Shown piece by piece: positions 1 through 64,000 of a stretch of 64,000 nucleotides of DNA (position 1 is its first letter; each line of letters starts with the position of its first letter). The translations under genes were made by a program, and so were the position numbers. Location: positions 372,001-436,000 of the forward strand of contig NZ_JAAOWU010000004.1 of assembly GCF_013778505.1 (NCBI RefSeq), written 5' to 3'. The stretch comes from Pseudomonas sivasensis (lineage in GTDB: Bacteria > Pseudomonadota > Gammaproteobacteria > Pseudomonadales > Pseudomonadaceae). The notes beneath the pieces were generated by a model. That model was not told the origin of the DNA and did not search any database. It worked only from the letters and a program-made list of their open reading frames with translations.

Positions 1-797
1 TGGGCGGTCAGGACGCTACGTTGGTCGTCCTTCAGTTCGCCGTTCAACTCCTGGGACAGCTTGCGTGCTGCAGCCACCATCACATCGAACGCTTGTTTCG
101 GGTGACGCGGGCCTGGCAGGCCAAGGAAGAAGCTCACCGCTGGAGTGCTGAACAGGTCGATGTCGTCCAGGTCGAAGGTGCCGGGCTTGACTGCGTTGGC
201 CATGGAGAACAGCACTTCGCCGTTGCCTGCCATGCTTTCGTGGCGATGGAAAATATCCATCTCGCCAAAGCGCAGGCCGCTTTCGAGGATGTTCTGCAAC
301 AGGGCCGGGCCTTTGAAGCCGGCGGCGTCGCGGCAGATCACGCTGATCACCAGCACTTCTTCAGCAGCAGGCTGATCGTTAACCGATTGGCGCGGCGCGT
401 TCTTGCCAACGTTTTCGTCCGGGAAGTCATCGTCACGGCTGCTGAAACTCGGGCCTTCGTCGACGTCGAGGTTCAGGTCGCCCTGATGGGGCTCGGCCAC
501 GGCGGCATTGGCGCGCTTGCCACGTTTGGAGGACGGTTCACGGGCTTCACGCAACGGCGCGCTCATCGACGGCAAGTCGTGCTCGTCCAGTTGCGGCTCT
601 TTATGCGTGTCCAGCACACGGGGCGGCCCCAGCAGCTCGGCGCTGCCGTCGTCGTCAGGCAAGTTGGACAGGTTGCGGTCCAGACGGAATTTGAGCTTGC
701 CCTTGCCACCGCGCATGCGGCGCCAGCCATCAAAAAGAATACCGGCAATGACAATAATGCCGATGACGATCAGCCACTCGCGCAGACCGATTTCCAT
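1..797 (-). CDS. zipA: Cell division protein ZipA (C-terminus cut by window edge)
   Basis: ZipA anchors FtsZ to the inner membrane in the divisome. The ATG at 797 gives a short N-terminal transmembrane helix (about residues 6-25, [20 protein letters not shown]) followed by a charged, Pro/Asp-rich linker and then the start of the FtsZ-binding domain ([20 protein letters not shown], then [12 protein letters not shown]). About 265 codons are visible and the stop lies beyond base 1. It sits downstream of smc on the same strand, the usual Pseudomonas order smc-zipA-ligA. Identification rests on the membrane-anchor/linker/globular layout and on synteny. Confidence 0.93.
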
Positions 798-1055
798 GTA
801 ATCCCGTGCCTCTAATAAAAAATGCTGAAAAATAAGGGGTTTAGCACCGTGCAAACCGCTTTAAAACGTGGCGCCAACTCTATGTTCTGACTGACGTTTT
901 GCCCACGCACACGAAAAATTGACATTAAACTAGCACGACCAAAGATAACTTTACACCGTCTGTCAAAATGCCTTGAACAAATATGTCCATTTGCCACTTT
1001 CACTTGACCGGTAAATCACCTGACATCGCATGAAAACTATCTCTCATGGCGCAGC

Positions 1056-4000
1056 TCAGGATTCCACCATCGCCATCGCTTCTTCGACATCCACTGCGAC
1101 CAAACGCGAACAGCCCGGTTCATGCATCGTCACACCCATCAACTGATCAGCCATTTCCATGGCGATCTTGTTGTGGGTGATATAGATGAACTGCACGGTC
1201 TGGGACATCTCTTTGACCAGTCGTGCATAGCGTCCAACGTTAGCGTCATCCAATGGAGCGTCAACTTCGTCGAGCATACAGAACGGCGCCGGGTTCAATT
1301 TGAAGATGGCAAATACCAGGGCCAATGCGGTCAGGGCTTTTTCGCCGCCGGACAACAAATGAATGGTGCTGTTCTTCTTACCTGGAGGCCGCGCCATGAT
1401 CGTTACCCCTGTATCGAGTAGATCTTCGCCCGTCAGTTCCAAGTAAGCGCTGCCACCGCCGAAAACTTTCGGGAATAACGCCTGTAAACCGCTATTAATC
1501 TGATCAAAGGTATCTTTGAAGCGATTACGGGTTTCCTTGTCGATCTTGCGGATCACGTTTTCCAACGTATCCAGGGCTTCGACCAGGTCGGCGTCCTGGG
1601 CATCCAGATAACGTTTACGCTCGGACTGCTGCTGATATTCATCGATGGCCGCGAGGTTGATCGCGCCCAGGCGTTGGATACGTGCAGCAATCCGCTCAAG
1701 TTCTTCCTCGGCTTCTTTCTCGTTGGCCTGGGCGGTCAGGGTGTTGAGCACGCCGTGCAGGTCGTAGCCGTCTTCCAGCAATTGGTCTTGCAAGGTTTTG
1801 CGGCGCACGGTCAGGGCTTGCCACTCCATGCGCTGTTGTTCGAGTTGGCCGCGAATCAATTGGGATTGCTGCTCAGCCTGGGTTCGGCGTTTTTCCGCGT
1901 CGCGCAATTCGCGGTCGGCGTCTTCCAGGGCGATCTGCGCAGTCTTGAGTTCTTCGTCGACGGTCATGCGCTTGTCGAGCAATTCTTCGAGCTTGAGGCG
2001 CAGCTCTTCCAACGGCGCTTCGCCCTCCTCCAGATTGAGGCTCAGTTGCTCGCGCTTTTCGGTGAGGCGTTCGGATTGCATCTCCAGGCGTTCAAGGGCC
2101 TGGCGTGTGGAATCATGCTGGGCGCGCAGCGAGCCGAGGCGTACCGCCAATTGGTGCGCGTGATCCTTGTGCTGCCGGGCTTCCTGGCGCACGCGGTCAA
2201 GGCGTTCGCGCAAGCTGTCGCGCTGGGCCAGTAGCAGTTCGCGCTGCTCGGTATCGAGGGCCATGCTGTCGAGCGCCTCCTGCAAGTGCAGGCGCGCTTC
2301 GCCGATCTGTTCATGTTCCAGGGCGCGTTGCTCGCCCATCTCGGCGACTTCTTCATCAAGACGGGTACGGCGCAGGGTCAGTTGTTCGGCCTTGGCTTTG
2401 CTCGCCGACAGTTGCGCCTTCAACTCGCCTTGCTGACGCGCTTCGTCCTGCAACAGACGGCGCAGGTGTTCGCGGCCGGTCTCTTGCTGGCGCTGGGTGG
2501 CGCGCAGGGTTTGCAGTTCGGTTTCCAGGCTTTCGAGGGTCGCTTCACGCTCTTCGCGCTCAGCGATCAGGTTGACGATTTCCTGGCCACGGGCCAGAAC
2601 GCCACTTTCCGCTTCACTGGCGCGGCGAACCCGCAAAAAGTGCCGGCCGACCCAATAGCCATCGCGGCTGATCAGGCTTTCGCCGGCTGCCAATTGACCG
2701 CGCTGGGCCAGGGCCTGCTCCAGGGAATCCACCGGTTTGACTTGGCCCAACCACGGCGACAGGTCAATGGCGGCCTCGACCTTATCCAGCAGGCTGCCCG
2801 GCACCCGCGCACCATCGGCGGCGGGGCTGAGCAAACGCAGATCGCCTTGGGCAAACCCGGCCAGGTCGAAACCGCCAAAGTCATCCACCAGCACTGCTTG
2901 AAGATCGGCACCGAGCACGGTTTCCACTGCCAATTCCCAGCCGGCTTCGACCTTCAGGCCTTCCGCCAGGCGTGGCCGCTCGGCCAAATGCTGGTCGCGC
3001 AACCATTCGGCGGTGCCGGTACCTGGGTCCAACGCAGCTTGCTGCAAGGCTTCAAGGGATGCCAGCCGACCATTGAGCCGCTGCAAATCGCCCTGGGCCT
3101 GCTGCTGGGCCTGGGTCGCCTGTTGAAGTTGCTGACGCAGTTGCTCCAGGCGCTCCACTTGTTGTTCTTCGCTGGCTTCCAGCTCCTCCAGCGTCATTTC
3201 GCTTTCGGCCAGTTGCTCGCTGAGGTCCATGATCGCGGCGTCTTCCGGATCAGCGGCGAGCAATACGCGCTCTTCCTGCAAGCGGCGCTGGCGCTCGGCC
3301 AGGCGCTCCATGCTGGTTTCCAGTTGCTGGATGCGCGACTGCTGCACCTCGGCCTGGCGACGCGGCTCGGCGGATTGCAGGTTGAAAGCGTCCCACTGTT
3401 CCTGCCAGCCATGCATGGTGGTTTCAGATTCTTCCAGGGCCGCGGCGGCTTCTTCGGCGGCGGCGCTGGTGATTTCCTGCTCTGGGGTGAGCATGTCCAG
3501 CTCTTCGCCCAGGGTCAGCAGCAAGGTGCGGTCATGGCCCAGGTGAGATTCGGTCTCCAGACGCGCGCGTTCGGCTTCCTTCAGATCGTCCTGCAATTGG
3601 CGCAGGCGCTGCTGGCCGTGCTGGATGCTCTGCTCGACACGGGCGATGTCGCCGCCTACCGAATAGAAGCGGCCTTGCACCAGATTGAAGCGTTCGGACA
3701 GATCATGGTGCCCGTCGCGCAGACGCTCGATGCTGGCGTCGGCGTTACGTTGCTCCGCCACCAAGGCTTCAAAACTGATTTCCTGGGTACCGATGATCGC
3801 TTCGCGCTGCCCCACTTGCTCATTCAGCGCCTGCCAGCGCAGGGCCGAGAGTTGTGCCTTGAGCTGGCGTTCTTCGCCCTTGTATTCCTGGTATTTCTCG
3901 GCCGCCTGGGCCTGGCGGTGCAGGCGCTCCAACTGGCGCTCCAGCTCGTCGCGCAGGTCGGTGAGGCGGGCAAGGTTTTCGTGGGTACGGCGGATGCGGT

Positions 4001-4544
4001 TTTCGGTTTCGCGGCGGCGCTCTTTGTACTTGGAGATGCCGGCCGCTTCTTCAATAAAGTTACGCAGGTCTTCGGGCTTGGCTTCGATCAGCTTGGAGAT
4101 CATGCCCTGCTCAATGATCGAGTAGCTGCGCGGGCCCAGGCCGGTGCCAAGGAAAATATCGGTGATGTCACGTCGACGGCACTTGGTGCCGTTGAGGAAG
4201 TAGCTGTTCTGGCTGTCGCGCGTGACTTTGCGGCGGATGGAAATTTCCGCGTAGGCCGCGTACTCGCCGATCAAGGTGCCGTCGGAGTTATCGAACACCA
4301 ACTCGATGCTGGCCTGGCTCACCGGCTTGCGGCTGGTGGAGCCGTTGAAGATGACGTCGGTCATCGACTCGCCGCGCAGGTTTTTTGCCGAGCTCTCGCC
4401 CATCACCCAACGGACGGCGTCGATGATGTTCGACTTGCCGCAACCATTGGGCCCGACCACCGCCGCCATGTTACTGGGGAAGTTCACCGTGGTCGGGTCG
4501 ACGAAGGATTTGAACCCCGCCAGTTTGATGCACTTGAGCCGCAC
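1056..4544 (-). CDS. smc: Chromosome segregation protein SMC
   Basis: SMC is an ATPase that condenses and segregates the chromosome together with ScpA and ScpB. The 1162-residue length is normal for the family. Visible parts are the Walker A motif GPNGCGKSN (residues 31-39), two long Gln/Glu/Leu/Arg-rich coiled coils separated by a Gly-containing hinge near the middle, the ABC signature LLSGGEKALTALAL and the Walker B/D-loop LDEVDAPLDDAN near the C-terminus. The start codon lies only 2 bases after the stop of the upstream GntR gene, so the two are probably co-transcribed. zipA follows after 258 bases with no recognisable gene between them. Confidence 0.97.
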   Translation of the reverse strand: MRLKCIKLAGFKSFVDPTTVNFPSNMAAVVGPNGCGKSNIIDAVRWVMGESSAKNLRGESMTDVIFNGSTSRKPVSQASIELVFDNSDGTLIGEYAAYAEISIRRKVTRDSQNSYFLNGTKCRRRDITDIFLGTGLGPRSYSIIEQGMISKLIEAKPEDLRNFIEEAAGISKYKERRRETENRIRRTHENLARLTDLRDELERQLERLHRQAQAAEKYQEYKGEERQLKAQLSALRWQALNEQVGQREAIIGTQEISFEALVAEQRNADASIERLRDGHHDLSERFNLVQGRFYSVGGDIARVEQSIQHGQQRLRQLQDDLKEAERARLETESHLGHDRTLLLTLGEELDMLTPEQEITSAAAEEAAAALEESETTMHGWQEQWDAFNLQSAEPRRQAEVQQSRIQQLETSMERLAERQRRLQEERVLLAADPEDAAIMDLSEQLAESEMTLEELEASEEQQVERLEQLRQQLQQATQAQQQAQGDLQRLNGRLASLEALQQAALDPGTGTAEWLRDQHLAERPRLAEGLKVEAGWELAVETVLGADLQAVLVDDFGGFDLAGFAQGDLRLLSPAADGARVPGSLLDKVEAAIDLSPWLGQVKPVDSLEQALAQRGQLAAGESLISRDGYWVGRHFLRVRRASEAESGVLARGQEIVNLIAEREEREATLESLETELQTLRATQRQQETGREHLRRLLQDEARQQGELKAQLSASKAKAEQLTLRRTRLDEEVAEMGEQRALEHEQIGEARLHLQEALDSMALDTEQRELLLAQRDSLRERLDRVRQEARQHKDHAHQLAVRLGSLRAQHDSTRQALERLEMQSERLTEKREQLSLNLEEGEAPLEELRLKLEELLDKRMTVDEELKTAQIALEDADRELRDAEKRRTQAEQQSQLIRGQLEQQRMEWQALTVRRKTLQDQLLEDGYDLHGVLNTLTAQANEKEAEEELERIAARIQRLGAINLAAIDEYQQQSERKRYLDAQDADLVEALDTLENVIRKIDKETRNRFKDTFDQINSGLQALFPKVFGGGSAYLELTGEDLLDTGVTIMARPPGKKNSTIHLLSGGEKALTALALVFAIFKLNPAPFCMLDEVDAPLDDANVGRYARLVKEMSQTVQFIYITHNKIAMEMADQLMGVTMHEPGCSRLVAVDVEEAMAMVES

Positions 4545-4546
4545 GC

Positions 4547-5206
4547 TTAGCCGTCCGCCAACGCTGCGATGACCAACGAGCTGCTGCGCTGGCAGTAGGC
4601 CGACAGCACCAGGCGAATCTGCGGCACGTCACGGGCCAGTACGGCGGCGAGCAGTTGCTCGAACAGCGCCAGGTACTCGCTCATGGAGGCCTTGCGCTGA
4701 TCCAGGGCCAGGTAATAAGCGCGGTTCATCGCCGGTTGCAGGTTCTCGACGGTTTCCTGCAGGTACGGGTTGTTGGCAAAGGGGTACGCGGCGCGCATCA
4801 CGTTAAAGCATTCTTCGACGAAGGCGCGGATGTCCTCACGCTCGAAATTGGTCACCAGGCGCTGCTGGATCTGCACGAACGGCGCCATGTCGGCCTGGGT
4901 CTGCCAGCCTTCGGCGACGGCATTGCCGAGCAGGATGTACAGCTCGCTCATCAGCGTGCACAGGCTCTGCACCTTGTGTGCGGTGAGCTCGGTCACGTGG
5001 GCGCCACGGCGCGGCAGGATCGCGATGAGGTGGCGCCGTTCGAGGATCAGCAAGGCTTCGCGCACAGAACCACGGCTGACATTGAGCGCCAGCGTGACTT
5101 TCTGTTCCTGGATGCGCTCACCAGGCTTGAGATCGCCGCGAATAATGCGTTCGGCGAGGTGGTGAGCGATTTGCTCGGCGAGACTGTCCGGCGCCTTGAA
5201 CGTCAT
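4547..5206 (-). CDS. GntR-family transcriptional regulator (FCD type), likely regulator of xdh genes
   Basis: A 219-residue protein with an N-terminal winged helix (RIIRGDLKPGERIQEQKV, then NVSRGSVREALLILERR, typical of the FadR/GntR subfamily) and a helical C-terminal effector-binding domain. It is divergent from xdhA across a 280-base intergenic region and so is a good candidate regulator of purine oxidation genes. The same gene order (GntR next to xdhABC and smc) is found in P. aeruginosa. Its stop is 2 bases from the smc start, which links a catabolic regulator to an essential chromosome gene. The effector is unknown. Confidence 0.88.
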   Translation of the reverse strand: MTFKAPDSLAEQIAHHLAERIIRGDLKPGERIQEQKVTLALNVSRGSVREALLILERRHLIAILPRRGAHVTELTAHKVQSLCTLMSELYILLGNAVAEGWQTQADMAPFVQIQQRLVTNFEREDIRAFVEECFNVMRAAYPFANNPYLQETVENLQPAMNRAYYLALDQRKASMSEYLALFEQLLAAVLARDVPQIRLVLSAYCQRSSSLVIAALADG

Positions 5207-5390
5207 GTTTTCCCTTCAAAATCTTCTATCGGTACAAGCGCGGCAGTGTAGCGCATTGGCTGGCTGATGGCGCTACGCCCACCGTGGCGAATTTGGCATG
5301 AAATAAGCAGCGGCTGAGCAGCGTAAGCCCGCAAAAACGCCGGTTCCAAAAGACTGGACCATAATTGAGAGTGTTGCGATCGCATTTTCT

Positions 5391-5427
5391 TGACCTGCTG
5401 GTCAGAAAATCATTGACCGAAAAGTCA
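5391..5427. promoter_or_regulatory. Candidate GntR operator in the GntR/xdhA divergent region
   Basis: Two inverted repeats lie in tandem: TGACC-4 bases-GGTCA (5391-5404) and TGAC-6 bases-GTCA (5414-5427). Dyads with TGGTCA-like arms between divergent GntR and target genes are typical FCD-regulator operators. Binding is inferred only. Confidence 0.4.
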
Positions 5428-5456
5428 GACATGACTAGATTCGGCGAAAAGCGGTT

Positions 5457-5467
5457 AACAACAATAA
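5457..5467 (+). promoter_or_regulatory. Candidate Crc/Hfq (catabolite repression) site in xdhA leader
   Basis: The sequence AACAACAATAA matches the AAnAAnAA catabolite-activity motif that Hfq/Crc binds near start codons in Pseudomonas mRNAs. It lies about 20-30 bases upstream of the xdhA GTG start, next to the probable ribosome-binding site GCGAGG. Repression of purine catabolism when preferred carbon is present would fit. Confidence 0.5.
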
Positions 5468-5486
5468 TGAGTCTGCGAGGCCTTCC

Positions 5487-6927
<1,441 letters not shown>

Positions 6928-6935
<8 letters not shown>

Positions 6936-9327
6936 CCATCACGCCGTGGAAAAAACCCAGGCCGAACTCGCCGAGCTGTTCGCCCAGGACCTGACCTCCG
7001 GAGTCGGTCGCAGCGTCAAGCATGACAGCGCCGCCAAGCACGTCAGCGGTGAGGCGCAGTACATCGATGACCGCCTGGAATTCCCCAACCAGTTGCACCT
7101 GTATGCGCGCATGTCTGACCGCGCTCACGCCCGAATCATCAGCATCGACACCGCGCCCTGCTACGCCTTCGAAGGTGTGCGCATCGCTATCACTCACGAA
7201 GACGTACCGGGCCTGAAAGACATCGGCCCGCTGATGCCCGGCGACCCGCTGCTGGCCATCGATACCGTGCAGTTCGTTGGCCAAGTGGTACTGGCGGTTG
7301 CCGCCCGTGACCTGGACACCGCACGCAAAGCCGCCATGGCCGCCGTGATCGAATACGAAGACCTGGAACCGGTGCTGGACGTGGTCGAGGCCTACCGCAA
7401 AAAACACTTTGTGCTCGACAGTCATACCCATCAACGCGGCGATTCGGCAGGCGCACTGGCAACGGCGAAAAACCGTATCCAGGGCACTCTGCACATCGGC
7501 GGCCAGGAACACTTCTACCTGGAAACCCAGATCTCGTCGGTGATGCCCACCGAAGACGGCGGCATGATCGTCTACTGCTCCACACAAAACCCCACCGAAG
7601 TGCAGAAACTGGTAGCCGAAGTACTCGATGTGTCGATGAACAAAATCGTCGTCGACATGCGCCGCATGGGCGGTGGTTTCGGTGGCAAGGAAACCCAGGC
7701 CGCCAGCCCCGCCTGCCTGTGCGCAGTGGTGGCGCGCCTCACCGGACAGCCGACCAAAATGCGCTTGCCGCGTGTGGAAGACATGCTGATGACCGGCAAG
7801 CGCCACCCCTTCTATATCGAATACGACGTGGGCTTCGACGACAGCGGCCGCCTGCACGGGATCAACCTGGAGCTGGCCGGCAACTGCGGCTGCTCGCCGG
7901 ACCTGTCCAACTCGATTGTCGACCGTGCCATGTTCCACTCCGACAACTCGTATTACCTGGGCGATGCCACGGTCAACGGCCATCGTTGCAAGACCAATAC
8001 CGCGTCCAACACGGCTTACCGTGGCTTCGGCGGGCCCCAAGGTATGGTCGCTATCGAAGAAGTGATGGACGCCATCGCCCGCCATCTGGCGCTGGACCCG
8101 CTGGCGGTGCGCAAGGCCAACTACTATGGCAAGACCGAGCGCAACGTCACCCACTACTACCAGACCGTCGAGCACAACATGCTCGAAGAGATGACCGCCG
8201 AACTGGAGGCCAGCAGCCAATACGCCGAGCGCCGCGAAGCGATTCGCCTGTACAACGCGCACAGCCCAATCCTGAAGAAAGGCCTGGCGCTGACACCGGT
8301 GAAGTTCGGCATCTCGTTCACCGCCAGCTTTCTGAACCAGGCCGGTGCGCTGATCCATATTTACACCGACGGCAGTATCCACCTGAACCACGGCGGCACC
8401 GAGATGGGCCAGGGTTTGAACATTAAGGTGGCGCAAGTAGTGGCCGAAGTGTTCCAGGTGGAAATCGACCGCGTGCAAATCACCGCCACCAACACCGACA
8501 AGGTGCCCAACACCTCGCCGACCGCCGCTTCCAGCGGCGCGGACCTGAACGGCAAAGCCGCGCAGAATGCCGCCGAAACCATCAAGCAACGGTTGGTGGA
8601 ATTTGCGGCGCGCAAATACGACGTGAGCGAGGCGGACGTTGAATTCCACAACGGCCATGTGCGCGTGCGTGACCAGATCCTGACCTTTGAGGCACTGATC
8701 CAGCAGGCCTACTTCGCTCAGGTGTCGCTGTCGAGCACCGGCTTCTACAAGACCCCGAAAATCTTCTACGACCGCAGCCAGTCACGCGGGCGGCCGTTCT
8801 ATTACTTCGCCTTCGGCGCAGCCTGCTGCGAAGTGATCGTCGACACCCTGACCGGCGAATACAAAATGCTGCGCACCGACATCCTGCATGACGTAGGCGC
8901 CTCGCTGAACCCGGCCATCGACATCGGCCAGGTGGAGGGCGGCTTTATCCAGGGCATGGGTTGGCTGACCATGGAAGAGCTGGTGTGGAACAACAAGGGC
9001 AAGCTGATGACCAACGGCCCGGCCAGCTACAAGATCCCGGCGGTGGCGGACATGCCGTTGGATCTGCGGGTGAAGCTGGTAGAAAACCGCAAAAATCTGG
9101 AAGACACAGTGTTCCATTCCAAGGCCGTGGGCGAACCGCCGTTCATGCTCGGGATTGCCTCGTGGTGCGCGATCAAGGATGCGGTGGCGAGTCTGGGTGA
9201 CTATCGCCATCAGCCGAAAATCGATGCGCCAGCGACGCCGGAGCGAGTGTTGTGGGGGTGTGAGCAGATGCGCAAGTTGGCTGCTGCGAAGGTGGTTGAG
9301 GCTGATACCGAGATGGCTTCGCTCTAG
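6928..9327 (+). CDS. xdhB: Xanthine dehydrogenase large (molybdopterin) subunit XdhB
   Basis: The 799-residue catalytic subunit oxidises hypoxanthine and xanthine to urate at a molybdenum cofactor. Family motifs are present: RMGGGFGGKETQ for cofactor binding, AYRGFGGPQGM with the substrate-orienting Arg, GGTEMGQGLNIK, and near the C-terminus VGEPPFMLG with the catalytic base Glu. It overlaps xdhA by 8 bases. A REPIN follows, separating it from xdhC. Confidence 0.96.
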
Positions 9328-9337
9328 ACCGAGGCGC

Positions 9338-9425
9338 TGCCATCGGGGGCAAGCCCCACTCCCACATTTTGATCTGTGAATACCCTCAAATGTGGGAGGG
9401 GGCTTGCCCCCAATAGCGGCCTGAC
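9338..9425. repeat. REPIN (paired inverted REP) between xdhB and xdhC
   Basis: Two oppositely oriented REP arms, GGGGGCAAGCCCCACTCCCAC and its partner GTGGGAGGGGGCTTGCCCCC, flank an AT-richer spacer. This is the standard P. fluorescens REPIN layout. It sits inside the xdh operon and may tune expression of xdhC relative to xdhAB. Confidence 0.85.
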
Positions 9426-9450
9426 TGACAACAGTAATGTTGAGGTAAAC

Positions 9451-10293
9451 ATGAACAACTGGATCAGCGCCCTCGCCGACCTGCAAAACAGAGGCGACCC
9501 CTGCGTACTGGTGACCATCATCGAAGAACTCGGCTCCACGCCGCGCAATGCTGGTTCGAAGATGGTGATCAGCGCCGCGCAGACCTTCGACACCATCGGT
9601 GGCGGGCACCTGGAATACAAGGCCATGCAGATCGCCCGCGAGATGCTCGCGCGCGGCCAGCAAAACACTCATTTGGAGCGCTTCAGCCTCGGTGCCAGCC
9701 TGGGCCAGTGCTGCGGTGGCGTCACCGTGTTGCTGTTTGAACCGATGGGCCAGGTGCAGGCGCAGATTGCGGTATTCGGCGCAGGTCACGTCGGCCGCGC
9801 GCTGGTGCCCTTGCTGGCGAGCCTGCCGTGCCGGGTACGCTGGATCGATTCCCGCGATCAGGAGTTCCCGGAACATATCCCCCAGGGCGTGCGTAAAATC
9901 GTCAGCGAAGAACCGGTCGACGAAATTGCCGACTTGCCGGCGGGCAGTTATTGCATCGTCATGACCCACAATCACGCGCTGGACCTGGAACTCACCGCCG
10001 CCCTGCTCAAGCGCAATGACTTCGCCTACTTCGGCCTGATTGGCTCCAAGACTAAGCGCGTCAAGTTTGAACACCGCCTGCGTGACCGTGGCTTCGACGC
10101 CGCGCAGTTGCAACGCATGCGCTGCCCCATGGGCCTCACCGAGGTGAAGGGCAAATTACCGGTAGAAATCGCCATCTCCATCGCCGGCGAAATCATCGCC
10201 ACCTATAACGCTAATTTCGGCCAGCACACCGCGAGCGCCGAACCCATTGCCAAATTGCTGCCGGTGTCACGCCGCAGCCAAGCCACGAATTGA
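9451..10293 (+). CDS. xdhC: Xanthine dehydrogenase accessory protein XdhC
   Basis: XdhC binds molybdenum cofactor, helps its sulfuration and delivers it to XdhB. The ATG at 9451 (protein starts MNNWISALADL, 280 residues) is preferred because in-frame codons further upstream lie inside the REPIN. Features include the N-terminal XdhC/CoxI region (EELGSTPRNAGSKM, TIGGGHLEY), a QCCGG motif, and a Rossmann-like C-terminal domain starting IAVFGAGHVGRALVPLL. The order xdhA-xdhB-xdhC-guaD is conserved in Pseudomonas. Confidence 0.94.
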   Translation: MNNWISALADLQNRGDPCVLVTIIEELGSTPRNAGSKMVISAAQTFDTIGGGHLEYKAMQIAREMLARGQQNTHLERFSLGASLGQCCGGVTVLLFEPMGQVQAQIAVFGAGHVGRALVPLLASLPCRVRWIDSRDQEFPEHIPQGVRKIVSEEPVDEIADLPAGSYCIVMTHNHALDLELTAALLKRNDFAYFGLIGSKTKRVKFEHRLRDRGFDAAQLQRMRCPMGLTEVKGKLPVEIAISIAGEIIATYNANFGQHTASAEPIAKLLPVSRRSQATN

Positions 10294-10300
10294 GATAACC

Positions 10301-11605
10301 ATGCCTTTGACTCGCAAAGCCTACCGTGCCGCCATCCTGCACAGCATCGCCGACCCCGCCATCGTTGGGATCGAAGCGTCCTATGAGTATTTCGAAGACG
10401 GTCTGCTGGTGATCGACAACGGCCAGATCAGCGCTGTCGGCCATGCTGGCGACCTGCTGCCGACCCTGCCGGCCGACATCGAAGTCACCCATTACCAGGA
10501 CGCGCTGATCACCCCAGGCCTGATCGACACCCATATCCACCTGCCGCAGACCGGCATGGTCGGTGCTTATGGCGAGCAGTTGCTGGACTGGCTCAACACC
10601 TACACCTTCCCGTGTGAAAGCCAATTTGCCGACAAGGCCCACGCCGACGAAGTCTCGGATATTTTCATCAAGGAACTGCTGCGCAACGGCACCACCACGG
10701 CGCTGGTGTTCGGCAGCGTGCATCCGCAGTCCGTGAACTCATTCTTCGAAGCGGCCGAGAAACTCGACCTGCGCATGATCGCTGGCAAAGTGATGATGGA
10801 CCGCAACGCGCCGGACTACCTCACCGACACTGCCGAAACCGGCTACCAGGAAAGCAAGACGCTCATCGAGCGCTGGCACGGTAAGGGCCGTCTGCACTAT
10901 GCCGTCACGCCGCGATTCGCACCGACCAGCACGCCGGAACAACTGGCATTGGCCGGGCAACTGCTGGGCGAGTACCCGGACCTGTACATGCAGACGCACA
11001 TCAGTGAGAACAAGCAGGAAGTCGAATGGGTGAAGGAGTTGTTCCCGGAGCGCAAAGGCTATCTGGATGTTTACGACCACTACAACCTGCTGGGCGAGCG
11101 TTCGGTATTTGCCCACGGCGTGCACCTGTGTGATGACGAGTGCGCGCGGCTGGCAGAGACGGGCTCGGCGGTAGCGTTCTGCCCGACGTCGAACTTTTTC
11201 CTCGGCAGTGGGTTGTTCAACCTGCCAATGGCCGAGAAGCACAAGTTGAATGTGGGCCTGGGCACTGATGTGGGCGGCGGCACCAGTTTCTCGCTGCTGC
11301 AAACGTTGAACGAAGCGTACAAGGTCATGCAACTACAAGGGGCGCGGTTGAGCCCGTTCAAATCGCTGTACCTGGCGACCCTCGGCGGAGCGCGTGCACT
11401 GCGCCTGGAGGACAAGATCGGCACGTTGCAGCCGGGCACGGATGCGGACTTTTTGGTGTTGGATTACAACGCCACGCCGCTGCTCAGCTATCGCTTGAAA
11501 CAGGCGAACAACATTGCCGATACGTTGTTTGTGTTGATGACGCTGGGGGATGATCGGACGGTGTTGCAGACCTACGCTGCCGGCCAACTCGTGCACCAAC
11601 GCTGA
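10301..11605 (+). CDS. guaD: Guanine deaminase
   Basis: Guanine deaminase hydrolyses guanine to xanthine and ammonia, feeding XdhABC. The ATG at 10301 gives 434 residues beginning MPLTRKAYRAAI, the usual family start, 7 bases after xdhC. Amidohydrolase metal ligands are seen in TPGLIDTHIHLPQTG (HxH), MQTHISEN, FAHGVHLCD, and GLGTDVGGG with the catalytic Asp. The C-terminal composite domain ends with TDADFLVLDYNATPLLSYR. It ends the plus-strand purine operon and is followed by a REPIN. Confidence 0.95.
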   Translation: MPLTRKAYRAAILHSIADPAIVGIEASYEYFEDGLLVIDNGQISAVGHAGDLLPTLPADIEVTHYQDALITPGLIDTHIHLPQTGMVGAYGEQLLDWLNTYTFPCESQFADKAHADEVSDIFIKELLRNGTTTALVFGSVHPQSVNSFFEAAEKLDLRMIAGKVMMDRNAPDYLTDTAETGYQESKTLIERWHGKGRLHYAVTPRFAPTSTPEQLALAGQLLGEYPDLYMQTHISENKQEVEWVKELFPERKGYLDVYDHYNLLGERSVFAHGVHLCDDECARLAETGSAVAFCPTSNFFLGSGLFNLPMAEKHKLNVGLGTDVGGGTSFSLLQTLNEAYKVMQLQGARLSPFKSLYLATLGGARALRLEDKIGTLQPGTDADFLVLDYNATPLLSYRLKQANNIADTLFVLMTLGDDRTVLQTYAAGQLVHQR

Positions 11606-11630
11606 TCTCAACCGCTACACAAAACCAAAC

Positions 11631-11717
11631 GTGGGAGGGGGCTTGCTCCCGATGGCAGTGGTTCAGTTAGTCATGTGTTAACTGATCCAGCGCTATCGGG
11701 AGCAAGCCCCCTCCCAC
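11631..11717. repeat. REPIN between guaD and the GntR gene
   Basis: The arm GTGGGAGGGGGCTTGCTCCC at 11631 is mirrored by GGGAGCAAGCCCCCTCCCAC ending at 11717, around a spacer of about 45 bases. It lies between two convergent genes, a typical REPIN position. Confidence 0.9.
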
Positions 11718-11743
11718 ATTTGTTTCCGGGTGAAACGGGGAAA

Positions 11744-12514
11744 TTACAGTTTGACCGAAGAACGCACCGGCTTTTTGGTCTGGAGCAAATGCGAAAACAC
11801 CGCATGCAAATCATCCGACGCACTTTCCTCGTCGAGGTTGAGCTTGCTGTCGATGTGATCCATGTGATGCATCATCAAATTCACCGCCAGTGTCGCGTCC
11901 CGCGCTTCAATCGCGTCGATCAACTGGGTGTGCTCATCATACGAACAGTGCGAGCGGTTGCCGCTTTCGTACTGGGCGATGATCAGTGAGGTCTGGGACA
12001 CCAGGCTGCGCTGGAAGCTGATCAGCGGCGCGTTCTTTGCCGCTTCGGCCAGCTTGAGGTGGAATTCGCCGGAGAGGCGGATACCCGCACCGCGATCACC
12101 ACGGGAGAAACTGTCGCGCTCGTCGTTGACCATCTGGCGCAGCTCGGCCAGTTGTTCGGCGGTAGCATGCTGCACCGCCAACTCGGTGATCGCCCGCTCC
12201 ACCAGACGCCGTGCCAGGAACACTTGGCGCGCCTCTTCCACGCTTGGACTCGCCACCACCGCGCCACGATTGGGCCGCAACAGCACGACGCCTTCATGGG
12301 CCAGGCGCGACAGTGCGCGACGAATGATGGTGCGGCTTACGCCGAAGATTTCGCCCAGTGCTTCTTCGCTCAATTTGGTGCCGGGCGCCAGGCGTTGTTC
12401 GAGGATGGCCTCGAAGATATGCGCATAGACGATATCGTCCTGGGTTCCGCTGCGACCGGCCTTGCCGGCTCGCGGTTGTTTCTTGAGAGGTTGCAACTGT
12501 TCGTTCATGGGCAC
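11744..12514 (-). CDS. GntR-family transcriptional regulator (FCD type)
   Basis: A 256-residue protein with a Lys/Arg-rich N-terminal tail, a GntR winged helix (KLSEEALGEIFGVSRTIIRRALSRLAHEG) and an FCD effector domain with the metal-ligand-like Asp/His pattern (SGEFHLKLAEAA, LMMHHMDHI). It is divergent from the BenE-type transporter, with an intergenic perfect palindrome (12597-12606) that could be its operator. The location beside guaD suggests a link to purine or related ring-compound metabolism. The ligand is not deducible. Confidence 0.87.
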   Translation of the reverse strand: MPMNEQLQPLKKQPRAGKAGRSGTQDDIVYAHIFEAILEQRLAPGTKLSEEALGEIFGVSRTIIRRALSRLAHEGVVLLRPNRGAVVASPSVEEARQVFLARRLVERAITELAVQHATAEQLAELRQMVNDERDSFSRGDRGAGIRLSGEFHLKLAEAAKNAPLISFQRSLVSQTSLIIAQYESGNRSHCSYDEHTQLIDAIEARDATLAVNLMMHHMDHIDSKLNLDEESASDDLHAVFSHLLQTKKPVRSSVKL

Positions 12515-12596
12515 TCGGGTTTGGAGAACGGCGGCGAATTAACGGTAATACGGCAAGCGAGGGTCGCTGGCAAGTATCACCTAAAAACACGGCACA

Positions 12597-12606
12597 TTGT
12601 ACACAA
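12597..12606. promoter_or_regulatory. Candidate GntR operator TTGTACACAA
   Basis: A perfect 10-base palindrome of the TTGT-NN-ACAA type lies in the 220-base divergent region between the GntR gene and the BenE-type transporter. Operators of this form are common for FCD-subfamily GntR repressors. Assignment is by position and symmetry. Confidence 0.45.
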
Positions 12607-12734
12607 CCCAATGCGCCAACACACTGTACGGCTGATTGCGCCGGCGGCTGTATTGCAATGACTAGTTACGTTTGAGTTTAGGCTTGAATCTGCGCCATCA
12701 CCGGCAAATACCCAGGTAAAAGGAACACCTCTCC

Positions 12735-13925
12735 ATGACCGAAGCCACTCAAGCGCCTTTGCGCCCGCTGGCCGACACTTCTCCATCGGCCATCGTCGCG
12801 GGTTTCATTGCGATGATGACCGGCTACACCAGTTCCCTGGTGCTGATGTTCCAAGCCGGACAAGCCGCCGGCTTGACCACCGCGCAGATTTCCTCATGGA
12901 TCTGGGCAATTTCCATCGGCATGGCGGTGTGCAGCATCGGCCTGTCCCTGCGCTATCGCACACCGATCACCATTGCCTGGTCCACGCCTGGCGCGGCGCT
13001 GTTGATCACCAGCCTGGGCGGCGTGAGTTATGGCGAAGCCATCGGTGCCTATATCACCTGTGCGGTGCTGGTGACGATCTGCGGGCTGACCGGCAGCTTT
13101 GAAAAACTGGTCAAACGCATTCCTGCCTCACTGGCGGCGGCCTTATTGGCAGGGATCCTGTTCAAGATCGGCAGCGAGATTTTCGTTGCCGCGCAGCATC
13201 GCACCGGCCTGGTGCTGGGGATGTTCTTCACGTATCTGATCATTAAGCGTCTGTCGCCACGTTATGCGGTGCTGGCCGCGCTGGTGATCGGCACCGCGCT
13301 GTCCGGGGTGATGGGGCTGTTGGATTTCAGCGGCTTCCACCTGGAAGTCGCGACGCCGGTCTGGACCACGCCGCACTTCTCACTGGCCGCGACGATCAGC
13401 ATCGGCATTCCGCTGTTTGTGGTGGCAATGACTTCGCAAAACATGCCCGGCGTCGCCGTGTTGCGCGCCGACGGCTACAACGTGCCGGCATCACCACTGA
13501 TCACAGCCACCGGCCTGGCCTCGCTGGTACTGGCACCTTTTGGCTCCCATGGCATCAACCTGGCGGCGATCAGCGCAGCCATCTGCACCGGGCCCCATGC
13601 CCACGAAGACCACAACAAACGCTACACCGCGGCCGTGTGGTGCGGGGTTTTCTACGGGGTTGCAGGCGTGTTCGGCGCCACGTTGGCGGCATTGTTCGCA
13701 GCATTGCCCAAGGAGCTGGTGCTGTCGATTGCGGCATTGGCGTTGTTTGGCTCGATCATCAACGGCTTGAGTATCGCCATGAATGAGCCGAAGGAACGGG
13801 AAGCGGCGCTGATCACCTTTATGGTCACCGCGTCAGGCTTGACGTTGTTTTCCATCGGGTCGGCGTTCTGGGGGATTGTGGCGGGGGTATTGACGCTGCT
13901 GATTCTGAACTGGCGCAAGGCATAA
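12735..13925 (+). CDS. BenE-family benzoate/H+ symporter-like membrane transporter
   Basis: A 396-residue polytopic inner-membrane protein with about 12 hydrophobic segments. It carries BenE-family signatures: GFIAMMTGYTSSLVLMFQAG near the N-terminus, TPITIAWSTPGAALL in the re-entrant region, and MTSQNMPGVAVLRADGYN in the second half. BenE proteins belong to the wider NCS2-like fold. In P. aeruginosa a transporter sits at the matching place beside guaD, so the substrate may be a purine-related ring compound and not benzoate. Nothing in the sequence settles this. An intrinsic terminator follows at once. Confidence 0.85.
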   Translation: MTEATQAPLRPLADTSPSAIVAGFIAMMTGYTSSLVLMFQAGQAAGLTTAQISSWIWAISIGMAVCSIGLSLRYRTPITIAWSTPGAALLITSLGGVSYGEAIGAYITCAVLVTICGLTGSFEKLVKRIPASLAAALLAGILFKIGSEIFVAAQHRTGLVLGMFFTYLIIKRLSPRYAVLAALVIGTALSGVMGLLDFSGFHLEVATPVWTTPHFSLAATISIGIPLFVVAMTSQNMPGVAVLRADGYNVPASPLITATGLASLVLAPFGSHGINLAAISAAICTGPHAHEDHNKRYTAAVWCGVFYGVAGVFGATLAALFAALPKELVLSIAALALFGSIINGLSIAMNEPKEREAALITFMVTASGLTLFSIGSAFWGIVAGVLTLLILNWRKA

Positions 13926-13957
13926 AAAAACGGCGACCCTCAGGTCGCCGTTTTTTT
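13924..13957. terminator. Bidirectional intrinsic terminator
   Basis: An 8-bp stem CGGCGACC/GGTCGCCG (13931-13938 and 13943-13950) with a 4-base loop is flanked by A7 on the left and T7 on the right. It can stop transcription from both the BenE-type gene and the convergent yggL. Confidence 0.93.
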
Positions 13958-13962
13958 CAGTA

Positions 13963-14307
13963 TCACTTAGCCGCGTTGATCGGCTTTTCCGGATACCACA
14001 CGTCCAGCAACGGGCTGACTTCAGCCTTGGTCAGCTCGGAACGGGTTTTCAGCCAGGCTTCAACAGCAGCGCGCTGCTCTTCGGAGACCGAGCCACGCTT
14101 CTGCAGGCAAACCAGACCGAAGTCATCGCCGCCGACATAGCCCAGACCGTTGGCTTCCATGGCTTCTTTAATGAATGCTTCGAGGAAAGCGTCGATAGCT
14201 TCTTCACTCAGGCCTTCGTTGAAGTCCAGGTTCAGTTCGAAACCCAGCTCTTGAAATTCATCAACGCACAGTTTTTTGCGCAGACGCTGGGAACGGTTAG
14301 TCGCCAT
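13963..14307 (-). CDS. yggL: YggL family protein (50S ribosome-associated, DUF469)
   Basis: The ATG at 14307 gives 114 residues beginning MATNRSQRLRKKLCVDEFQE, with GAGG about nine bases upstream. An alternative codon five residues earlier lacks a good site. The acidic protein matches the YggL/DUF469 family (FELNLDFNEGLSEEAIDAF, GGDFGLVC-like segment GGDDFGLVCLQKRG, ending near LLDVWYPE). E. coli YggL binds the 50S subunit. The role here is inferred from the family. Confidence 0.88.
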   Translation of the reverse strand: MATNRSQRLRKKLCVDEFQELGFELNLDFNEGLSEEAIDAFLEAFIKEAMEANGLGYVGGDDFGLVCLQKRGSVSEEQRAAVEAWLKTRSELTKAEVSPLLDVWYPEKPINAAK

Positions 14308-14545
14308 TGGAACAATCCTCATAAGTAATAACGGGCGGCACTTTAGCAGTTTAAGGCGACGATTGCCCGACTCTCTGGGACAGGCGGCACTTTGCCTGTA
14401 AAAAAAACGCTGATTTCCAGCTATGGTTCAGCCACAAGCGCGCCCACCTTGGGGCATAATGCCGACACTTTCATGACCAATGAGGGATTTTTCCTATTTA
14501 CCCCTCGCCTTTTTCACCCTCCTCAGCAGTAGGGTTTCATTTCTT

Positions 14546-16006
14546 ATGATCAAATCTTTACGTTCAGTCTTGCTAGCCGGTCTCCTCTTGCCACTGGCCC
14601 TCAGCGCCACAGCTGCCCCAGTCAATAACACCCTCCCCCCGAATGTTCAGCAGGCCCTGGCCAAAGCCAAGCTGCAAAACACCGCGCTGTCACTGGTGAT
14701 GATCCCCCTGAACGGCCCTGGCACCCCCACCGTCTTCAACGCTGACGTCTCGGTAAACCCCGCTTCCACCATGAAGCTGGTTACCACCTACGCCGCCTTG
14801 GAAATGCTCGGCCCCAACCACCAGTGGAAAACCGAGTTCTACACCGACGGCACCCTCAGCGGCGGCGTGTTGCATGGCAACCTTTACCTCAAGGGCGGCG
14901 GTGATCCCAAGCTGAACATGGAAAAACTCTGGCTGCTGATGCGCGACCTGCGCGCCAATGGCGTACAGCAAGTCACTGGCGACCTGGTGTTGGACCGTGG
15001 CTTCTTTATCCCGCCACAACTGCCGGAATTCAATGACGACGGCAACGACGAGAACAAGCCCTTCTTGGTTAAGCCCGACGCCCTGCTGGTCAACCTCAAG
15101 GCCCTGCGCTTTGTGACCCGCAACGACTCAGGCCGTGTGATCGTATCGGTGGAGCCGCCGATCGCCAGTATTCGCATCGACAATCAGGTCAAGGTTTCCA
15201 ACGCCAAGCAATGCACCGGCGACGTGCGCTACAACCCGGTCACTGCCGCCGATGGCAGCGTGACGGTCACCGTCAGTGGCCAACTGGGCGACGGCTGCAG
15301 CTCCCAGACGTACCTGTCGCTGCTCGACCATGCCACCTATACCGCCGGCGCCGTGCGGGCAATCTGGCAGGAGTTGGGCGGCAGCATCCAGGGCCGTGAT
15401 ATCCAGGCACCCGTGCCCAAGGATGCCAAGGTGTTGGCCCGCGCATTCTCGCCGGACCTGGCGGAAATCATCCGCGACATCAACAAATACAGTAACAACA
15501 CCATGGCGCAGCAGTTGTTCCTGAGCCTGGGCGCGCAGTTTCGCAACGATGCCGACGGCGACGACGCCAAGGCCGCGCAACGCGTAGTGCGTCAGTGGCT
15601 GGCGAAAAAAGGTATCACTGCACCGCATCTGGTGATGGAGAACGGCTCCGGGCTGTCCCGTGCCGAACGGGTCAGCGCCCGCGAGATGGCCGCGATGCTG
15701 CAAGCCGCCTGGAAAAGCCCCTACGCTGCCGAATACATCAGTTCGATGCCGATTGCCGGCACCGACGGCACCATGCGCAAACGCCTGAAGACCACTGCGA
15801 TGCGCGGCGAAGCCCACGTCAAGACCGGCACCTTGAACACCGTACGCGCCATTGCCGGGTTCAGCCGCGACAACAACGGCAATACCTGGGCGGTGGTGGC
15901 GATTCTCAACGATCCGAAGCCATGGGGCGCTTCGTCGGTGCTGGATCAGGTGCTGCTGGACCTGTATCGCCAACCTAAATTGGCGGCTTCAGCCCCAGTA
16001 CTCTGA
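14546..16006 (+). CDS. dacB: D-alanyl-D-alanine carboxypeptidase/endopeptidase (PBP4, DacB)
   Basis: DacB trims or cleaves peptidoglycan cross-links in the periplasm. The ATG at 14546 starts a clear Sec signal peptide (MIKSLRSVLLAGLLLPLALSA, then TAAP), giving 486 residues. An upstream in-frame ATG at 14480 would put an unlikely tail before the signal. The S13-type motifs are present: STMK in NPASTMKLVTTY, SNN in NKYSNNTMAQQL, and KTG in AHVKTGTLN. The large insert domain typical of PBP4 lies between the first two motifs. Confidence 0.94.
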   Translation: MIKSLRSVLLAGLLLPLALSATAAPVNNTLPPNVQQALAKAKLQNTALSLVMIPLNGPGTPTVFNADVSVNPASTMKLVTTYAALEMLGPNHQWKTEFYTDGTLSGGVLHGNLYLKGGGDPKLNMEKLWLLMRDLRANGVQQVTGDLVLDRGFFIPPQLPEFNDDGNDENKPFLVKPDALLVNLKALRFVTRNDSGRVIVSVEPPIASIRIDNQVKVSNAKQCTGDVRYNPVTAADGSVTVTVSGQLGDGCSSQTYLSLLDHATYTAGAVRAIWQELGGSIQGRDIQAPVPKDAKVLARAFSPDLAEIIRDINKYSNNTMAQQLFLSLGAQFRNDADGDDAKAAQRVVRQWLAKKGITAPHLVMENGSGLSRAERVSAREMAAMLQAAWKSPYAAEYISSMPIAGTDGTMRKRLKTTAMRGEAHVKTGTLNTVRAIAGFSRDNNGNTWAVVAILNDPKPWGASSVLDQVLLDLYRQPKLAASAPVL

Positions 16007-16021
16007 CGCTGAACTGGGGCC

Positions 16022-16050
16022 TGTGGTGAGCGGCTTGCCCGCTCACCACA
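16022..16050. repeat. REP-like hairpin between dacB and diguanylate cyclase gene
   Basis: A perfect 12-bp stem (TGTGGTGAGCGG with CCGCTCACCACA, 5-base loop containing CTTGC) lies between two convergent genes. It resembles a single REP of a family other than the GTGGGAGG type and could also serve as a terminator, though no T-run follows. Confidence 0.7.
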
Positions 16051-16058
16051 AAGGTCAC

Positions 16059-18464
16059 TCAACACAGCGGCGTCGCCTCTACCCGATCCCTGCCCGCCTG
16101 CTTGGCTACATAAACGGCCGAGTCGGCGCGCAGCAACAACCCATCAATGCCTTCGTCGATCCGCCAACTGGCCACACCAAAGCTGGCAGTGACGATGCCC
16201 ACCGCTTCCATAGGCTCGTTGCGCAGCGACTGCCACAATTCCATCGCCAGGCTGTAGGCCTGTTCGCCACCGGTGTTGGGGCAAAGCACCATGAATTCCT
16301 CGCCACCCAGCCGACAGAAAACATCGGAACGACGCAAGCGTTGGCCGATGCGTTTGCACAACTCCTGTAACACCGCGTCGCCGACCGCGTGACCATGCTT
16401 GTCGTTGATGCGCTTGAAGTGATCGATATCGAGCATGATCACCGACAATGCCCCGCTGGTCCGATTGAGCCTCACCATCTCGGCCCTGAGTCGGTCCTGA
16501 AAATAGCGGCGATTGTGAATTCCGGTCAGGGAATCAGTGATGGACAGTGCGCGTAGCTCCTCTTCAACCCGCTTCAAATCGGAAATGTCCGACACGTAGC
16601 CATGCCACAGCGTACCGCCACCCGGTAACTCTTCCGGTGTGGCTTCGCCGCGAATCCAGCGCAGACCCCGTTGTGGCAACTGCACCCGGTACTCTTCGCG
16701 CCAATGGCTCAACTGCAACGCCGACAGGCGAATCGAGGCTCGTACCCGCTCCACGTCCAGCGGGTGGATACGCTCGAAAACTTTCTTCGCGTCCTGCTGC
16801 AACACACCGGTTTCGATTTCATAAATGTCGCGCATACCATCGCTGGCATAGATGAACCGCCAGTTTTCGCGGGGCTCCAGGGTGAACTGGAAGATACCGC
16901 CGGGCACATGGGCGCTGAGTTTCTTGAGCAGGCGGTCACGGGCCGCCAATGCTTCGTAAGCGCGTTTTTGCTCGGTAATGTCCAGGTAAATCGCCAAGTG
17001 CCCGATCCACAAACCGTGATCATCCAGCAACACAGTGGCCAGCATGTTCACAGTCAACTGGCTGCGATCCTCGCGCACCAAGGTCCATTCCCGGGCTTCG
17101 TGCAGGTTATCCGGGCTCTCGACCAGCATCGCCTGACTGGCAGGGATTCGCTTGCCCAAGGCCACGCTCAGGCTAGCTGCACGGGCTTCCAGTTCCGACG
17201 CCAAGTGCAAGCTTTCCAGGGTCAACTTACCCACCACCTGCTCGGCTGAGAACCCGAGCATTTGTTCGGCACCGGCATTGAAGGTGTTGATGACGCCGCG
17301 TAAGTCGGTGGCAATGATGGCGACCTGGGTCGCCGCATTCAGCACGCTGCGCAGTTGGCCATGGGCACCGCGTAACTCCTGCTCACGCAGGCGCAACTGC
17401 ACGGTACGCTGTTCCACCAGCTTCACGGCGCGCTGGCGTTGGCTCACCAGCACATAGAGCAAAGCGCTGAGCAACAGGCTGAGCAACCCGCCCATCGTCA
17501 GGATCGTGATCAACGAAGAATGGTTAGTCTGGTCGAACACCTGGCTCGGACGCAGGGTCAGGGCATAAACGTGGTCCCCCAAGGTAAGACGGCGCGCACC
17601 GATCAGGTCGCCGTTTGCCACGCTATTGCTCGATTCGTAGAGCACACGTTTCTGTAGGTCGGAGGTATCGACGATCTGCATCACCAGGTTGTCCCGTTCC
17701 GGCTTGGGCAAGCCGTCAGCTACTAACTGGCGCATGCTGATCACGGCCATCACGTAGCCAAAGGGCTCATGCTGGGACTGCTCGGAAGTGGACAGGTGAC
17801 TGACCGGCGCCACCAGCAATACGCCAGTGGCATAAGCAGGCTCAACGCCTACCAGTTGCATGGGCTGGGAAACCGCCAGCTTGCCGCTTTTTTGTGCGCG
17901 CTCAAGGGCTGAGCGCCGCAGGGGCTGGGCCAGCAGATCAAAACCCAATGGAGAGCCCAGCAGACTTTGAGTCTGGCTGTAGAGCACCGGCACGTATTCA
18001 TCACGCTCAGGCGCCGGGGCCAGTTCTCCGGCGCTATTTAACTCACGGATGACAAAGGGCGCACCACGCTGGCGGGACACCTCTTGTTCGAACTGGCTGC
18101 GTTGATCGCGAGACACGCGCGGCGCCCAGGCGTAGGCCCGGGTGCGCAATAGCAAAGGCTGGGCGAAACCATCGAATTCTTCACGGGACACGTCGTCGGA
18201 ATTGACGAAGAACCGCCGCAGGCTGTTCAAGCGCTGTTCCTGATCTTCGAAGCGTTCCTGCAGGCGGGTATACCGCTCGTTGACCAGCAACTGGAAACGC
18301 TGGCGCACCTGTTGTTGATAGAGATCGAAGGACGCCCAGGCGACGATGAGCGTCAGGGTACAGCCCGCCAGAAACACCACCAATGCCACCAGCCAAGCCG
18401 ACGCCTGTTCACTGATAAAGCCTAGGATTTTCGGGCGAACGGCTTGCATCGGCATAAGCAACAC
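16059..18464 (-). CDS. Membrane diguanylate cyclase with CHASE, PAS and GGDEF domains
   Basis: An 801-residue sensor that should make cyclic di-GMP. Order of parts: transmembrane helix at about 25-48, periplasmic CHASE domain (LRRFFVNSDDVSREEFDGF, TRAYAWAPRV), second transmembrane helix at about 320-345, a short coiled coil, two PAS domains (the first ATDLRGVINTFNAGAEQMLG, the second with DGMRDIYEIE), then GGDEF. The active-site motif is GGEEF (about 720-724), preceded five residues earlier by RRSD, a product-inhibition I-site. No EAL domain follows. The CHASE ligand is unknown. It is a single gene, convergent with dacB. Confidence 0.93.
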   Translation of the reverse strand: MLLMPMQAVRPKILGFISEQASAWLVALVVFLAGCTLTLIVAWASFDLYQQQVRQRFQLLVNERYTRLQERFEDQEQRLNSLRRFFVNSDDVSREEFDGFAQPLLLRTRAYAWAPRVSRDQRSQFEQEVSRQRGAPFVIRELNSAGELAPAPERDEYVPVLYSQTQSLLGSPLGFDLLAQPLRRSALERAQKSGKLAVSQPMQLVGVEPAYATGVLLVAPVSHLSTSEQSQHEPFGYVMAVISMRQLVADGLPKPERDNLVMQIVDTSDLQKRVLYESSNSVANGDLIGARRLTLGDHVYALTLRPSQVFDQTNHSSLITILTMGGLLSLLLSALLYVLVSQRQRAVKLVEQRTVQLRLREQELRGAHGQLRSVLNAATQVAIIATDLRGVINTFNAGAEQMLGFSAEQVVGKLTLESLHLASELEARAASLSVALGKRIPASQAMLVESPDNLHEAREWTLVREDRSQLTVNMLATVLLDDHGLWIGHLAIYLDITEQKRAYEALAARDRLLKKLSAHVPGGIFQFTLEPRENWRFIYASDGMRDIYEIETGVLQQDAKKVFERIHPLDVERVRASIRLSALQLSHWREEYRVQLPQRGLRWIRGEATPEELPGGGTLWHGYVSDISDLKRVEEELRALSITDSLTGIHNRRYFQDRLRAEMVRLNRTSGALSVIMLDIDHFKRINDKHGHAVGDAVLQELCKRIGQRLRRSDVFCRLGGEEFMVLCPNTGGEQAYSLAMELWQSLRNEPMEAVGIVTASFGVASWRIDEGIDGLLLRADSAVYVAKQAGRDRVEATPLC

Positions 18465-18541
18465 TCACAACGCCAGCGTGCGGGGGTGTCACTTTGGCTA
18501 GGCCTTAAGTTATAGCTATCGGCCCAGAGTTTGACCAGCGT

Positions 18542-18584
18542 AAAAAAGCCGCAAGACCGGATTAAACCAGGCTTGCGGCTTCAG
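18542..18584 (-). terminator. Intrinsic terminator downstream of rlmL
   Basis: On the minus strand AAGCCGCAAG pairs with CTTGCGGCTT around a 16-base loop and is followed by a T-run (TTTTTTA). It lies just after the rlmL stop codon. Confidence 0.8.
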
Positions 18585-18592
18585 GCTGTTGG

Positions 18593-20860
18593 TTAACCGC
18601 GAGCGGTGATTTTCCAGGCCCGATGGATCTTGGCGTTGCGCGCAAAATCCGGATCGATGGTCTTGTCGCTGATTTCCTCGACCGTGTAGCGCTCGCTGAG
18701 GTTTTCCTCCAGCGCGAACTTGCGGAAGTTGTTCGAGAAATACAGCACACCACCCGGTGCCAGGCGTGCCATCGCCAGGTCCAGCAACTGCACGTGGTCA
18801 CGCTGCACGTCGAAAATGCCTTCCATGCGCTTGGAATTGGAGAAGGTCGGCGGGTCGATGAAGATCATGTCGAACTCATCGCGGCTGGCCTCCAGCCAGG
18901 CCATCACGTCACCCTGCTCCAAGCGGTTCTTGTCGGAGAACCCGTTGAGGGAGAAGTTGCGACGCGCCCAGTCCAGATAGGTCTTGGACAGGTCGACGCT
19001 GGTGGTGCTGCGCGCGCCACCCTTGGCTGCATGCACACTGGCGGTGGCGGTGTAGCAATACAGGTTAAGGAAACGCTTGCCGGCCGCTTCCTTCTGGATA
19101 CGCATGCGCATCGGGCGATGGTCTAGGAACAGGCCGGTGTCGAGATAATCGGTGAGGTTGACCAGCAGCTTCACGCCGCCTTCACTGACTTCGGTGAACT
19201 TGCCTTGGGCGCTCTGGCGCTCGTACTGCTTGGTGCCGCTCTGGCGCTCACGACGCTTGACCACCACGCGGCTCTTGTCGATGTTCAGCGCCTGAGGGAT
19301 CGCCGCCAGCGCATCGAACATACGTGCAGAGGCTTTTTCCGGGTCAATGGACTTCGGCGCGGCATATTCCTGCACATGCACCCAATCGTGGTACAGGTCG
19401 ATGGCCATGGAGTATTCGGGCATATCGGCGTCGTACACGCGATAGCAATCCACCCCTTCACGCTTGGCCCACTTGCCCAGCAGCTTGAGGTTCTTCTGCA
19501 GGCGGTTGGCGAACATCTGCCCGCCTTCGCTCAGGCGCGCCTGCTCGACCACAGGAGCCGGGGCTGGCTTGATCGGGTTGCCGTTCTTGTTGTACTGGCG
19601 CTCTTGTGGCTCGACCGGGGCTTGGTCGTAAACAGCCTGCTCACGTTCAGCCTGGCGCTGTTCCGGGGTACGACGCTCGCCGGTAACGAACTGATCCGGG
19701 TTGACCTTGATCAGCAGCAATTTGCACGGCAACGCGCCGTTCCAGAACGAATACTGCTTGTGGCTGCGAATGCCCATGCGCTTGCCCAGGTCCGGTGCGC
19801 CGGTGAACACCGCGGCTTCCCAGCCCATGCAGGCCTGGCGCAGACGCTCGCCGAGGTTCTGGTAGAGGTACAACAGGCTGGCTTCGTCACCCAGACGCTC
19901 GCCGTAGGGCGGGTTGCAGATCACCAGGCCTTTCTGGTTCTGGTCCGGGCGCGGCTCGAAGGTGCCGACTTCGCCCTGGTACACCTTGATCCAATGGCTC
20001 AGACCAGCACGCTCGATGTTGTTGCGCGCGGGCTGGATCAGACGGGGGTCAGCCTCGTAGCCACGCACCCACAGCGGGGTTTTGTTCATGCCGATGGCGG
20101 CACGTTCAGTGGCTTCTGTATGAAGTTTCTTCCACAGCGCCGGCACGTGGCCAAGCCAGGTGGTGAAGCCCCACAGTTCGCGGTTGAGGTTGGGGGCCAT
20201 GTCGGCGGCAATCATCGCGCCTTCGACCAGGAAGGTCCCCACACCGCACATCGGGTCAGTCAGCGCGCCGCCTTCGGCAGCAATACGCGGCCAGCCGGCA
20301 CGAATCAGGATCGCCGCCGCCAGGTTTTCCTTCAACGGCGCCGCGCCCTGCTGCAGGCGGTAGCCGCGCTGGTGCAGGCTGTGGCCGGAAAGATCGAGGG
20401 ACAGGATTGCTTCGCCACGATCCAGGCGCAGGTGAATGCGCAGGTCCGGGTTGATCTTGTCGATGGACGGGCGTTCGCCGGTCGGGGTACGCAGCTTGTC
20501 GACGATCGCGTCCTTGACCTTCAGCGCGCCGAAGTGGGTGTTGTCGATGCCCGAACCGTGACCGCTGAACTCCACCGCCAGGGTGCCGTCGGAGACCATG
20601 TGGTCGGCCCATTCGATGTCCAGCACGCCGTGGTAGAGGTCTTCGGCATCCTTCATCGGGAAGCGCTTGAGCACCAGCAACACGCGGTTGGCCAGGCGCG
20701 ACCAGAGGCACAGGCGATAGGCGGTTTCCATGTCGGCCATGCCGCGCACGGCCGAGGTGTGCTCGCGGGCTTCCTCAAGGCCAAGCCCGACGGCTTCCTC
20801 GATCAGCAGGCCTTCGAGGCCCTTGGGGCAAGTGAGGAAGAGTTCAAAACGGTCCGACAT
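18593..20860 (-). CDS. rlmL: Bifunctional 23S rRNA methyltransferase RlmK/RlmL
   Basis: This fused enzyme makes m2G2445 (RlmL half) and m7G2069 (RlmK half) in 23S rRNA. The ATG at 20860 (MSDRFELFLTCPKGLEGLL) gives 755 residues, matching the family. An N-terminal THUMP region precedes the first Rossmann methyltransferase domain (LTDPMCGVGTFLVEGAMIA; catalytic NPPYGERLG). The second domain follows after a basic linker (FLDHRPMRMRIQ, FLNLYCYTATASVHAA, catalytic DPPTFSNSKRM). It is divergent from rmf across a 532-base gap. Confidence 0.95.
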   Translation of the reverse strand: MSDRFELFLTCPKGLEGLLIEEAVGLGLEEAREHTSAVRGMADMETAYRLCLWSRLANRVLLVLKRFPMKDAEDLYHGVLDIEWADHMVSDGTLAVEFSGHGSGIDNTHFGALKVKDAIVDKLRTPTGERPSIDKINPDLRIHLRLDRGEAILSLDLSGHSLHQRGYRLQQGAAPLKENLAAAILIRAGWPRIAAEGGALTDPMCGVGTFLVEGAMIAADMAPNLNRELWGFTTWLGHVPALWKKLHTEATERAAIGMNKTPLWVRGYEADPRLIQPARNNIERAGLSHWIKVYQGEVGTFEPRPDQNQKGLVICNPPYGERLGDEASLLYLYQNLGERLRQACMGWEAAVFTGAPDLGKRMGIRSHKQYSFWNGALPCKLLLIKVNPDQFVTGERRTPEQRQAEREQAVYDQAPVEPQERQYNKNGNPIKPAPAPVVEQARLSEGGQMFANRLQKNLKLLGKWAKREGVDCYRVYDADMPEYSMAIDLYHDWVHVQEYAAPKSIDPEKASARMFDALAAIPQALNIDKSRVVVKRRERQSGTKQYERQSAQGKFTEVSEGGVKLLVNLTDYLDTGLFLDHRPMRMRIQKEAAGKRFLNLYCYTATASVHAAKGGARSTTSVDLSKTYLDWARRNFSLNGFSDKNRLEQGDVMAWLEASRDEFDMIFIDPPTFSNSKRMEGIFDVQRDHVQLLDLAMARLAPGGVLYFSNNFRKFALEENLSERYTVEEISDKTIDPDFARNAKIHRAWKITARG

Positions 20861-21392
20861 GGGGCATTCCAGGCTTTTCAGCAATAAATGAACGGGCGAC
20901 GCATCGCCGGTTCGGTTTTCAATCAAGCACTTTTCTCGAAGAGTGCTCGCGTGGCACGAATGTGCCGTCCCACCCCGTCTGACGGGCCCTTGAGCCTTTA
21001 TTGACGGGGCAGAGTGATTTTTTTAAGCAACAAAAAGAAATATTCCGACCCTTCGTCGAATAGTAACCGACCGCAACGGGCCAGCATTCTCACTAAAGGA
21101 TTAAACCCATCCTCTTTGCAGGGTGCATCATAGCTGGCTTTGCCTCAAAAAAGGGGCGAAAAGCCATCCCAGCTTATGGCTATAGCATCGTAATCGTTAC
21201 GTGCTTATGACAAAACGATCATTGAATCCGTGTGACCTATTGGTTAGAACTCAACACAGGTTGGCGCCGTAACGACGCCAACACCTAGGCTCGCCACGCC
21301 GGCAGCGAGCCCACCAACGGCAGAAAAACTCTGCCCGGCCTCAGACGAGGCCGAAGGATATCAAGACAGTCAACAAGTGAGGGAAACACCCT
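20861..21392. other. Long rlmL/rmf divergent intergenic region
   Basis: These 532 bases have no convincing reading frame. The stretch must hold the promoters of rlmL and rmf. The part nearest rmf (about 21270-21392) is likely an untranslated leader with a ribosome-binding site GTGAGGGAAAC just before the rmf ATG. A short self-complementary segment (CCTCAGACGAGG, near 21340) could form a hairpin. I see no small RNA that I can name. Confidence 0.5.
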
Positions 21393-21608
21393 ATGAGAAG
21401 ACTTAAGCGTGATCCGTTGGAAAGAGCTTTTTTACGCGGATATCAATATGGCGTTCATGGCAAATCCCGTGAGCTTTGCCCATTTACTCTACCGTCGGTA
21501 CGCCAAGCCTGGATCAACGGCTGGCGAGAAGGACGAGGCGACAACTGGGACGGTATGACTGGCACTGCGGGAATCCACAGACTCAACGAACTTCACGCCG
21601 TCGGCTAA
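21393..21608 (+). CDS. rmf: Ribosome modulation factor RMF
   Basis: RMF converts 70S ribosomes into inactive 100S dimers in stationary phase. The 71-residue basic protein has the family pattern MRRLKRDPLERAFLRGYQ, then GKSRELCPF and WINGWREGRGDNWDG. It is a single gene with a strong terminator, next to pyrD as in other pseudomonads. Confidence 0.96.
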   Translation: MRRLKRDPLERAFLRGYQYGVHGKSRELCPFTLPSVRQAWINGWREGRGDNWDGMTGTAGIHRLNELHAVG

Positions 21609-21692
21609 TCAAGGGCACTTAATTCCGACACCACCACGAATAGATGACGACTTAACCACGCACGCCCTCTCAAGGCGGCGGGCTTCGGCCCA

Positions 21693-21719
21693 GGGGCTCC
21701 TTTTAAGGAGCCCTTTTTA
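21693..21719 (+). terminator. Intrinsic terminator of rmf
   Basis: A 9-bp stem GGGCTCCTT/AAGGAGCCC (21694-21702 and 21705-21713) with a 2-base nominal loop is followed by TTTTT. It lies between rmf and the convergent pyrD. Confidence 0.92.
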
Positions 21720-21731
21720 TTGGGCGATCCT

Positions 21732-22751
21732 TCAACGCAATGCTGCTATCGCATCCACCGATTGACGAATAAGCGCCGGGCCTTTGTAGATAAACCCGGA
21801 GTACAACTGCACCAGGCTCGCGCCGGCGGCGATCTTCTCGGCAGCGTGCTTGCCTTCGGTGATACCGCCCACTGCAATGATCGGCAAACGCCCGGCCAAC
21901 TCAGCAGCCAACACCTTGACGATATGGGTGCTCTTGTCCCGCACCGGCGCACCTGACAGGCCACCGGCTTCGTCGCCATGGGCCAACCCTTCGACGCCGA
22001 CACGGCTGAGGGTGGTGTTGGTAGCGATCACTGCGTCCATACCCGAATCCACCAGGGCTTGGGCTACCAGCACGGTTTCCTCGTCACTCATGTCCGGGGC
22101 GATCTTGATGGCCAGCGGCACGCGCTTGCCATGGCGCACTGCCAAATCTTCCTGGCGCTGGCGCAGGGCTTCGAGCAACTGCTTGAGGGAGTCACCGAAC
22201 TGCAGGCTGCGCAAGCCCGGTGTGTTCGGCGAGCTGACGTTGACGGTGACATAGCTGGCGTGGGCGTAGACCTTGTCCAAGCAGATCAGGTAGTCGTCCA
22301 CCGCTCGCTCAACCGGTGTATCAAAGTTCTTGCCGATATTGATGCCGAGGATGCCCTTGTACTTCGCAGCCTCAACCCGCGACAGCAGGTGATCGACGCC
22401 GAGGTTGTTGAAACCCATGCGGTTGATGATCGCCTCGGCTTCAGGCAGGCGGAAGATCCGCGGCTTGGGGTTACCGGGCTGCGGCCGTGGCGTCACGGTG
22501 CCGATCTCGACAAAACCGAAACCCAGTTGCGCGAAGCCATCGATGGCCGCGCCGTTCTTGTCCAGGCCAGCGGCCAGTCCGACCGGGTTGGGGAAGTCGA
22601 GCCCCATCACTGATACCGGCATTTTTGCGGGTGCCTTGCACACCAGGCCGTTGAGCCCCAGGCGGCCACCGGCGCCGATCAGGTCCAGGGACAGATCGTG
22701 GGAGGTTTCCGGGGAGAGTTTGAACAACAGCTGGCGGGCCAGGGTATACAT
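21732..22751 (-). CDS. pyrD: Dihydroorotate dehydrogenase (quinone), class 2
   Basis: PyrD oxidises dihydroorotate to orotate in pyrimidine synthesis, with electrons going to quinone. The 339-residue length and N-terminal membrane-associating helices ([19 protein letters not shown]) mark the class 2 enzyme. FMN and substrate motifs include [43 protein letters not shown] with the catalytic Ser, and ATNTTLSR. It is preceded on the same strand, 86 bases upstream, by the IagB-like gene. Confidence 0.96.
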
Positions 22752-22837
22752 GGGCGGGCTAGACTCGGATGGCGGCGAAAGGTGGCGGCGATTATAGCCG
22801 GGGTGACGGGGTGCACGCGAGGCGTGCTACCCAAACA

Positions 22838-23299
22838 TCAATAGCGCTGCTGTACGAGCAACTCATAGCGTGCCCAGATTTTCTCTGCATAGCGCATGCG
22901 CAATGCGTCGCGCTGAGGGCCTGAGCCGGCGCCAACATTGTAGGAACCTACCGCCGTCCAGTTGTAGCCAAAGCGCTGAATGAAATCGGCCAGTATGGAA
23001 GCGCCTACTTCCACTGAGAGGCACGGCTCACTCAACAGCCGCTCCTCGGTAATGCCCAGCTTGAGCAAGCGGGGCAAATGGATACTGTTGATCTGCATCA
23101 GGCCGATGTCACGCGTACCATTTTGGTTTGCGTGGTTGATCGCATCTGCACGAAACCCCGACTCCACGGCAGCGATAGCCTGCAGCAATTCAGGCTCGAT
23201 ACCGTAGCGACTGGCGGTTTCCTCCCAGCAGTAGGCAAACGCCTGGTTTGCGCTGATCAATAGGCCGAGCAACAGCAGCCTGCGCCACAGCTTAGCCAC
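22838..23299 (-). CDS. IagB/IpgF-like lytic transglycosylase (type III secretion-associated)
   Basis: A periplasmic SLT-family enzyme that opens peptidoglycan for a secretion apparatus. I choose the GTG at 23299 (153 residues), which overlaps the upstream regulator stop by 8 bases and begins a signal peptide VAKLWRRLLLLGLLISANQA. An ATG-led extension to 23368 is possible. The mature part reads AYCWEETASRYGIEPELLQ, with catalytic Glu in AIAAVESGF, then DIGLMQINSIHLPRL, EPCLSVEVGASIL and GSYNVGAG. The pattern follows Salmonella IagB closely, including the Cys pair. In SPI-1 iagB directly follows hilA, as here. Confidence 0.85.
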   Translation of the reverse strand: MAKLWRRLLLLGLLISANQAFAYCWEETASRYGIEPELLQAIAAVESGFRADAINHANQNGTRDIGLMQINSIHLPRLLKLGITEERLLSEPCLSVEVGASILADFIQRFGYNWTAVGSYNVGAGSGPQRDALRMRYAEKIWARYELLVQQRY

Positions 23300-23750
23300 G
23301 CCTGAGCTGGCCACAGGCCGAACACAGGTGCTGCGCGGCATCCGTATGCCCGGCCCCATGCCGCTCAACGTTCACCGGACAGGTGAAGCGATACCCACGA
23401 CCGTAGATGGTCTTGATAAAACCCTTGTCGGCTCCAAGATGCTTGCGCAGCGAGTAAATGCAACGGGTCAGTGACTCCTCCGCGACCTCCCCTTGTGGCC
23501 AGGCCAGTTCAAGCAAATGATCCTTGGTCATCAGGACACCGCCAGAGGCAAGCAGCAACCGCAAAACATGCAGCTCCTTGGGCGGCAACTGAACATCGCT
23601 GACTTTACCGCTTAGACGACCATCGCCATGCAGTATCCACTGGGAGAAATACAGGGAAGTCGCAGTCAACCCATCATTCACGACGGCCATATCCACCTCG
23701 GCATCCGACTCATTCCTTATTTCCAGTACTGGCTCTTGTGCCCACGTCAT
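23292..23750 (-). CDS. HilA-like winged-helix transcriptional regulator (DNA-binding domain only)
   Basis: The ATG at 23750 gives 152 residues (MTWAQEPVLEIRNE). The site AAGGCGG lies 12 bases upstream, so the start is uncertain; the frame stays open to 24110 but that part overlaps the SctQ fragment. Residues about 45-130 form an OmpR/ToxR-type winged helix: LPPKELHVLRLLLASGG, EESLTRCIYSLRKHLG, IKTIYGRGYRFTCPV. The EESLTRCIY-LR segment is nearly that of Salmonella HilA. HilA is about 550 residues with a large TPR-like C-terminal part, and none is present here. The end is a Cys/His-containing tail. It probably represents a truncated SPI-1 activator whose targets may be gone. Confidence 0.8.
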   Translation of the reverse strand: MTWAQEPVLEIRNESDAEVDMAVVNDGLTATSLYFSQWILHGDGRLSGKVSDVQLPPKELHVLRLLLASGGVLMTKDHLLELAWPQGEVAEESLTRCIYSLRKHLGADKGFIKTIYGRGYRFTCPVNVERHGAGHTDAAQHLCSACGQLRRG

Positions 23751-23832
23751 GACTATAAAAAACCGCCTTGCAGCCCACGCTAGGAAAAAACCCATACAGC
23801 CGCCGCTTTTCAGCATCACCCTGTAAGACCGT

Positions 23833-24057
23833 TCATTTACAACTGTCAGATGCCCCTTTTCGATAGACCTCGTGCAATTCAATCCCCAGGCGATCCTCCA
23901 ACTGCACCAACTCCCCCAACGCCAATAGCCGGCCGTTAACCCGAACCTCCACGCAGTGGTTGATTCCAGGCGCCAATGGCAGCACCTTCCCAGGCGCAAA
24001 GGCTGAAAGGCGCCTGAAACTGACCAGTTGTTCCTGTAGAAGAATTTCCATATGCAC
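23833..24057 (-). pseudogene. sctQ: SctQ (SpaO-like) C-terminal fragment, single SpoA domain
   Basis: A 74-residue frame starting at GTG 24057 (AAGGTG seven bases upstream) or ATG 24051. It reads as the C-terminal SpoA domain of the type III secretion sorting-platform protein SctQ/SpaO: LAPGINHCVEVRVNGRLLA, then GELVQLEDRLGIELHEVY. Full SpaO is about 300 residues with two SpoA domains, and the N-terminal three quarters is missing. SctQ proteins also make a short C-terminal product from an internal start, so a lone domain could be folded and functional. With most of the apparatus absent I treat it as a gene remnant. Confidence 0.75.
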
Positions 24058-24072
24058 GGGTTAGCACCTTTT

Positions 24073-25521
24073 TCACGGAGAGATATCGCGACCCGGGTGC
24101 ACAAACGCACGTTGCACTCGTTCGTATTGCGCCGCAGTCAACGGCGGCGCACCAACGCCTGCCGGTAAGGCCTTCTCGCTACCCACGGCCCGGGACTGAA
24201 TCACAAACAGACGAACCTTGGCCGAGCCATTTGATACGGCGTTTCGTCCCTGCTCATTGGCCTCACGGCTAAACGGCCCCAACCACAGGCGCTTGCCCTG
24301 CGGCACTTGCACCACGCTACTGATACTCACCCGCCCGACCGCGCTCGGTTTGCCGCGCCGACCGGCCTGGCTCATCTGGCGACCATCCTCAACGTGGAGA
24401 AGCATCTCGATCTGATTCGCTTCGGCAAAACGCGGCAACACGCTGACTTGGGAGCCGTAATGCACAGGCTTCCAATCAGCATGATCCTGTCCGGGAGCGG
24501 GCAGATAGAAGGTGTGGTTATCCTGAAATACCGCTGGCACGTTCTCTTGGGTGAGAATCACCGGTAACGTCATCACTTTCGCTCGCCGCCGATGCTCCAG
24601 CGTGGCGATTTGCGCCATCAAGCGGTTATCGTCAATCGGTTCCAGGATTCGCGTGGCCTGACCCTTCGCCTCCTTATCCCAGGCAGGCTCCAGTTTTTTC
24701 AGGTCGTCACGCTCCACGTCCACCATCCAGAGCGAGACTTCGACAGACCGCTTGGGTGTGTCCAACTCGGCGATCAATCGCTCGATGAAACCCAATTGCT
24801 CAGGTTCGCCCTTGATCAGCAGGCTGTTGGTATCCAAATAGGGGATCACCACCAGACTCTTGTCGGCCAGTGGTCCGTCCTCCTCAGACGCCAGCAGGGT
24901 GTCGATCAGCGACGCGATCCCCGGCACCGTGACCTTTTCCGGGCCCATGGAGTACACCCGGTCAGCAACATGGGTGTTGAGTACCTGGACGACAGCAAAC
25001 GCCTGGGTACCCACGCGCAAATCAGCACGTTCAAGGTCCATCAATTGGGCCAGTTGCAACACCTGATCGACATAATTAGGCGGACCCGACACGGAGAATG
25101 TCCGAGCTCCGCTGATCCTAAGGGGGTAGCGCGTTTCATCAATCCCCGAGCGGCGCATGAGGGCACGAAACCTGTCGACGGATATATGCAACAACGTCAC
25201 GGTCGAGCTTTTTGCTTCGCTGACGTCATAGAGGTAGAGCGCCTGCCCATCGCTGTACCAGATCAAGCCGTATTGCAATGCAAGCGTCTCCAGGGCGTGT
25301 TGAGGTGTATCGAGGTCAATGACTTCACTGATGCGTGTGCGCGCCACTTCACTGCTCACGACAATGGGCAGGCCCATAGGCACGGACAAGGCAGTAAAGA
25401 CGGTATGCAGGCTCTCGTCCTGCGCCTGATAGGTTTCGCCATGGGCATCGGCACCTCCCAGCATCAGCGCGGCAAGCAGTAGCCAGAGGCAGGGAGTCGT
25501 TAAGGGGAAGTCAGCGTACAC
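24073..25521 (-). CDS. sctC: InvG-like type III secretion secretin (SctC), atypical
   Basis: The GTG at 25521, with AGGAAA eight bases upstream, gives 482 residues with a signal peptide (segment TTPCLWLLLAALMLGGADAH). Longer in-frame starts up to 25647 would bury it. N-terminal ring domains follow (FTALSVPMGLPIVVSSEV; LLHISVDRFRALMRRSGID; NSLLIKGEPEQLGFIERLI), then the secretin domain start VEVSLWMVDVERDDLKKL and VILTQENVPAVFQDNHTFY, nearly as in Salmonella InvG. The typical inner-gate signature (IP-x-LG-x-IP-x-x-G-x-LF) is absent between VPQGKRLWLGPFSREANEQ and KVRLFVIQSR, and the lip region looks short. The frame is intact, but pore function is doubtful. Confidence 0.82.
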   Translation of the reverse strand: MYADFPLTTPCLWLLLAALMLGGADAHGETYQAQDESLHTVFTALSVPMGLPIVVSSEVARTRISEVIDLDTPQHALETLALQYGLIWYSDGQALYLYDVSEAKSSTVTLLHISVDRFRALMRRSGIDETRYPLRISGARTFSVSGPPNYVDQVLQLAQLMDLERADLRVGTQAFAVVQVLNTHVADRVYSMGPEKVTVPGIASLIDTLLASEEDGPLADKSLVVIPYLDTNSLLIKGEPEQLGFIERLIAELDTPKRSVEVSLWMVDVERDDLKKLEPAWDKEAKGQATRILEPIDDNRLMAQIATLEHRRRAKVMTLPVILTQENVPAVFQDNHTFYLPAPGQDHADWKPVHYGSQVSVLPRFAEANQIEMLLHVEDGRQMSQAGRRGKPSAVGRVSISSVVQVPQGKRLWLGPFSREANEQGRNAVSNGSAKVRLFVIQSRAVGSEKALPAGVGAPPLTAAQYERVQRAFVHPGRDISP

Positions 25522-25770
25522 CGTAGGTTTCCTGGGCGGCCTGGCAGTGAGAGGCGGCCATACTGAGAGGCCGTCCATTTTCAATCTTGATGGAAAGGTG
25601 ACGGCCGACAGCGCTTCCAGGCCCGTGGCATGTGCCTTGCTTTGCACTCGGTATCAGAGCGCACTCCAACGGCGGAGCGAGCTTACGGACAAAGGCGTCG
25701 TTACCCGCAATGGCCTTGCATCGCCATCTGAGGGAACGGCGCTTTTTTTTGAAAGAAAAGGTAGGTGTTG

Positions 25771-26994
25771 ATGAACGATTCGGTTGGCAGCAGCCCGACA
25801 AGAGACCCGCTGGCCTGGGTCAACGGCAGTGATGCTCCGGAAAAGAGCAGCCTCGACCTTGGCTTCATGGCTTTGAGCGACTGCGCCTCCTTGGTGGTGG
25901 CGGCAACCCAGGGCTTCGCTCAACCTTATGGCCTGACGCTAAACCTCAAGCGCCAATCCTCGTGGGCCAACCTGCGGGACAAACTGGTCAGCGGTGAACT
26001 GGACGCCGCCCACAGCCTGTACGGGTTGATCTATGCCGTTCACCTGGGCATCGGCGGCGTCGCACCCACCGACATGGCCGTGCTGATGGGATTGAACCAG
26101 AACGGTCAAAGCATCAACCTGTCCCACGCCCTGCAACGACAAGGGGTGGTCACTCCTGAGGCATTGGATCGTCACGTGCACCAAAGCCGAACAAAACTGA
26201 CCTTCGCCCAGACCTTTCCCACAGGTACCCACGCCATGTGGTTGTACTACTGGCTCGCAAGTCAGGGCATTCATCCGTTACAGGATGTGGACAGCGTCGT
26301 GGTACCGCCCCCGCAAATGGTTGCGCACCTGCAAGCTGGTCGGATTGATGGCTTTTGCGTCGGAGAACCCTGGAGTGCCAGCGCAGTCGCGCAAAACCAG
26401 GGCTTTACACTGGCAACCACCCAAGCGATCTGGCCGAACCATCCAGAAAAGGTGCTCGGCTGCACACAGGCCTTCGTCGACCAATACCCCAACACCGCCC
26501 GCGTATTGGTCATGGCTATCCTCGAAGCCAGCCGCTTTATTGAAGAAAGTATCGAAAACCGGCGTTCCACCGCGCAGTTGCTCAGCGGCCGCGAGTACCT
26601 TGACGCGCCTCTCGACTGCATCGAACCCCGCCTGCTGGGCATTTATAACGATGGCCTGGGCAACCACTGGCAGGATCCCCATGCCCTGCGCTTTTTCGCC
26701 GATGGCGAAGTGAACCTGCCATATCTCTGCGATGGCATGTGGTTCATGACCCAGTTTCGACGCTGGGGCCTGCTGCGCGAAGACCCTGATTACCTGGGCG
26801 TTGCGCGCCAGGTCCAGCAACTGACGCTTTATCGCCAGGCGGCAGACGCGCTGGGCATCAATGCGCAACGCCAGGACATGCGCAGCAGCCAACTGATCGA
26901 CGGCAAGGTGTGGGACGGCTCGGACCCCGTCGGCTACGCCCGCAGTTTCCGATTGCATGCCATCGCCGACCACGCCAACCGCCAAGCCTTGCGC
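25771..26994 (+). CDS. nasS: Nitrate/nitrite sensor protein NasS
   Basis: NasS is a cytoplasmic relative of the NrtA/CmpA solute-binding proteins. It holds NasT inactive until nitrate or nitrite binds. The ATG at 25771 (MNDSVGSSPTRDP) gives about 407 residues with no signal peptide, as expected. A GTG two codons upstream is less likely. Family segments include LDLGFMALSDCASLVVAA, SWANLRDKLVSGELDAAH, PTDMAVLMGLNQNGQSINLS and IDGFCVGEPWSA. The nasT gene follows after about 13 bases. The stop codon occupies the last bases up to 26997. Confidence 0.92.
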
Positions 26995-27010
26995 TGACAG
27001 GAGCACTTCT

Positions 27011-27586
27011 ATGCTGCGAATCCTGTTGATCAATGACACCCCGCGCAAGGTCGGGCGCCTGCGTACGGCGCTGATCGAAGCTGGCTTCGAGGTAATCGAT
27101 GAGTCCGGCCTGACCATCGACTTGCCGGCACGCGTCGAAACAGTGCGCCCGGATGTGATTCTGATCGATACCGAGTCACCGGGCCGCGATGTGATGGAGC
27201 AAGTGGTGCTCGTCACCCGCGACCAGCCCCGGCCTATCGTGATGTTTACCGACGAGCACGACCCGAACGTGATGCGCCAGGCCATCAAGTCCGGTGTCAG
27301 TGCCTATATCGTCGAGGGCATCCAGGCCCAGCGCCTGCAACCGATCCTCGACGTGGCCATGGCCCGCTTTGAAAGCGACCAAGCCTTGCGCGCCCAGCTT
27401 CAGGCGCGGGACCAGCAGTTGGCCGAGCGCAAGCGCATCGAACTGGCCAAGGGCATGCTGATGAAAATGAAGGCCTGTAATGAGGAAGAGGCCTACACAC
27501 TGATGCGCCGCCAAGCCATGAGCCGCCAACAGAAACTGATCCAAGTGGCAGAGCAAATCATCGCCATGAGTGAACTGCTCGGCTGA
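27011..27586 (+). CDS. nasT: ANTAR-domain antitermination regulator NasT
   Basis: NasT is a response-regulator-like protein that binds nascent RNA and prevents termination upstream of nitrate assimilation genes. The 191 residues comprise a receiver-like domain (MLRILLINDTPRKVGRLR, VILIDTESPGRDV) and a C-terminal ANTAR three-helix RNA-binding domain (RIELAKGMLMKMKACNEEEA, TLMRRQAMSRQQKLIQVAEQ). A fitting RNA target lies just downstream at 27619-27700, before nasA. Confidence 0.95.
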   Translation: MLRILLINDTPRKVGRLRTALIEAGFEVIDESGLTIDLPARVETVRPDVILIDTESPGRDVMEQVVLVTRDQPRPIVMFTDEHDPNVMRQAIKSGVSAYIVEGIQAQRLQPILDVAMARFESDQALRAQLQARDQQLAERKRIELAKGMLMKMKACNEEEAYTLMRRQAMSRQQKLIQVAEQIIAMSELLG

Positions 27587-27588
27587 TG

Positions 27589-27604
27589 TGGCGCGGGACT
27601 TGCT
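27589..27604 (+). promoter_or_regulatory. Sigma-54 promoter of nasA
   Basis: TGGCGCGGGACTTGCT matches the RpoN consensus TGGCAC-N5-TTGCW, with GG at -24 and GC at -12 correctly spaced. Transcription would start near 27614-27616, immediately before the first leader hairpin, in line with NtrC/RpoN control of nitrogen assimilation. Confidence 0.85.
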
Positions 27605-27618
27605 AAACAATCATCACA

Positions 27619-27700
27619 GGTAACCAACGGCGGTTGCCCCTCCACGACAAAGACGTCGCACATCCGGTTTGCCCTCGCGAACCCGATGGCGGCTTTTTTT
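27619..27700 (+). promoter_or_regulatory. NasT/ANTAR antitermination leader with overlapping intrinsic terminator
   Basis: Hairpin 1 is GGTAACC/GGTTGCC (27619-27625, 27632-27638) with hexaloop AACGGC. Hairpin 2 is CGAC/GTCG (27645-27648, 27655-27658) with hexaloop AAAGAC. Both loops have A at position 1 and G at position 4, the ANTAR-target rule. A terminator stem of about 16 bp runs 27655-27693 (GTCGC, CATC and GGTTTGC pairing with GCGAACC, GATG and GCGGC), followed by T7 at 27694-27700. Its 5' arm reuses the 3' arm of hairpin 2, so the two folds exclude each other. NasT binding should favour read-through into nasA. Confidence 0.9.
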
Positions 27701-27797
27701 CGTTTTGGCCCCAGCAGCACGGGGCCGGTGGGGCGGCCTCAGCCGGCTGCTCCATCACTAGGCCTTCTTACAAGACTCCCAACCGTTGAGGTGCGTG

Positions 27798-29009
27798 ATG
27801 AAATCAAGCTTCTGGAAATCCGGGCACACCCCGACCCTGTTTGCCGCGTTCCTGTATTTCGATCTGAGCTTCATGGTCTGGTATTTGTTGGGCCCGCTGG
27901 CGGTACAGATTTCCGCCGACTTGCACCTGACCACTCAACAACGCGGCTTGATGGTGGCGACACCGATCCTTGCGGGCGCTGTGTTGCGCTTCCTGATGGG
28001 CATGCTGGCGGACAAGCTATCCCCAAAGACAGCCGGGCTGATTGGCCAGGTGATTGTGATTGTCGCGTTGTTCGGCGCCTGGAAACTGGGGGTTCACAGC
28101 TACGAACAAGCCTTGTTGCTAGGGCTGTTCCTCGGTATGGCCGGCGCATCCTTTGCAGTGGCGTTGCCGTTGGCGTCCCAGTGGTATCCAGCCGAACACC
28201 AGGGCAAGGCCATGGGCATCGCCGGCGCCGGTAATTCGGGCACAGTGTTCGCTGCATTGTTGGCCCCGGTACTGGCGGCGGCCTTTGGCTGGAGCAACGT
28301 GTTCGGCTTCGCACTGATTCCGCTGATCCTGACCCTGATCGTGTTCGCCTGGCTCGCGAAAAATGCGCCTGAACGCCCTAAAGCCAAGTCCGTGGCTGAT
28401 TACTTCAAGGCTCTGGGCGACCGCGACAGTTGGTGGTTCATGTTTTTCTACAGCGTGACCTTCGGTGGCTTTATCGGCCTGGCCAGCGCCCTGCCCGGCT
28501 ATTTCAACGATCAATACGGCCTGAGCCCCATGACCGCCGGCTACTACACCGCCGCCTGCGTGTTCGGTGGCAGCCTGATGCGCCCACTGGGCGGCGCCTT
28601 GGCCGACCGTTTCGGCGGGATCCGCACACTGCTCGGCATGTACAGCGTCGCAGCAATTTGCATCGCGGCAGTCGGTTTCAACCTGCCCAGTTCCTACGCG
28701 GCGCTGGCGCTTTTCGTCTGCACCATGCTCGGTTTGGGCGCAGGCAATGGCGCTGTGTTCCAGCTGGTGCCACAGCGTTTTCGGCGTGAGATCGGCGTAA
28801 TGACCGGCCTGATTGGCATGGCCGGCGGCATCGGCGGTTTCGCCCTGGCGGCGGGCATGGGCGCGATCAAGCAGAGCACCGGAAGCTATCAATTGGCCTT
28901 GTGGTTGTTCGCGAGCCTGGGCGTATTGGCCTGGTTCGGTCTGCATGGCGTCAAGCGCCGCTGGAGAACTACTTGGGGTTCGGCCGCTGTGACCGCCGCG
29001 CGCGTCTGA
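27798..29009 (+). CDS. nasA: Nitrate transporter NasA (MFS, NNP family)
   Basis: A 403-residue, 12-helix major facilitator that imports nitrate or nitrite. The start is taken as ATG 27798 (MKSSFWKSGHTPTLFAAFLY). Nitrate/nitrite porter signatures are GNSGTVFAALLAPVLA in helix 5 and FGLGAGNGAVFQLVPQ-like GLGAGNGAVFQLVPQRF in helix 11. Its expression should depend on the NasT leader immediately upstream. The stop overlaps the next start as TGATG. Confidence 0.93.
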   Translation: MKSSFWKSGHTPTLFAAFLYFDLSFMVWYLLGPLAVQISADLHLTTQQRGLMVATPILAGAVLRFLMGMLADKLSPKTAGLIGQVIVIVALFGAWKLGVHSYEQALLLGLFLGMAGASFAVALPLASQWYPAEHQGKAMGIAGAGNSGTVFAALLAPVLAAAFGWSNVFGFALIPLILTLIVFAWLAKNAPERPKAKSVADYFKALGDRDSWWFMFFYSVTFGGFIGLASALPGYFNDQYGLSPMTAGYYTAACVFGGSLMRPLGGALADRFGGIRTLLGMYSVAAICIAAVGFNLPSSYAALALFVCTMLGLGAGNGAVFQLVPQRFRREIGVMTGLIGMAGGIGGFALAAGMGAIKQSTGSYQLALWLFASLGVLAWFGLHGVKRRWRTTWGSAAVTAARV

Positions 29010-30679
29010 TGAGCCTGCAACTGAGCATCGCCCACGCCAGTGCCATCGGCCCACGGGCGGAAAACCAGGATGCGCTGCGGGTGGTTACCCCCGCTGCGGA
29101 ACTGGCGGCGAGCAAAGGCTATCTGTGCGCCATGGCCGACGGCGTGAGCCAGTGTGCAGACGGTGGCCTGGCCGCCCGCTCAACTCTGCAGGCCCTGGCC
29201 CTGGATTACTACGCCACGCCGCAAACCTGGGGCGTGGCACAGGCACTGGAGCGGTTGCTACTCGCACAGAACCGCTGGCTGCAGGCCAATGGGGGAGGTC
29301 AACCGTTGCTGACCACCCTCAGCGCCTTGGTCTTTCGCGGCCAGCGCTTCACCCTGGCCCATGTCGGCGATTGCCGGGCATATCGCTGGCTGGACGGCGA
29401 GTTGCAGCGCATCAGCGAAGACCATGTGTGGGAACAGCCGGGCATGCAGCATGTGCTCAAGCGTGCCCTTGGCCTGGATCAACATCTGGTCCTGGATTTT
29501 CTCGACGGTCAATTGCGCGAGGGTGAGTGTTTCCTGCTGCTCAGCGATGGCGTGTGGGCGACCCTGGCCGATCACAGCATCAGCGCGATCCTGCGTGAAC
29601 AAACCGACCTCGACCTGGCGGTAAGCACCCTGATCAACGCCGCGCACCTGGCGGGTAGCCAGGACAATGCCAGCGCCCTGCTGGTGCGTGTCGACACGGT
29701 CGGCGAGGCCACACTCGGTGACGCCTTGGTGCAGCTGCAGCAATGGCCCTTGCCACCGCCGCTCAAAGCCGGGCAACACTTTGAAGGTTGGCAGGTCGAC
29801 GCCGTCCTGGCACACAGCAGGCAGTCATTGTTGTACCGGGTACGCGATGCCCAGCAGCAACCCTGGCTGCTGAAAACGCTGCCCCTGAGCCGCGATAATG
29901 ACAGCGACGGCGGTCAGGCATTGTTGTCGGAAGAATGGTTTCTGCGACGGGTTGCCGGGCGGGCGTTTCCGGAAGTCCATACGGCCAGCGGGCGTCAGCA
30001 TTTGTACTACGTGATGCGTGAATATCCCGGTATGACCCTCGCCGAGCTCTTTCAGCGCCAGGGCCCACTGCCCCTGGCGCAATGGCAGTCCGTCGCCGAG
30101 CGTTTGCTGCGCGCGGTGGGCATGCTGCATCGACGGCAGATCCTGCACCGCGATATCAAGCCGGAAAACCTGCTGCTGGGGGACGACGGAGAATTGCGAG
30201 TATTGGATTTCGGTCTGGCGTATTGCTCCGGCCTGTCAGAGGATCGCGCCCATGTGCTGCCCGGCACTCCGAGCTTTATCGCGCCTGAGGCGTTCAATGG
30301 CGACCGTCCTACAGCACAACAGGATTTATATAGCGTTGGTGTGACGCTGTATTTCCTGCTGACCGGGCACTACCCATACGGTGAAATCGAAGCTTTCCAA
30401 CGACCTAGATTTGCCCAATCCGTCACCGCCAGCCGCTATCGTCCGGACCTCCCGGACTGGCTACCTCTGAGCCTGGAACGCGCGGTGGCAGCGCAGCCCG
30501 CGCATCGCTACGAGACTGCCGAGGAATGGCTGCTGGTGCTGGAGCAGGCTGATCGCCAAGAGCTGAGCATCCGTCCGAGGCCACTCCTTGAGCGCGAACC
30601 TTTGAAGGTTTGGCGCACCTTGGGCCTGGTCTCGATGCTGATCAATCTGATTCTTCTGTATTCACTCTTTCATAGCTGA
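29009..30679 (+). CDS. PP2C-type phosphatase / Ser-Thr protein kinase fusion
   Basis: A 556-residue bifunctional protein. Residues about 1-235 are a PP2C phosphatase (GPRAENQDALRVV, AMADGVSQCADGG, LAHVGDCRAYRW, LLLSDGVWATLAD, GSQDNASALLV). Residues about 260-520 are a Hanks kinase with catalytic loop HRDIKPENLLL (Asp382), DFGLAY and PSFIAPEAF. A C-terminal transmembrane helix (LGLVSMLINLILLYSLF) tethers it to the inner membrane. The start overlaps the nasA stop. A kinase of this type occupies the same operon position in P. aeruginosa, between nasA and nirB. Its substrate is unknown, but its place suggests post-translational control of nitrate uptake or reduction. Confidence 0.9.
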   Translation: MSLQLSIAHASAIGPRAENQDALRVVTPAAELAASKGYLCAMADGVSQCADGGLAARSTLQALALDYYATPQTWGVAQALERLLLAQNRWLQANGGGQPLLTTLSALVFRGQRFTLAHVGDCRAYRWLDGELQRISEDHVWEQPGMQHVLKRALGLDQHLVLDFLDGQLREGECFLLLSDGVWATLADHSISAILREQTDLDLAVSTLINAAHLAGSQDNASALLVRVDTVGEATLGDALVQLQQWPLPPPLKAGQHFEGWQVDAVLAHSRQSLLYRVRDAQQQPWLLKTLPLSRDNDSDGGQALLSEEWFLRRVAGRAFPEVHTASGRQHLYYVMREYPGMTLAELFQRQGPLPLAQWQSVAERLLRAVGMLHRRQILHRDIKPENLLLGDDGELRVLDFGLAYCSGLSEDRAHVLPGTPSFIAPEAFNGDRPTAQQDLYSVGVTLYFLLTGHYPYGEIEAFQRPRFAQSVTASRYRPDLPDWLPLSLERAVAAQPAHRYETAEEWLLVLEQADRQELSIRPRPLLEREPLKVWRTLGLVSMLINLILLYSLFHS

Positions 30680-30705
30680 CGTCCGCTCTAGACGAGGAAA
30701 AACAC

Positions 30706-31449
30706 ATGAACGCAAAAGTCTGGCTGGTGGGCGCAGGCCCCGGCGACCCAGAACTGTTGACCCTCAAAGCCGTACGGGCAATGAACGAAGCCGATGTAGT
30801 GTTGATCGATGATTTGGTCAACCCGGCCGTACTGGAGCACTGCGCCGAGGCTCGTGTGATTACCGTGGGTAAACGCGGTGGCTGCCGCTCAACCCCGCAG
30901 GATTTTATCCATCGCCTGATGCTGCGTTACGCCCGCCAAGGCAAGTGCGTGGTGCGGCTCAAAGGTGGCGATCCGTGCATTTTCGGACGCGGTGGTGAAG
31001 AGGCCATGTGGCTGCGCGAGCGTGGCGTCGAGGTGGAGTTGGTCAACGGGATCACCGCAGGGCTGGCGGGTGCGACGAACTGCGCGATTCCTCTGACATT
31101 GCGCGGTGTCAGCCGCGGCGTGACGTTGGTCACGGCCCACACTCAAGACGACAGCAGCGTTAATTGGCGCGCGCTGGCAGAAGGTGGAACGACATTGGTG
31201 GTGTACATGGGGGTGGCCAAGCTGGAGGAGATTCGCCAGCAATTGCTCGGAGGCGGGATGGCAGCTGATATGCCAGTGGCGATGATCGAAAATGCATCAC
31301 TGCCCCAGCAGCGCGAATGCCGTAGTGAGCTGTCACGCATGCACGAGGATGCTCATTCCTTTGCCTTGAAGAGCCCTGCAATCCTGGTGATTGGCAGTGT
31401 TGCCGCCACCGACCAAGTGGCCTACATCACGGCAGCGGCCAGTGCCTGA
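30706..31449 (+). CDS. cobA: Uroporphyrinogen-III C-methyltransferase
   Basis: A SAM-dependent enzyme making precorrin-2, needed for siroheme (nitrite and sulfite reductases) and cobalamin. The 247 residues start MNAKVWLVGAGPGDPELLTLKA and carry RLKGGDPCIFGRGGEE and PLTLRGVSRGVTLVTAH. In P. aeruginosa nirB, nirD and the nitrate reductase gene stand between the kinase and cobA. Here only 26 bases separate the kinase stop from the cobA start. Confidence 0.95.
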   Translation: MNAKVWLVGAGPGDPELLTLKAVRAMNEADVVLIDDLVNPAVLEHCAEARVITVGKRGGCRSTPQDFIHRLMLRYARQGKCVVRLKGGDPCIFGRGGEEAMWLRERGVEVELVNGITAGLAGATNCAIPLTLRGVSRGVTLVTAHTQDDSSVNWRALAEGGTTLVVYMGVAKLEEIRQQLLGGGMAADMPVAMIENASLPQQRECRSELSRMHEDAHSFALKSPAILVIGSVAATDQVAYITAAASA

Positions 31450-31464
31450 GGCAAATTCCAGGCG

Positions 31465-31496
31465 AAAAAAAGCCCGGCCTGAGCCGGGCTTTTTTC
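31465..31496. terminator. Bidirectional terminator between cobA and oprF
   Basis: An 8-bp stem AGCCCGGC/GCCGGGCT with loop CTGA is flanked by an A-run on the left and a T-run on the right. It separates the convergent cobA and oprF. Confidence 0.95.
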
Positions 31497-31506
31497 TACT
31501 CAGTAA

Positions 31507-32487
31507 TTACTGAGCTTGAGCTTCAACCGACGCTTCTACGCGACGGTTAACAGCACGACCTGCTTCAGTTGCGTTGTCAGCAACTGGGCGGGATTCGCCG
31601 TAACCAACAGCAGTTACACGGCTAGGAGCAACGCCGTCTTTAACCAGGACTTGCTTAACAGCGTCAGCACGACGCTGGGACAGCTTCTGGTTGTAAGCGT
31701 CTGGACCTACGGAGTCAGTGTGACCAGCAACTTCTACGTTGGTAGCTGGGTACTGAGCCATGAAGTCGGCCAGGTTTTTCACGTCGCCGTAGCTGTTAGG
31801 CTTAACAACGGATTTGTCGAAGTCGAACTTAACGTCCAGCTCAACACGAACAACCTGAGCAACTGGAGCTTCTGGCTCTGGAGTTGGCTCTGGAGCTGGT
31901 GCTGGAGTAGGAGCTGGAGCAGCTGCGCCAGCGTTACCGCCGAAGTTTACGCCCAGGCCGACCAGTGCGGAGTAGTCCCACTTGCCGTTGTCCAGACCGT
32001 AGTCAGCTTCAACACCGGCACGAGCGTACAGGTTGTTGGTGAAGTAGTACTTCACGCCAGTACCGACGGTAGCGAAAGTGGTCTGATCGCGACCGCTGTG
32101 GCCGTCAGCTTGTACGTTGCCACGGCTCTGGTGGCCGAAACCGCCTTCAACGTATGGACGCAGGCTGTCAACACCAGCTTGACCGAAGTGATACTGGGCA
32201 ACCAGGCTGCCGGTATCGCCTTTGATCTTCTGGCTACCAGTACCGTCGTTCGAACGGGTGTGGTTGGTTTTGTCGTAGGACAAGTTCAAGGACAGGTCGT
32301 CGGTCAGGAAGTAACCGATGCGAGCGCCAGGATTGAAGCCGTCTTCGATGTGCTTGACGCTATCGTTGTACTGCTTCTTGTAGAACAGCTCGCCTTCAAC
32401 TGCGCCTTGGCCTTGTGCCAGAACGCCGAAAGAAGTTGCGGCAATAAGAGAACCAATGGCCAAGCCCAAGGTGTTTTTCAGTTTCAT
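31507..32487 (-). CDS. oprF: Major outer membrane porin OprF
   Basis: OprF is the abundant Pseudomonas porin linking outer membrane and peptidoglycan. The 326 residues have a signal peptide (MKLKNTLGLAIGSLIAATSF, then GVLA), an eight-strand beta-barrel half, a Pro/Ala/Glu hinge (near residues 193-212) and a C-terminal OmpA-like domain (VEVAGHTDSVGPDAYNQKLS, then RRADAVKQVL). I see no cysteines, unlike the four in the P. aeruginosa protein. It lies downstream of sigX, whose product is known to drive one oprF promoter. Confidence 0.97.
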   Translation of the reverse strand: MKLKNTLGLAIGSLIAATSFGVLAQGQGAVEGELFYKKQYNDSVKHIEDGFNPGARIGYFLTDDLSLNLSYDKTNHTRSNDGTGSQKIKGDTGSLVAQYHFGQAGVDSLRPYVEGGFGHQSRGNVQADGHSGRDQTTFATVGTGVKYYFTNNLYARAGVEADYGLDNGKWDYSALVGLGVNFGGNAGAAAPAPTPAPAPEPTPEPEAPVAQVVRVELDVKFDFDKSVVKPNSYGDVKNLADFMAQYPATNVEVAGHTDSVGPDAYNQKLSQRRADAVKQVLVKDGVAPSRVTAVGYGESRPVADNATEAGRAVNRRVEASVEAQAQ

Positions 32488-32594
32488 CCGTTAAATCCCC
32501 ATCTGGTGATTGTAAAGCAGTCCCACAAACCGGGGGACAACTCGGCGACAAGTCTAACAGAACTTGCCTACACGTAAGAGATATTTGCCACGCA

Positions 32595-33185
32595 CTAAGT
32601 TTCAGTCTCGCCCGCAAATTTCTCACGTAATTTATCTAGAGCACGTTTGTAACGCATTTTTGTAGCACTCAAACCCATGTGCATGATGTCAGCGATTTCC
32701 TGGAACTCCAGCTCTGCGACAAATCGCAGCACCAGAATTTCCCGGTCAATCGGGTTCACATACACCAGCCAGCGATCGAGTCCGCCCTTTTCCTCGGGTG
32801 CCGGCGACTTCTCTTCAGTCGCCTCCTCAAGGGGGTCCAGACTCAAAGCGTCCATCAAGCGACGCTTTCGCCGTTCCTTCCGATACTGCGTGATGCACTC
32901 GTTGTACGTGATGCTGTAGAGCCAGGTCTTGAACTTCGATTTACCCTCAAAGTTCTTCAGGCCGTACAACACCTTGAGCATCACTTCCTGACAGACATCG
33001 TCCGCATCTCTATCGTTCCCTAAATACCTTGAACAAACGTTGAACAGAGTGCGTTGATATCTGCGCATCAATTCTTCGTACGCGCGAGTGACGTGAAACA
33101 GCTCCGTGTGCGAGCGCGCGACCAACTCCTCATCAGAGAGCTCACGGGGGTCATAGCGCGTGGACAGCGTTTGGGCTTTATTCAA
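32595..33185 (-). CDS. sigX: ECF sigma factor SigX
   Basis: A 196-residue extracytoplasmic-function sigma factor that responds to envelope state and controls oprF and membrane lipid genes. It shows region 2 (YQRTLFNVCSRYLGNDRDAD, DVCQEVMLKVLYGL, FKTWLYSITYN) and region 4 (DREILVLRFVAELEFQEIAD, MHMGLSATKMRYKRAL). The order crfX-cmpX-sigX-oprF is the conserved Pseudomonas arrangement. Confidence 0.96.
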   Translation of the reverse strand: MNKAQTLSTRYDPRELSDEELVARSHTELFHVTRAYEELMRRYQRTLFNVCSRYLGNDRDADDVCQEVMLKVLYGLKNFEGKSKFKTWLYSITYNECITQYRKERRKRRLMDALSLDPLEEATEEKSPAPEEKGGLDRWLVYVNPIDREILVLRFVAELEFQEIADIMHMGLSATKMRYKRALDKLREKFAGETET

Positions 33186-33272
33186 AACAAGTCGTGCCGA
33201 CAGTCAGGTCAATGTCCGCTACAGCCCGGTCAGCCGAGCTTGCGGCGGCGTACATTAGCAGGGTTTACCGGA

Positions 33273-34103
33273 TTAGCGGCTACTGACCTGCTGCTCCAGG
33301 AGAATCCGATTGGACAACGACACCAGGTCACCGTCATCGGTCAGCACCGTCGTCTTGACCGTGCCGATCTCCTCGATTTGCCCTTCGACCTCGCCTACAC
33401 GCACCTGTTGCCCAACTTGATACAGCTCGCGCACATAGATTCCCGCAAGAATCTGACCCGCAATTTCCCGGCTTCCCAAACCCATGGCCAGCGCAACGGC
33501 CAGACCAACGGTAATCAAAACGATCACAATTACGTGGTTGAGCAGGTCAGTCTTGACCTCCAACTGGCTGATCGCGACCGAAATACTGATGATGATCACA
33601 AGTCCTTGGGCAATTCGCCCAAGGCCAGCAGCATAGTCCAGCCCCACGCCTTCGGCAGCTCCGCGCACCAGCCCATTGGCCAGTTGCGCCAGCAGAACAC
33701 CTACCAGCAGTACCAGCGCGCCGCCGAAAACTTTCGGCAAATACAGCGCCAGCATGTCGAGCGTAGCTGAAACTCGCTCAAGTCCAAGGGATTGAGCCGC
33801 AGAAACCAGAAAAATCAGCAAAACGAACCAATAGACGATCTTACCGATCAACGTGGAGATCGGCACTTGCAGCCCGGCGCGCCCCAGCAGCTTGGTCAGG
33901 CCAGTACCTGCCATCAGGCGATCAAGCCCGAGTTTAGCGAGCAATTTGGACAGCAGCGTATCGAGCAGCTTGGCTACGACAAAGCCCAGCAATACCAGGA
34001 CCAGAGCACCAAACAGGTTGGGAATGAAGTTCGCCACCTTGGTCCACAATGCGGTCATTGCAGTGACCAGGCTCTGGGTCCAGAGATCAAGTTCCATATT
34101 CAA
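33273..34103 (-). CDS. cmpX: Small-conductance mechanosensitive-type membrane protein CmpX
   Basis: A 276-residue protein with four or five hydrophobic helices, Gly/Ala/Leu-rich pore-like segments (LFGALVLVLLGFVVAKLLD, FGGALVLLVGVLLAQL) and a short soluble end with VGEVEGQIEEIGTVKTTVL, as in MscS-related proteins lacking the large cytoplasmic cage. It overlaps crfX by 4 bases (ATGA) and lies upstream of sigX. Loss of cmpX is reported to alter SigX activity in pseudomonads. Confidence 0.92.
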   Translation of the reverse strand: MNMELDLWTQSLVTAMTALWTKVANFIPNLFGALVLVLLGFVVAKLLDTLLSKLLAKLGLDRLMAGTGLTKLLGRAGLQVPISTLIGKIVYWFVLLIFLVSAAQSLGLERVSATLDMLALYLPKVFGGALVLLVGVLLAQLANGLVRGAAEGVGLDYAAGLGRIAQGLVIIISISVAISQLEVKTDLLNHVIVIVLITVGLAVALAMGLGSREIAGQILAGIYVRELYQVGQQVRVGEVEGQIEEIGTVKTTVLTDDGDLVSLSNRILLEQQVSSR

Positions 34104-34345
34104 TCAGCCTTATCAGCAGTGCGAGCAAGAGGTTTACGACGGGAAACCGGTGAAACGTGGGCCGAACCGTTGTTCAAGGCCATCATCAACGCCGGCACCC
34201 AGCGGCCGAGCAGACCGAACAGGTCACCCGCGCCCACCTGGCGGTTAGCGGTTTTCAACACGCGGCCCAGGCAGGCATCGTCGTCACGGTTGGACGGCGA
34301 GGCATTGAGCATGTCACGTAAAGACTGTTCGAACGGATCGTGCAT
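34100..34345 (-). CDS. crfX: CrfX protein
   Basis: The ATG at 34345 (MHDPFEQSLRDMLNASPSNR) gives 81 residues. It is a small cytoplasmic protein found only in the cmpX-sigX-oprF region of pseudomonads, with no recognised domain. The conserved core is DDACLGRVLKTANRQVGAGD and LLGRWVPALMMALNNGSAHV. It overlaps the cmpX start by 4 bases. Confidence 0.9.
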   Translation of the reverse strand: MHDPFEQSLRDMLNASPSNRDDDACLGRVLKTANRQVGAGDLFGLLGRWVPALMMALNNGSAHVSPVSRRKPLARTADKAD

Positions 34346-34430
34346 AAAGACCTCTCGCAAGTGTTTTAAAGACGAGGGGAAAATTCCTGGGGTCACATAG
34401 GACCCTTCCTACATTCAGGTGATATTCAGC

Positions 34431-35432
34431 TCAAACCCAGCGTAACCGCCGAAATAGCCACCATTGTCCGAGGGCCACCGACACCATCAAGAGGCACGCA
34501 ATGATGAAGCCATAGGGGCTCTGAGAGAAAGGTATGCCTCCCACATTTATACCCAGTAAGCCGGTCAAGAAGCTCATGGGCAGGAAGATTCCAGTGATGA
34601 TCCCAAAGCGATACATCGTGCGGTTCATGCGCACGCTCAAGCGCCGGTCTTCGGCCTCCAGCACAAGCCCCACGCGCTCGCGGGTCAATTCGAGCTCTTC
34701 CAGATAGCGGGTCAGGCTGTTGTTCAATTCGTTCCAATAGTCGGCATCGTCATCGCAAAACCATGGCAATTTGATCCGCGTCAGTTGAGCAAAAATGTCC
34801 CGCTGCGGCGCGAGGAATCGCTTGAGCCCTGCCGCTCGTCGACGGATCTGCAACACGCTGCCGTGCTCCGGAGTATACCGTTCGTCGGTATCGAGTTTTT
34901 CTTCCTCGGAATCCACGACTTCAGAGAGGTCCGTGACCAGATCCTGCACTTTATTGGTCAGGTACTGCGCCATATAAAGGATGAGTTCAGACGCAGTTCT
35001 TGGCCCTTTTCCCTCCGCCAGTTGCACAAGCAGTTCATCGGTAGCGCGCAGCGGGCGCAGGCGCAAGGAAATCACGCGGCTGGCGGCGGCGAAGATACGC
35101 ACCGACACCATGTCTTCGGGCTCTGCACCCGGATTGAGGTTAACCCCGCGCAGGAACAAGAGGAGCTCGCCCTCTGGCAGCGGCAACAAGCGCGGGCGGG
35201 TGTTCTCCTCCAGCAGCAGGTCGCAGGCAAATTCGCTCAGGCCACTGGATTTACGCAGCCAGGTCTGGGTCTGCGGATGGCTGCGATCCCAATGCAGCCA
35301 CAGGCTTTCCTGGGGCTGCAGTTGCAAGTCGTCGAGCTCAGTCCGGGCAATCGAACGCGCACCGCCTTTACCGTCCAGCACCAGAGCATGCACCAGCCCC
35401 CATTGCGCGTTTTCTTCCTCGAACATCCTCAC
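34431..35432 (-). CDS. CorA/ZntB-family metal cation transporter
   Basis: A 333-residue protein with a large N-terminal cytoplasmic funnel and two C-terminal transmembrane helices. The loop after the first helix reads GLLGINVGGIPF, with the GIN motif that marks ZntB-like members in place of the GMN of CorA. The long helix before the membrane (TRERVGLVLEAEDRRLSVRM) is typical. Zn2+ or Mg2+ transport is inferred from the family. Confidence 0.88.
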   Translation of the reverse strand: MRMFEEENAQWGLVHALVLDGKGGARSIARTELDDLQLQPQESLWLHWDRSHPQTQTWLRKSSGLSEFACDLLLEENTRPRLLPLPEGELLLFLRGVNLNPGAEPEDMVSVRIFAAASRVISLRLRPLRATDELLVQLAEGKGPRTASELILYMAQYLTNKVQDLVTDLSEVVDSEEEKLDTDERYTPEHGSVLQIRRRAAGLKRFLAPQRDIFAQLTRIKLPWFCDDDADYWNELNNSLTRYLEELELTRERVGLVLEAEDRRLSVRMNRTMYRFGIITGIFLPMSFLTGLLGINVGGIPFSQSPYGFIIACLLMVSVALGQWWLFRRLRWV

Positions 35433-35450
35433 CCCGTCGGTTATTGCGGT

Positions 35451-35942
35451 TTATTCAGGCATTTTCAGCGGGCTTGGCGACACAATCACGCCATTATTAT
35501 CCGCATAGATGTACTCACCCGGACGAAAGGTCACGCCGGCAAATGTGACCACCACATTCAAGTCACCGATGCCGCGCTTGTCGGTCTTCATCGGGTGGCT
35601 GTCCAGGGCCTGGACGCCAAGATCGGTCTGCGCGATGACATCGACATCACGGATGCAACCGTAGATCACCAACCCTTCCCAGCCGTTTTTTGCAGCTTTC
35701 TCGGCAATCATGTCGCCCAACAACGCGCGCCGCAGGGAACCGCCCCCGTCGACCACGAGCACCTTGCCGGCGCCCGGCTGGTCGGCTTGCTCCTTCACCA
35801 GCGAGTTATCTTCGAAGCACTTGATGGTGACAATCTCGCCGCCAAAGGAATCTCGGCCGCCAAAATTACTGAACATCGGCTCGACCACCTTCACCAGATC
35901 CGGGTAGGCGTCGCAGAGGTCGGGGGTCACGTAATGGTTCAT
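35451..35942 (-). CDS. rraA: RraA family protein (RNase E inhibitor / HMG aldolase-like)
   Basis: The ATG at 35942 ([20 protein letters not shown]) gives 163 residues, the standard RraA size; the frame upstream is not conserved-looking. Key segments are [40 protein letters not shown], and GCIRDVDVI with the Arg-Asp metal and substrate ligands. The family includes an inhibitor of RNase E and class II aldolases acting on 4-hydroxy-4-methyl-2-oxoglutarate. Which activity applies cannot be read from the sequence. Confidence 0.9.
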
Positions 35943-36129
35943 CGAAAAATTCCTTTCTGCCAGAGAAGTGTCTTTCAAAGAAGTACCGGCCGAAGCGGAC
36001 GGGGAACATCCCTTTCGCCTCGCCGCAACGCAAGAGCCACTGCGCGACTGAATATGACCAGAAGCGTTCAGCGCGTCATATCTTAGCCGCAACCTCGCAC
36101 AAGCGAAACGCCCTTGGCAGAGCGCTGCG

Positions 36130-37119
36130 TCAAACCGTCGCCACTGTATCGACCGGGGCGCCAAGCAACGGTGTGAGCGGATCTTTTAACCATTGCGCCA
36201 CCAGCGGCCACACTTCGGCCTGGGCGGCCTTGCTCACCAGCATTTCCACATGCCCGAAATCCTCGGTAAAACCTTGCTGGCGGCCCAGGCAAAGGTATTG
36301 CCGATGCTCAGAACCGATTTGCTCGAACAACTTGCGACATGCCCAATCAGGGTCCTGTTGATCACCGGCAGCACTGACGGCCAACAGCGGCACATCGACG
36401 GTTGCCAGGCCTTTCCACCAGTCCTGCTTACCCTCGCCAAAGCGTCCAAACAGGCCATTCCAACGCATGGCTTCGATCAGCACGCCTGCGGGCTCATCCT
36501 CCGGACCGCGCTTGAGGCGCGAGCCGGACAATTCCCCGAAGCGTTTCAGAAGCAATCGACCGGTCCACTCCACCGGAGGAAGCTTCAATGGCCAGTGGGT
36601 GCGACTGACCTGGCAACCAAACAAGGCCACGGAAGCCACTGCCGGCGCGCCAAGGTGCTCACCACCCAGCGCCGCCGCCAAGGCTGTGCCGCCCAGGGAG
36701 TGCCCGATCCAGTGGGGGATCTGCGCACTTTGCTCTCTCACAAACGCGCCGATAGCCGGCAAATCATAGCGCGCGTAGTCAGCGACCCGATTTTTGGCGT
36801 AGTCATGATTGCGCTTGGACAAACCATGGCCGCGCATTTCCGGTATCCACACATCGAAGCCCTGGCGCGCCAGGAAAGCACCCAAGCCGATGCCTTTAGG
36901 CGAATACCAGAAACGCCGATTGGAAAAACTGCCGTGCAACAAAATAACCGGGATGCCCCGGTTTTCCGGGACATCGGCAAGGCCCAAACGGGTAACTGCC
37001 AGCTCAACGGTGCCGTCGGGGCTATTACCGGGTTTGAGGCGATATACATCTTCACTCAGGTCGCCACGACGTTCAGCGCTGATCAGGGCGACGGGAAACA
37101 GATTGCTGCTGCTTTGCAT
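36130..37119 (-). CDS. Alpha/beta-fold hydrolase
   Basis: The ATG at 37119 ([20 protein letters not shown]) gives 329 residues. The frame is open to 37170 but that part overlaps the ppsA terminator. It has the fold landmarks [15 protein letters not shown] (oxyanion HG), [20 protein letters not shown], nucleophile elbow [15 protein letters not shown], and a C-terminal His in [13 protein letters not shown]. This resembles lipase- or polyhydroxyalkanoate-associated hydrolases. The substrate is unknown. Confidence 0.85.
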
Positions 37120-37132
37120 AATGCTCTTGCAC

Positions 37133-37166
37133 AAAAAAGGGCGGCGTCCGGAAGGAGATCCGCCCT
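37133..37166 (-). terminator. Intrinsic terminator downstream of ppsA
   Basis: On the minus strand GGGCGG pairs with CCGCCC around a Pro-codon-free inner loop and is followed by TTTTTT. A second stem, GCCGGTCAC/GTGACCGGC (37181-37207), lies between it and the ppsA stop codon. Confidence 0.8.
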
Positions 37167-37225
37167 GCACAGATAAGAATGCCGGTCACCCACAACGAGT
37201 GACCGGCACTTTTGACGTAGCGACT

Positions 37226-39601
37226 TTAGGCGGACGCTTGGCCTTCCGCCAGGAAGAACCAGGTTTCCAGCACGGAGTCGGGGTTCAGCGAGACGCTTTC
37301 GATGCCCTGTTCCATCAGCCAACGGGCCAGGTCAGGGTGGTCGGAAGGGCCTTGGCCGCAGATGCCGATGTACTTGCCGGCCTTGTTACAGGCCTGGATA
37401 GCATTGGACAGCAGCTTCTTAACCGCAGGGTTACGCTCGTCGAACAGGTGAGCGATGATCCCGGAATCGCGGTCCAGGCCCAGGGTCAGTTGGGTCAGGT
37501 CGTTGGAACCGATGGAGAAACCGTCGAAGAACTCCAGGAACTCTTCGGCCAGGATGGCGTTGGACGGCAGTTCGCACATCATGATGACGCGCAGACCGTT
37601 TTCACCACGGGACAAACCGTTTTCAGCTAGCAGGTCCACGACCTGGCTCGCTTCGCCCAGAGTTCGGACGAACGGCACCATGATCTCGACGTTGGTCAGC
37701 CCCATCTCATTACGTACACGTTTCAGCGCGCGGCATTCCAGTTCGAAGCAATCACGGAACGCTTCGCTGATGTAACGCGAGGCGCCACGGAAACCCAGCA
37801 TTGGGTTTTCTTCTTCCGGCTCGTAGAGTTTGCCGCCGATCAGGTTCGCGTATTCGTTGGACTTGAAGTCCGACAGGCGCACGATGACCTTTTTCGGGTA
37901 GAACGCCGCCGCCAGGGTGCTGATGCCTTCCACCAGCTTCTCGACGTAGAAGCCCACCGGGTCGTTGTAACCGGCGATGCGCTTGTCGACGCTTTCCTTG
38001 ATATCCAGCGGCAGGCCGTCGTAGTTCAACAGCGCCTTGGGGTGCACGCCGATCATGCGGTTGATGATGAACTCCAGGCGGGCCAAGCCCACACCGGCGT
38101 TCGGCAACTGCGCGAAATCGAAGGCACGGTCCGGGTTGCCGACGTTCATCATGATCTTGAACGGCAGGTCCGGCATGGCGTCGATGGAGTTTTGCTTGAT
38201 GTCAAAGCCCAGTTCGCCTTCGAAGATGAAACCGGTGTCGCCTTCGGCACAGGACACGGTCACGCCTTGACCATCCTTCAACAGTTGGGTGGCGTTGCCG
38301 CAACCTACAACTGCCGGAATGCCCAGCTCACGAGCGATGATCGCCGCGTGGCAGGTACGCCCGCCACGGTTAGTGACGATAGCGCTGGCACGCTTCATCA
38401 CTGGTTCCCAGTCCGGGTCGGTCATGTCGGAGACCAGTACGTCGCCTGGCTGGACCTTGTCCATCTCGGACACGTCCTTGATGATCCGCACCTTGCCGGC
38501 GCCGATGCGCTGGCCGATGGCACGGCCTTCCACCAGCACGGTGCCGGTTTCCTTGAGCAGGTAGCGCTCCATGACGTTGGCCGAAGTGCGGCTCTTCACG
38601 GTTTCCGGACGGGCCTGCACGATGTACAGCTTGCCATCGTCGCCGTCTTTGGCCCATTCGATGTCCATCGGGCACTTGTAGTGCTTTTCGATGATCATCG
38701 CTTGCTTGGCCAACTCGCTGACTTCCGCGTCGGACAGGCAGAAACGTGCACGCTCGGCCTTGTCCACATCAACGGTTTTCACCGAACGACCGGCCTTGGC
38801 CTCGTCGCCGTAGATCATCTTGATGGCTTTGCTGCCCAGGTTGCGGCGCAGGATGGCGGGACGGCCAGCTTCAAGGGTGTGCTTGTGTACGTAGAATTCA
38901 TCCGGGTTGACCGCGCCCTGAACGACGGTTTCGCCCAGGCCATAGGCGCCGGTGATAAACACCACGTCACGGAAGCCCGACTCGGTATCCAGGGTGAACA
39001 TCACGCCGGCGGTGCCGGTTTCCGAACGCACCATGCGCTGCACACCGGCAGACAAAGCCACCAGCTTGTGGTCGAAACCTTGGTGTACGCGGTAGGAAAT
39101 GGCGCGATCGTTAAAGAGAGAGGCAAACACTTCCTTGGCGGCGCGGATCACGTTTTCCACGCCACGAATATTAAGGAAGGTTTCTTGCTGACCGGCGAAG
39201 GAGGCGTCGGGCAAGTCTTCGGCGGTGGCCGAGGAGCGCACGGCGACAGCCATGTCCGGGTTGCCGGCCGACAATGTGGCGAAGGCGGTGCGGATTTCTT
39301 CGTTGAGCTTCTCGGGGAACTCGGCGTCCATGATCCATTGGCGGATCTGGCTGCCGGTCTTGGCCAGGGCATTGACGTCATCGACGTCCAGGGCGTCCAG
39401 CGCGGCGTGGATCTGAGCGTTCAGGCCGCTCAGTTCGAGGAAATCGCGGTAAGCCTGGGCCGTGGTGGCGAAACCACCGGGCACCGAGACACCAGCGCCT
39501 GCAAGATTACTGATCATCTCGCCGAGGGATGCGTTCTTGCCCCCCACGTGCTCTACATCATGGACGCCGAGCTTATCGAGGGAAACTACGTACTCTACCA
39601 A
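37226..39601 (-). CDS. ppsA: Phosphoenolpyruvate synthase
   Basis: PpsA converts pyruvate and ATP to PEP, AMP and phosphate in gluconeogenesis. The 791 residues show the N-terminal ATP-grasp domain ([30 protein letters not shown]), the swivelling phosphohistidine domain ([20 protein letters not shown] with catalytic His) and the C-terminal PEP domain ending [17 protein letters not shown]. It is divergent from ppsR, which controls its phosphorylation state. Confidence 0.97.
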
Positions 39602-39779
39602 GGTGATCTCTCCACTTTCTGTGTTGGAAAAGCTCAGGACGCCGGCGGCTCAGTAGGAGCTAACGCCCGTGCTTGTGGCCTGGACCTGGAAAATAAGTGA
39701 GAATGCGGCCCACTGCGGGACGGCAAAATCGCGCCTATCATATCCAAGATTCGCCATCAGCTTAAGGCCCAGGGCTCAA

Positions 39780-40598
39780 ATGAAACGATCTGCTTTCTTT
39801 ATCTCCGACGGCACCGGCATTACAGCCGAAACATTGGGTCAGAGCCTGCTCGCGCAGTTCGAAAACAATACCTTCGCAAAATTCACACGGCCCTATATCG
39901 ACAGCGTGGATAAAGCGCGGGCCATGGTACAACAAATCAATCTTGCGGCTGAAAAAGACGGCTTTCGGCCGATCATTTTCGACACCATCGTCAATCAAGA
40001 CATCCGTGAGATTCTCGCAACGTCGAATGGTTTCATGATCGACATCTTCTCGACCTTCCTGGCGCCGTTGGAGCAGGAGCTGAGCGAACACTCCTCCTAC
40101 TCCGTAGGAAAGTCCCATTCCATTGGGCATAACTCCAACTATATGGAGCGTATCGAGGCGGTGAACTTCGCCCTCGACAACGACGATGGCGCCCGCACGC
40201 ATTACTACGACAAAGCCGACCTGATCCTGGTGGGCGTGTCGCGCTGCGGCAAAACGCCCACCTGTCTGTACATGGCCATGCAATTCGGCATCCGCGCGGC
40301 CAACTACCCGCTGACCGAAGACGACATGGAGCACCTGACACTCCCGGCCGCCCTGCGCGCTCACTCCCACAAGCTGTTCGGCCTGACCATCGACCCGGAC
40401 CGACTCACCGCCATCCGCAACGAGCGCAAGCCCAACAGCCGCTATTCAAGCTACGCCCAGTGCGAGTTTGAAGTGCGCGAAGTGGAAAATCTGTTCCGTC
40501 GCGAGAATATTGCGCACATCAATTCCACGCATTTTTCGGTGGAAGAGATTTCGGCGAAGATTCTGGTGGAGAAAGGTGTGGAGCGCAGGTTCAAATAA
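39780..40598 (+). CDS. ppsR: PEP synthetase regulatory protein (kinase/pyrophosphorylase)
   Basis: PpsR inactivates PpsA by ADP-dependent phosphorylation and reactivates it by phosphate-dependent dephosphorylation. The ATG at 39780 ([20 protein letters not shown]) gives 272 residues of the DUF299 family, with P-loop [15 protein letters not shown] and C-terminal [17 protein letters not shown]. It is divergent from ppsA, the usual arrangement. Confidence 0.95.
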
Positions 40599-40600
40599 CC

Positions 40601-40692
40601 TGTGGGAGGGGGCTTGTTACCGATGGCGGCGTGTCAGTTGACAGATTAATTGACTGATCCACCGCCATCGGGGGCAAGCCCCCTTCCACATT
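40601..40692. repeat. REPIN between ppsR and the MocR gene
   Basis: The arm GTGGGAGGGGGCTTGTTACC and the opposing GGGGGCAAGCCCCCTTCCAC flank a spacer of about 50 bases. One arm end carries TTAC in place of CTCC or CCCC, so the copy is slightly degenerate. Confidence 0.88.
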
Positions 40693-40713
40693 TGGGTCGG
40701 CGTACATTCAACT

Positions 40714-42138
40714 CTACAGATGGAACCTGCCCCCGCCCTGCCCCAACGCCGTCGCCAACGCATCAAACCCCGCTCGCAACAACTGATCATCTCCCGAGGT
40801 ATTGCAGATACTCGCCCGAATAAACTGCGGGACCGCCGTCTGCCCTACGGCAAATGCTTCGGCGGTGGCGATCAGGTAATTGTTCTGCTTGAGTTCAGCC
40901 TCGATTTCCGACGCACGCCACGGCTCCGGCACTTCAATCCAGAAGTGCGGGCTATTGAGGTGGGTGCGGTATGCCAGGCCTTCCAGCAGGTCACTCACCA
41001 AGGCTTTACGCCGGCTGATCTCGTTGATCTGTTGGCGCAGCAGGTATTCGGCCGTGCCATTTTCGATCCATTGCGTGGCCAGTTCCAAGGTCACCGGCGT
41101 AGCCATCCAGCACGTAGAACGTAAGGCCGCCGAAATACGGCTGACCAACGCCGGCGGCGCATGCACATAGCCCACGCGCAGCCCGGCGGAAACGGCTTTG
41201 CTCAGGCTGCTGATCAAAATCGTGCGCTCGGGGGCGAAATGGCTGAGGGGCGGCGGCCGGTCTTCGACTAATACACCATGAGCTTCGTCTTCAAGGATCA
41301 GCAGATTGTGCTCGCGACACACCTTAACCAGCGCTTCGCGGCGCGCCACCGATAACACGGCGGTGGTGGGGTTCTGGATCGTCGGCGTGCAGTACAGCGC
41401 CGAAATCCGGTGGTTTCGACAGACTTCGTCCAGCGCATTCGGCAACACGCCCTCGTCATCCATCTCCAGGCCGATCAGGCGGATGCCAAGCATGCGCGCC
41501 GCGGTGATCAAGCCTGGATACGTCAGTTGCTCGGTCACCACCGTATCGCCGGCACGCAGCAGCGCCATCATCGCGCAGAGCAGGCCGTGCTGGCCGCCAT
41601 TGACGCAGATGACCTGCTCGGGAATCGGATGAAAATCCCTCTGCACCAGCCATTGCGCACCCGCTTCGCGGTAGCGCGGCAGGCCAGCGTCCGGGGTATA
41701 GGCGCTGATGTCCTGAAGGAACTTGGCGTTGGTCGATAAGGTTTGGAAGCTCTGGGCCAGGAACGCCGTCTCCTGCCCGGGGATATGCATGTTGCGGCTC
41801 ATATCGAAGTACTGGCGCGGCTCCTCGCTGACGTTGCGAAAGCCTTCATCGCGCTGGCGCTCCATCCCACGCTTGCGCACGAATGTTCCGTCACCGACTC
41901 GTGCAACCACCAAGCCAAGGCGCTCCAACTCACCGTAGGCCCGGCTGATGGTGCCGATGGTCACACCCAGATTGTCGGAAAGCACCCGATGGGGCGGCAG
42001 TTTTCGTCCCGGCTCAATCAAGCCTTCGAGGATGCCCCGTTCCATGACATCGGACAGGCGCTTGTACTTCACGCCCTGACCGTTGGACAAGCCCTCACGC
42101 ATAATTGACACCATGTCAATATTTGTTTTGACAGCCAT
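40714..42138 (-). CDS. MocR/PdxR-type GntR regulator with aminotransferase domain
   Basis: A 474-residue regulator with an N-terminal GntR winged helix (KLPPHRVLSDNLGVTIGTISRAYGELERLG) and a C-terminal fold-type I aminotransferase domain. The PLP lysine is in LISSLSKAVSAGLRVGYV. Other landmarks are CVNGGQHGLLCAMMAL and YCTPTIQNPTTAV. MocR proteins sense PLP or its amino-acid adducts and bind direct repeats. This gene is divergent from the transporter and cysteine-type operon across 103 bases containing three GTTCAAT repeats, so it is the likely regulator. An amino acid such as cysteine may be the effector (inference). Confidence 0.9.
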   Translation of the reverse strand: MAVKTNIDMVSIMREGLSNGQGVKYKRLSDVMERGILEGLIEPGRKLPPHRVLSDNLGVTIGTISRAYGELERLGLVVARVGDGTFVRKRGMERQRDEGFRNVSEEPRQYFDMSRNMHIPGQETAFLAQSFQTLSTNAKFLQDISAYTPDAGLPRYREAGAQWLVQRDFHPIPEQVICVNGGQHGLLCAMMALLRAGDTVVTEQLTYPGLITAARMLGIRLIGLEMDDEGVLPNALDEVCRNHRISALYCTPTIQNPTTAVLSVARREALVKVCREHNLLILEDEAHGVLVEDRPPPLSHFAPERTILISSLSKAVSAGLRVGYVHAPPALVSRISAALRSTCWMATPVTLELATQWIENGTAEYLLRQQINEISRRKALVSDLLEGLAYRTHLNSPHFWIEVPEPWRASEIEAELKQNNYLIATAEAFAVGQTAVPQFIRASICNTSGDDQLLRAGFDALATALGQGGGRFHL

Positions 42139-42166
42139 CTTTCGCCCTAATAGTGTGCTTTTACGG

Positions 42167-42217
42167 GTTCAATCGCCGAATTTCATAACTCATTACAAGT
42201 TCAATATAGAGTTCAAT
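42167..42217. promoter_or_regulatory. Candidate MocR operator: three direct GTTCAAT repeats
   Basis: GTTCAAT occurs at 42167-42173, 42199-42205 and 42211-42217, all in the same orientation, spaced 32 and 12 bases apart. Direct repeats separated by about three helical turns are characteristic of MocR regulators such as GabR and PdxR. Confidence 0.55.
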
Positions 42218-42241
42218 TCCGGCTCAGGGAAGCAATAAACG

Positions 42242-43192
42242 ATGCCAATGTCCGCCGTTATAGAAAACACCGCCAAAACCAACACCCAAAAACAGTGGTT
42301 GGCCGGGCTGATCACCAGTGTGATGTTCCTGATCGTGTGCCTGAGTTGGGGCACGACCTGGCTGGGCATCAAAATTGCCGTGGAAAGCGTGCCGCCACTG
42401 ACCTCTGCCGGCCTGCGTTTCCTGATCGCGTTCCCGCTGTTCCTGTGTTTTGCCATGGTGCGGCGCGAGCCGATCCTGTTTCCCCGCGAAAGCCGCTGGT
42501 TCTTCGTGTTCGTGACCCTGTCCTACTTCAGCGTTCCCTACTACTTGCTCAACTATGGCGAGATGCATGTCTCGTCCGGCCTGACCGCCCTGCTCTTCAG
42601 TTGCATGCCGGTATTCATCCTGATTTTCTCCGCGCTATTTCTGCGCGAGCGCATCTACTTTTCCCAAGTGGTCGGCATCGGCATCGGCTTCGGCAGCCTC
42701 TACATGATCATCAGGAGCCAGGGATTGCACCTGGACCACGCTGAGTTCTTCGGCGTACTGGCGATTCTGACCGCCGCGATCATGCATGCCTTGTGCTACG
42801 TGATTACCAAGCAGAAAGGCAGCGCCATCAGCGTGATCACCTACAACACCCTGCCCATCGGCATCGCCGGGCTGATGCTGTTCGTCGCCGGGCTGTGGTT
42901 TGAAACACCCACCTTTGAAGACATCACCCTGCGCTCCTGGAGTGCCCTGTTCTACCTCGGACTGGTGGCGTCGGTGGGCGGGTTCATCGTGTACTTCATG
43001 CTGCTCAAGCGCTTGAGCCCGATCATCCTGTCGTTCGTGTTCATCATCTTCCCGGTGTTCGCGGTGATCATCGGCGCCTGGTACGAAGGCGTGGCGATTT
43101 CACGCGACCTGATGCTGTATTCGGCCATCCTGCTGGCTGGCTTTGCGATCACCAAGTTGCCGATTGAAAAACTCATGGCCAAGAAAAATTGA
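42242..43192 (+). CDS. EamA/DMT-family transporter, putative amino-acid or metabolite exporter
   Basis: A 316-residue inner-membrane protein with ten predicted helices in two EamA halves (VCLSWGTTWLGIKIAVESVP in the first, ILTAAIMHALCYVITKQKG at the start of the second; FIIFPVFAVIIGAWYEGVAI near the end). The DMT family includes the cysteine and O-acetylserine exporter EamA. It is the first gene of the operon with sulfur-transfer and cysteine-synthase-like genes, which suggests export of the product. The next start is 23 bases downstream. Confidence 0.87.
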   Translation: MPMSAVIENTAKTNTQKQWLAGLITSVMFLIVCLSWGTTWLGIKIAVESVPPLTSAGLRFLIAFPLFLCFAMVRREPILFPRESRWFFVFVTLSYFSVPYYLLNYGEMHVSSGLTALLFSCMPVFILIFSALFLRERIYFSQVVGIGIGFGSLYMIIRSQGLHLDHAEFFGVLAILTAAIMHALCYVITKQKGSAISVITYNTLPIGIAGLMLFVAGLWFETPTFEDITLRSWSALFYLGLVASVGGFIVYFMLLKRLSPIILSFVFIIFPVFAVIIGAWYEGVAISRDLMLYSAILLAGFAITKLPIEKLMAKKN

Positions 43193-43215
43193 CCCACAAC
43201 CAACGCGAGAGAAAC

Positions 43216-45078
43216 ATGGAAGTCCTCCGCCCCACCGCCCTGGAACAGATCTACGCCCACGCCAGCCGCAGCTATCCCGAGGAATGCTGTGGCTACGTCT
43301 TTGCCGACGGCAGCGTGTACCTGGGCAGCAATATCCAAAATGAATTGCACCACAAGAACCCCGAGATGTACCCGCGCAGCGCGGCCAGCGGCTACACCTT
43401 CTCGGTGGCCGACACCCTGCTGCTGAACAAGGCATTTCGCGGCGACAACCCCGTGGTGGTGATCTACCACTCCCACCCGGACGTCGGCGCGTATTTCAGC
43501 GACGAGGACCAGGACAAGGCGCTGTTCCTGGGCGAGCCGATCTACCCCGTGAGCTATCTGGTGGTGGATGTTCGCCAGGGCCAGGCCCTCGGTTCCAAGC
43601 TATTTGCCTGGGATGGCAAACATTTCGCCCTTCAACCTTTCAACGACCTGCACACGGAGTTGTCCATGAACGCTGTCTCTTTCCCCGATATCCTGGTTCG
43701 CGTGGCCAAGCTGCCGGAATCGACCCTTGAGAGCACCGGATCGACATTGCGCGAAGTCATTGAAAACCTCTGCAGCAGCCACCCGCAGTTGCGTGCGCAC
43801 CTGTTTCACGAGAAGAACAACCAGCTCAAGGAACACTTCCTGTTTACCGCCGAAGAAGAGCTGATCGGTGCCGACGAACCCTTGCCGGAACAAGCCAAAA
43901 TCGAAGTGCTGCTCGCCACGTCCGGCGGCATAGACCTCGACAGTCTGAGCAACGAGGAAGTACAGCGCTACGTGCGCCACATCACCCTGCCGGGCGTCGG
44001 CCGCGAAGGCCAGTTGAACCTGAAAAAAGCCAAGGTCTTGATCATCGGCACCGGTGGCCTGGGCTCCCCCATCAGCCTGTACCTGGCGGCGGCCGGTGTC
44101 GGCACTCTGGGCCTGGTGGATTTCGATGTAGTAGAAAGCAGCAACCTGCAACGCCAAATCGTCCACGGCAACAGCACCCTCGGCATGCCCAAGGTCGAAT
44201 CCGCCAAGCAACGCCTGCAAGACCTCAACAGTCATATCCAGATCAACGCCCACGACACCGCCCTGAATGCCGACAATGCCCTGGAGTTGGTGGGTGCCTA
44301 TGACCTGGTGATCGACGGCACCGACAACTTCGACACCCGCTACCTGGTCAATGACGCCTGCGTACAGCTTGGAAAACCCTTGGTGTATGGCGCCATCTAC
44401 CGTTTCGACGGGCAGATCAGCGTCCTCAACTACAAGGGCGGGCCGTGCTACCGCTGCCTGTTCCCCAGCGCACCGCCCGCAGAGCTGGCACCCAATTGCA
44501 GCGCCGGTGGCGTGATTGGCGTACTGCCCGGAGTGGTTGGGATGATCCAGGCCACCGAGGCCATCAAGCTGTTGATCGGCATTGGCGAACCGCTGTCCGG
44601 GCGCTTGATGCGCTTCGATGCGCTGGCGATGAAATTCAGTGAAATCCGCTTCAAACGCCGCGCTGATTGCCCGTGCTGCTCCGAACTGCGCCACAGTGAA
44701 ACGGTCGCGCCAGCCGTGTGCGCCGACACCATGCCCAGCGCACCGTCACTCGCTGAAGAGCGCTACATCAAGCCGCGCGTTCTCAAGCAATTGCTCGAAC
44801 ACCCGCACAGCGCCGACGTGCTGCTGGACGTGCGCGACGCCAGCGAACTGGAGGTGTGCAAGTTACCGGGGGTGGTGCACATCCCCCTCGCTGAGCTGGA
44901 CGGTCAACTCGACCGCCTCAGCCGCGACAACACTCATTACCTGATCTGCTACGCCGGCACCCGCGCCGAGCAAGCGGCCAGTACGCTGCTCGCGGCAGGT
45001 TTTGCCAACACCAAAGTCCTGCAAGGCGGCATGAAGCACTGGGTTCGCGACGTCGAACCCGACATGCCCTTGTACTGA
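43216..45078 (+). CDS. Fusion protein: JAMM protease - ThiS/MoaD-like carrier - E1 (ThiF/MoeB) - rhodanese
   Basis: A 620-residue protein from ATG 43216 (MEVLRPTALEQIYAHASRSY). Residues 1-140 form a JAMM/MPN+ metalloprotease: Glu in PEECCGYVF, then H85-S-H87-P and the Ser and Asp of FSDED. Residues about 151-238 look like a beta-grasp carrier (ILVRVAKLPE, GSTLREVIENL) ending ATSGG at Gly237-Gly238, not at the protein end. Residues about 250-500 form a MoeB/ThiF E1 adenylyltransferase: GTGGLGSPISLYLAAAGVG, DGTDNFDTRYLVNDAC, zinc cysteines CYRC and CPCC. Residues about 525-620 form a rhodanese with Cys578 in ICYAGTR. Together these could load sulfur on the carrier Gly and release it. Confidence 0.88.
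   Translation: MEVLRPTALEQIYAHASRSYPEECCGYVFADGSVYLGSNIQNELHHKNPEMYPRSAASGYTFSVADTLLLNKAFRGDNPVVVIYHSHPDVGAYFSDEDQDKALFLGEPIYPVSYLVVDVRQGQALGSKLFAWDGKHFALQPFNDLHTELSMNAVSFPDILVRVAKLPESTLESTGSTLREVIENLCSSHPQLRAHLFHEKNNQLKEHFLFTAEEELIGADEPLPEQAKIEVLLATSGGIDLDSLSNEEVQRYVRHITLPGVGREGQLNLKKAKVLIIGTGGLGSPISLYLAAAGVGTLGLVDFDVVESSNLQRQIVHGNSTLGMPKVESAKQRLQDLNSHIQINAHDTALNADNALELVGAYDLVIDGTDNFDTRYLVNDACVQLGKPLVYGAIYRFDGQISVLNYKGGPCYRCLFPSAPPAELAPNCSAGGVIGVLPGVVGMIQATEAIKLLIGIGEPLSGRLMRFDALAMKFSEIRFKRRADCPCCSELRHSETVAPAVCADTMPSAPSLAEERYIKPRVLKQLLEHPHSADVLLDVRDASELEVCKLPGVVHIPLAELDGQLDRLSRDNTHYLICYAGTRAEQAASTLLAAGFANTKVLQGGMKHWVRDVEPDMPLY
43656..43668 (+). promoter_or_regulatory. Possible internal ribosome-binding site and start in the JAMM-E1 fusion gene
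   Basis: GGAG at 43656-43659 stands six bases before an in-frame ATG (43666, Met151) exactly at the start of the carrier-like domain. Use of this start would give a carrier-E1-rhodanese protein without the protease. It could equally be a relic of a former gene boundary. Confidence 0.4.
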
Positions 45079-45093
45079 GTTGAGGACTGACTG

Positions 45094-46008
45094 ATGTTGC
45101 ATAACTCGATCCTCGATGCCATCGGCCACACGCCCATCGTGCGTCTGGCGCAGTTTTCCGAAGACCTCGGCATCGAGGTCTACGCCAAGCTCGAATCCCT
45201 CAACCCCGGCGGCAGCCACAAGGCGCGCATCGCCCTTGGCATGATCCTCGACGCCGAGCGCCGGGGCGTGCTGATGCGCGATTCCGGGCAAACCATCATC
45301 GAGCCCAGTGGCGGCAACACCGGCATCGGCCTGGTGATGGCCGGTAACGTGCTGGGCTACAAGGTGGTGCTGGTGATTCCCGACAACTACAGCCCTGAAA
45401 AACAGAAGCTGCTGCGCCTGTACGGCGCAAAGGTGGTGCTGTCGGACAGCCGCCTGGGCAACAATTCCCACGGTGAAAAATGCATGGAGTTGCAGCTGGA
45501 AAACCCCAACTACGTGATGCTCAACCAGCAACGTAACGGCGCCAACCCGCAGACTCACCGCGACACCACCGCGCCGGAAATCCTCCGCGCCTTTGGTGAT
45601 CGCCGCGTGGACTACTTCGTCAGCGGCATCGGCACCGGTGGCCATATCACCGGTATCGGCGAAACCCTCAAAGCCGCCTGGCCGGCACTACGCGTAATGG
45701 GCGTGGAACCGGAAGAATGTGACCTGCTGAAAAACCAACACGCGCCGCACCATATCCAGGGCCTGTCGATTGGGCTGATCCCGAGCATCCTCAACCTCGA
45801 TGTGATTGACGGCATGCTCAAGGTTTCGCGCCAAGACTGCATCGACATGATGAAACGCATCATGCGCACCGACGCCATCAGCCTGGGCCTCTCCTCCGCC
45901 GCCAACATGGTGGCCGTCGCCAGGCTTGCCCCCGAACTGCCGCCCGAAACGGTGGTGTTGACCATGGTCTACGACAATGCCGACAGCTACCTGCCCAGTT
46001 TCGAATAA
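45094..46008 (+). CDS. Cysteine synthase-like PLP enzyme (CysK/CysM family)
   Basis: A 304-residue fold-type II PLP enzyme. The PLP lysine is Lys43 in NPGGSHKARIAL, where most family members have S-(V/I)-KDR. The substrate loop is EPSGGNTGIGL (usual form TSGNTG), and the phosphate loop is GIGTGGHITG. It should carry out beta-replacement on O-acetylserine or a relative. The sulfur donor could be sulfide or a carrier-protein thiocarboxylate, as with mycobacterial CysM/CysO. It lies 15 bases after the JAMM-E1 fusion gene and 37 before a serine acetyltransferase gene, so substrate supply is encoded next door. Confidence 0.87.
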   Translation: MLHNSILDAIGHTPIVRLAQFSEDLGIEVYAKLESLNPGGSHKARIALGMILDAERRGVLMRDSGQTIIEPSGGNTGIGLVMAGNVLGYKVVLVIPDNYSPEKQKLLRLYGAKVVLSDSRLGNNSHGEKCMELQLENPNYVMLNQQRNGANPQTHRDTTAPEILRAFGDRRVDYFVSGIGTGGHITGIGETLKAAWPALRVMGVEPEECDLLKNQHAPHHIQGLSIGLIPSILNLDVIDGMLKVSRQDCIDMMKRIMRTDAISLGLSSAANMVAVARLAPELPPETVVLTMVYDNADSYLPSFE

Positions 46009-46045
46009 CCGGTTTTCCAACCAGCCAGAATGCGGGGGTTCCTCC

Positions 46046-47038
46046 ATGGGCGGCTTTATCGACATGCAACACCTGCATGATGAGTTGCTCACCCAACTCA
46101 TCAAGACCCTGACGCCTGCGCAAATGAAACAGCTGGAACCGCACCTGGCGCCGCTGATCCAGAGCGCCGCCCAATCGGTGGCCGAAGACCTGATCGCCTA
46201 TGCCTACCGCGACCCGGCTTCACGCGGTCGCGGCGAGCTGATTCTGGAATCCTATGCCTCGTTCAAGGCGGTGCTGTATTACCGGCTTGCGCATTTGGTG
46301 TGGAATTTCCCCGACCAGACCAACGGCGTGTTCTCGCGCATCGCCCTCAAGCTCAGCAACCAGGGCAAAGTGCTGTCCGGCGCCGAGATACACCCGGCGG
46401 CGCGCATCGGCCGGCGCTTTGTACTGGACCACGGCTACGGCACGGTCATCGGTGAAACCTGCGAGATCGGCAACGACTGCTACATCCTCTGCGGCGTGAC
46501 CCTCGGCGCTCGAGGCATTGCCAACAACCCTGACGGCAAGCGCCATCCACGCCTGGGCAACAACGTCGAAGTCGGCTCCGGTGCCCGGGTGCTGGGGTAT
46601 GTGTTAATTGGCGATAACGTGTTTATCAGCCCGTCCTGCGTGATCACCCAGGACGTGCCCGCCGGGACCAAGGTCAAGGTGGTCAACCAGATCCAACTGC
46701 AGAAAAACGATGAATCGGACCACAGCAGCTACCTTGGCGCCTTCGCCCTGGAGGAGCGCTTGCACGTGGTCGGCGAGGTCAACGCCAGCCACAAGGTGAC
46801 GGTGCTGGACGCCGACTTCCACCCTTTGCCTGGGCTGATGCTGGAGCCGACAGTGAAGGAGCGTCATCACCTCCAATTTCGTCTGCACCGGGTCGAAGCC
46901 GGCAATCAACTGCCGCGCCTGCCGCTGAACCTGAAAATCTGCGGCCCGGAATTTGAAATAACCCTGCTTTCCCCCCCTGGCTTGAGTGCAATGGTGCGCC
47001 ACCTGTTGCAAGCCAGCCCACTGATCGTCGGAGGTTGA
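46046..47038 (+). CDS. Serine O-acetyltransferase with C-terminal extension
   Basis: A 330-residue enzyme (start ATG 46046, MGGFIDMQHLHDELLTQLIK; ATG 46064 is an alternative) that should make O-acetylserine from serine and acetyl-CoA. An N-terminal helical part is followed by left-handed hexapeptide repeats (LSGAEIHPAARIGRRFVLDH, Asp128-His129 catalytic pair; GVTLGARGIANNPDGKRHP; VLIGDNVFISPSCVITQDVP). About 110 residues follow the helix, well beyond a normal CysE tail, and do not match a domain I know. There is no terminal Ile for CysK docking. The protein ends SPLIVGG, but those Gly codons are also the ribosome-binding site of the next gene. Confidence 0.87.
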   Translation: MGGFIDMQHLHDELLTQLIKTLTPAQMKQLEPHLAPLIQSAAQSVAEDLIAYAYRDPASRGRGELILESYASFKAVLYYRLAHLVWNFPDQTNGVFSRIALKLSNQGKVLSGAEIHPAARIGRRFVLDHGYGTVIGETCEIGNDCYILCGVTLGARGIANNPDGKRHPRLGNNVEVGSGARVLGYVLIGDNVFISPSCVITQDVPAGTKVKVVNQIQLQKNDESDHSSYLGAFALEERLHVVGEVNASHKVTVLDADFHPLPGLMLEPTVKERHHLQFRLHRVEAGNQLPRLPLNLKICGPEFEITLLSPPGLSAMVRHLLQASPLIVGG

Positions 47039-47040
47039 AC

Positions 47041-47769
47041 ATGTCCGTGCACTCCATGGAAACCCTGGCGCTGTATGACAGCGCGCCCTACCAGAACGCA
47101 TTCAGCGCCCGGGTGATTGCCGTTAGCGAGCACGGCATTGCCCTGGAGCACACACTGTTCTACCCCACCGGCGGCGGACAGCCGGGCGATACCGGCCACT
47201 TGACCTTACCCGATGGTACGCGGGTCGAAGTGATCGGCACCGTACGCGACCAAGTACTGCGCTCGATCATCTGGCACCAGGTTGAACACTGCCCCGAGCA
47301 ACTGGTTGCCGGAGTACAGGTGGATGCCGGGCTGGATTGGGCACGGCGCTACCAGCACATGAAAATGCACACCTGCCTGCATTTGTTGTGCTCGCTCATC
47401 GATGCACCGGTAACGGGCTGCAGCATCAGTGCCGACAAAGGTCGCCTGGATTTCGACCTGCCGGAAATGACCCTCGACAAAGACAGCATCACCCGCGACC
47501 TCAACGCGCTGATCGAACAGGCTCACCCGGTGAAAACCCTGTCGATGGCTGCCACGGAATACTCCACCCTGTTGCAGATCACCCGCACCCAGGCGGTCGC
47601 CCCCCCGGTGATCCAAGGTTCGGTACGGGTGATTGAAATTGCCGGGATCGACATCCAGCCGTGCGGCGGCACCCACGTGATCAACACTGAGGAAATCGGC
47701 CGGGTGTTCTGCGAAAAGATCGAGAAGAAGAGTAAGCACAATCGCCGGGTGATCCTGCGGTTCGAATGA
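47041..47769 (+). CDS. AlaX-type alanyl-tRNA editing protein
   Basis: A 242-residue stand-alone editing protein related to the editing domain of alanyl-tRNA synthetase, which removes serine or glycine wrongly attached to tRNA-Ala. Zinc ligands are seen in HMKMHTCLHLL (HxxxH) and IQPCGGTHV (CxxxH). The N-terminal part has LFYPTGGGQPGDTGHL. The ATG at 47041 is preceded by GGAGG inside the end of the acetyltransferase gene, so translation is coupled. Its presence in an operon that turns over serine, O-acetylserine and cysteine suggests protection against mischarging with the pathway amino acids (inference). Confidence 0.9.
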   Translation: MSVHSMETLALYDSAPYQNAFSARVIAVSEHGIALEHTLFYPTGGGQPGDTGHLTLPDGTRVEVIGTVRDQVLRSIIWHQVEHCPEQLVAGVQVDAGLDWARRYQHMKMHTCLHLLCSLIDAPVTGCSISADKGRLDFDLPEMTLDKDSITRDLNALIEQAHPVKTLSMAATEYSTLLQITRTQAVAPPVIQGSVRVIEIAGIDIQPCGGTHVINTEEIGRVFCEKIEKKSKHNRRVILRFE

Positions 47770-47779
47770 ACGCAATTCA

Positions 47780-47827
47780 AATGTGGGAGGGGGCAAGTCG
47801 AATCGTCGCGCCGCCCTCCCACATTTT
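47780..47827. repeat. REP hairpin, extended variant
   Basis: A single hairpin with arms ATGTGGGAGGG and CCCTCCCACAT and an interior GGGCAAGTCGAATCGTCGC. It carries the same extra segment as the two REPINs inside the prp operon and lies just after prpD and AlaX, which are convergent. Confidence 0.8.
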
Positions 47828-47844
47828 TAGTTTTGCGTCGCCTG

Positions 47845-49329
47845 CTAGATCACGAACAGGTCCATGAAGCGGTTTACAGCTGTGGCCTCAAGCTTCGCCT
47901 GGTCCTTGCACAACGCAAAGATCTCGGCGCTGCGTTGCGCGGCAAACCGCGTCGCCAGGTTGGCCTTGAACTTGTCTTCCAGCAACGGAATGCCATCCAC
48001 GCGACGGCGACGATGGCCGATGGGATATTCCACCGCGACCTGTTCGGTGCTGGAGCCATCCTTGAAGAACACCTGCACTGCATTGGCGATGGAACGTTTG
48101 TCGGCCTCCAGGTATTCGCGGCTGTAGCGTGGGTCTTCGACAATGACCATCTTGTCGCGCAGCTCATCAATGATGGGGTGGGCTGCATGGAATTCATCTT
48201 CGTACTGCTCGGCCACCAGATTGCCGAACGCCAGAGGCACGGCGGTCATGTATTGCAGGCAGTGGTCGCGATCAGCGGCATTGGCCAACTGACCCACCTT
48301 GGAAATGATGCGGATCGCCGACTCATGGGTAGTGATCACGATGCGCTCGATCTCATGCAGTCGATGTTTGACCTGAGGATGCAAGGTCACCGCCGCTTCG
48401 CAGGCTGTTTGCGCATGGAACTCGGCGGGGAAGCTGATCTTGAACAGCACGTTTTCTATCACATAGGTGCCGTATGCCTGGGAAAGGCTGAACGCGCGCT
48501 TGTCCTCGGGCTTGAGCGCCAGGTCCTTGTTGGTGTGGCTGAACAACACGTCGTAAAAGCCCCACTGCGGCGCGCTCAAGACACCAGGAATGCCCATCTC
48601 GCCACGCAGCGCGATATCCGCCAGGCGCACGCCACGGCTTGATGCATCACCCGCCGCCCAGGATTTTCGCGAGCCGGCATTCGGCGCATGGCGGTAAGTG
48701 CGCAGCGCTTGCCCATCCACAAACGCGTGGGACAAGGCCGCCAGCAGTTGCTCACGGGTGGCGCCCATCAGCTTGGCAGTGACCGCCGTCGAGGCGACTT
48801 TGACCAGCAGCACATGGTCGAGGCCGACACGGTTGAACGAGTTTTCCAGCGCAATAACGCCCTGAATTTCGTGGGCCATGATCATCGCTTCCAACACCGC
48901 ACGCACGGTCAGCGGCGCATCACCATTGGCCACACGTTTTTGCGACAGGTGATCGGCCACGGCCAGAATGCCACCGAGGTTATCCGAAGGGTGGCCCCAT
49001 TCAGCGGCGAGCCAGGTGTCGTTGTAGTCGAGCCAACGCACGATGCAGCCGATGTCCCAGGCGGCCTTGACCGGATCCAGGCGCAACGACGTGCCCGGCA
49101 CCCGCGCACCGAACGGCACCACCGTGCCCTCGACGATCGGCCCCAGGTGCTTGGTGCACTCGGGAAAACGCAGCGCCAGGAGGCCGCAACCGAGGGTGTC
49201 CATCAGGCAGTTGCGGGCAGTGTCGAGGGCGGCTGGGGAGTCGATCCGGTAGGTGAGGACGTAGTCGGCGATGTCCTGCAGAACCTGGTCGTAGTCGGGG
49301 CGGTTGTTCTGGTCGACGTTGGTGCTCAT
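47845..49329 (-). CDS. prpD: 2-methylcitrate dehydratase PrpD
   Basis: PrpD belongs to the MmgE/PrpD family and dehydrates 2-methylcitrate in propionate catabolism. Length 494 residues. Recognisable segments are [59 protein letters not shown] and [20 protein letters not shown]. It is the last gene of the prp operon, separated from prpF by a 220-base gap that holds a REPIN. Confidence 0.95.
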
Positions 49330-49414
49330 GGCAGATCTCCAAAGTGAGTTAGGGTTGTTGCATCCTCAGGGTCAGGGTTGATCGTTTCGCAGGTCTGAAT
49401 GCCTGCTTATGACT

Positions 49415-49530
49415 GTGGGGGGGCGGTGCGACGATTCGACTTGCCCCCGATGGCGATGGGTCAGTGATGAATGGGTCGACTGACACACCGCTATCAAGGG
49501 CAAGTCGAATCGTCGCACCGCCCCTCCCAC
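49415..49530. repeat. REPIN, extended variant, between prpF and prpD
   Basis: Both arms carry the insert CGGTGCGACGATTCGA between the GTGGGAGGGG-type end and CTTGCCCCCGAT, in opposite orientation around a spacer of about 50 bases. It lies within the prp operon. Confidence 0.88.
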
Positions 49531-49549
49531 AAGGGATTGGTGTTGGACT

Positions 49550-50737
49550 TTAGAAAGAGTCGCCGGGTACGCGGACGAAACCTTCCATCAACACCCGTGC
49601 ACTACGGCTCATGATGGCTTTCTTCACCACCCACTCACCGTTCACCTGGGTGGCTTCAGCCCCCACGCGCAACGTGCCGGACGGATGCCCGAAGCGCACC
49701 GCATTACGTTCAATGCCGCCTGCGGCAAGGTTGACCAATGTCCCGGAAATCGCCGCTGCCGTACCAATCGCCACGGCAGCCGTGCCCATCATGGCGTGGT
49801 GCAGCTTGCCCATGGACAGGGCGCGCACCAGCAAATCCACATCGCCAGCCTTGATCGCCTTGCCGCTGGACGCCACGTAATCCGCAGGCTTGGCCACAAA
49901 CGCGACCTTCGGCGTGTGCTGGCGCTGGGCGGCTTCGTCCAGGTGTTTGATCAGGCCCATGCGCAACGCGCCATAGGCCCGCACGGTCTCGAACATGGCC
50001 AAAGCCTTGGGGTCGCCGTTGATCGCGCCTTGCAGCTCGGTGCCGGTGTAGCCGAGGTCTTCGGCGTTGATGAAAATCGTCGGGATGCCGGCGTTGATCA
50101 GCGTGGCCTTGAAGGTGCCGACACCGGGCACTTCCAGGTCATCGACCAGGTTGCCGGTGGGAAACATCGAGCCGCCGCCCTCTTCTTCTGCCGCCGGGTC
50201 CATGAATTCCAGCTGCACTTCGGCGGCCGGAAAGGTCACGCCGTCCAGTTCGAAGTCGCCGGTTTCCTGCACAGCGCCGTCGGTAATCGGCACGTGGGCG
50301 ATGATGGTCTTGCCGATATTGGCCTGCCACACACGCACCACGGCCACGCCGTTGTGCGGAATGCGAGCCGGGTCGACCAACCCGGCGGTGATGGCGAACG
50401 AACCCACCGCCGCCGACAGGTTGCCGCAGTTGCCGCTCCAGTCGACAAAGGGTTTGTCGATGGAGACTTGGCCAAACAGGTAGTCCACGTCGTGCTCGGC
50501 GCGGGTGCTTTTGGCCAGGATCACGCTTTTACTGGTGCTCGAAGTGGCGCCGCCCATGCCGTCGATTTGTTTGTCATAGGGATCGGGGCTGCCGATCACC
50601 CGCAACAACAAGGCATCGCGGGCAGCGCCCGGTACCTGCGCCGAGGCGGGCAGGTCCTGAAGGCTGAAAAATACACCCTTGCTCGTGCCGCCACGCATAT
50701 AGGTGGCGGGGATCTTGATTTGCGGTACGTGTGCCAT
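49550..50737 (-). CDS. prpF: 2-methylaconitate cis-trans isomerase PrpF
   Basis: PrpF isomerises the trans-2-methylaconitate made by AcnD into the cis form. The ATG at 50737 (MAHVPQIKIPATYMRGGTSK) gives 395 residues. Landmarks are the N-terminal MRGGTSKGVFF, GGATSSTSKSVIL, DWSGNCGNLSAAVGSFAI with the conserved Cys, and FGHPSGTLRVGAE near the C-terminus. It is 10 bases downstream of acnD, so the pair are coupled. Confidence 0.95.
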   Translation of the reverse strand: MAHVPQIKIPATYMRGGTSKGVFFSLQDLPASAQVPGAARDALLLRVIGSPDPYDKQIDGMGGATSSTSKSVILAKSTRAEHDVDYLFGQVSIDKPFVDWSGNCGNLSAAVGSFAITAGLVDPARIPHNGVAVVRVWQANIGKTIIAHVPITDGAVQETGDFELDGVTFPAAEVQLEFMDPAAEEEGGGSMFPTGNLVDDLEVPGVGTFKATLINAGIPTIFINAEDLGYTGTELQGAINGDPKALAMFETVRAYGALRMGLIKHLDEAAQRQHTPKVAFVAKPADYVASSGKAIKAGDVDLLVRALSMGKLHHAMMGTAAVAIGTAAAISGTLVNLAAGGIERNAVRFGHPSGTLRVGAEATQVNGEWVVKKAIMSRSARVLMEGFVRVPGDSF

Positions 50738-50747
50738 GGTTGTCCTC

Positions 50748-53342
50748 TTAAGCGGTCGCCGCCGATTCCAGGAAGTCCTGGGCAAAACGTTGCAACACGC
50801 CGCCCGCCTCGTAGATCGACACTTCTTCGGCGGTGTCAAGGCGGCAGGTCACCGGCACTTCGACACGTTCGCCATTCTTGCGGTTGATCACCAGGGTCAA
50901 CTGCGCACGCGGGGTGCGCTCGCCGACCACGTCATAAGTTTCACTGCCATCGATGTGCAAGGTGTGACGGTCGGTCCCCGGCAAAAACTCCAGCGGCAAC
51001 ACGCCCATGCCCACTAGGTTGGTGCGGTGGATGCGCTCGAAACCTTCGGCGGCAATCGCCTCCACACCAGCCAGGCGCACGCCCTTGGCCGCCCAGTCGC
51101 GGGACGAGCCCTGGCCGTAATCTGCACCGGCGATGATGATCAGCGGCTGCTTGCGTTCCATATAGGTTTCGATGGCTTCCCACATCCGCGTAACCTGGCC
51201 TTCCGGCTCGATGCGCGCCAGGGAACCCTGTTTGACCTTGCCGTTTTCCACCACCATTTCGTTGAACAGTTTCGGGTTGGCGAACGTTGCGCGCTGCGCG
51301 GTCAAATGGTCGCCGCGGTGGGTTGCGTAGGAGTTGAAGTCGACTTCCGGCAGGCCCATTTTCGCGAGGTATTCACCGGCAGCGCTGTCGAGCATGATCG
51401 CGTTGGACGGCGACAGGTGATCGGTGGTGATGTTGTCCGGCAGCACCGCCAGCGGGCGCATGCCCTTCAGCGGACGCGCTCCGGCCAGCGCACCTTCCCA
51501 ATACGGCGGACGGCGGATATACGTGCTCTGCGGACGCCAGTCGTACAGCGGCGCAACTTTGGGGCCGGTGTCTTCGTGGATCGCAAACATCGGGATATAC
51601 ACCGCGCGGAACTGCTCCGGCTTGACCGAGGCCTTGACCACCGCGTCGATTTCTTCGTCGCTCGGCCAGATGTCCTGCAGGCGGATTTCCTTGCCGTCGG
51701 CGTCGAGGCCGAGCACGTCCTTCTCGATGTCGAAACGGATGGTGCCGGCAATCGCATACGCCACCACCAACGGCGGCGACGCGAGGAAGGCTTGCTTGGC
51801 GTAAGGGTGAATTCGCCCGTCGAAGTTGCGATTACCCGACAGTACGGCGGTGGCGTACAGGTCGCGGTCAATGATCTCTTGCTGGATCACCGGGTCGAGC
51901 GCGCCGGACATGCCGTTGCAGGTGGTGCAGGCAAACGCCACCACGCCGAAACCGAGCTTATCCAGTTCGTGACCGAGGCCGGCTTCTTCCAGGTACATGG
52001 CCACGGTTTTCGAACCGGGTGCCAAGGAGGATTTGACCCACGGCTTGCGCTTGAGCCCCAGCTTGTTGGCATTGCGCGCCAACAGCCCGGCGGCGATCAC
52101 GTTGCGCGGGTTGCTGGTGTTGGTGCAACTGGTGATGGCGGCGATGATCACCGCGCCATCAGGCATTTGCCCTGGCACTTCATCCCACTGTCCGGAGATA
52201 CCTTTGGCCGCCAGGTCGCGGGTGGCGACGCGGGCGTGGGGATTGCTCGGGCCGGCCATGTTGCGCACGACGCTGGACAGGTCGAAGGTCAGGCCGCGCT
52301 CGTACTGCGCGCCTTTCAAATCATCCGCCCACAGACCGGTGTGACGCGCATATTGCTCGACCAGTGCGACCTGTTCATCTTCACGACCGGTGAGTTTCAG
52401 GTAGGCGATGGTTTGTTGGTCGATGTAGAACATCGCTGCCGTGGCGCCGTATTCCGGGGCCATGTTGGAGATGGTCGCGCGGTCGCCCAAGGTCAGGTTT
52501 GATGCGCCTTCGCCAAAGAACTCCAGCCATGCGCCGACGACTTTCTGTTGGCGCAGGAACTCGGTCAGCGCCAGCACCATATCGGTGGCGGTGATGCCCG
52601 GCAGCAGCTTGCCCGTCAGCTCGACACCGACGCTTTCCGGCAGGCGCATCCACGAGGCGCGACCGAGCATCACGCTCTCCGCTTCCAGGCCGCCGACGCC
52701 AATGGCGATCACGCCCAGAGCATCCACGTGGGGCGTGTGGCTGTCGGTGCCGACGCAGGTATCCGGAAACGCCACGCCGTCACGCACCTGGATCACCGGG
52801 GACATTTTCTCCAGGTTGATCTGGTGCATGATGCCGTTACCCGGCGGGATCACGTCGACGTTCTTGAAGGCCTTTTTGGTCCACTCGATAAAGTGGAAAC
52901 GGTCTTCGTTGCGACGGTCTTCAATGGCGCGGTTTTTCTCGAACGCATCGGGGTCAAAACCCCCGGCTTCGACGGCCAGGGAGTGGTCAACGATCAATTG
53001 GGTCGGCACCACCGGGTTGACCTGGGCCGGGTCACCGCCTTGCAGGGCGATGGCATCGCGCAGGCCGGCGAGGTCGACCAACGCGGTCTGGCCAAGAATG
53101 TCGTGGCACACCACACGCGCCGGGAACCAGGGGAAGTCGAGATCACGCTTGCGTTCGATCAACTGGCTCAGGGAAGCATTGAGAGTGGCCGGGTCGCAGC
53201 GGCGCACCAGGTTTTCTGCCAGTACGCGGGAGGTGTAGGGCAAGGTGGCGTAGGCGCCAGGGGTGATTGCTTCGACTGCCGCACGGGCGTCGAAGAAATC
53301 CAGGCGGCTGCCGGGGAGCGGTTTGCGAAATTCTGTGTTCAT
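50748..53342 (-). CDS. acnD: 2-methylcitrate dehydratase, Fe/S-dependent (AcnD)
   Basis: AcnD is an aconitase-like [4Fe-4S] enzyme that dehydrates 2-methylcitrate to trans-2-methylaconitate. The ATG at 53342 (MNTEFRKPLPGSRLDFFDAR) gives 864 residues; longer frames run into the upstream REPIN. Cluster cysteines are in AITSCTNTSNP and FACTTCNGMSG. Other aconitase motifs are VCHDILGQTALVDLAGLRDA and GADYGQGSSRDWAAKG. It works together with PrpF as an alternative to PrpD-only systems. Confidence 0.95.
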   Translation of the reverse strand: MNTEFRKPLPGSRLDFFDARAAVEAITPGAYATLPYTSRVLAENLVRRCDPATLNASLSQLIERKRDLDFPWFPARVVCHDILGQTALVDLAGLRDAIALQGGDPAQVNPVVPTQLIVDHSLAVEAGGFDPDAFEKNRAIEDRRNEDRFHFIEWTKKAFKNVDVIPPGNGIMHQINLEKMSPVIQVRDGVAFPDTCVGTDSHTPHVDALGVIAIGVGGLEAESVMLGRASWMRLPESVGVELTGKLLPGITATDMVLALTEFLRQQKVVGAWLEFFGEGASNLTLGDRATISNMAPEYGATAAMFYIDQQTIAYLKLTGREDEQVALVEQYARHTGLWADDLKGAQYERGLTFDLSSVVRNMAGPSNPHARVATRDLAAKGISGQWDEVPGQMPDGAVIIAAITSCTNTSNPRNVIAAGLLARNANKLGLKRKPWVKSSLAPGSKTVAMYLEEAGLGHELDKLGFGVVAFACTTCNGMSGALDPVIQQEIIDRDLYATAVLSGNRNFDGRIHPYAKQAFLASPPLVVAYAIAGTIRFDIEKDVLGLDADGKEIRLQDIWPSDEEIDAVVKASVKPEQFRAVYIPMFAIHEDTGPKVAPLYDWRPQSTYIRRPPYWEGALAGARPLKGMRPLAVLPDNITTDHLSPSNAIMLDSAAGEYLAKMGLPEVDFNSYATHRGDHLTAQRATFANPKLFNEMVVENGKVKQGSLARIEPEGQVTRMWEAIETYMERKQPLIIIAGADYGQGSSRDWAAKGVRLAGVEAIAAEGFERIHRTNLVGMGVLPLEFLPGTDRHTLHIDGSETYDVVGERTPRAQLTLVINRKNGERVEVPVTCRLDTAEEVSIYEAGGVLQRFAQDFLESAATA

Positions 53343-53410
53343 CGTCAGGACTCGGTCACGGTGATTACAAAAGGAAGACCTGGGCCGATCCAGAATTGAA
53401 ATGCGATTCA

Positions 53411-53519
53411 AATGTGGGAGGGGCGGTGCGACGTTTCGACTTGCCCCCGATAGCGGTTTATCAGTTGCCATAGGTGTTGAATGACATACCGCCATCGGGA
53501 GCAAGCCCCCTCCCACACT
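53411..53519. repeat. REPIN, mixed variant, between acnD and prpC
   Basis: The left arm has the extended form (GTGGGAGGGGCGGTGCGACG, then TTTCGACTTGCCCCCGAT) while the right arm is the ordinary GGGAGCAAGCCCCCTCCCAC. It lies inside the prp operon in the 210-base gap between prpC and acnD. Confidence 0.88.
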
Positions 53520-53552
53520 TTGACCTCATTCCAATCCTGGGATCGTCAGTCT

Positions 53553-54680
53553 TCAGCGACGTTCGATTGGCACGAACTTGCGCTGTTCGACGCCGGTGTA
53601 CTCGGCGCTTGGACGGATGATGCGGTTGTTGGCGCGTTGCTCGAATACGTGAGCTGCCCAGCCGGTAAGGCGCGAGCAGACGAAAATCGGCGTGAACAGC
53701 TTGGTCGGAATACCCATGAAGTGATACGCCGAGGCATGGTAGAAGTCGGCATTAGGGAAGAGTTTTTTCTGTTCCCACATGGTCTTGTCGATGGCTTCGG
53801 AGACAGGGAACAGCACGGTGTCGCCCACTTCGTCAGCGAGTTTTTTCGACCAGCCCTTGATCACTTCATTACGCGGGTCGTTGTCTTTGTAGATCGCGTG
53901 GCCGAAGCCCATGATCTTGTCTTTACGCGCCAGCATGCCGAGGGTGCCTTCGACAGCCTCCTCTGCCGAACCGAAACGCTCGATCATTTCCATCGCCGCT
54001 TCGTTGGCGCCGCCATGCAGCGGACCGCGCAGGGAGCCAATGGCGGCAGTGACGCAGGAGTAGAGATCGGACAGGGTCGAGGCACACACGCGAGCGGTGA
54101 AGGTCGACGCGTTGAATTCGTGCTCGGCGTAAAGGATCAGCGAGACGTTCATGACCTTCTCATGCAGCTCGCTCGGTTTCTCGCCGTGCAGCAGGTGCAG
54201 GAAATGACCACCGATACTCGGCTCGTCGGTCACGCAGTCGATGCGCTTACCGTCGTGGCTGAAGCGGTACCAGTAACACATGATTGCCGGGAAGGCGGCG
54301 AGCAAGCGGTCGGTGACATCGCGCTGCACGCTGAAGTCTTTTTCCGGCTCGATGTTGCCCAGGAACGAACAACCGGTGCGCATCACGTCCATCGGATGGG
54401 CGTCGGCGGGGATGCGTTCCAGCACTTCCTTGAGCGCTTGCGGCAGGTCGCGCAGCTTGCTCAGCTTCTGGCTGTACGCAGCCAGTTCGGCTTTGGTCGG
54501 CAATTCGCCGTACAGCAGCAGGTAGGCGACTTCCTCAAACTGCGCATCGGCAGCAAGTTCGCGAACATCGTAGCCGCGGTAGGTCAGGCCGGCACCGGCC
54601 TGGCCCACGGTGGACAGTGCAGTTTGCCCGGCGACCTGGCCACGCAGGCCGGCGCCACTCAGTACTTTTGCTTCAGCCAT
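53553..54680 (-). CDS. prpC: 2-methylcitrate synthase PrpC
   Basis: PrpC condenses propionyl-CoA with oxaloacetate. The 375-residue citrate-synthase-fold protein has the catalytic His in LHGGANEAAMEMIERF and GFGHAIYKDNDPRN, and the Asp region SRLTGWAAHVFEQRANNRII. The N-terminus GLRGQVAGQTALSTVGQAGA, then LTYRGYDVRELA, is typical for methylcitrate synthases. It follows prpB by 42 bases. Confidence 0.95.
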   Translation of the reverse strand: MAEAKVLSGAGLRGQVAGQTALSTVGQAGAGLTYRGYDVRELAADAQFEEVAYLLLYGELPTKAELAAYSQKLSKLRDLPQALKEVLERIPADAHPMDVMRTGCSFLGNIEPEKDFSVQRDVTDRLLAAFPAIMCYWYRFSHDGKRIDCVTDEPSIGGHFLHLLHGEKPSELHEKVMNVSLILYAEHEFNASTFTARVCASTLSDLYSCVTAAIGSLRGPLHGGANEAAMEMIERFGSAEEAVEGTLGMLARKDKIMGFGHAIYKDNDPRNEVIKGWSKKLADEVGDTVLFPVSEAIDKTMWEQKKLFPNADFYHASAYHFMGIPTKLFTPIFVCSRLTGWAAHVFEQRANNRIIRPSAEYTGVEQRKFVPIERR

Positions 54681-54722
54681 GGTTTTTCTCCAATTTTGTC
54701 GTTATTCAGGGAGACGTGTTCG

Positions 54723-55616
54723 TCACTTCTTCGCGGCGAACAGCGCGTCGAGCTTCTGCTCGAAGGTGTGGTAGTCGATGCGATCGTAAAGCTCCATGCG
54801 GGTTTGCATGGTGTCGATCACGTTCTGTTGGGTGCCGTCGCGACGGATCGCGGTGTAAACGTTCTCAGCGGCCTTGTTCATGGCGCGAAAGGCCGAGAGC
54901 GGATACAGCACGATGGAAACATCAGCAGATTTCAACTGTTCGGTGGTGTACAGCGGCGTCGCGCCAAATTCGGTGATGTTGGCCAGGATCGGCGCTTTCA
55001 CACGGGCGGCGAACAGTTTGTACATCTCCAGTTCAGTAATGGCTTCCGGGAACACCATGTCGGCGCCGGCTTCGATGCAGGCGGCGGCGCGTTCCAGGGC
55101 GGACTCCAACCCTTCGACGGCCAAGGCATCGGTACGCGCCATGATCACGAAGCTGTCATCGGTGCGCGCATCCACGGCGGCCTTGATGCGGTCGACCATT
55201 TCCTGCTGGGACACGATTTCTTTATTCGGGCGATGGCCGCAGCGCTTGGCGCCGACCTGGTCTTCGATATGAATCGCGGCGGCACCGAACTTGATCATCG
55301 ATTTGACGGTGCGCGCCACGTTGAACGCCGAGGAGCCAAAGCCGGTGTCCACGTCCACCAACAGCGGCAGGTCGCAGACGTCGGTGATGCGACGCACGTC
55401 GGTGAGCACGTCATCCAGGCCAGTGATGCCCAGGTCGGGCACGCCCAGGGAACCGGCCGCCACGCCCCCGCCTGACAGGTAGATCGCCTTGAAGCCAGCG
55501 CGCTTGGCCAGCAGCGCGTGGTTGGCGTTGATTGCGCCGACTACCTGCAACGGCTGTTCACTGGCGACTGCGTCACGGAAACGCTGGCCGGGTGTGCTTT
55601 TATTGTTCGAACTCAT
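54723..55616 (-). CDS. prpB: 2-methylisocitrate lyase PrpB
   Basis: PrpB splits 2-methylisocitrate into pyruvate and succinate, ending the cycle. Length 297 residues. The catalytic Cys is in [13 protein letters not shown], and Mg-binding residues are in [10 protein letters not shown] and [10 protein letters not shown]. The start overlaps the upstream GntR stop by 4 bases (ATGA). The first codons contain AACAATAAAA, a possible Hfq/Crc site. Confidence 0.96.
55598..55607 (-). promoter_or_regulatory. Candidate Crc/Hfq site at the start of prpB
   Basis: Reading along the prpB mRNA, AACAATAAAA (fits AAnAAnAA) lies at codons 4-6, within the ribosome footprint. Catabolite repression of the methylcitrate cycle by Hfq/Crc would be consistent. 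This is inference from the motif. Confidence 0.35.
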
Positions 55617-56323
55617 GACTCACCTCTATCAGGGGCGCCGTCCGGGAAGTGACGGGCAATGTTGCGTTTGGACGCGCCGATATGACGGCGCATCAGCAGT
55701 TCGGCCAGTTCACCGTCGCGATCGGCAATCGCGTCAAGAATGCGGTGATGCTCGGCAAAAGCCTGGCGTGGACGATTGGGGGTGGTGGAGAACTGGATGC
55801 GGTACATGCGCACCAACTGGTACAGCTCGCCGCAGAGCATTTGGGTCAGGGTGCGGTTACCGGCGCCTTGAATTATCCGGTAATGAAAGTCGAAGTCGCC
55901 TTCTTGCTGGTAGTAGCCGACGCCGGCCTGGAACGCAGCATCCCGTTCGTGGGTGTGCAGCACTTGGCGCAGCTCTTCGATTTCGGCGTCGGTCATGCGC
56001 TCGGCGGCAAGGCGGCAGGCCATGCCTTCCAGAGATTCGCGGATTTCATAGAGTTCGATCAGCTCGGCGTGGCTCAGGGACACGACCCGCGCGCCCACAT
56101 GGGGCACGCGCACCAGCAGGCGCTGGCCTTCCAGGCGGTGAATCGCCTCACGCAACGGGCCACGGCTGATGCCGTAGGTGCGGGCCAGTTCCGGTTCGGA
56201 GATCTTGCTGCCGGGGGCGATCTCGCCTTTGACGATGGCGGCCTGGATGCGCCGGAAAACGTTCTCCGACATCGTTTGGGATTCGTCCGACACGACTATC
56301 GGAGCTTCAGGCTGAACCAGCAT
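55613..56323 (-). CDS. GntR-family regulator of the prp operon
   Basis: The ATG at 56323 ([20 protein letters not shown]) gives 236 residues. A start at 56365 would include a palindrome that is better read as an operator. It has a GntR winged helix ([34 protein letters not shown]) and an FCD domain ([28 protein letters not shown]). It heads the prp operon and overlaps prpB by 4 bases, matching the first gene of the P. aeruginosa locus. The ligand is likely 2-methylcitrate or a relative (inference). Confidence 0.9.
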
Positions 56324-56324
56324 A

Positions 56325-56333
56325 TTGTCGACA
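56325..56333. promoter_or_regulatory. Candidate GntR (PrpR-like) operator, proximal
   Basis: TTGTCGACA, with perfectly symmetric core TGTCGACA, lies directly upstream of the regulator start codon. It matches the distal copy at 56397-56408. Confidence 0.45.
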
Positions 56334-56396
56334 CCTTGAAAAGCAATGCCGCAAAAACTAGCCAATCAGACCTAGATAGTCAAAGAATAAATACAC

Positions 56397-56408
56397 ATTG
56401 TCGACAAT
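56397..56408. promoter_or_regulatory. Candidate GntR (PrpR-like) operator, distal
   Basis: ATTGTCGACAAT is a perfect 12-base palindrome in the region upstream of the prp operon, and a second partial copy lies 72 bases closer to the gene. Two matching dyads upstream of an autoregulated GntR operon support an operator role. Confidence 0.55.
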
Positions 56409-56594
56409 CGTCTAATAACCCTTGTTGCACGCGCTCGGAGCATGGCCGCCTGCCAGCGGTGGCGCCAAAAAAGCATCATGTTAGAATGCCGCCGCATTTG
56501 CCTGACATCGCTTGATGAAACGGCGCACGAGGGAGTTTGCGCAGCAATGCCAGTCGCCTTGAATTGAACATCGCACTGCACCGCCTCAGGATCT

Positions 56595-57128
56595 ATGAGA
56601 CTCAAGCCCTTCCCCCTGTTTTGCCTACTGTTCATCCCCGGCCTTGGCGTTGCCGCCGAGAAGACCGTGTATGGCCTCAATGAATATGCCCAATTGGCTG
56701 GCATCGACCTTGAAGTGGCCGCCAAGCTGGACACCGGCGCCAAGACCGCCTCCCTCAGCGCCCGTGATATCAAGCGCTTCAAGCGCAACGGCGAATCCTG
56801 GGTGCGCTTCTATCTGGCCATCGACACCGCCCATTCCCACCCCATCGAACGGCCCCTGGCCCGCGTCAGCAAGATCAAGCGCCGCGCCGGTGACTACGAC
56901 CCCGATGAGGACAAGAACTACACCGCCCGTCCAGTGATAGCCCTGGATATCTGCATGGGCACCGCTTTACGCAGCATCGAAGTGAACTTGACTGACCGCA
57001 GCGCATTCCAATATCCGCTGCTGATCGGCTCCGAAGCGTTGAAACGCTTTGATGCGCTGGTCGACCCCAGTCTTAAATACGCAGCAGGCAAACCCTCCTG
57101 CGCCGCCGACGCTCATACCGCCGAGTAA
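56595..57128 (+). CDS. Retropepsin-like aspartic protease (ATP-dependent zinc protease/RimB family)
   Basis: A 177-residue protein with an N-terminal signal peptide (MRLKPFPLFCLLFIPGLGVA), placing it outside the inner membrane. The catalytic-type motif is AKLDTGAKTASLSA, with the DTG of retropepsin-like proteases. A further motif, PLLIGSEALKRFDALVDPS, is typical of the family once annotated as ATP-dependent zinc protease. It is first in a three-gene cassette: the next gene starts 5 bases downstream. As I recall, this cassette is called rlo and is linked to osmoadaptation in other pseudomonads. Confidence 0.85.
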   Translation: MRLKPFPLFCLLFIPGLGVAAEKTVYGLNEYAQLAGIDLEVAAKLDTGAKTASLSARDIKRFKRNGESWVRFYLAIDTAHSHPIERPLARVSKIKRRAGDYDPDEDKNYTARPVIALDICMGTALRSIEVNLTDRSAFQYPLLIGSEALKRFDALVDPSLKYAAGKPSCAADAHTAE

Positions 57129-57133
57129 ACCGA

Positions 57134-58666
57134 ATGCGCTCTCTTACCCTGCACCTGAAAATCCTGATCGCCATCCTGGTGGTGCTGGGTATTTCGGTCA
57201 CCGCCTACCAAATCTTCGTGCTGGGCATTCCTGTCACCGAGGACGCGACCGACGATTTGTGGAACATCGACGCCAAGGTCGAGTTCGTCGCCAATCCGAA
57301 GGACCCGGTGAAGATCCAGATGTTCGTGCCGCCCCTGAGCCGCGACTTCGTCAGCCTTAATGAGAGCTTTATCTCGAACAACTATGGGGTGAGCGTCAAT
57401 CGTATTGACGGTAACCGTAAGGTCACCTGGTCGGCACGCCGCGCCAACGGCAACCAGACCCTGTATTACCGCCTGGTGCTGACCAAGCGTTACAGCGGTG
57501 AAAAAACCAAGATCAAAGGCCCAACGTTCCGCGATAGCATCGCGGTGGAAGGCCCGGAAAAAATCGCCGCCGAAGCCCTGCTGGCGCCGATCCGCCAGCA
57601 TTCGGCCGACGTCGAAACCTTCATTACCGAAGCCATCAAGCGCACCAACAACCTCAACGACGACAATGTGAAGCTGTTGCTCGCCGGCGACCCGTCCACG
57701 CCGCACAAGGCCAAGATCGTCGAGTTGCTGCTGTCCATCGCCCACGTGCCGGTGGAAAAGGTCCACACCATCCGCCTGGTCGCCGACCAGCCGCAAACGC
57801 CCGAACTCTGGCTGCGCAGCTTTAATGGCAATGACTGGCTCTACTTCAACCCGGAAACCGGCGAACAGGGCCTGCCCAGCGACCGCCTGCTGTGGTGGAC
57901 CGGCGATGAAAACCTGATCACGGTCGACGGCGGCAAGAAAGCCATGGTGACGTTCAGCCTGAACAACAGCGAAATGAACGCGATTCGCCTGGCCAAGCTG
58001 ACGGATGAAAACACCGACGCCAACTTCCTCGAATACTCGCTGTACGGCCTGCCGCTGCAAACCCAGCAGACGTTCATGATCATGGTGATGATCCCGATTG
58101 GCGTGCTGGTGATTCTGATCCTGCGCAACCTGATCGGCCTGCAGACCCTGGGCACGTTCACGCCAGTGCTGATTGCACTCGCGTTCCGCGAGACGCAATT
58201 GGGCTTCGGAATCGTGCTTTTCACCATTATTACGGCACTGGGGCTGTCACTCAGGTCGTACCTGGAACACTTGAAGCTGCAAATGCTGCCGAGGCTGTCG
58301 GTGGTGCTGACCTTCGTGGTGGTGCTGATCGCGGCCATCAGTCTGTTCAGCCATAAACTGGGGCTGGAGCGCGGGCTGTCGGTGGCACTGTTCCCGATGG
58401 TGATCCTGACCATGACCATCGAACGCCTGTCGATCACCTGGGAAGAACGTGGTGCCAACCATGCGTTGAAAGTGGCGATTGGTACGTTGTTCGCTGCCTC
58501 CCTGGCGCACTTGATTATGAGCGTGCCGGAGTTGGTGTACTTCGTGTTCACCTTCCCTGCGATCCTCCTGATCCTGGTGGGCTTCATGCTGGCCATGGGT
58601 CGTTATCGCGGCTACCGCCTGACCGAGCTGGTGCGTTTCAAGGCGTTCTTGAAGGCTGATAAGTAA
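57134..58666 (+). CDS. Inactive transglutaminase-like / seven-helix membrane protein
   Basis: A 510-residue protein. One N-terminal helix (LKILIAILVVLGISVTAYQI) leads to a periplasmic domain of transglutaminase fold (LLLSIAHVPVEKVHTIRLV, then WLYFNPETGEQG) in which I see no Cys-His-Asp triad. The C-terminal half has about seven helices starting near residue 315 (FMIMVMIPIGVLVILILRNL, TFTPVLIALAFRETQLGFG). The layout matches the inactive transglutaminase-7TM (UUP1) family. It may hold or present a peptide substrate between the protease and the ligase. Its stop overlaps the next start (TAATG). Confidence 0.86.
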   Translation: MRSLTLHLKILIAILVVLGISVTAYQIFVLGIPVTEDATDDLWNIDAKVEFVANPKDPVKIQMFVPPLSRDFVSLNESFISNNYGVSVNRIDGNRKVTWSARRANGNQTLYYRLVLTKRYSGEKTKIKGPTFRDSIAVEGPEKIAAEALLAPIRQHSADVETFITEAIKRTNNLNDDNVKLLLAGDPSTPHKAKIVELLLSIAHVPVEKVHTIRLVADQPQTPELWLRSFNGNDWLYFNPETGEQGLPSDRLLWWTGDENLITVDGGKKAMVTFSLNNSEMNAIRLAKLTDENTDANFLEYSLYGLPLQTQQTFMIMVMIPIGVLVILILRNLIGLQTLGTFTPVLIALAFRETQLGFGIVLFTIITALGLSLRSYLEHLKLQMLPRLSVVLTFVVVLIAAISLFSHKLGLERGLSVALFPMVILTMTIERLSITWEERGANHALKVAIGTLFAASLAHLIMSVPELVYFVFTFPAILLILVGFMLAMGRYRGYRLTELVRFKAFLKADK

Positions 58667-59652
58667 TGTTCGGTTTCTGGAAGACCTGGAAAGCCCTGGA
58701 AGCGCGGGGAATCATGGGCATCAACCGGCGTAACGCCGATTACGTGCTCAAGTACAACAAGCGCAGCCTGTACCCGATCGTGGATGACAAGATCATCACC
58801 AAGGAACGGGCGATCGCGGCGGGTATCCACGTGCCGGAAATGTATGGAGTGATCTCCACCGAGAAGGAAATCGACAAGCTCGATGAAATTATCGGTGGGC
58901 GCAGCGACTTCGTGATCAAGCCGGCCCAGGGCGCCGGCGGTGACGGCATTCTCGTGGTGGCCGACCGTTTTGAAGGGCGCTACCGCACGGTGTCCGGCAA
59001 GATCATCAGCCATGAAGAGATCGAGCATCAGATTTCCAGCATCCTCACCGGCCTGTATTCCCTGGGCGGCCACCGTGACCGCGCGCTGATCGAGTACCGC
59101 GTGGTGCCCGACCAGATCTTCAAGAGCATCAGCTACGAAGGCGTGCCGGATATCCGCATCATCGTGCTGATGGGCTACCCGGTGATGGCCATGCTGCGGT
59201 TGCCGACCCGCCAGTCCGGCGGCAAGGCCAACCTGCACCAGGGCGCCATTGGCGTCGGTGTGGACCTTGCCACCGGCCTGACCCTGCGCGGTACCTGGCT
59301 GAACAACATCATCACCAAACACCCCGACACCACTAACGCGGTGGATGGCGTGCAACTGCCCAACTGGGACGGTTTCATGAAGCTGGCCGCCGGCTGCTAT
59401 GAGCTATGCGGGCTGGGCTACATCGGTGTGGACATGGTGCTGGACCAGGAAAAAGGCCCGCTGATCCTGGAGCTCAATGCGCGGCCAGGGCTGAACATCC
59501 AGATCGCCAACGATTGCGGCCTGACCTTGCGCACCCACGCGGTAGAAGCACGACTGGAAGCACTCAAAGCCGCCGGCGTGACGGAAACCCCGGAAGAGCG
59601 GGTGAAGTTTGTGCAGGAAATGTTTGGGCATATTCCCCCCGTAGAAGGCTGA
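58666..59652 (+). CDS. ATP-grasp alpha-L-glutamate ligase-like protein
   Basis: A 328-residue cytoplasmic ATP-grasp enzyme related to RimK. Motifs include DFVIKPAQGAGGDGILVV for nucleotide binding, YRVVPDQIFKSISYEGVPDI, GKANLHQGAIGVGVDLATG, and GVDMVLDQEKGPLILELNAR with metal-binding Glu and Asn near the end. RimK-type enzymes add amino acids such as glutamate to a carboxylate. Together with the retropepsin and the transglutaminase-7TM protein it makes a ligase-protease cassette. The acceptor is unknown. Confidence 0.88.
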   Translation: MFGFWKTWKALEARGIMGINRRNADYVLKYNKRSLYPIVDDKIITKERAIAAGIHVPEMYGVISTEKEIDKLDEIIGGRSDFVIKPAQGAGGDGILVVADRFEGRYRTVSGKIISHEEIEHQISSILTGLYSLGGHRDRALIEYRVVPDQIFKSISYEGVPDIRIIVLMGYPVMAMLRLPTRQSGGKANLHQGAIGVGVDLATGLTLRGTWLNNIITKHPDTTNAVDGVQLPNWDGFMKLAAGCYELCGLGYIGVDMVLDQEKGPLILELNARPGLNIQIANDCGLTLRTHAVEARLEALKAAGVTETPEERVKFVQEMFGHIPPVEG

Positions 59653-59751
59653 TCCGGTCTTCGAACTGTCTATCGCCGACATCCCCTCTAGGAGCAAATC
59701 CTACAGGGGACTACAATCCCCTCCCCCGCGCCTTGGCTGATCCACCCTCGC

Positions 59752-61095
59752 ATGTCGACCTGTTCAGTACACCCGCTGCCCTATCGGGCCAACCCCGCCG
59801 AGTATTTTGCGGCGATTCGCCATGCACCCGGCGCGGTCCTGCTCGACAGCGGCCGACCTGCTGCCGAACGCGGTCGTTATGACCTGCTCAGCGCCTGGCC
59901 CGAGGCGACTCTTGCAGTGGATCCTGACGAAAGCGGCAGCAACTTCCTGCGGCGATTACGGAAAAACCTTTCACAGTTGGGTGAAGCGAAATTGCCCGAC
60001 GGCTATGAGTTGCCGTTTGCCGGTGGCTTGATCGGCTACCTGAGCTACGACTTTGGCCGGCATTTGGAACAGCTGCCGCACTTGGCGGTGGATGATTTGC
60101 ACCTGCCGGATGCGCGTTTTGGACTGTATGCCTGGGCGCTGATCAGCGACCACTTGGCACAGACCAGCCAACTGGTATTTCACCCGGCGCTGGCCGGTAG
60201 CGAACGGCAGCGACTGATCACGCTGTTCAGCGGTGACGCCGCCACCGCCCCTGCAACCTTCAAATTGCAGGGCCCCATGGCGCCGGATCTCAGCGTCGAG
60301 GCTTACCAGCAGGCCATTGAGCGCATCCAGGATTACATCCAGGCCGGCGACTGCTACCAGGTCAACTTCGCCCAACGTTTTCGTGCGCCGTGCAGCGGTG
60401 ATCCTTGGGTCGCCTATTGCGCCTTGCGCGAAGCCTGCCCGACGCCCTTCTCCGGATTCCAGAGCCTGCCCAATGACGGCGCGGTATTGAGCCTGTCACC
60501 GGAGCGTTTCGTGCGCGTCAGCGAGCGCCAGGTCGAAACCCGCCCGATCAAAGGCACTCGCCCACGCGGTGTCACGCCTGAAGAAGACGCCGCCCACGCC
60601 ACGGAACTGCTGGCCAGCCCCAAGGATCGCGCCGAAAACCTGATGATCGTCGACCTGCTGCGCAACGACCTGGGGCGCAGTTGCCGCACCGGCTCGGTGA
60701 GCGTGCCGGAGTTGTTCAGCCTGGAAAGCTACCCCAACGTGCACCACCTGGTGAGCAGCGTCATCGGCACACTGGCCGACGACAAAGACGCCCTCGACCT
60801 GATCGCCGGCAGCTTCCCTGGTGGCTCCATCACCGGCGCGCCGAAGATTCGCGCCATGCAGATCATCGACGAACTGGAACCCACCCGACGCGGCTTGTAC
60901 TGCGGTTCACTGGTGTACCTGGACGTACGCGGCGAGATGGACAGCTCCATCGCCATTCGCAGCTTGTTGGTCAAGGATGGTCAAGTGTGCTGCTGGGGCG
61001 GCGGCGGGATTGTCGCGGATTCGCAGTGGGAGGCCGAGTATCAGGAGTCGCTGACGAAGGTGCGGGTTTTGCTGCAAACGCTGGAAGGGTTGTAG
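59752..61095 (+). CDS. pabB: Aminodeoxychorismate synthase component I
   Basis: PabB converts chorismate and ammonia (from PabA) to 4-amino-4-deoxychorismate for folate. The 447 residues carry the chorismate-enzyme motifs VETRPIKGTRPRG with the PIKGT lysine, DLLRNDLGR, FPGGSITGAPKIRAMQIIDE and GGGIVADSQWEAEYQE. The N-terminal tryptophan-pocket region (VLLDSGRPAAERGRYDLLSA) is also present. It is followed by a REP pair. Confidence 0.95.
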   Translation: MSTCSVHPLPYRANPAEYFAAIRHAPGAVLLDSGRPAAERGRYDLLSAWPEATLAVDPDESGSNFLRRLRKNLSQLGEAKLPDGYELPFAGGLIGYLSYDFGRHLEQLPHLAVDDLHLPDARFGLYAWALISDHLAQTSQLVFHPALAGSERQRLITLFSGDAATAPATFKLQGPMAPDLSVEAYQQAIERIQDYIQAGDCYQVNFAQRFRAPCSGDPWVAYCALREACPTPFSGFQSLPNDGAVLSLSPERFVRVSERQVETRPIKGTRPRGVTPEEDAAHATELLASPKDRAENLMIVDLLRNDLGRSCRTGSVSVPELFSLESYPNVHHLVSSVIGTLADDKDALDLIAGSFPGGSITGAPKIRAMQIIDELEPTRRGLYCGSLVYLDVRGEMDSSIAIRSLLVKDGQVCCWGGGGIVADSQWEAEYQESLTKVRVLLQTLEGL

Positions 61096-61107
61096 CAGGT
61101 AGACCTC

Positions 61108-61180
61108 TTGTGGCGAGGGAGCTTGCTCGCGTTGGACTGCGCAGCAGTCCCATTCCGGGGGCAAGCCCGCTCGCCACAAT
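61108..61180. repeat. REP pair of a second family
   Basis: TTGTGGCGAGGGAGCTTGCT at the left is mirrored by GCAAGCCCGCTCGCCACAA at the right. The core GTGGCGAG differs from the GTGGGAGG family elsewhere in the window. It lies between convergent pabB and thrH. Confidence 0.88.
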
Positions 61181-61185
61181 CCGCT

Positions 61186-61803
61186 TTAGAGGCTCAGCGA
61201 CCGATTCGACGCCTTGATGAACTCTTTCTTCAAATCCTCAAACGTATGCACCGCCGGGAATTGCGGGAACTCGCGAATCACATTCTCCGGCGCATGGAAC
61301 AGAATCCCACGGTCGGCCTCACCCAACATGGTGGTGTCGTTGTAGGAGTCGCCAGCGGCGATCACGCGGTAGTAAAGAGTCTTGAACGCCAATACCGACT
61401 GGCGCTTGGGGTCTTTCTGGCGCAGTTGGTAGCTCACCACCCTGTCGGATTCATCGGTGATGAGGCGGTGGCACAGCAGAGTCGGGAAACCCAGTTGGCG
61501 CATAAGCGGCTGGGAAAATTCGTAGAAGGTGTCGGACAGGATCACCACCTGAAAACGCTCGCGCAGCCAGTTGACGAACTCGATGGCGCCGTCCAAAGGC
61601 TTGAGCGTGGCGATCACTGCCTGGATATCGGCGAGCTTGAGCCCGTGCTCGTCGAGAATACGCAGGCGCTGCTGCATCAGCACGTCGTAGTCAGGAATGT
61701 CCCGGGTGGTGGCCCGTAGCGATTCAATACCGGTTTTTTCGGCGAAGGCGATCCAGATTTCCGGTACCAGTACCCCTTCCAGGTCGAGACAGGCAATTTC
61801 CAC
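61186..61803 (-). CDS. thrH: Phosphoserine phosphatase / homoserine phosphotransferase ThrH
   Basis: ThrH is a HAD-superfamily enzyme of pseudomonads that removes phosphate from phosphoserine and can transfer it to homoserine. The 205 residues start MEIACLDLEGVLVPEIWIAF, with the nucleophile region DLEG and later motifs VVILSDTFYEF and AAGDSYNDTTML. It is a single gene on this strand. Confidence 0.94.
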   Translation of the reverse strand: MEIACLDLEGVLVPEIWIAFAEKTGIESLRATTRDIPDYDVLMQQRLRILDEHGLKLADIQAVIATLKPLDGAIEFVNWLRERFQVVILSDTFYEFSQPLMRQLGFPTLLCHRLITDESDRVVSYQLRQKDPKRQSVLAFKTLYYRVIAAGDSYNDTTMLGEADRGILFHAPENVIREFPQFPAVHTFEDLKKEFIKASNRSLSL

Positions 61804-61954
61804 AAGACACTCCTATTGGATGTTGTTAGTTGAGCGAGCAAAAGGACTGCCGAACTCTAGCGATTCAAGCTCGCCGCCGCAACGCGGAGCGGATTTTGAT
61901 ACCATCGCTCCCCTATAGAGCGCTCAGCGCCACTGACCTGTAGGAACCGTCCTG

Positions 61955-62689
61955 ATGAACCAAGCCTTCGACGTCGCTGAACTCGCCGCGACTTACGCCA
62001 ACAAATCCGCCCAGGACATTCTCAAGCTGGCGTTCAGCCAGTTCGGCGATGACCTGTGGATCTCCTTCAGCGGCGCCGAGGACGTGGTGCTGGTGGACAT
62101 GGCCTGGAAGCTGAACAAGAACGTCAAGGTGTTCAGCCTCGACACAGGCCGTCTGCACCCGGAGACCTACCGGTTTATCGAGCAGGTGCGCGACTTCTAC
62201 AAGATCGACATCGAACTGATTTCGCCGGACCAGAGCAAGCTGGAGCCCTTCGTCAAGGAGAAAGGTCTGTTCAGCTTCTATAAGGATGGTCATGGCGAAT
62301 GCTGCGGCGTGCGCAAGATCGAGCCGCTGCGCCGCAAGCTGTCGGGCGTGAGTGCCTGGGCCACCGGCCAACGCCGTGACCAGAGCCCTGGCACCCGCAG
62401 CCAAGTGGCGGCGCTGGAGATCGACACCGCCTTCTCTACCCCGGAACGCACCCTATACAAATTCAACCCGCTGGCGCAGATGAGCAGCGAAGAGATCTGG
62501 GGCTATATCCGCATGCTGGAGCTGCCGTACAACAGCTTGCATGAGCGCGGTTTTATCAGCATCGGGTGTGAGCCGTGCACCCGGCCTGTGCTGCCGAACC
62601 AGCATGAGCGAGAGGGTCGTTGGTGGTGGGAAGAAGCCACGCAGAAAGAATGCGGGCTGCATGCCGGGAACATCATCAGCAAGGCCTAA
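61955..62689 (+). CDS. cysH: APS reductase (CysH), Fe-S type
   Basis: The 244-residue enzyme reduces adenylylsulfate to sulfite in assimilatory sulfate reduction. The nucleotide loop is [17 protein letters not shown]. Cysteines in [12 protein letters not shown] and [10 protein letters not shown] make up the [4Fe-4S] ligand set found in APS reductases and absent from PAPS-only enzymes. The catalytic Cys is in the C-terminal [14 protein letters not shown] follows. Confidence 0.95.
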
Positions 62690-62707
62690 GGGCTGACGCG
62701 GTTAGAA

Positions 62708-62803
62708 AATGTGGGAGGGGGCTCGCCCCCGATAGCGGCCTGTCAGTCAACCTATGTTTGACTGGAAAACCGCTATCGGGGGCAAGCCCCCTCCCACATT
62801 TGT
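62708..62803. repeat. REPIN downstream of cysH
   Basis: ATGTGGGAGGGGGCTCGCCC at the left and GGGGGCAAGCCCCCTCCCAC at the right flank a spacer of about 48 bases. It is a regular copy of the common family apart from CTCGC in the left arm. Confidence 0.9.
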
Positions 62804-63082
62804 CTTGTGTTGAGTGTTGGAGATGTACACATACATGTAACCATCGGTGCCATTTATGTGTGCAATTCTTATTCGGCCGCACCATAACGTAACACCTATC
62901 CCCTCCCCTCGATTGGCCTGGCGAATCGCATACTGGCAACCCAAAAATAAATAGCTGTTCAGTCGGTCAATTTATATCTCTTTAAATTCAGCTATTTATT
63001 TAACCAACCTATAAAAACGAAATTACCCAGGACTTTCATAGATCCAAAACTGGCACGCATGTGGCTTAAGGTGAATTGCGCT

Positions 63083-63092
63083 TTGTATACAA
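63083..63092. promoter_or_regulatory. Candidate GntR operator TTGTATACAA
   Basis: A perfect 10-base palindrome of the TTGT-NN-ACAA form lies about 70 bases upstream of the NCS1 transporter start. It closely resembles the 12597-12606 dyad next to the BenE-type transporter. Confidence 0.4.
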
Positions 63093-63159
63093 TAAATACA
63101 AAACATACATACACTTTGCCATCTGCCTCTTCCCGGCAGATATGCTGGAGCCTGCCGGA

Positions 63160-64000
63160 ATGCGTACAAGCCTCTCGAACAATATCGCACTGGATCTGCC
63201 CTCCTCCGCCCTGAACCCGGACGCAGCATGCCCCGGCCCGTTAGTGCTCAGCCCACGCCTGCACAATAAAGACCTGGCGCCGACCAAGATCGAAGGCCGT
63301 CGATGGGGGCGCTACAGCATCTTTGCGTTGTGGACCAATGACGTGCACAACATCGCCAACTATTCGTTCGCCATTGGCTTATATGCACTGGGCCTCGGCG
63401 GCTGGCAGATCCTGTTATCCCTGGGGATCGGTGCGGCGCTGGTGTACTTCTTCATGAACTTGTCGGGGTATATGGGGCAGAAGACCGGCGTACCGTTTCC
63501 GGTCATCAGCCGTATCAGTTTTGGCATTCACGGCGCACAGATTCCCGCGTTGATCCGTGCGGTCATTGCGATTGCCTGGTTTGGTATCCAGACCTACCTG
63601 GCCTCAGTGGTTTTCCGCGTGCTGCTGACGGCAATTCATCCAGGGTTTGCCGACTATGACCACAACTCAATCCTCGGCCTGTCATCCCTTGGCTGGGCGT
63701 GTTTTGTGGCGATATGGTTCGTACAACTGGTGATCCTGGCCTACGGCATGGAGATGGTACGGCGCTATGAAGGCTTCGCCGGGCCGGTGATTTTGCTGAC
63801 TGTGGCGTCGCTGGCCGGTTGGATGTACTTCCAGGCAGGCGGCAACATTGCCTGGTCGATCCGCGAACCGCTGAGCGGTGGTGAGATGTGGCGCAATATC
63901 TTTGCCGGCGGCGCGCTATGGCTGGCGATCTACGGCACGCTGATCCTCAACTTCTGCGACTTTGCACGCTCTTCGCCGTGCCGCAAGACCATCCTGGTCG
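63160..64000 (+). CDS. NCS1-family nucleobase/hydantoin-type cation symporter (cut by window edge)
   Basis: The first 280 codons of a membrane transporter; the frame is open to the window end. The ATG at 63160 (MRTSLSNNIALDLPSSALNP) has GGAG upstream, and an in-frame ATG at 63142 is an alternative. NCS1 landmarks are LWTNDVHNIANYSFAIGLYA in helix 1, MGQKTGVPFPVISRISFGIH, and IAWFGIQTYLASVVFRVLL. This family imports purines, pyrimidines, hydantoins, allantoin or thiamine. The genes beyond the window would be needed to name the substrate. Confidence 0.88.
   Translation, partial: MRTSLSNNIALDLPSSALNPDAACPGPLVLSPRLHNKDLAPTKIEGRRWGRYSIFALWTNDVHNIANYSFAIGLYALGLGGWQILLSLGIGAALVYFFMNLSGYMGQKTGVPFPVISRISFGIHGAQIPALIRAVIAIAWFGIQTYLASVVFRVLLTAIHPGFADYDHNSILGLSSLGWACFVAIWFVQLVILAYGMEMVRRYEGFAGPVILLTVASLAGWMYFQAGGNIAWSIREPLSGGEMWRNIFAGGALWLAIYGTLILNFCDFARSSPCRKTILV

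What the first reader, a model, noticed from the sequence alone, without database searches (positions are those of the whole stretch)
43216..45078. Four-domain JAMM - ubiquitin-like carrier - E1 - rhodanese fusion with an internal Gly-Gly
Seen: a complete JAMM motif (Glu22/23, H85-S-H87, Ser, Asp), a carrier-like segment ending ATSGG at residues 237-238, a full ThiF/MoeB E1 with two CxxC zinc pairs, and a rhodanese with Cys578, all in one chain. Known: these parts normally act as separate proteins (CysO, Mec+, MoeZ; QbsC, D and E). Related domain fusions have been noted in surveys of prokaryotic ubiquitin-like systems. Inference: because the Gly-Gly is inside the chain, the JAMM domain may cut its own polypeptide to expose a carrier C-terminus for adenylation and thiolation, an auto-processing sulfur-carrier factory.
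Basis: partly seen in the sequence, partly recalled or inferred. Interest (0 to 1): 0.72.

Follow-up and report, generated by a model that had tools for sequence, protein, structure and literature searches.

The report
Sulfur carrier capped by its activator
A Pseudomonas-type bacterium strings a protease, a ubiquitin-like sulfur carrier, the enzyme that charges the carrier and a sulfur-supplying domain into one protein, and comparison with relatives suggests that a protease cuts the carrier free and that a second, internal start makes a shorter form of the protein.

Summary
The four-domain chain is real (43216-45078, 620 aa): JAMM, CysO/MoaD-like carrier (151-238), MoeB-type E1, rhodanese. The carrier assignment passed its tests: the ThiS model ends at Gly238 and the predicted fold matches CysO and SAMP1. 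Gly237-Gly238 is kept in 73 of 73 unbroken homologs and in 20 of 20 carrier fusions from Acidobacteriota and a planctomycete (two counted in both), although what follows varies freely (0-31 aa). Free carriers of these relatives mostly end in GG plus a short unconserved cap (13 of 17). So the E1 looks like one more cap, and a JAMM lies in the locus of 30 of these 33. Cleavage after Gly238 is supported by comparison and published precedents, but not shown; that the chain cuts itself is not shown. New: the carrier's own ATG (M151) and Shine-Dalgarno persist in 64 of 64 fused genes, under the strongest synonymous constraint of the gene (0 of 2000 permutations), so a second product, carrier-E1-rhodanese, is likely. 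Carrier-MoeBR fusions are in print; I found no report of the four-domain chain or its internal start. Verdict: new variant of a known kind.

The parts
43216..45078 (+). CDS, JAMM - carrier - E1 - rhodanese fusion, 620 aa, 67.8 kDa
43216..43626 (+). JAMM/Prok-JAB domain, residues 1-137
   Evidence: Pfam PF14464 8-118; relative of solved JAMM structures
43282..43284 (+). JAMM Glu23
   Evidence: invariant 73 of 73, 24 of 24
43468..43476 (+). JAMM His85-Ser86-His87
   Evidence: invariant 73 of 73
43498..43509 (+). JAMM Ser95 to Asp98
   Evidence: S95 73 of 73, D98 72 of 73, one row probably misaligned; both 24 of 24
43627..43665 (+). linker 138-150, low confidence in the model
   Evidence: pLDDT under 50 at 139-149, in a model that is poor over much of the JAMM part too
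43655..43659 (+). internal Shine-Dalgarno CGGAG, 6 bases before the ATG
   Evidence: SD-like motif in 64 of 64 fused and 8 of 8 split loci
43666..43668 (+). internal start codon ATG, M151
   Evidence: ATG in 64 of 64 fused and 8 of 8 split loci
43639..43683 (+). block of strongest synonymous-site constraint, codons 142-156
   Evidence: observed/expected entropy 0.12, 0 of 2000 permutations
43735..43779 (+). second constraint block, codons 174-188, cause unknown
   Evidence: observed/expected 0.25
43666..43929 (+). beta-grasp sulfur carrier (Ubl), residues 151-238
43924..43929 (+). Gly237-Gly238, predicted cleavage site after it
   Evidence: GG 73 of 73, 20 of 20 fusions (two loci in both sets)
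43969..44676 (+). ThiF/MoeB-type E1 adenylation domain, residues 252-487
   Evidence: PF00899; MoeB and Uba4 structures
44446..44457 (+). zinc pair Cys411, Cys414
   Evidence: 73 of 73
44497..44499 (+). conserved E1 Cys428
   Evidence: 73 of 73
44668..44679 (+). zinc pair Cys485, Cys488
   Evidence: 73 of 73
44782..45048 (+). rhodanese domain, residues 523-611
   Evidence: PF00581
44947..44949 (+). rhodanese Cys578
   Evidence: 73 of 73
42242..43192 (+). EamA-family exporter gene
   Evidence: PF00892; in 74 of 74 Pseudomonas/Vreelandella loci
45094..46008 (+). CysK/CysM-like PLP cysteine synthase gene
   Evidence: 74 of 74
46046..47038 (+). serine acetyltransferase-like gene (start uncertain)
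   Evidence: TIGR01172 148.8 bits, below its cut-off 210.65; 74 of 74
47041..47769 (+). AlaXM-like alanyl-tRNA editing protein gene (start uncertain)
   Evidence: NF040865 201 bits, below its cut-off 300; 74 of 74
40714..42138 (-). MocR-family regulator gene upstream, opposite strand
   Evidence: 74 of 74

Best explanation
The gene encodes a sulfur carrier of the CysO kind made as a precursor whose C-terminal cap is its own activating enzyme. The JAMM domain, in cis or in trans, hydrolyses the peptide bond after Gly238, giving a carrier with a free Gly-Gly and a separate E1-rhodanese. The E1 then adenylates the carrier, the rhodanese Cys578 supplies persulfide sulfur, and a carrier thiocarboxylate forms. 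The neighbouring cysteine-synthase-like enzyme uses it with an activated serine (from the acetyltransferase-like gene) to give carrier-Gly-Gly-Cys, from which the same JAMM specificity (cut after Gly-Gly) releases cysteine or a cysteine-like amino acid. A second start at M151 yields carrier-E1-rhodanese without JAMM, so that cleavage gives both JAMM-carrier (1-238, 26.5 kDa) and free carrier (151-238, 9.7 kDa). Shown here by computation: domains, motif conservation, the position of GG, linker variability, synonymous constraint at M151, operon. Inferred: cleavage, thiocarboxylate, product, and the second start's use.
For: Carrier identity: ThiS model ends at Gly238; the Ubl profile matches 4n6e_B (ThiS/MoaD protein of the BexX/CysO complex, 1.2e-14) and 3dwg_C (3.6e-11), ending at the last residue of each chain; the AF2 model of 151-245 has pLDDT 86.7 and its best PDB folds are SAMP1 and CysO. 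GG is kept in 73 of 73 and in 20 of 20 fusions (L174 and L192 there are L080 and L081 again), with 0-31 residues of no common sequence before the next domain; in two of the 20 the rhodanese, not the E1, follows the carrier. 13 of 17 free carriers carry 2-26 residues after GG. A JAMM lies in the locus for 30 of these 33 capped or fused carriers, and the genomes of the other 3 have strong Prok-JAB matches, one about 6 kb from its carrier. No synonymous constraint at the GG codons, so no sign of translational separation there. On the E1 tree well-supported branches force at least 5 changes between fused and unfused. Precedents: HvJAMM1 cuts SAMP1-MoaE after the last Gly (PMC4443979), DRJAMM cuts MoaD-MoaE (PMC8832034), MoaX is cut between Gly82 and Ser83 (PMC4326299), capped carriers typically need a protease such as QbsD (PMC6006322). 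Internal start.
Against: No cleavage, thiocarboxylate or cysteine was observed; nothing here is biochemical. A JAMM somewhere in a genome is weak evidence: Prok-JAB also rings in 8 of 14 control genomes (7 over the cut-off), and the window's genome has a second Prok-JAB protein that scores higher than the fusion (72 against 62.9 bits) and could act instead. Of the four carriers ending at GG, two (L171, L192) also lie near a JAMM; the other two (L188, L190) have none in the locus but their genomes have matches of 32.5 and 29.3 bits, still over the cut-off, so the link between cap and JAMM rests on few uncapped cases. In short planctomycete loci (about 1.5 kb flanks) a JAMM was found for only 2 of 6 capped carriers. 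The published cases differ on GG: a paper's introduction says the diglycine was not needed for HvJAMM1 to cut linear fusions in vitro (PMC8832034), in vivo it was (PMC4443979), and MoaX is still cut with Gly82 replaced but not with Gly81 replaced; so GG may be kept for thiocarboxylation as much as for cutting. The synthase is nearer CysK than CysM (295 against 224 bits; no 3dwg chain among the 60 hits shown of 81), and the genome has three other CysK-like genes at 35-41% identity, so cysteine as such may not be the product. The full-length AF2 model is poor in JAMM because its alignment was faulty there, so cis geometry could not be judged.
Confidence: 0.6

Rival explanations
1. Processing in trans only: the fusion merely co-translates the parts, and JAMM domains (or the genome's second JAMM) cut other molecules, including the M151 product; there is no self-cleavage.
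For: JAMM is a separate gene in 10 of 76 loci and in the Acidobacteriota loci where one was found; the internal start would make JAMM-free substrate; a second Prok-JAB protein is encoded elsewhere.
Against: The JAMM fusion is kept as one open frame in 65 of 76 loci. The tail from Gly237 on is low-confidence in the carrier model, which would allow cis cleavage but does not show it.
Confidence: 0.35
2. No cleavage: the fused carrier is a docking or regulatory domain and the E1 charges a separate carrier.
For: Iyer et al. 2006 suggest a different role for Ub-like domains fused to some ThiF proteins that co-occur with free ThiS (PMC1779556, passage); the genome has two other ThiS-family proteins.
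Against: GG is kept in 73 of 73 and 20 of 20 although the linker varies; no second carrier was found in the 74 Pseudomonas/Vreelandella loci at E 1e-10; free carriers of relatives are capped in the same place.
Confidence: 0.13
3. The JAMM only releases cysteine from the carrier adduct (as Mec+, recalled) and another protease exposes Gly238.
For: MoaX is cut after its Gly-Gly by an as yet unidentified protease (PMC4326299, abstract).
Against: 30 of 33 capped or fused carriers have a JAMM in the locus; HvJAMM1 and DRJAMM do cut linear fusions.
Confidence: 0.16
4. Protein modifier rather than sulfur supply: the carrier is conjugated to proteins and removed by JAMM, as SAMP or Urm1.
For: SAMP1 is the top fold match; E1-rhodanese is related to Uba4.
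Against: Cysteine-synthase-like and acetyltransferase-like genes adjoin it in 74 of 74 loci, and a synthase match lies in 18 of the 20 fused loci (partial and weak in L159); PADLOC E1-E2 models match best over the E1 core, at about 75 bits or less.
Confidence: 0.1

Closest known systems
CysO - CysM - Mec+ - MoeZ cysteine pathway of mycobacteria (pathway recalled; operon with ClpS in Iyer 2006 Table 1 row 4d, passages; structure 3dwg)
   Same: CysO-like carrier fold, MoeZ-type E1-rhodanese, JAMM, PLP cysteine synthase next door
   Different: separate genes and free C-terminal GG there (recalled); here one chain with internal GG, an acetyltransferase-like gene, a CysK-like rather than CysM-like enzyme
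Operon class 4c of Iyer et al. 2006 (ThiS/MoaD, E1-rhodanese, JAB, cysteine synthase; PMC1779556, sections 12 and 16 read, other passages and Table 1 rows seen)
   Same: same four activities; they list Pseudomonas aeruginosa among others and propose that JAB may free fused ThiS/MoaD
   Different: the text seen does not describe a single chain holding all four domains, nor an internal start; figures are not held
MoaD-MoeB and MoaD-MoeBR fusions (PMC11237513, section 12 read, passages seen)
   Same: carrier fused to E1, with or without rhodanese; gene transfer from Acidobacteria suggested
   Different: no JAMM in the chain; no test of GG, caps or processing of these fusions in the section read
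JAMM-processed linear fusions: SAMP1-MoaE/HvJAMM1 (PMC4443979, passages), DR MoaD-MoaE/DRJAMM (PMC8832034, abstract and passages), MoaX (PMC4326299, abstract and passages)
   Same: carrier with internal GG that must be cut to work
   Different: partner is MoaE, protease is a separate protein (unidentified for MoaX)
QbsCDE / PdtFGH thiocarboxylate siderophore systems (PMC1779556; PMC6006322, passages)
   Same: JAMM, capped carrier, E1-rhodanese
   Different: separate proteins, AMP-ligase and CoA-transferase neighbours that are not among the six genes typed here; E1 lies in another part of the tree if, as I assume, the seven separate Pseudomonas E1 rows are of this type

Membership tests
CysO-type sulfur carrier | beta-grasp fold related to CysO/MoaD/ThiS | tested here: met
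CysO-type sulfur carrier | Gly-Gly at the free C-terminus as encoded | tested here: not met
   GG is internal (237-238 of 620); would be met only after cleavage
CysO-type sulfur carrier | thiocarboxylate on the last Gly | not testable with these tools
   needs mass spectrometry
MPN+/JAMM metalloprotease | E, HxH, S, D motif complete | tested here: met
MoeZ/MoeBR (E1 plus rhodanese) | ThiF domain with zinc pairs followed by rhodanese with active Cys | tested here: met
   NCBIfam MoeZ and most MoeB models hit below their cut-offs, the MoeB subfamily model PRK05690 above it
CysO-CysM-Mec+ pathway | PLP cysteine synthase encoded with carrier and JAMM | tested here: met
   74 of 74 loci, match in 18 of 20 fused loci
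CysO-CysM-Mec+ pathway | synthase of CysM type using the carrier thiocarboxylate | tested here: inconclusive
   nearer CysK than CysM models; best solved relatives are cysteine synthases and O-ureido-L-serine synthase; donor not testable
MoaD-MoeBR fusion family (PMC11237513) | carrier, E1 and rhodanese in one chain | tested here: met
   the JAMM domain is extra
JAMM-processed linear carrier fusion | internal GG plus a JAMM encoded with it | tested here: met
JAMM-processed linear carrier fusion | observed cut after the second Gly | not testable with these tools
   bench experiment
Qbs/Pdt siderophore sulfur system | AMP-ligase and CoA-transferase genes in the cluster | tested here: not met
   the five neighbours typed are MocR, EamA, CysK-like, SAT-like and AlaX-like; genes further off were not typed
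E1/JAMM anti-phage systems | full-length match to a defence model, with E2 | tested here: not met
   best stretches of about 80-180 residues over the E1 core, about 75 bits or less, in the best 25 shown of 32

The most novel reading that the evidence does not exclude
A gene within a gene that sets the ratio of two carrier forms: the full chain self-matures to a carrier tethered to its own release protease (JAMM-carrier), while the internal start at M151 gives a free carrier after cleavage; the E1 is the removable cap of its own substrate. With the exporter and the AlaX-like tRNA editor kept in 74 of 74 loci, the unit may make not housekeeping cysteine but a secreted cysteine- or serine-like amino acid against which translation has to be protected.
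Probability: 0.3. Interest if true: 0.72.

Novelty: new variant of a known kind. Interest (0 to 1): 0.52.

Why it matters
It offers a one-gene model of how ubiquitin-like carriers are matured: substrate, protease and activating enzyme start as one chain, and relatives show fused, capped and free states of the same carrier. If the M151 start is used, it would show how a cell gets a free carrier from a polyprotein while keeping one copy tied to the protease. It also points to a conserved amino-acid operon in Pseudomonas whose product is unknown.

Tried and rejected
Defence system: rejected, PADLOC models match best over the E1 core only. Translational separation at Gly-Gly (recoding or a start right after it): not supported; codons 237 and 238 vary about as much as the gene mean (0.79 and 0.70 bits against 0.66), and codon 239 is ATG in 42 of 57 rows but ATC (14) or ATA (1) in the rest; I saw no Shine-Dalgarno before it in the window's sequence. 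RNA structure as the cause of the constraint at M151: not supported, the stretch folds less well than most shuffles (z 1.38). Planctomycetota as a second home of the fusion: only the seed genome of 99 had a full-span match without a stop. First survey of Pseudomonadota with the window's own segment: full-span matches in 6 of 398 genomes, the window's own included, all in its genus; re-scanning 15 chosen genomes with the profile found no further fusion. The full-length AF2 model was not used for JAMM: alignment A2 misplaced the JAMM fragments (my reading of its consensus). In alignment A3 my coordinates cut row L165 short of its GG; one search shows the GG. A paper on Pseudomonas aeruginosa cysteine synthases (PMC12895370, two passages) held nothing on this system. 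Literature on this exact chain: searches listed no paper that describes it, judged by titles, starts of abstracts and the passages and sections I opened; supplements could not be read. Not done: a control set of carrier-ThiF fusions without JAMM, to see whether GG is lost there; a null expectation for SD-like motifs.
Full report
Observation. The ORF at 43216-45078 (+) encodes 620 residues. Pfam finds Prok-JAB (8-118), ThiF (252-487) and rhodanese (523-611). The carrier segment, the least certain part, holds: the ThiS model PF02597, run over the genome, matches residues 158-238 at 23.2 bits (cut-off 22.5) and its last position falls on Gly238. A profile of ten relatives matches 4n6e_B (1.2e-14) and 3dwg_C (3.6e-11), ending at the last residue of each chain. 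The AF2 model of residues 151-245 from 23 rows has pLDDT 86.7, with the tail from Gly237 on below 50; Foldseek's best solved folds are SAMP1 and CysO (TM-scores about 0.7-0.8).

Conservation. One search gave 76 loci, 73 Pseudomonas, one Vreelandella and two distant ones by title. In 65 the JAMM, carrier and E1 share one frame (two, L063 and L078, are broken further down); L065 is broken within the carrier; in 8 Pseudomonas/Vreelandella loci and in the two distant ones (L080 Acidobacteriota, L081 Phycisphaera) JAMM is a separate gene before a carrier-E1-rhodanese fusion. Leaving out the three broken copies, GG is 73 of 73, and E23, H85, S86, H87, S95, C411, C414, C428, C485, C488, C578 and R583 are 73 of 73; D98 is 72 of 73, probably an alignment fault at an insertion. 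In a sample of 149 genomes of the genus, own genome included, 24 have a full-span match.

Fused, capped and free carriers. In 99 genomes of the phylum of L080 (Acidobacteriota by its record title), 17, the seed included, have the carrier and E1 in one frame. I fetched these, two with the order carrier-rhodanese-E1, the Phycisphaera locus and chosen relatives with separate genes, 35 stretches in all. The order cysteine synthase, JAMM, carrier, E1-rhodanese is found in 24 of the 35 (my count). All 20 fused carriers keep GG (L174 and L192 among them are L080 and L081 again); between GG and the next domain lie 0-31 residues with no common sequence. All 17 free carriers keep GG too, but 13 run on for 2-26 residues, also without common sequence. 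PMC6006322 (passages) calls such carriers capped and says they typically need a protease. A JAMM lies in the locus for 18 of 20 fused and 12 of 13 capped carriers; the genomes of the other three have strong Prok-JAB matches, for one about 6 kb away, for two on other contigs. That last point is weak, since Prok-JAB also rings in 8 of 14 control genomes. Of the four carriers ending at GG, two (L188, L190) have no JAMM in the locus and lower-scoring ones in the genome (32.5 and 29.3 bits, cut-off 25); the other two sit in loci that also hold a fused carrier with its JAMM. In planctomycete loci with short flanks, 7 of 7 free carriers keep GG, 6 are capped, and a JAMM was seen for 2 of these 6. On an E1 tree of 63 rows the unfused state needs 8 changes and well-supported branches force at least 5, with some long branches flagged; the four-domain form fits one origin, weakly supported (72/59). 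So GG has outlived repeated fusion or fission while what follows it varies, as expected of a protease site with the E1 as one more cap.

What cuts. HvJAMM1 cuts a SAMP1-MoaE linear fusion after the last Gly (PMC4443979, passages); DRJAMM cuts MoaD-MoaE and leaves a C-terminal Gly (PMC8832034, abstract and passages); MoaX is cut between Gly82 and Ser83 by an unidentified protease and needs this to work (PMC4326299, abstract and passages). Iyer et al. 2006 proposed that JAB could free a fused ThiS or MoaD (PMC1779556, section 16). Against a simple reading, the diglycine is reported as not needed for cutting by HvJAMM1 in vitro (introduction of PMC8832034), and MoaX with Gly82 replaced is still cut; GG may be kept for thiocarboxylation as much as for cutting. 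Cleavage after Gly238 by a JAMM is therefore likely but not shown. Whether it is in cis is open: the window's genome holds a second Prok-JAB protein, and the model could not judge geometry because my alignment misplaced JAMM fragments.

Internal start. One cut after Gly238 would leave the carrier joined to JAMM. In all 64 fused loci examined (L065 and L078 left out), and in all 8 split ones of that range, the carrier begins with ATG and an SD-like motif lies upstream, in this window CGGAG six bases before the ATG. In 57 aligned genes without indels (window and 56 loci, 84-90% nucleotide identity to the window) the strongest synonymous-site constraint of the whole gene lies at codons 142-156, over this SD and ATG: observed/expected entropy 0.12, not reached by any window in 2000 permutations within amino-acid classes; the gene's real start scores 0.65. 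The stretch is not unusually structured (z 1.38). The permutation test does not model regional differences in mutation or shared descent, and a second block (codons 174-188, 0.25) is unexplained. I read this as a working second start giving carrier-E1-rhodanese (470 aa, 51.0 kDa).

Pathway. MocR regulator, EamA exporter, fusion, CysK-like enzyme, SAT-like enzyme and AlaX-like editor are together in 74 of 74 Pseudomonas/Vreelandella loci. SAT and AlaX score below their curated cut-offs. The genome has three other CysK-like genes at 35-41% identity and two other ThiS-family carriers, so this is an additional route. By analogy with CysO-CysM-Mec+ (recalled) the carrier thiocarboxylate and an activated serine would give carrier-Gly-Gly-Cys, and the JAMM would release cysteine: the same cut after Gly-Gly in maturation and in turnover. 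The synthase is nearer CysK than CysM, so another amino acid is possible.

Novelty. Carrier-MoeB and carrier-MoeBR fusions are in print (PMC11237513, section 12), as are JAMM-processed linear fusions and the operon class. The searches listed nothing that I could recognise as a chain of all four domains or its internal start. I file it as a new variant of a known kind.

Noticed in passing
47041-47769: AlaXM-like alanyl-tRNA editing protein closes the conserved gene set in 74 of 74 Pseudomonas/Vreelandella loci; why it belongs with cysteine-like genes is unexplained.
   Followed up: partly
43735-43779 (codons 174-188): A second block of synonymous-site constraint (observed/expected 0.25) inside the carrier domain, cause unknown.
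   Followed up: no
G000:C53:2292-2594 (own genome, outside the window): A second Prok-JAB protein (72 bits, 297-codon frame), a possible trans-acting alternative.
   Followed up: no
L175, L178, L179, L181, L182, L183: Caps after Gly-Gly contain cysteine in 6 of 13 capped free carriers.
   Followed up: no
L176, L177: Carrier-rhodanese-E1 order, i.e. the rhodanese lies between carrier and E1.
   Followed up: partly
L063, L065, L078: Copies of the fusion broken by frame changes, real or from assembly.
   Followed up: no
L192 and L171: A second, free carrier ending exactly at Gly-Gly lies about 3 kb from the fused one.
   Followed up: no
43600-44694 (-): A 364-codon open frame on the opposite strand overlaps carrier and E1; probably a by-product of GC-rich coding sequence.
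   Followed up: no
L155 1038-9151: Aliarcobacter plasmid with cysteine synthase, M67 metallopeptidase, MoaD/ThiS gene, rhodanese and an encapsulin with cysteine desulfurase cargo, with two transposase genes in between.
   Followed up: no
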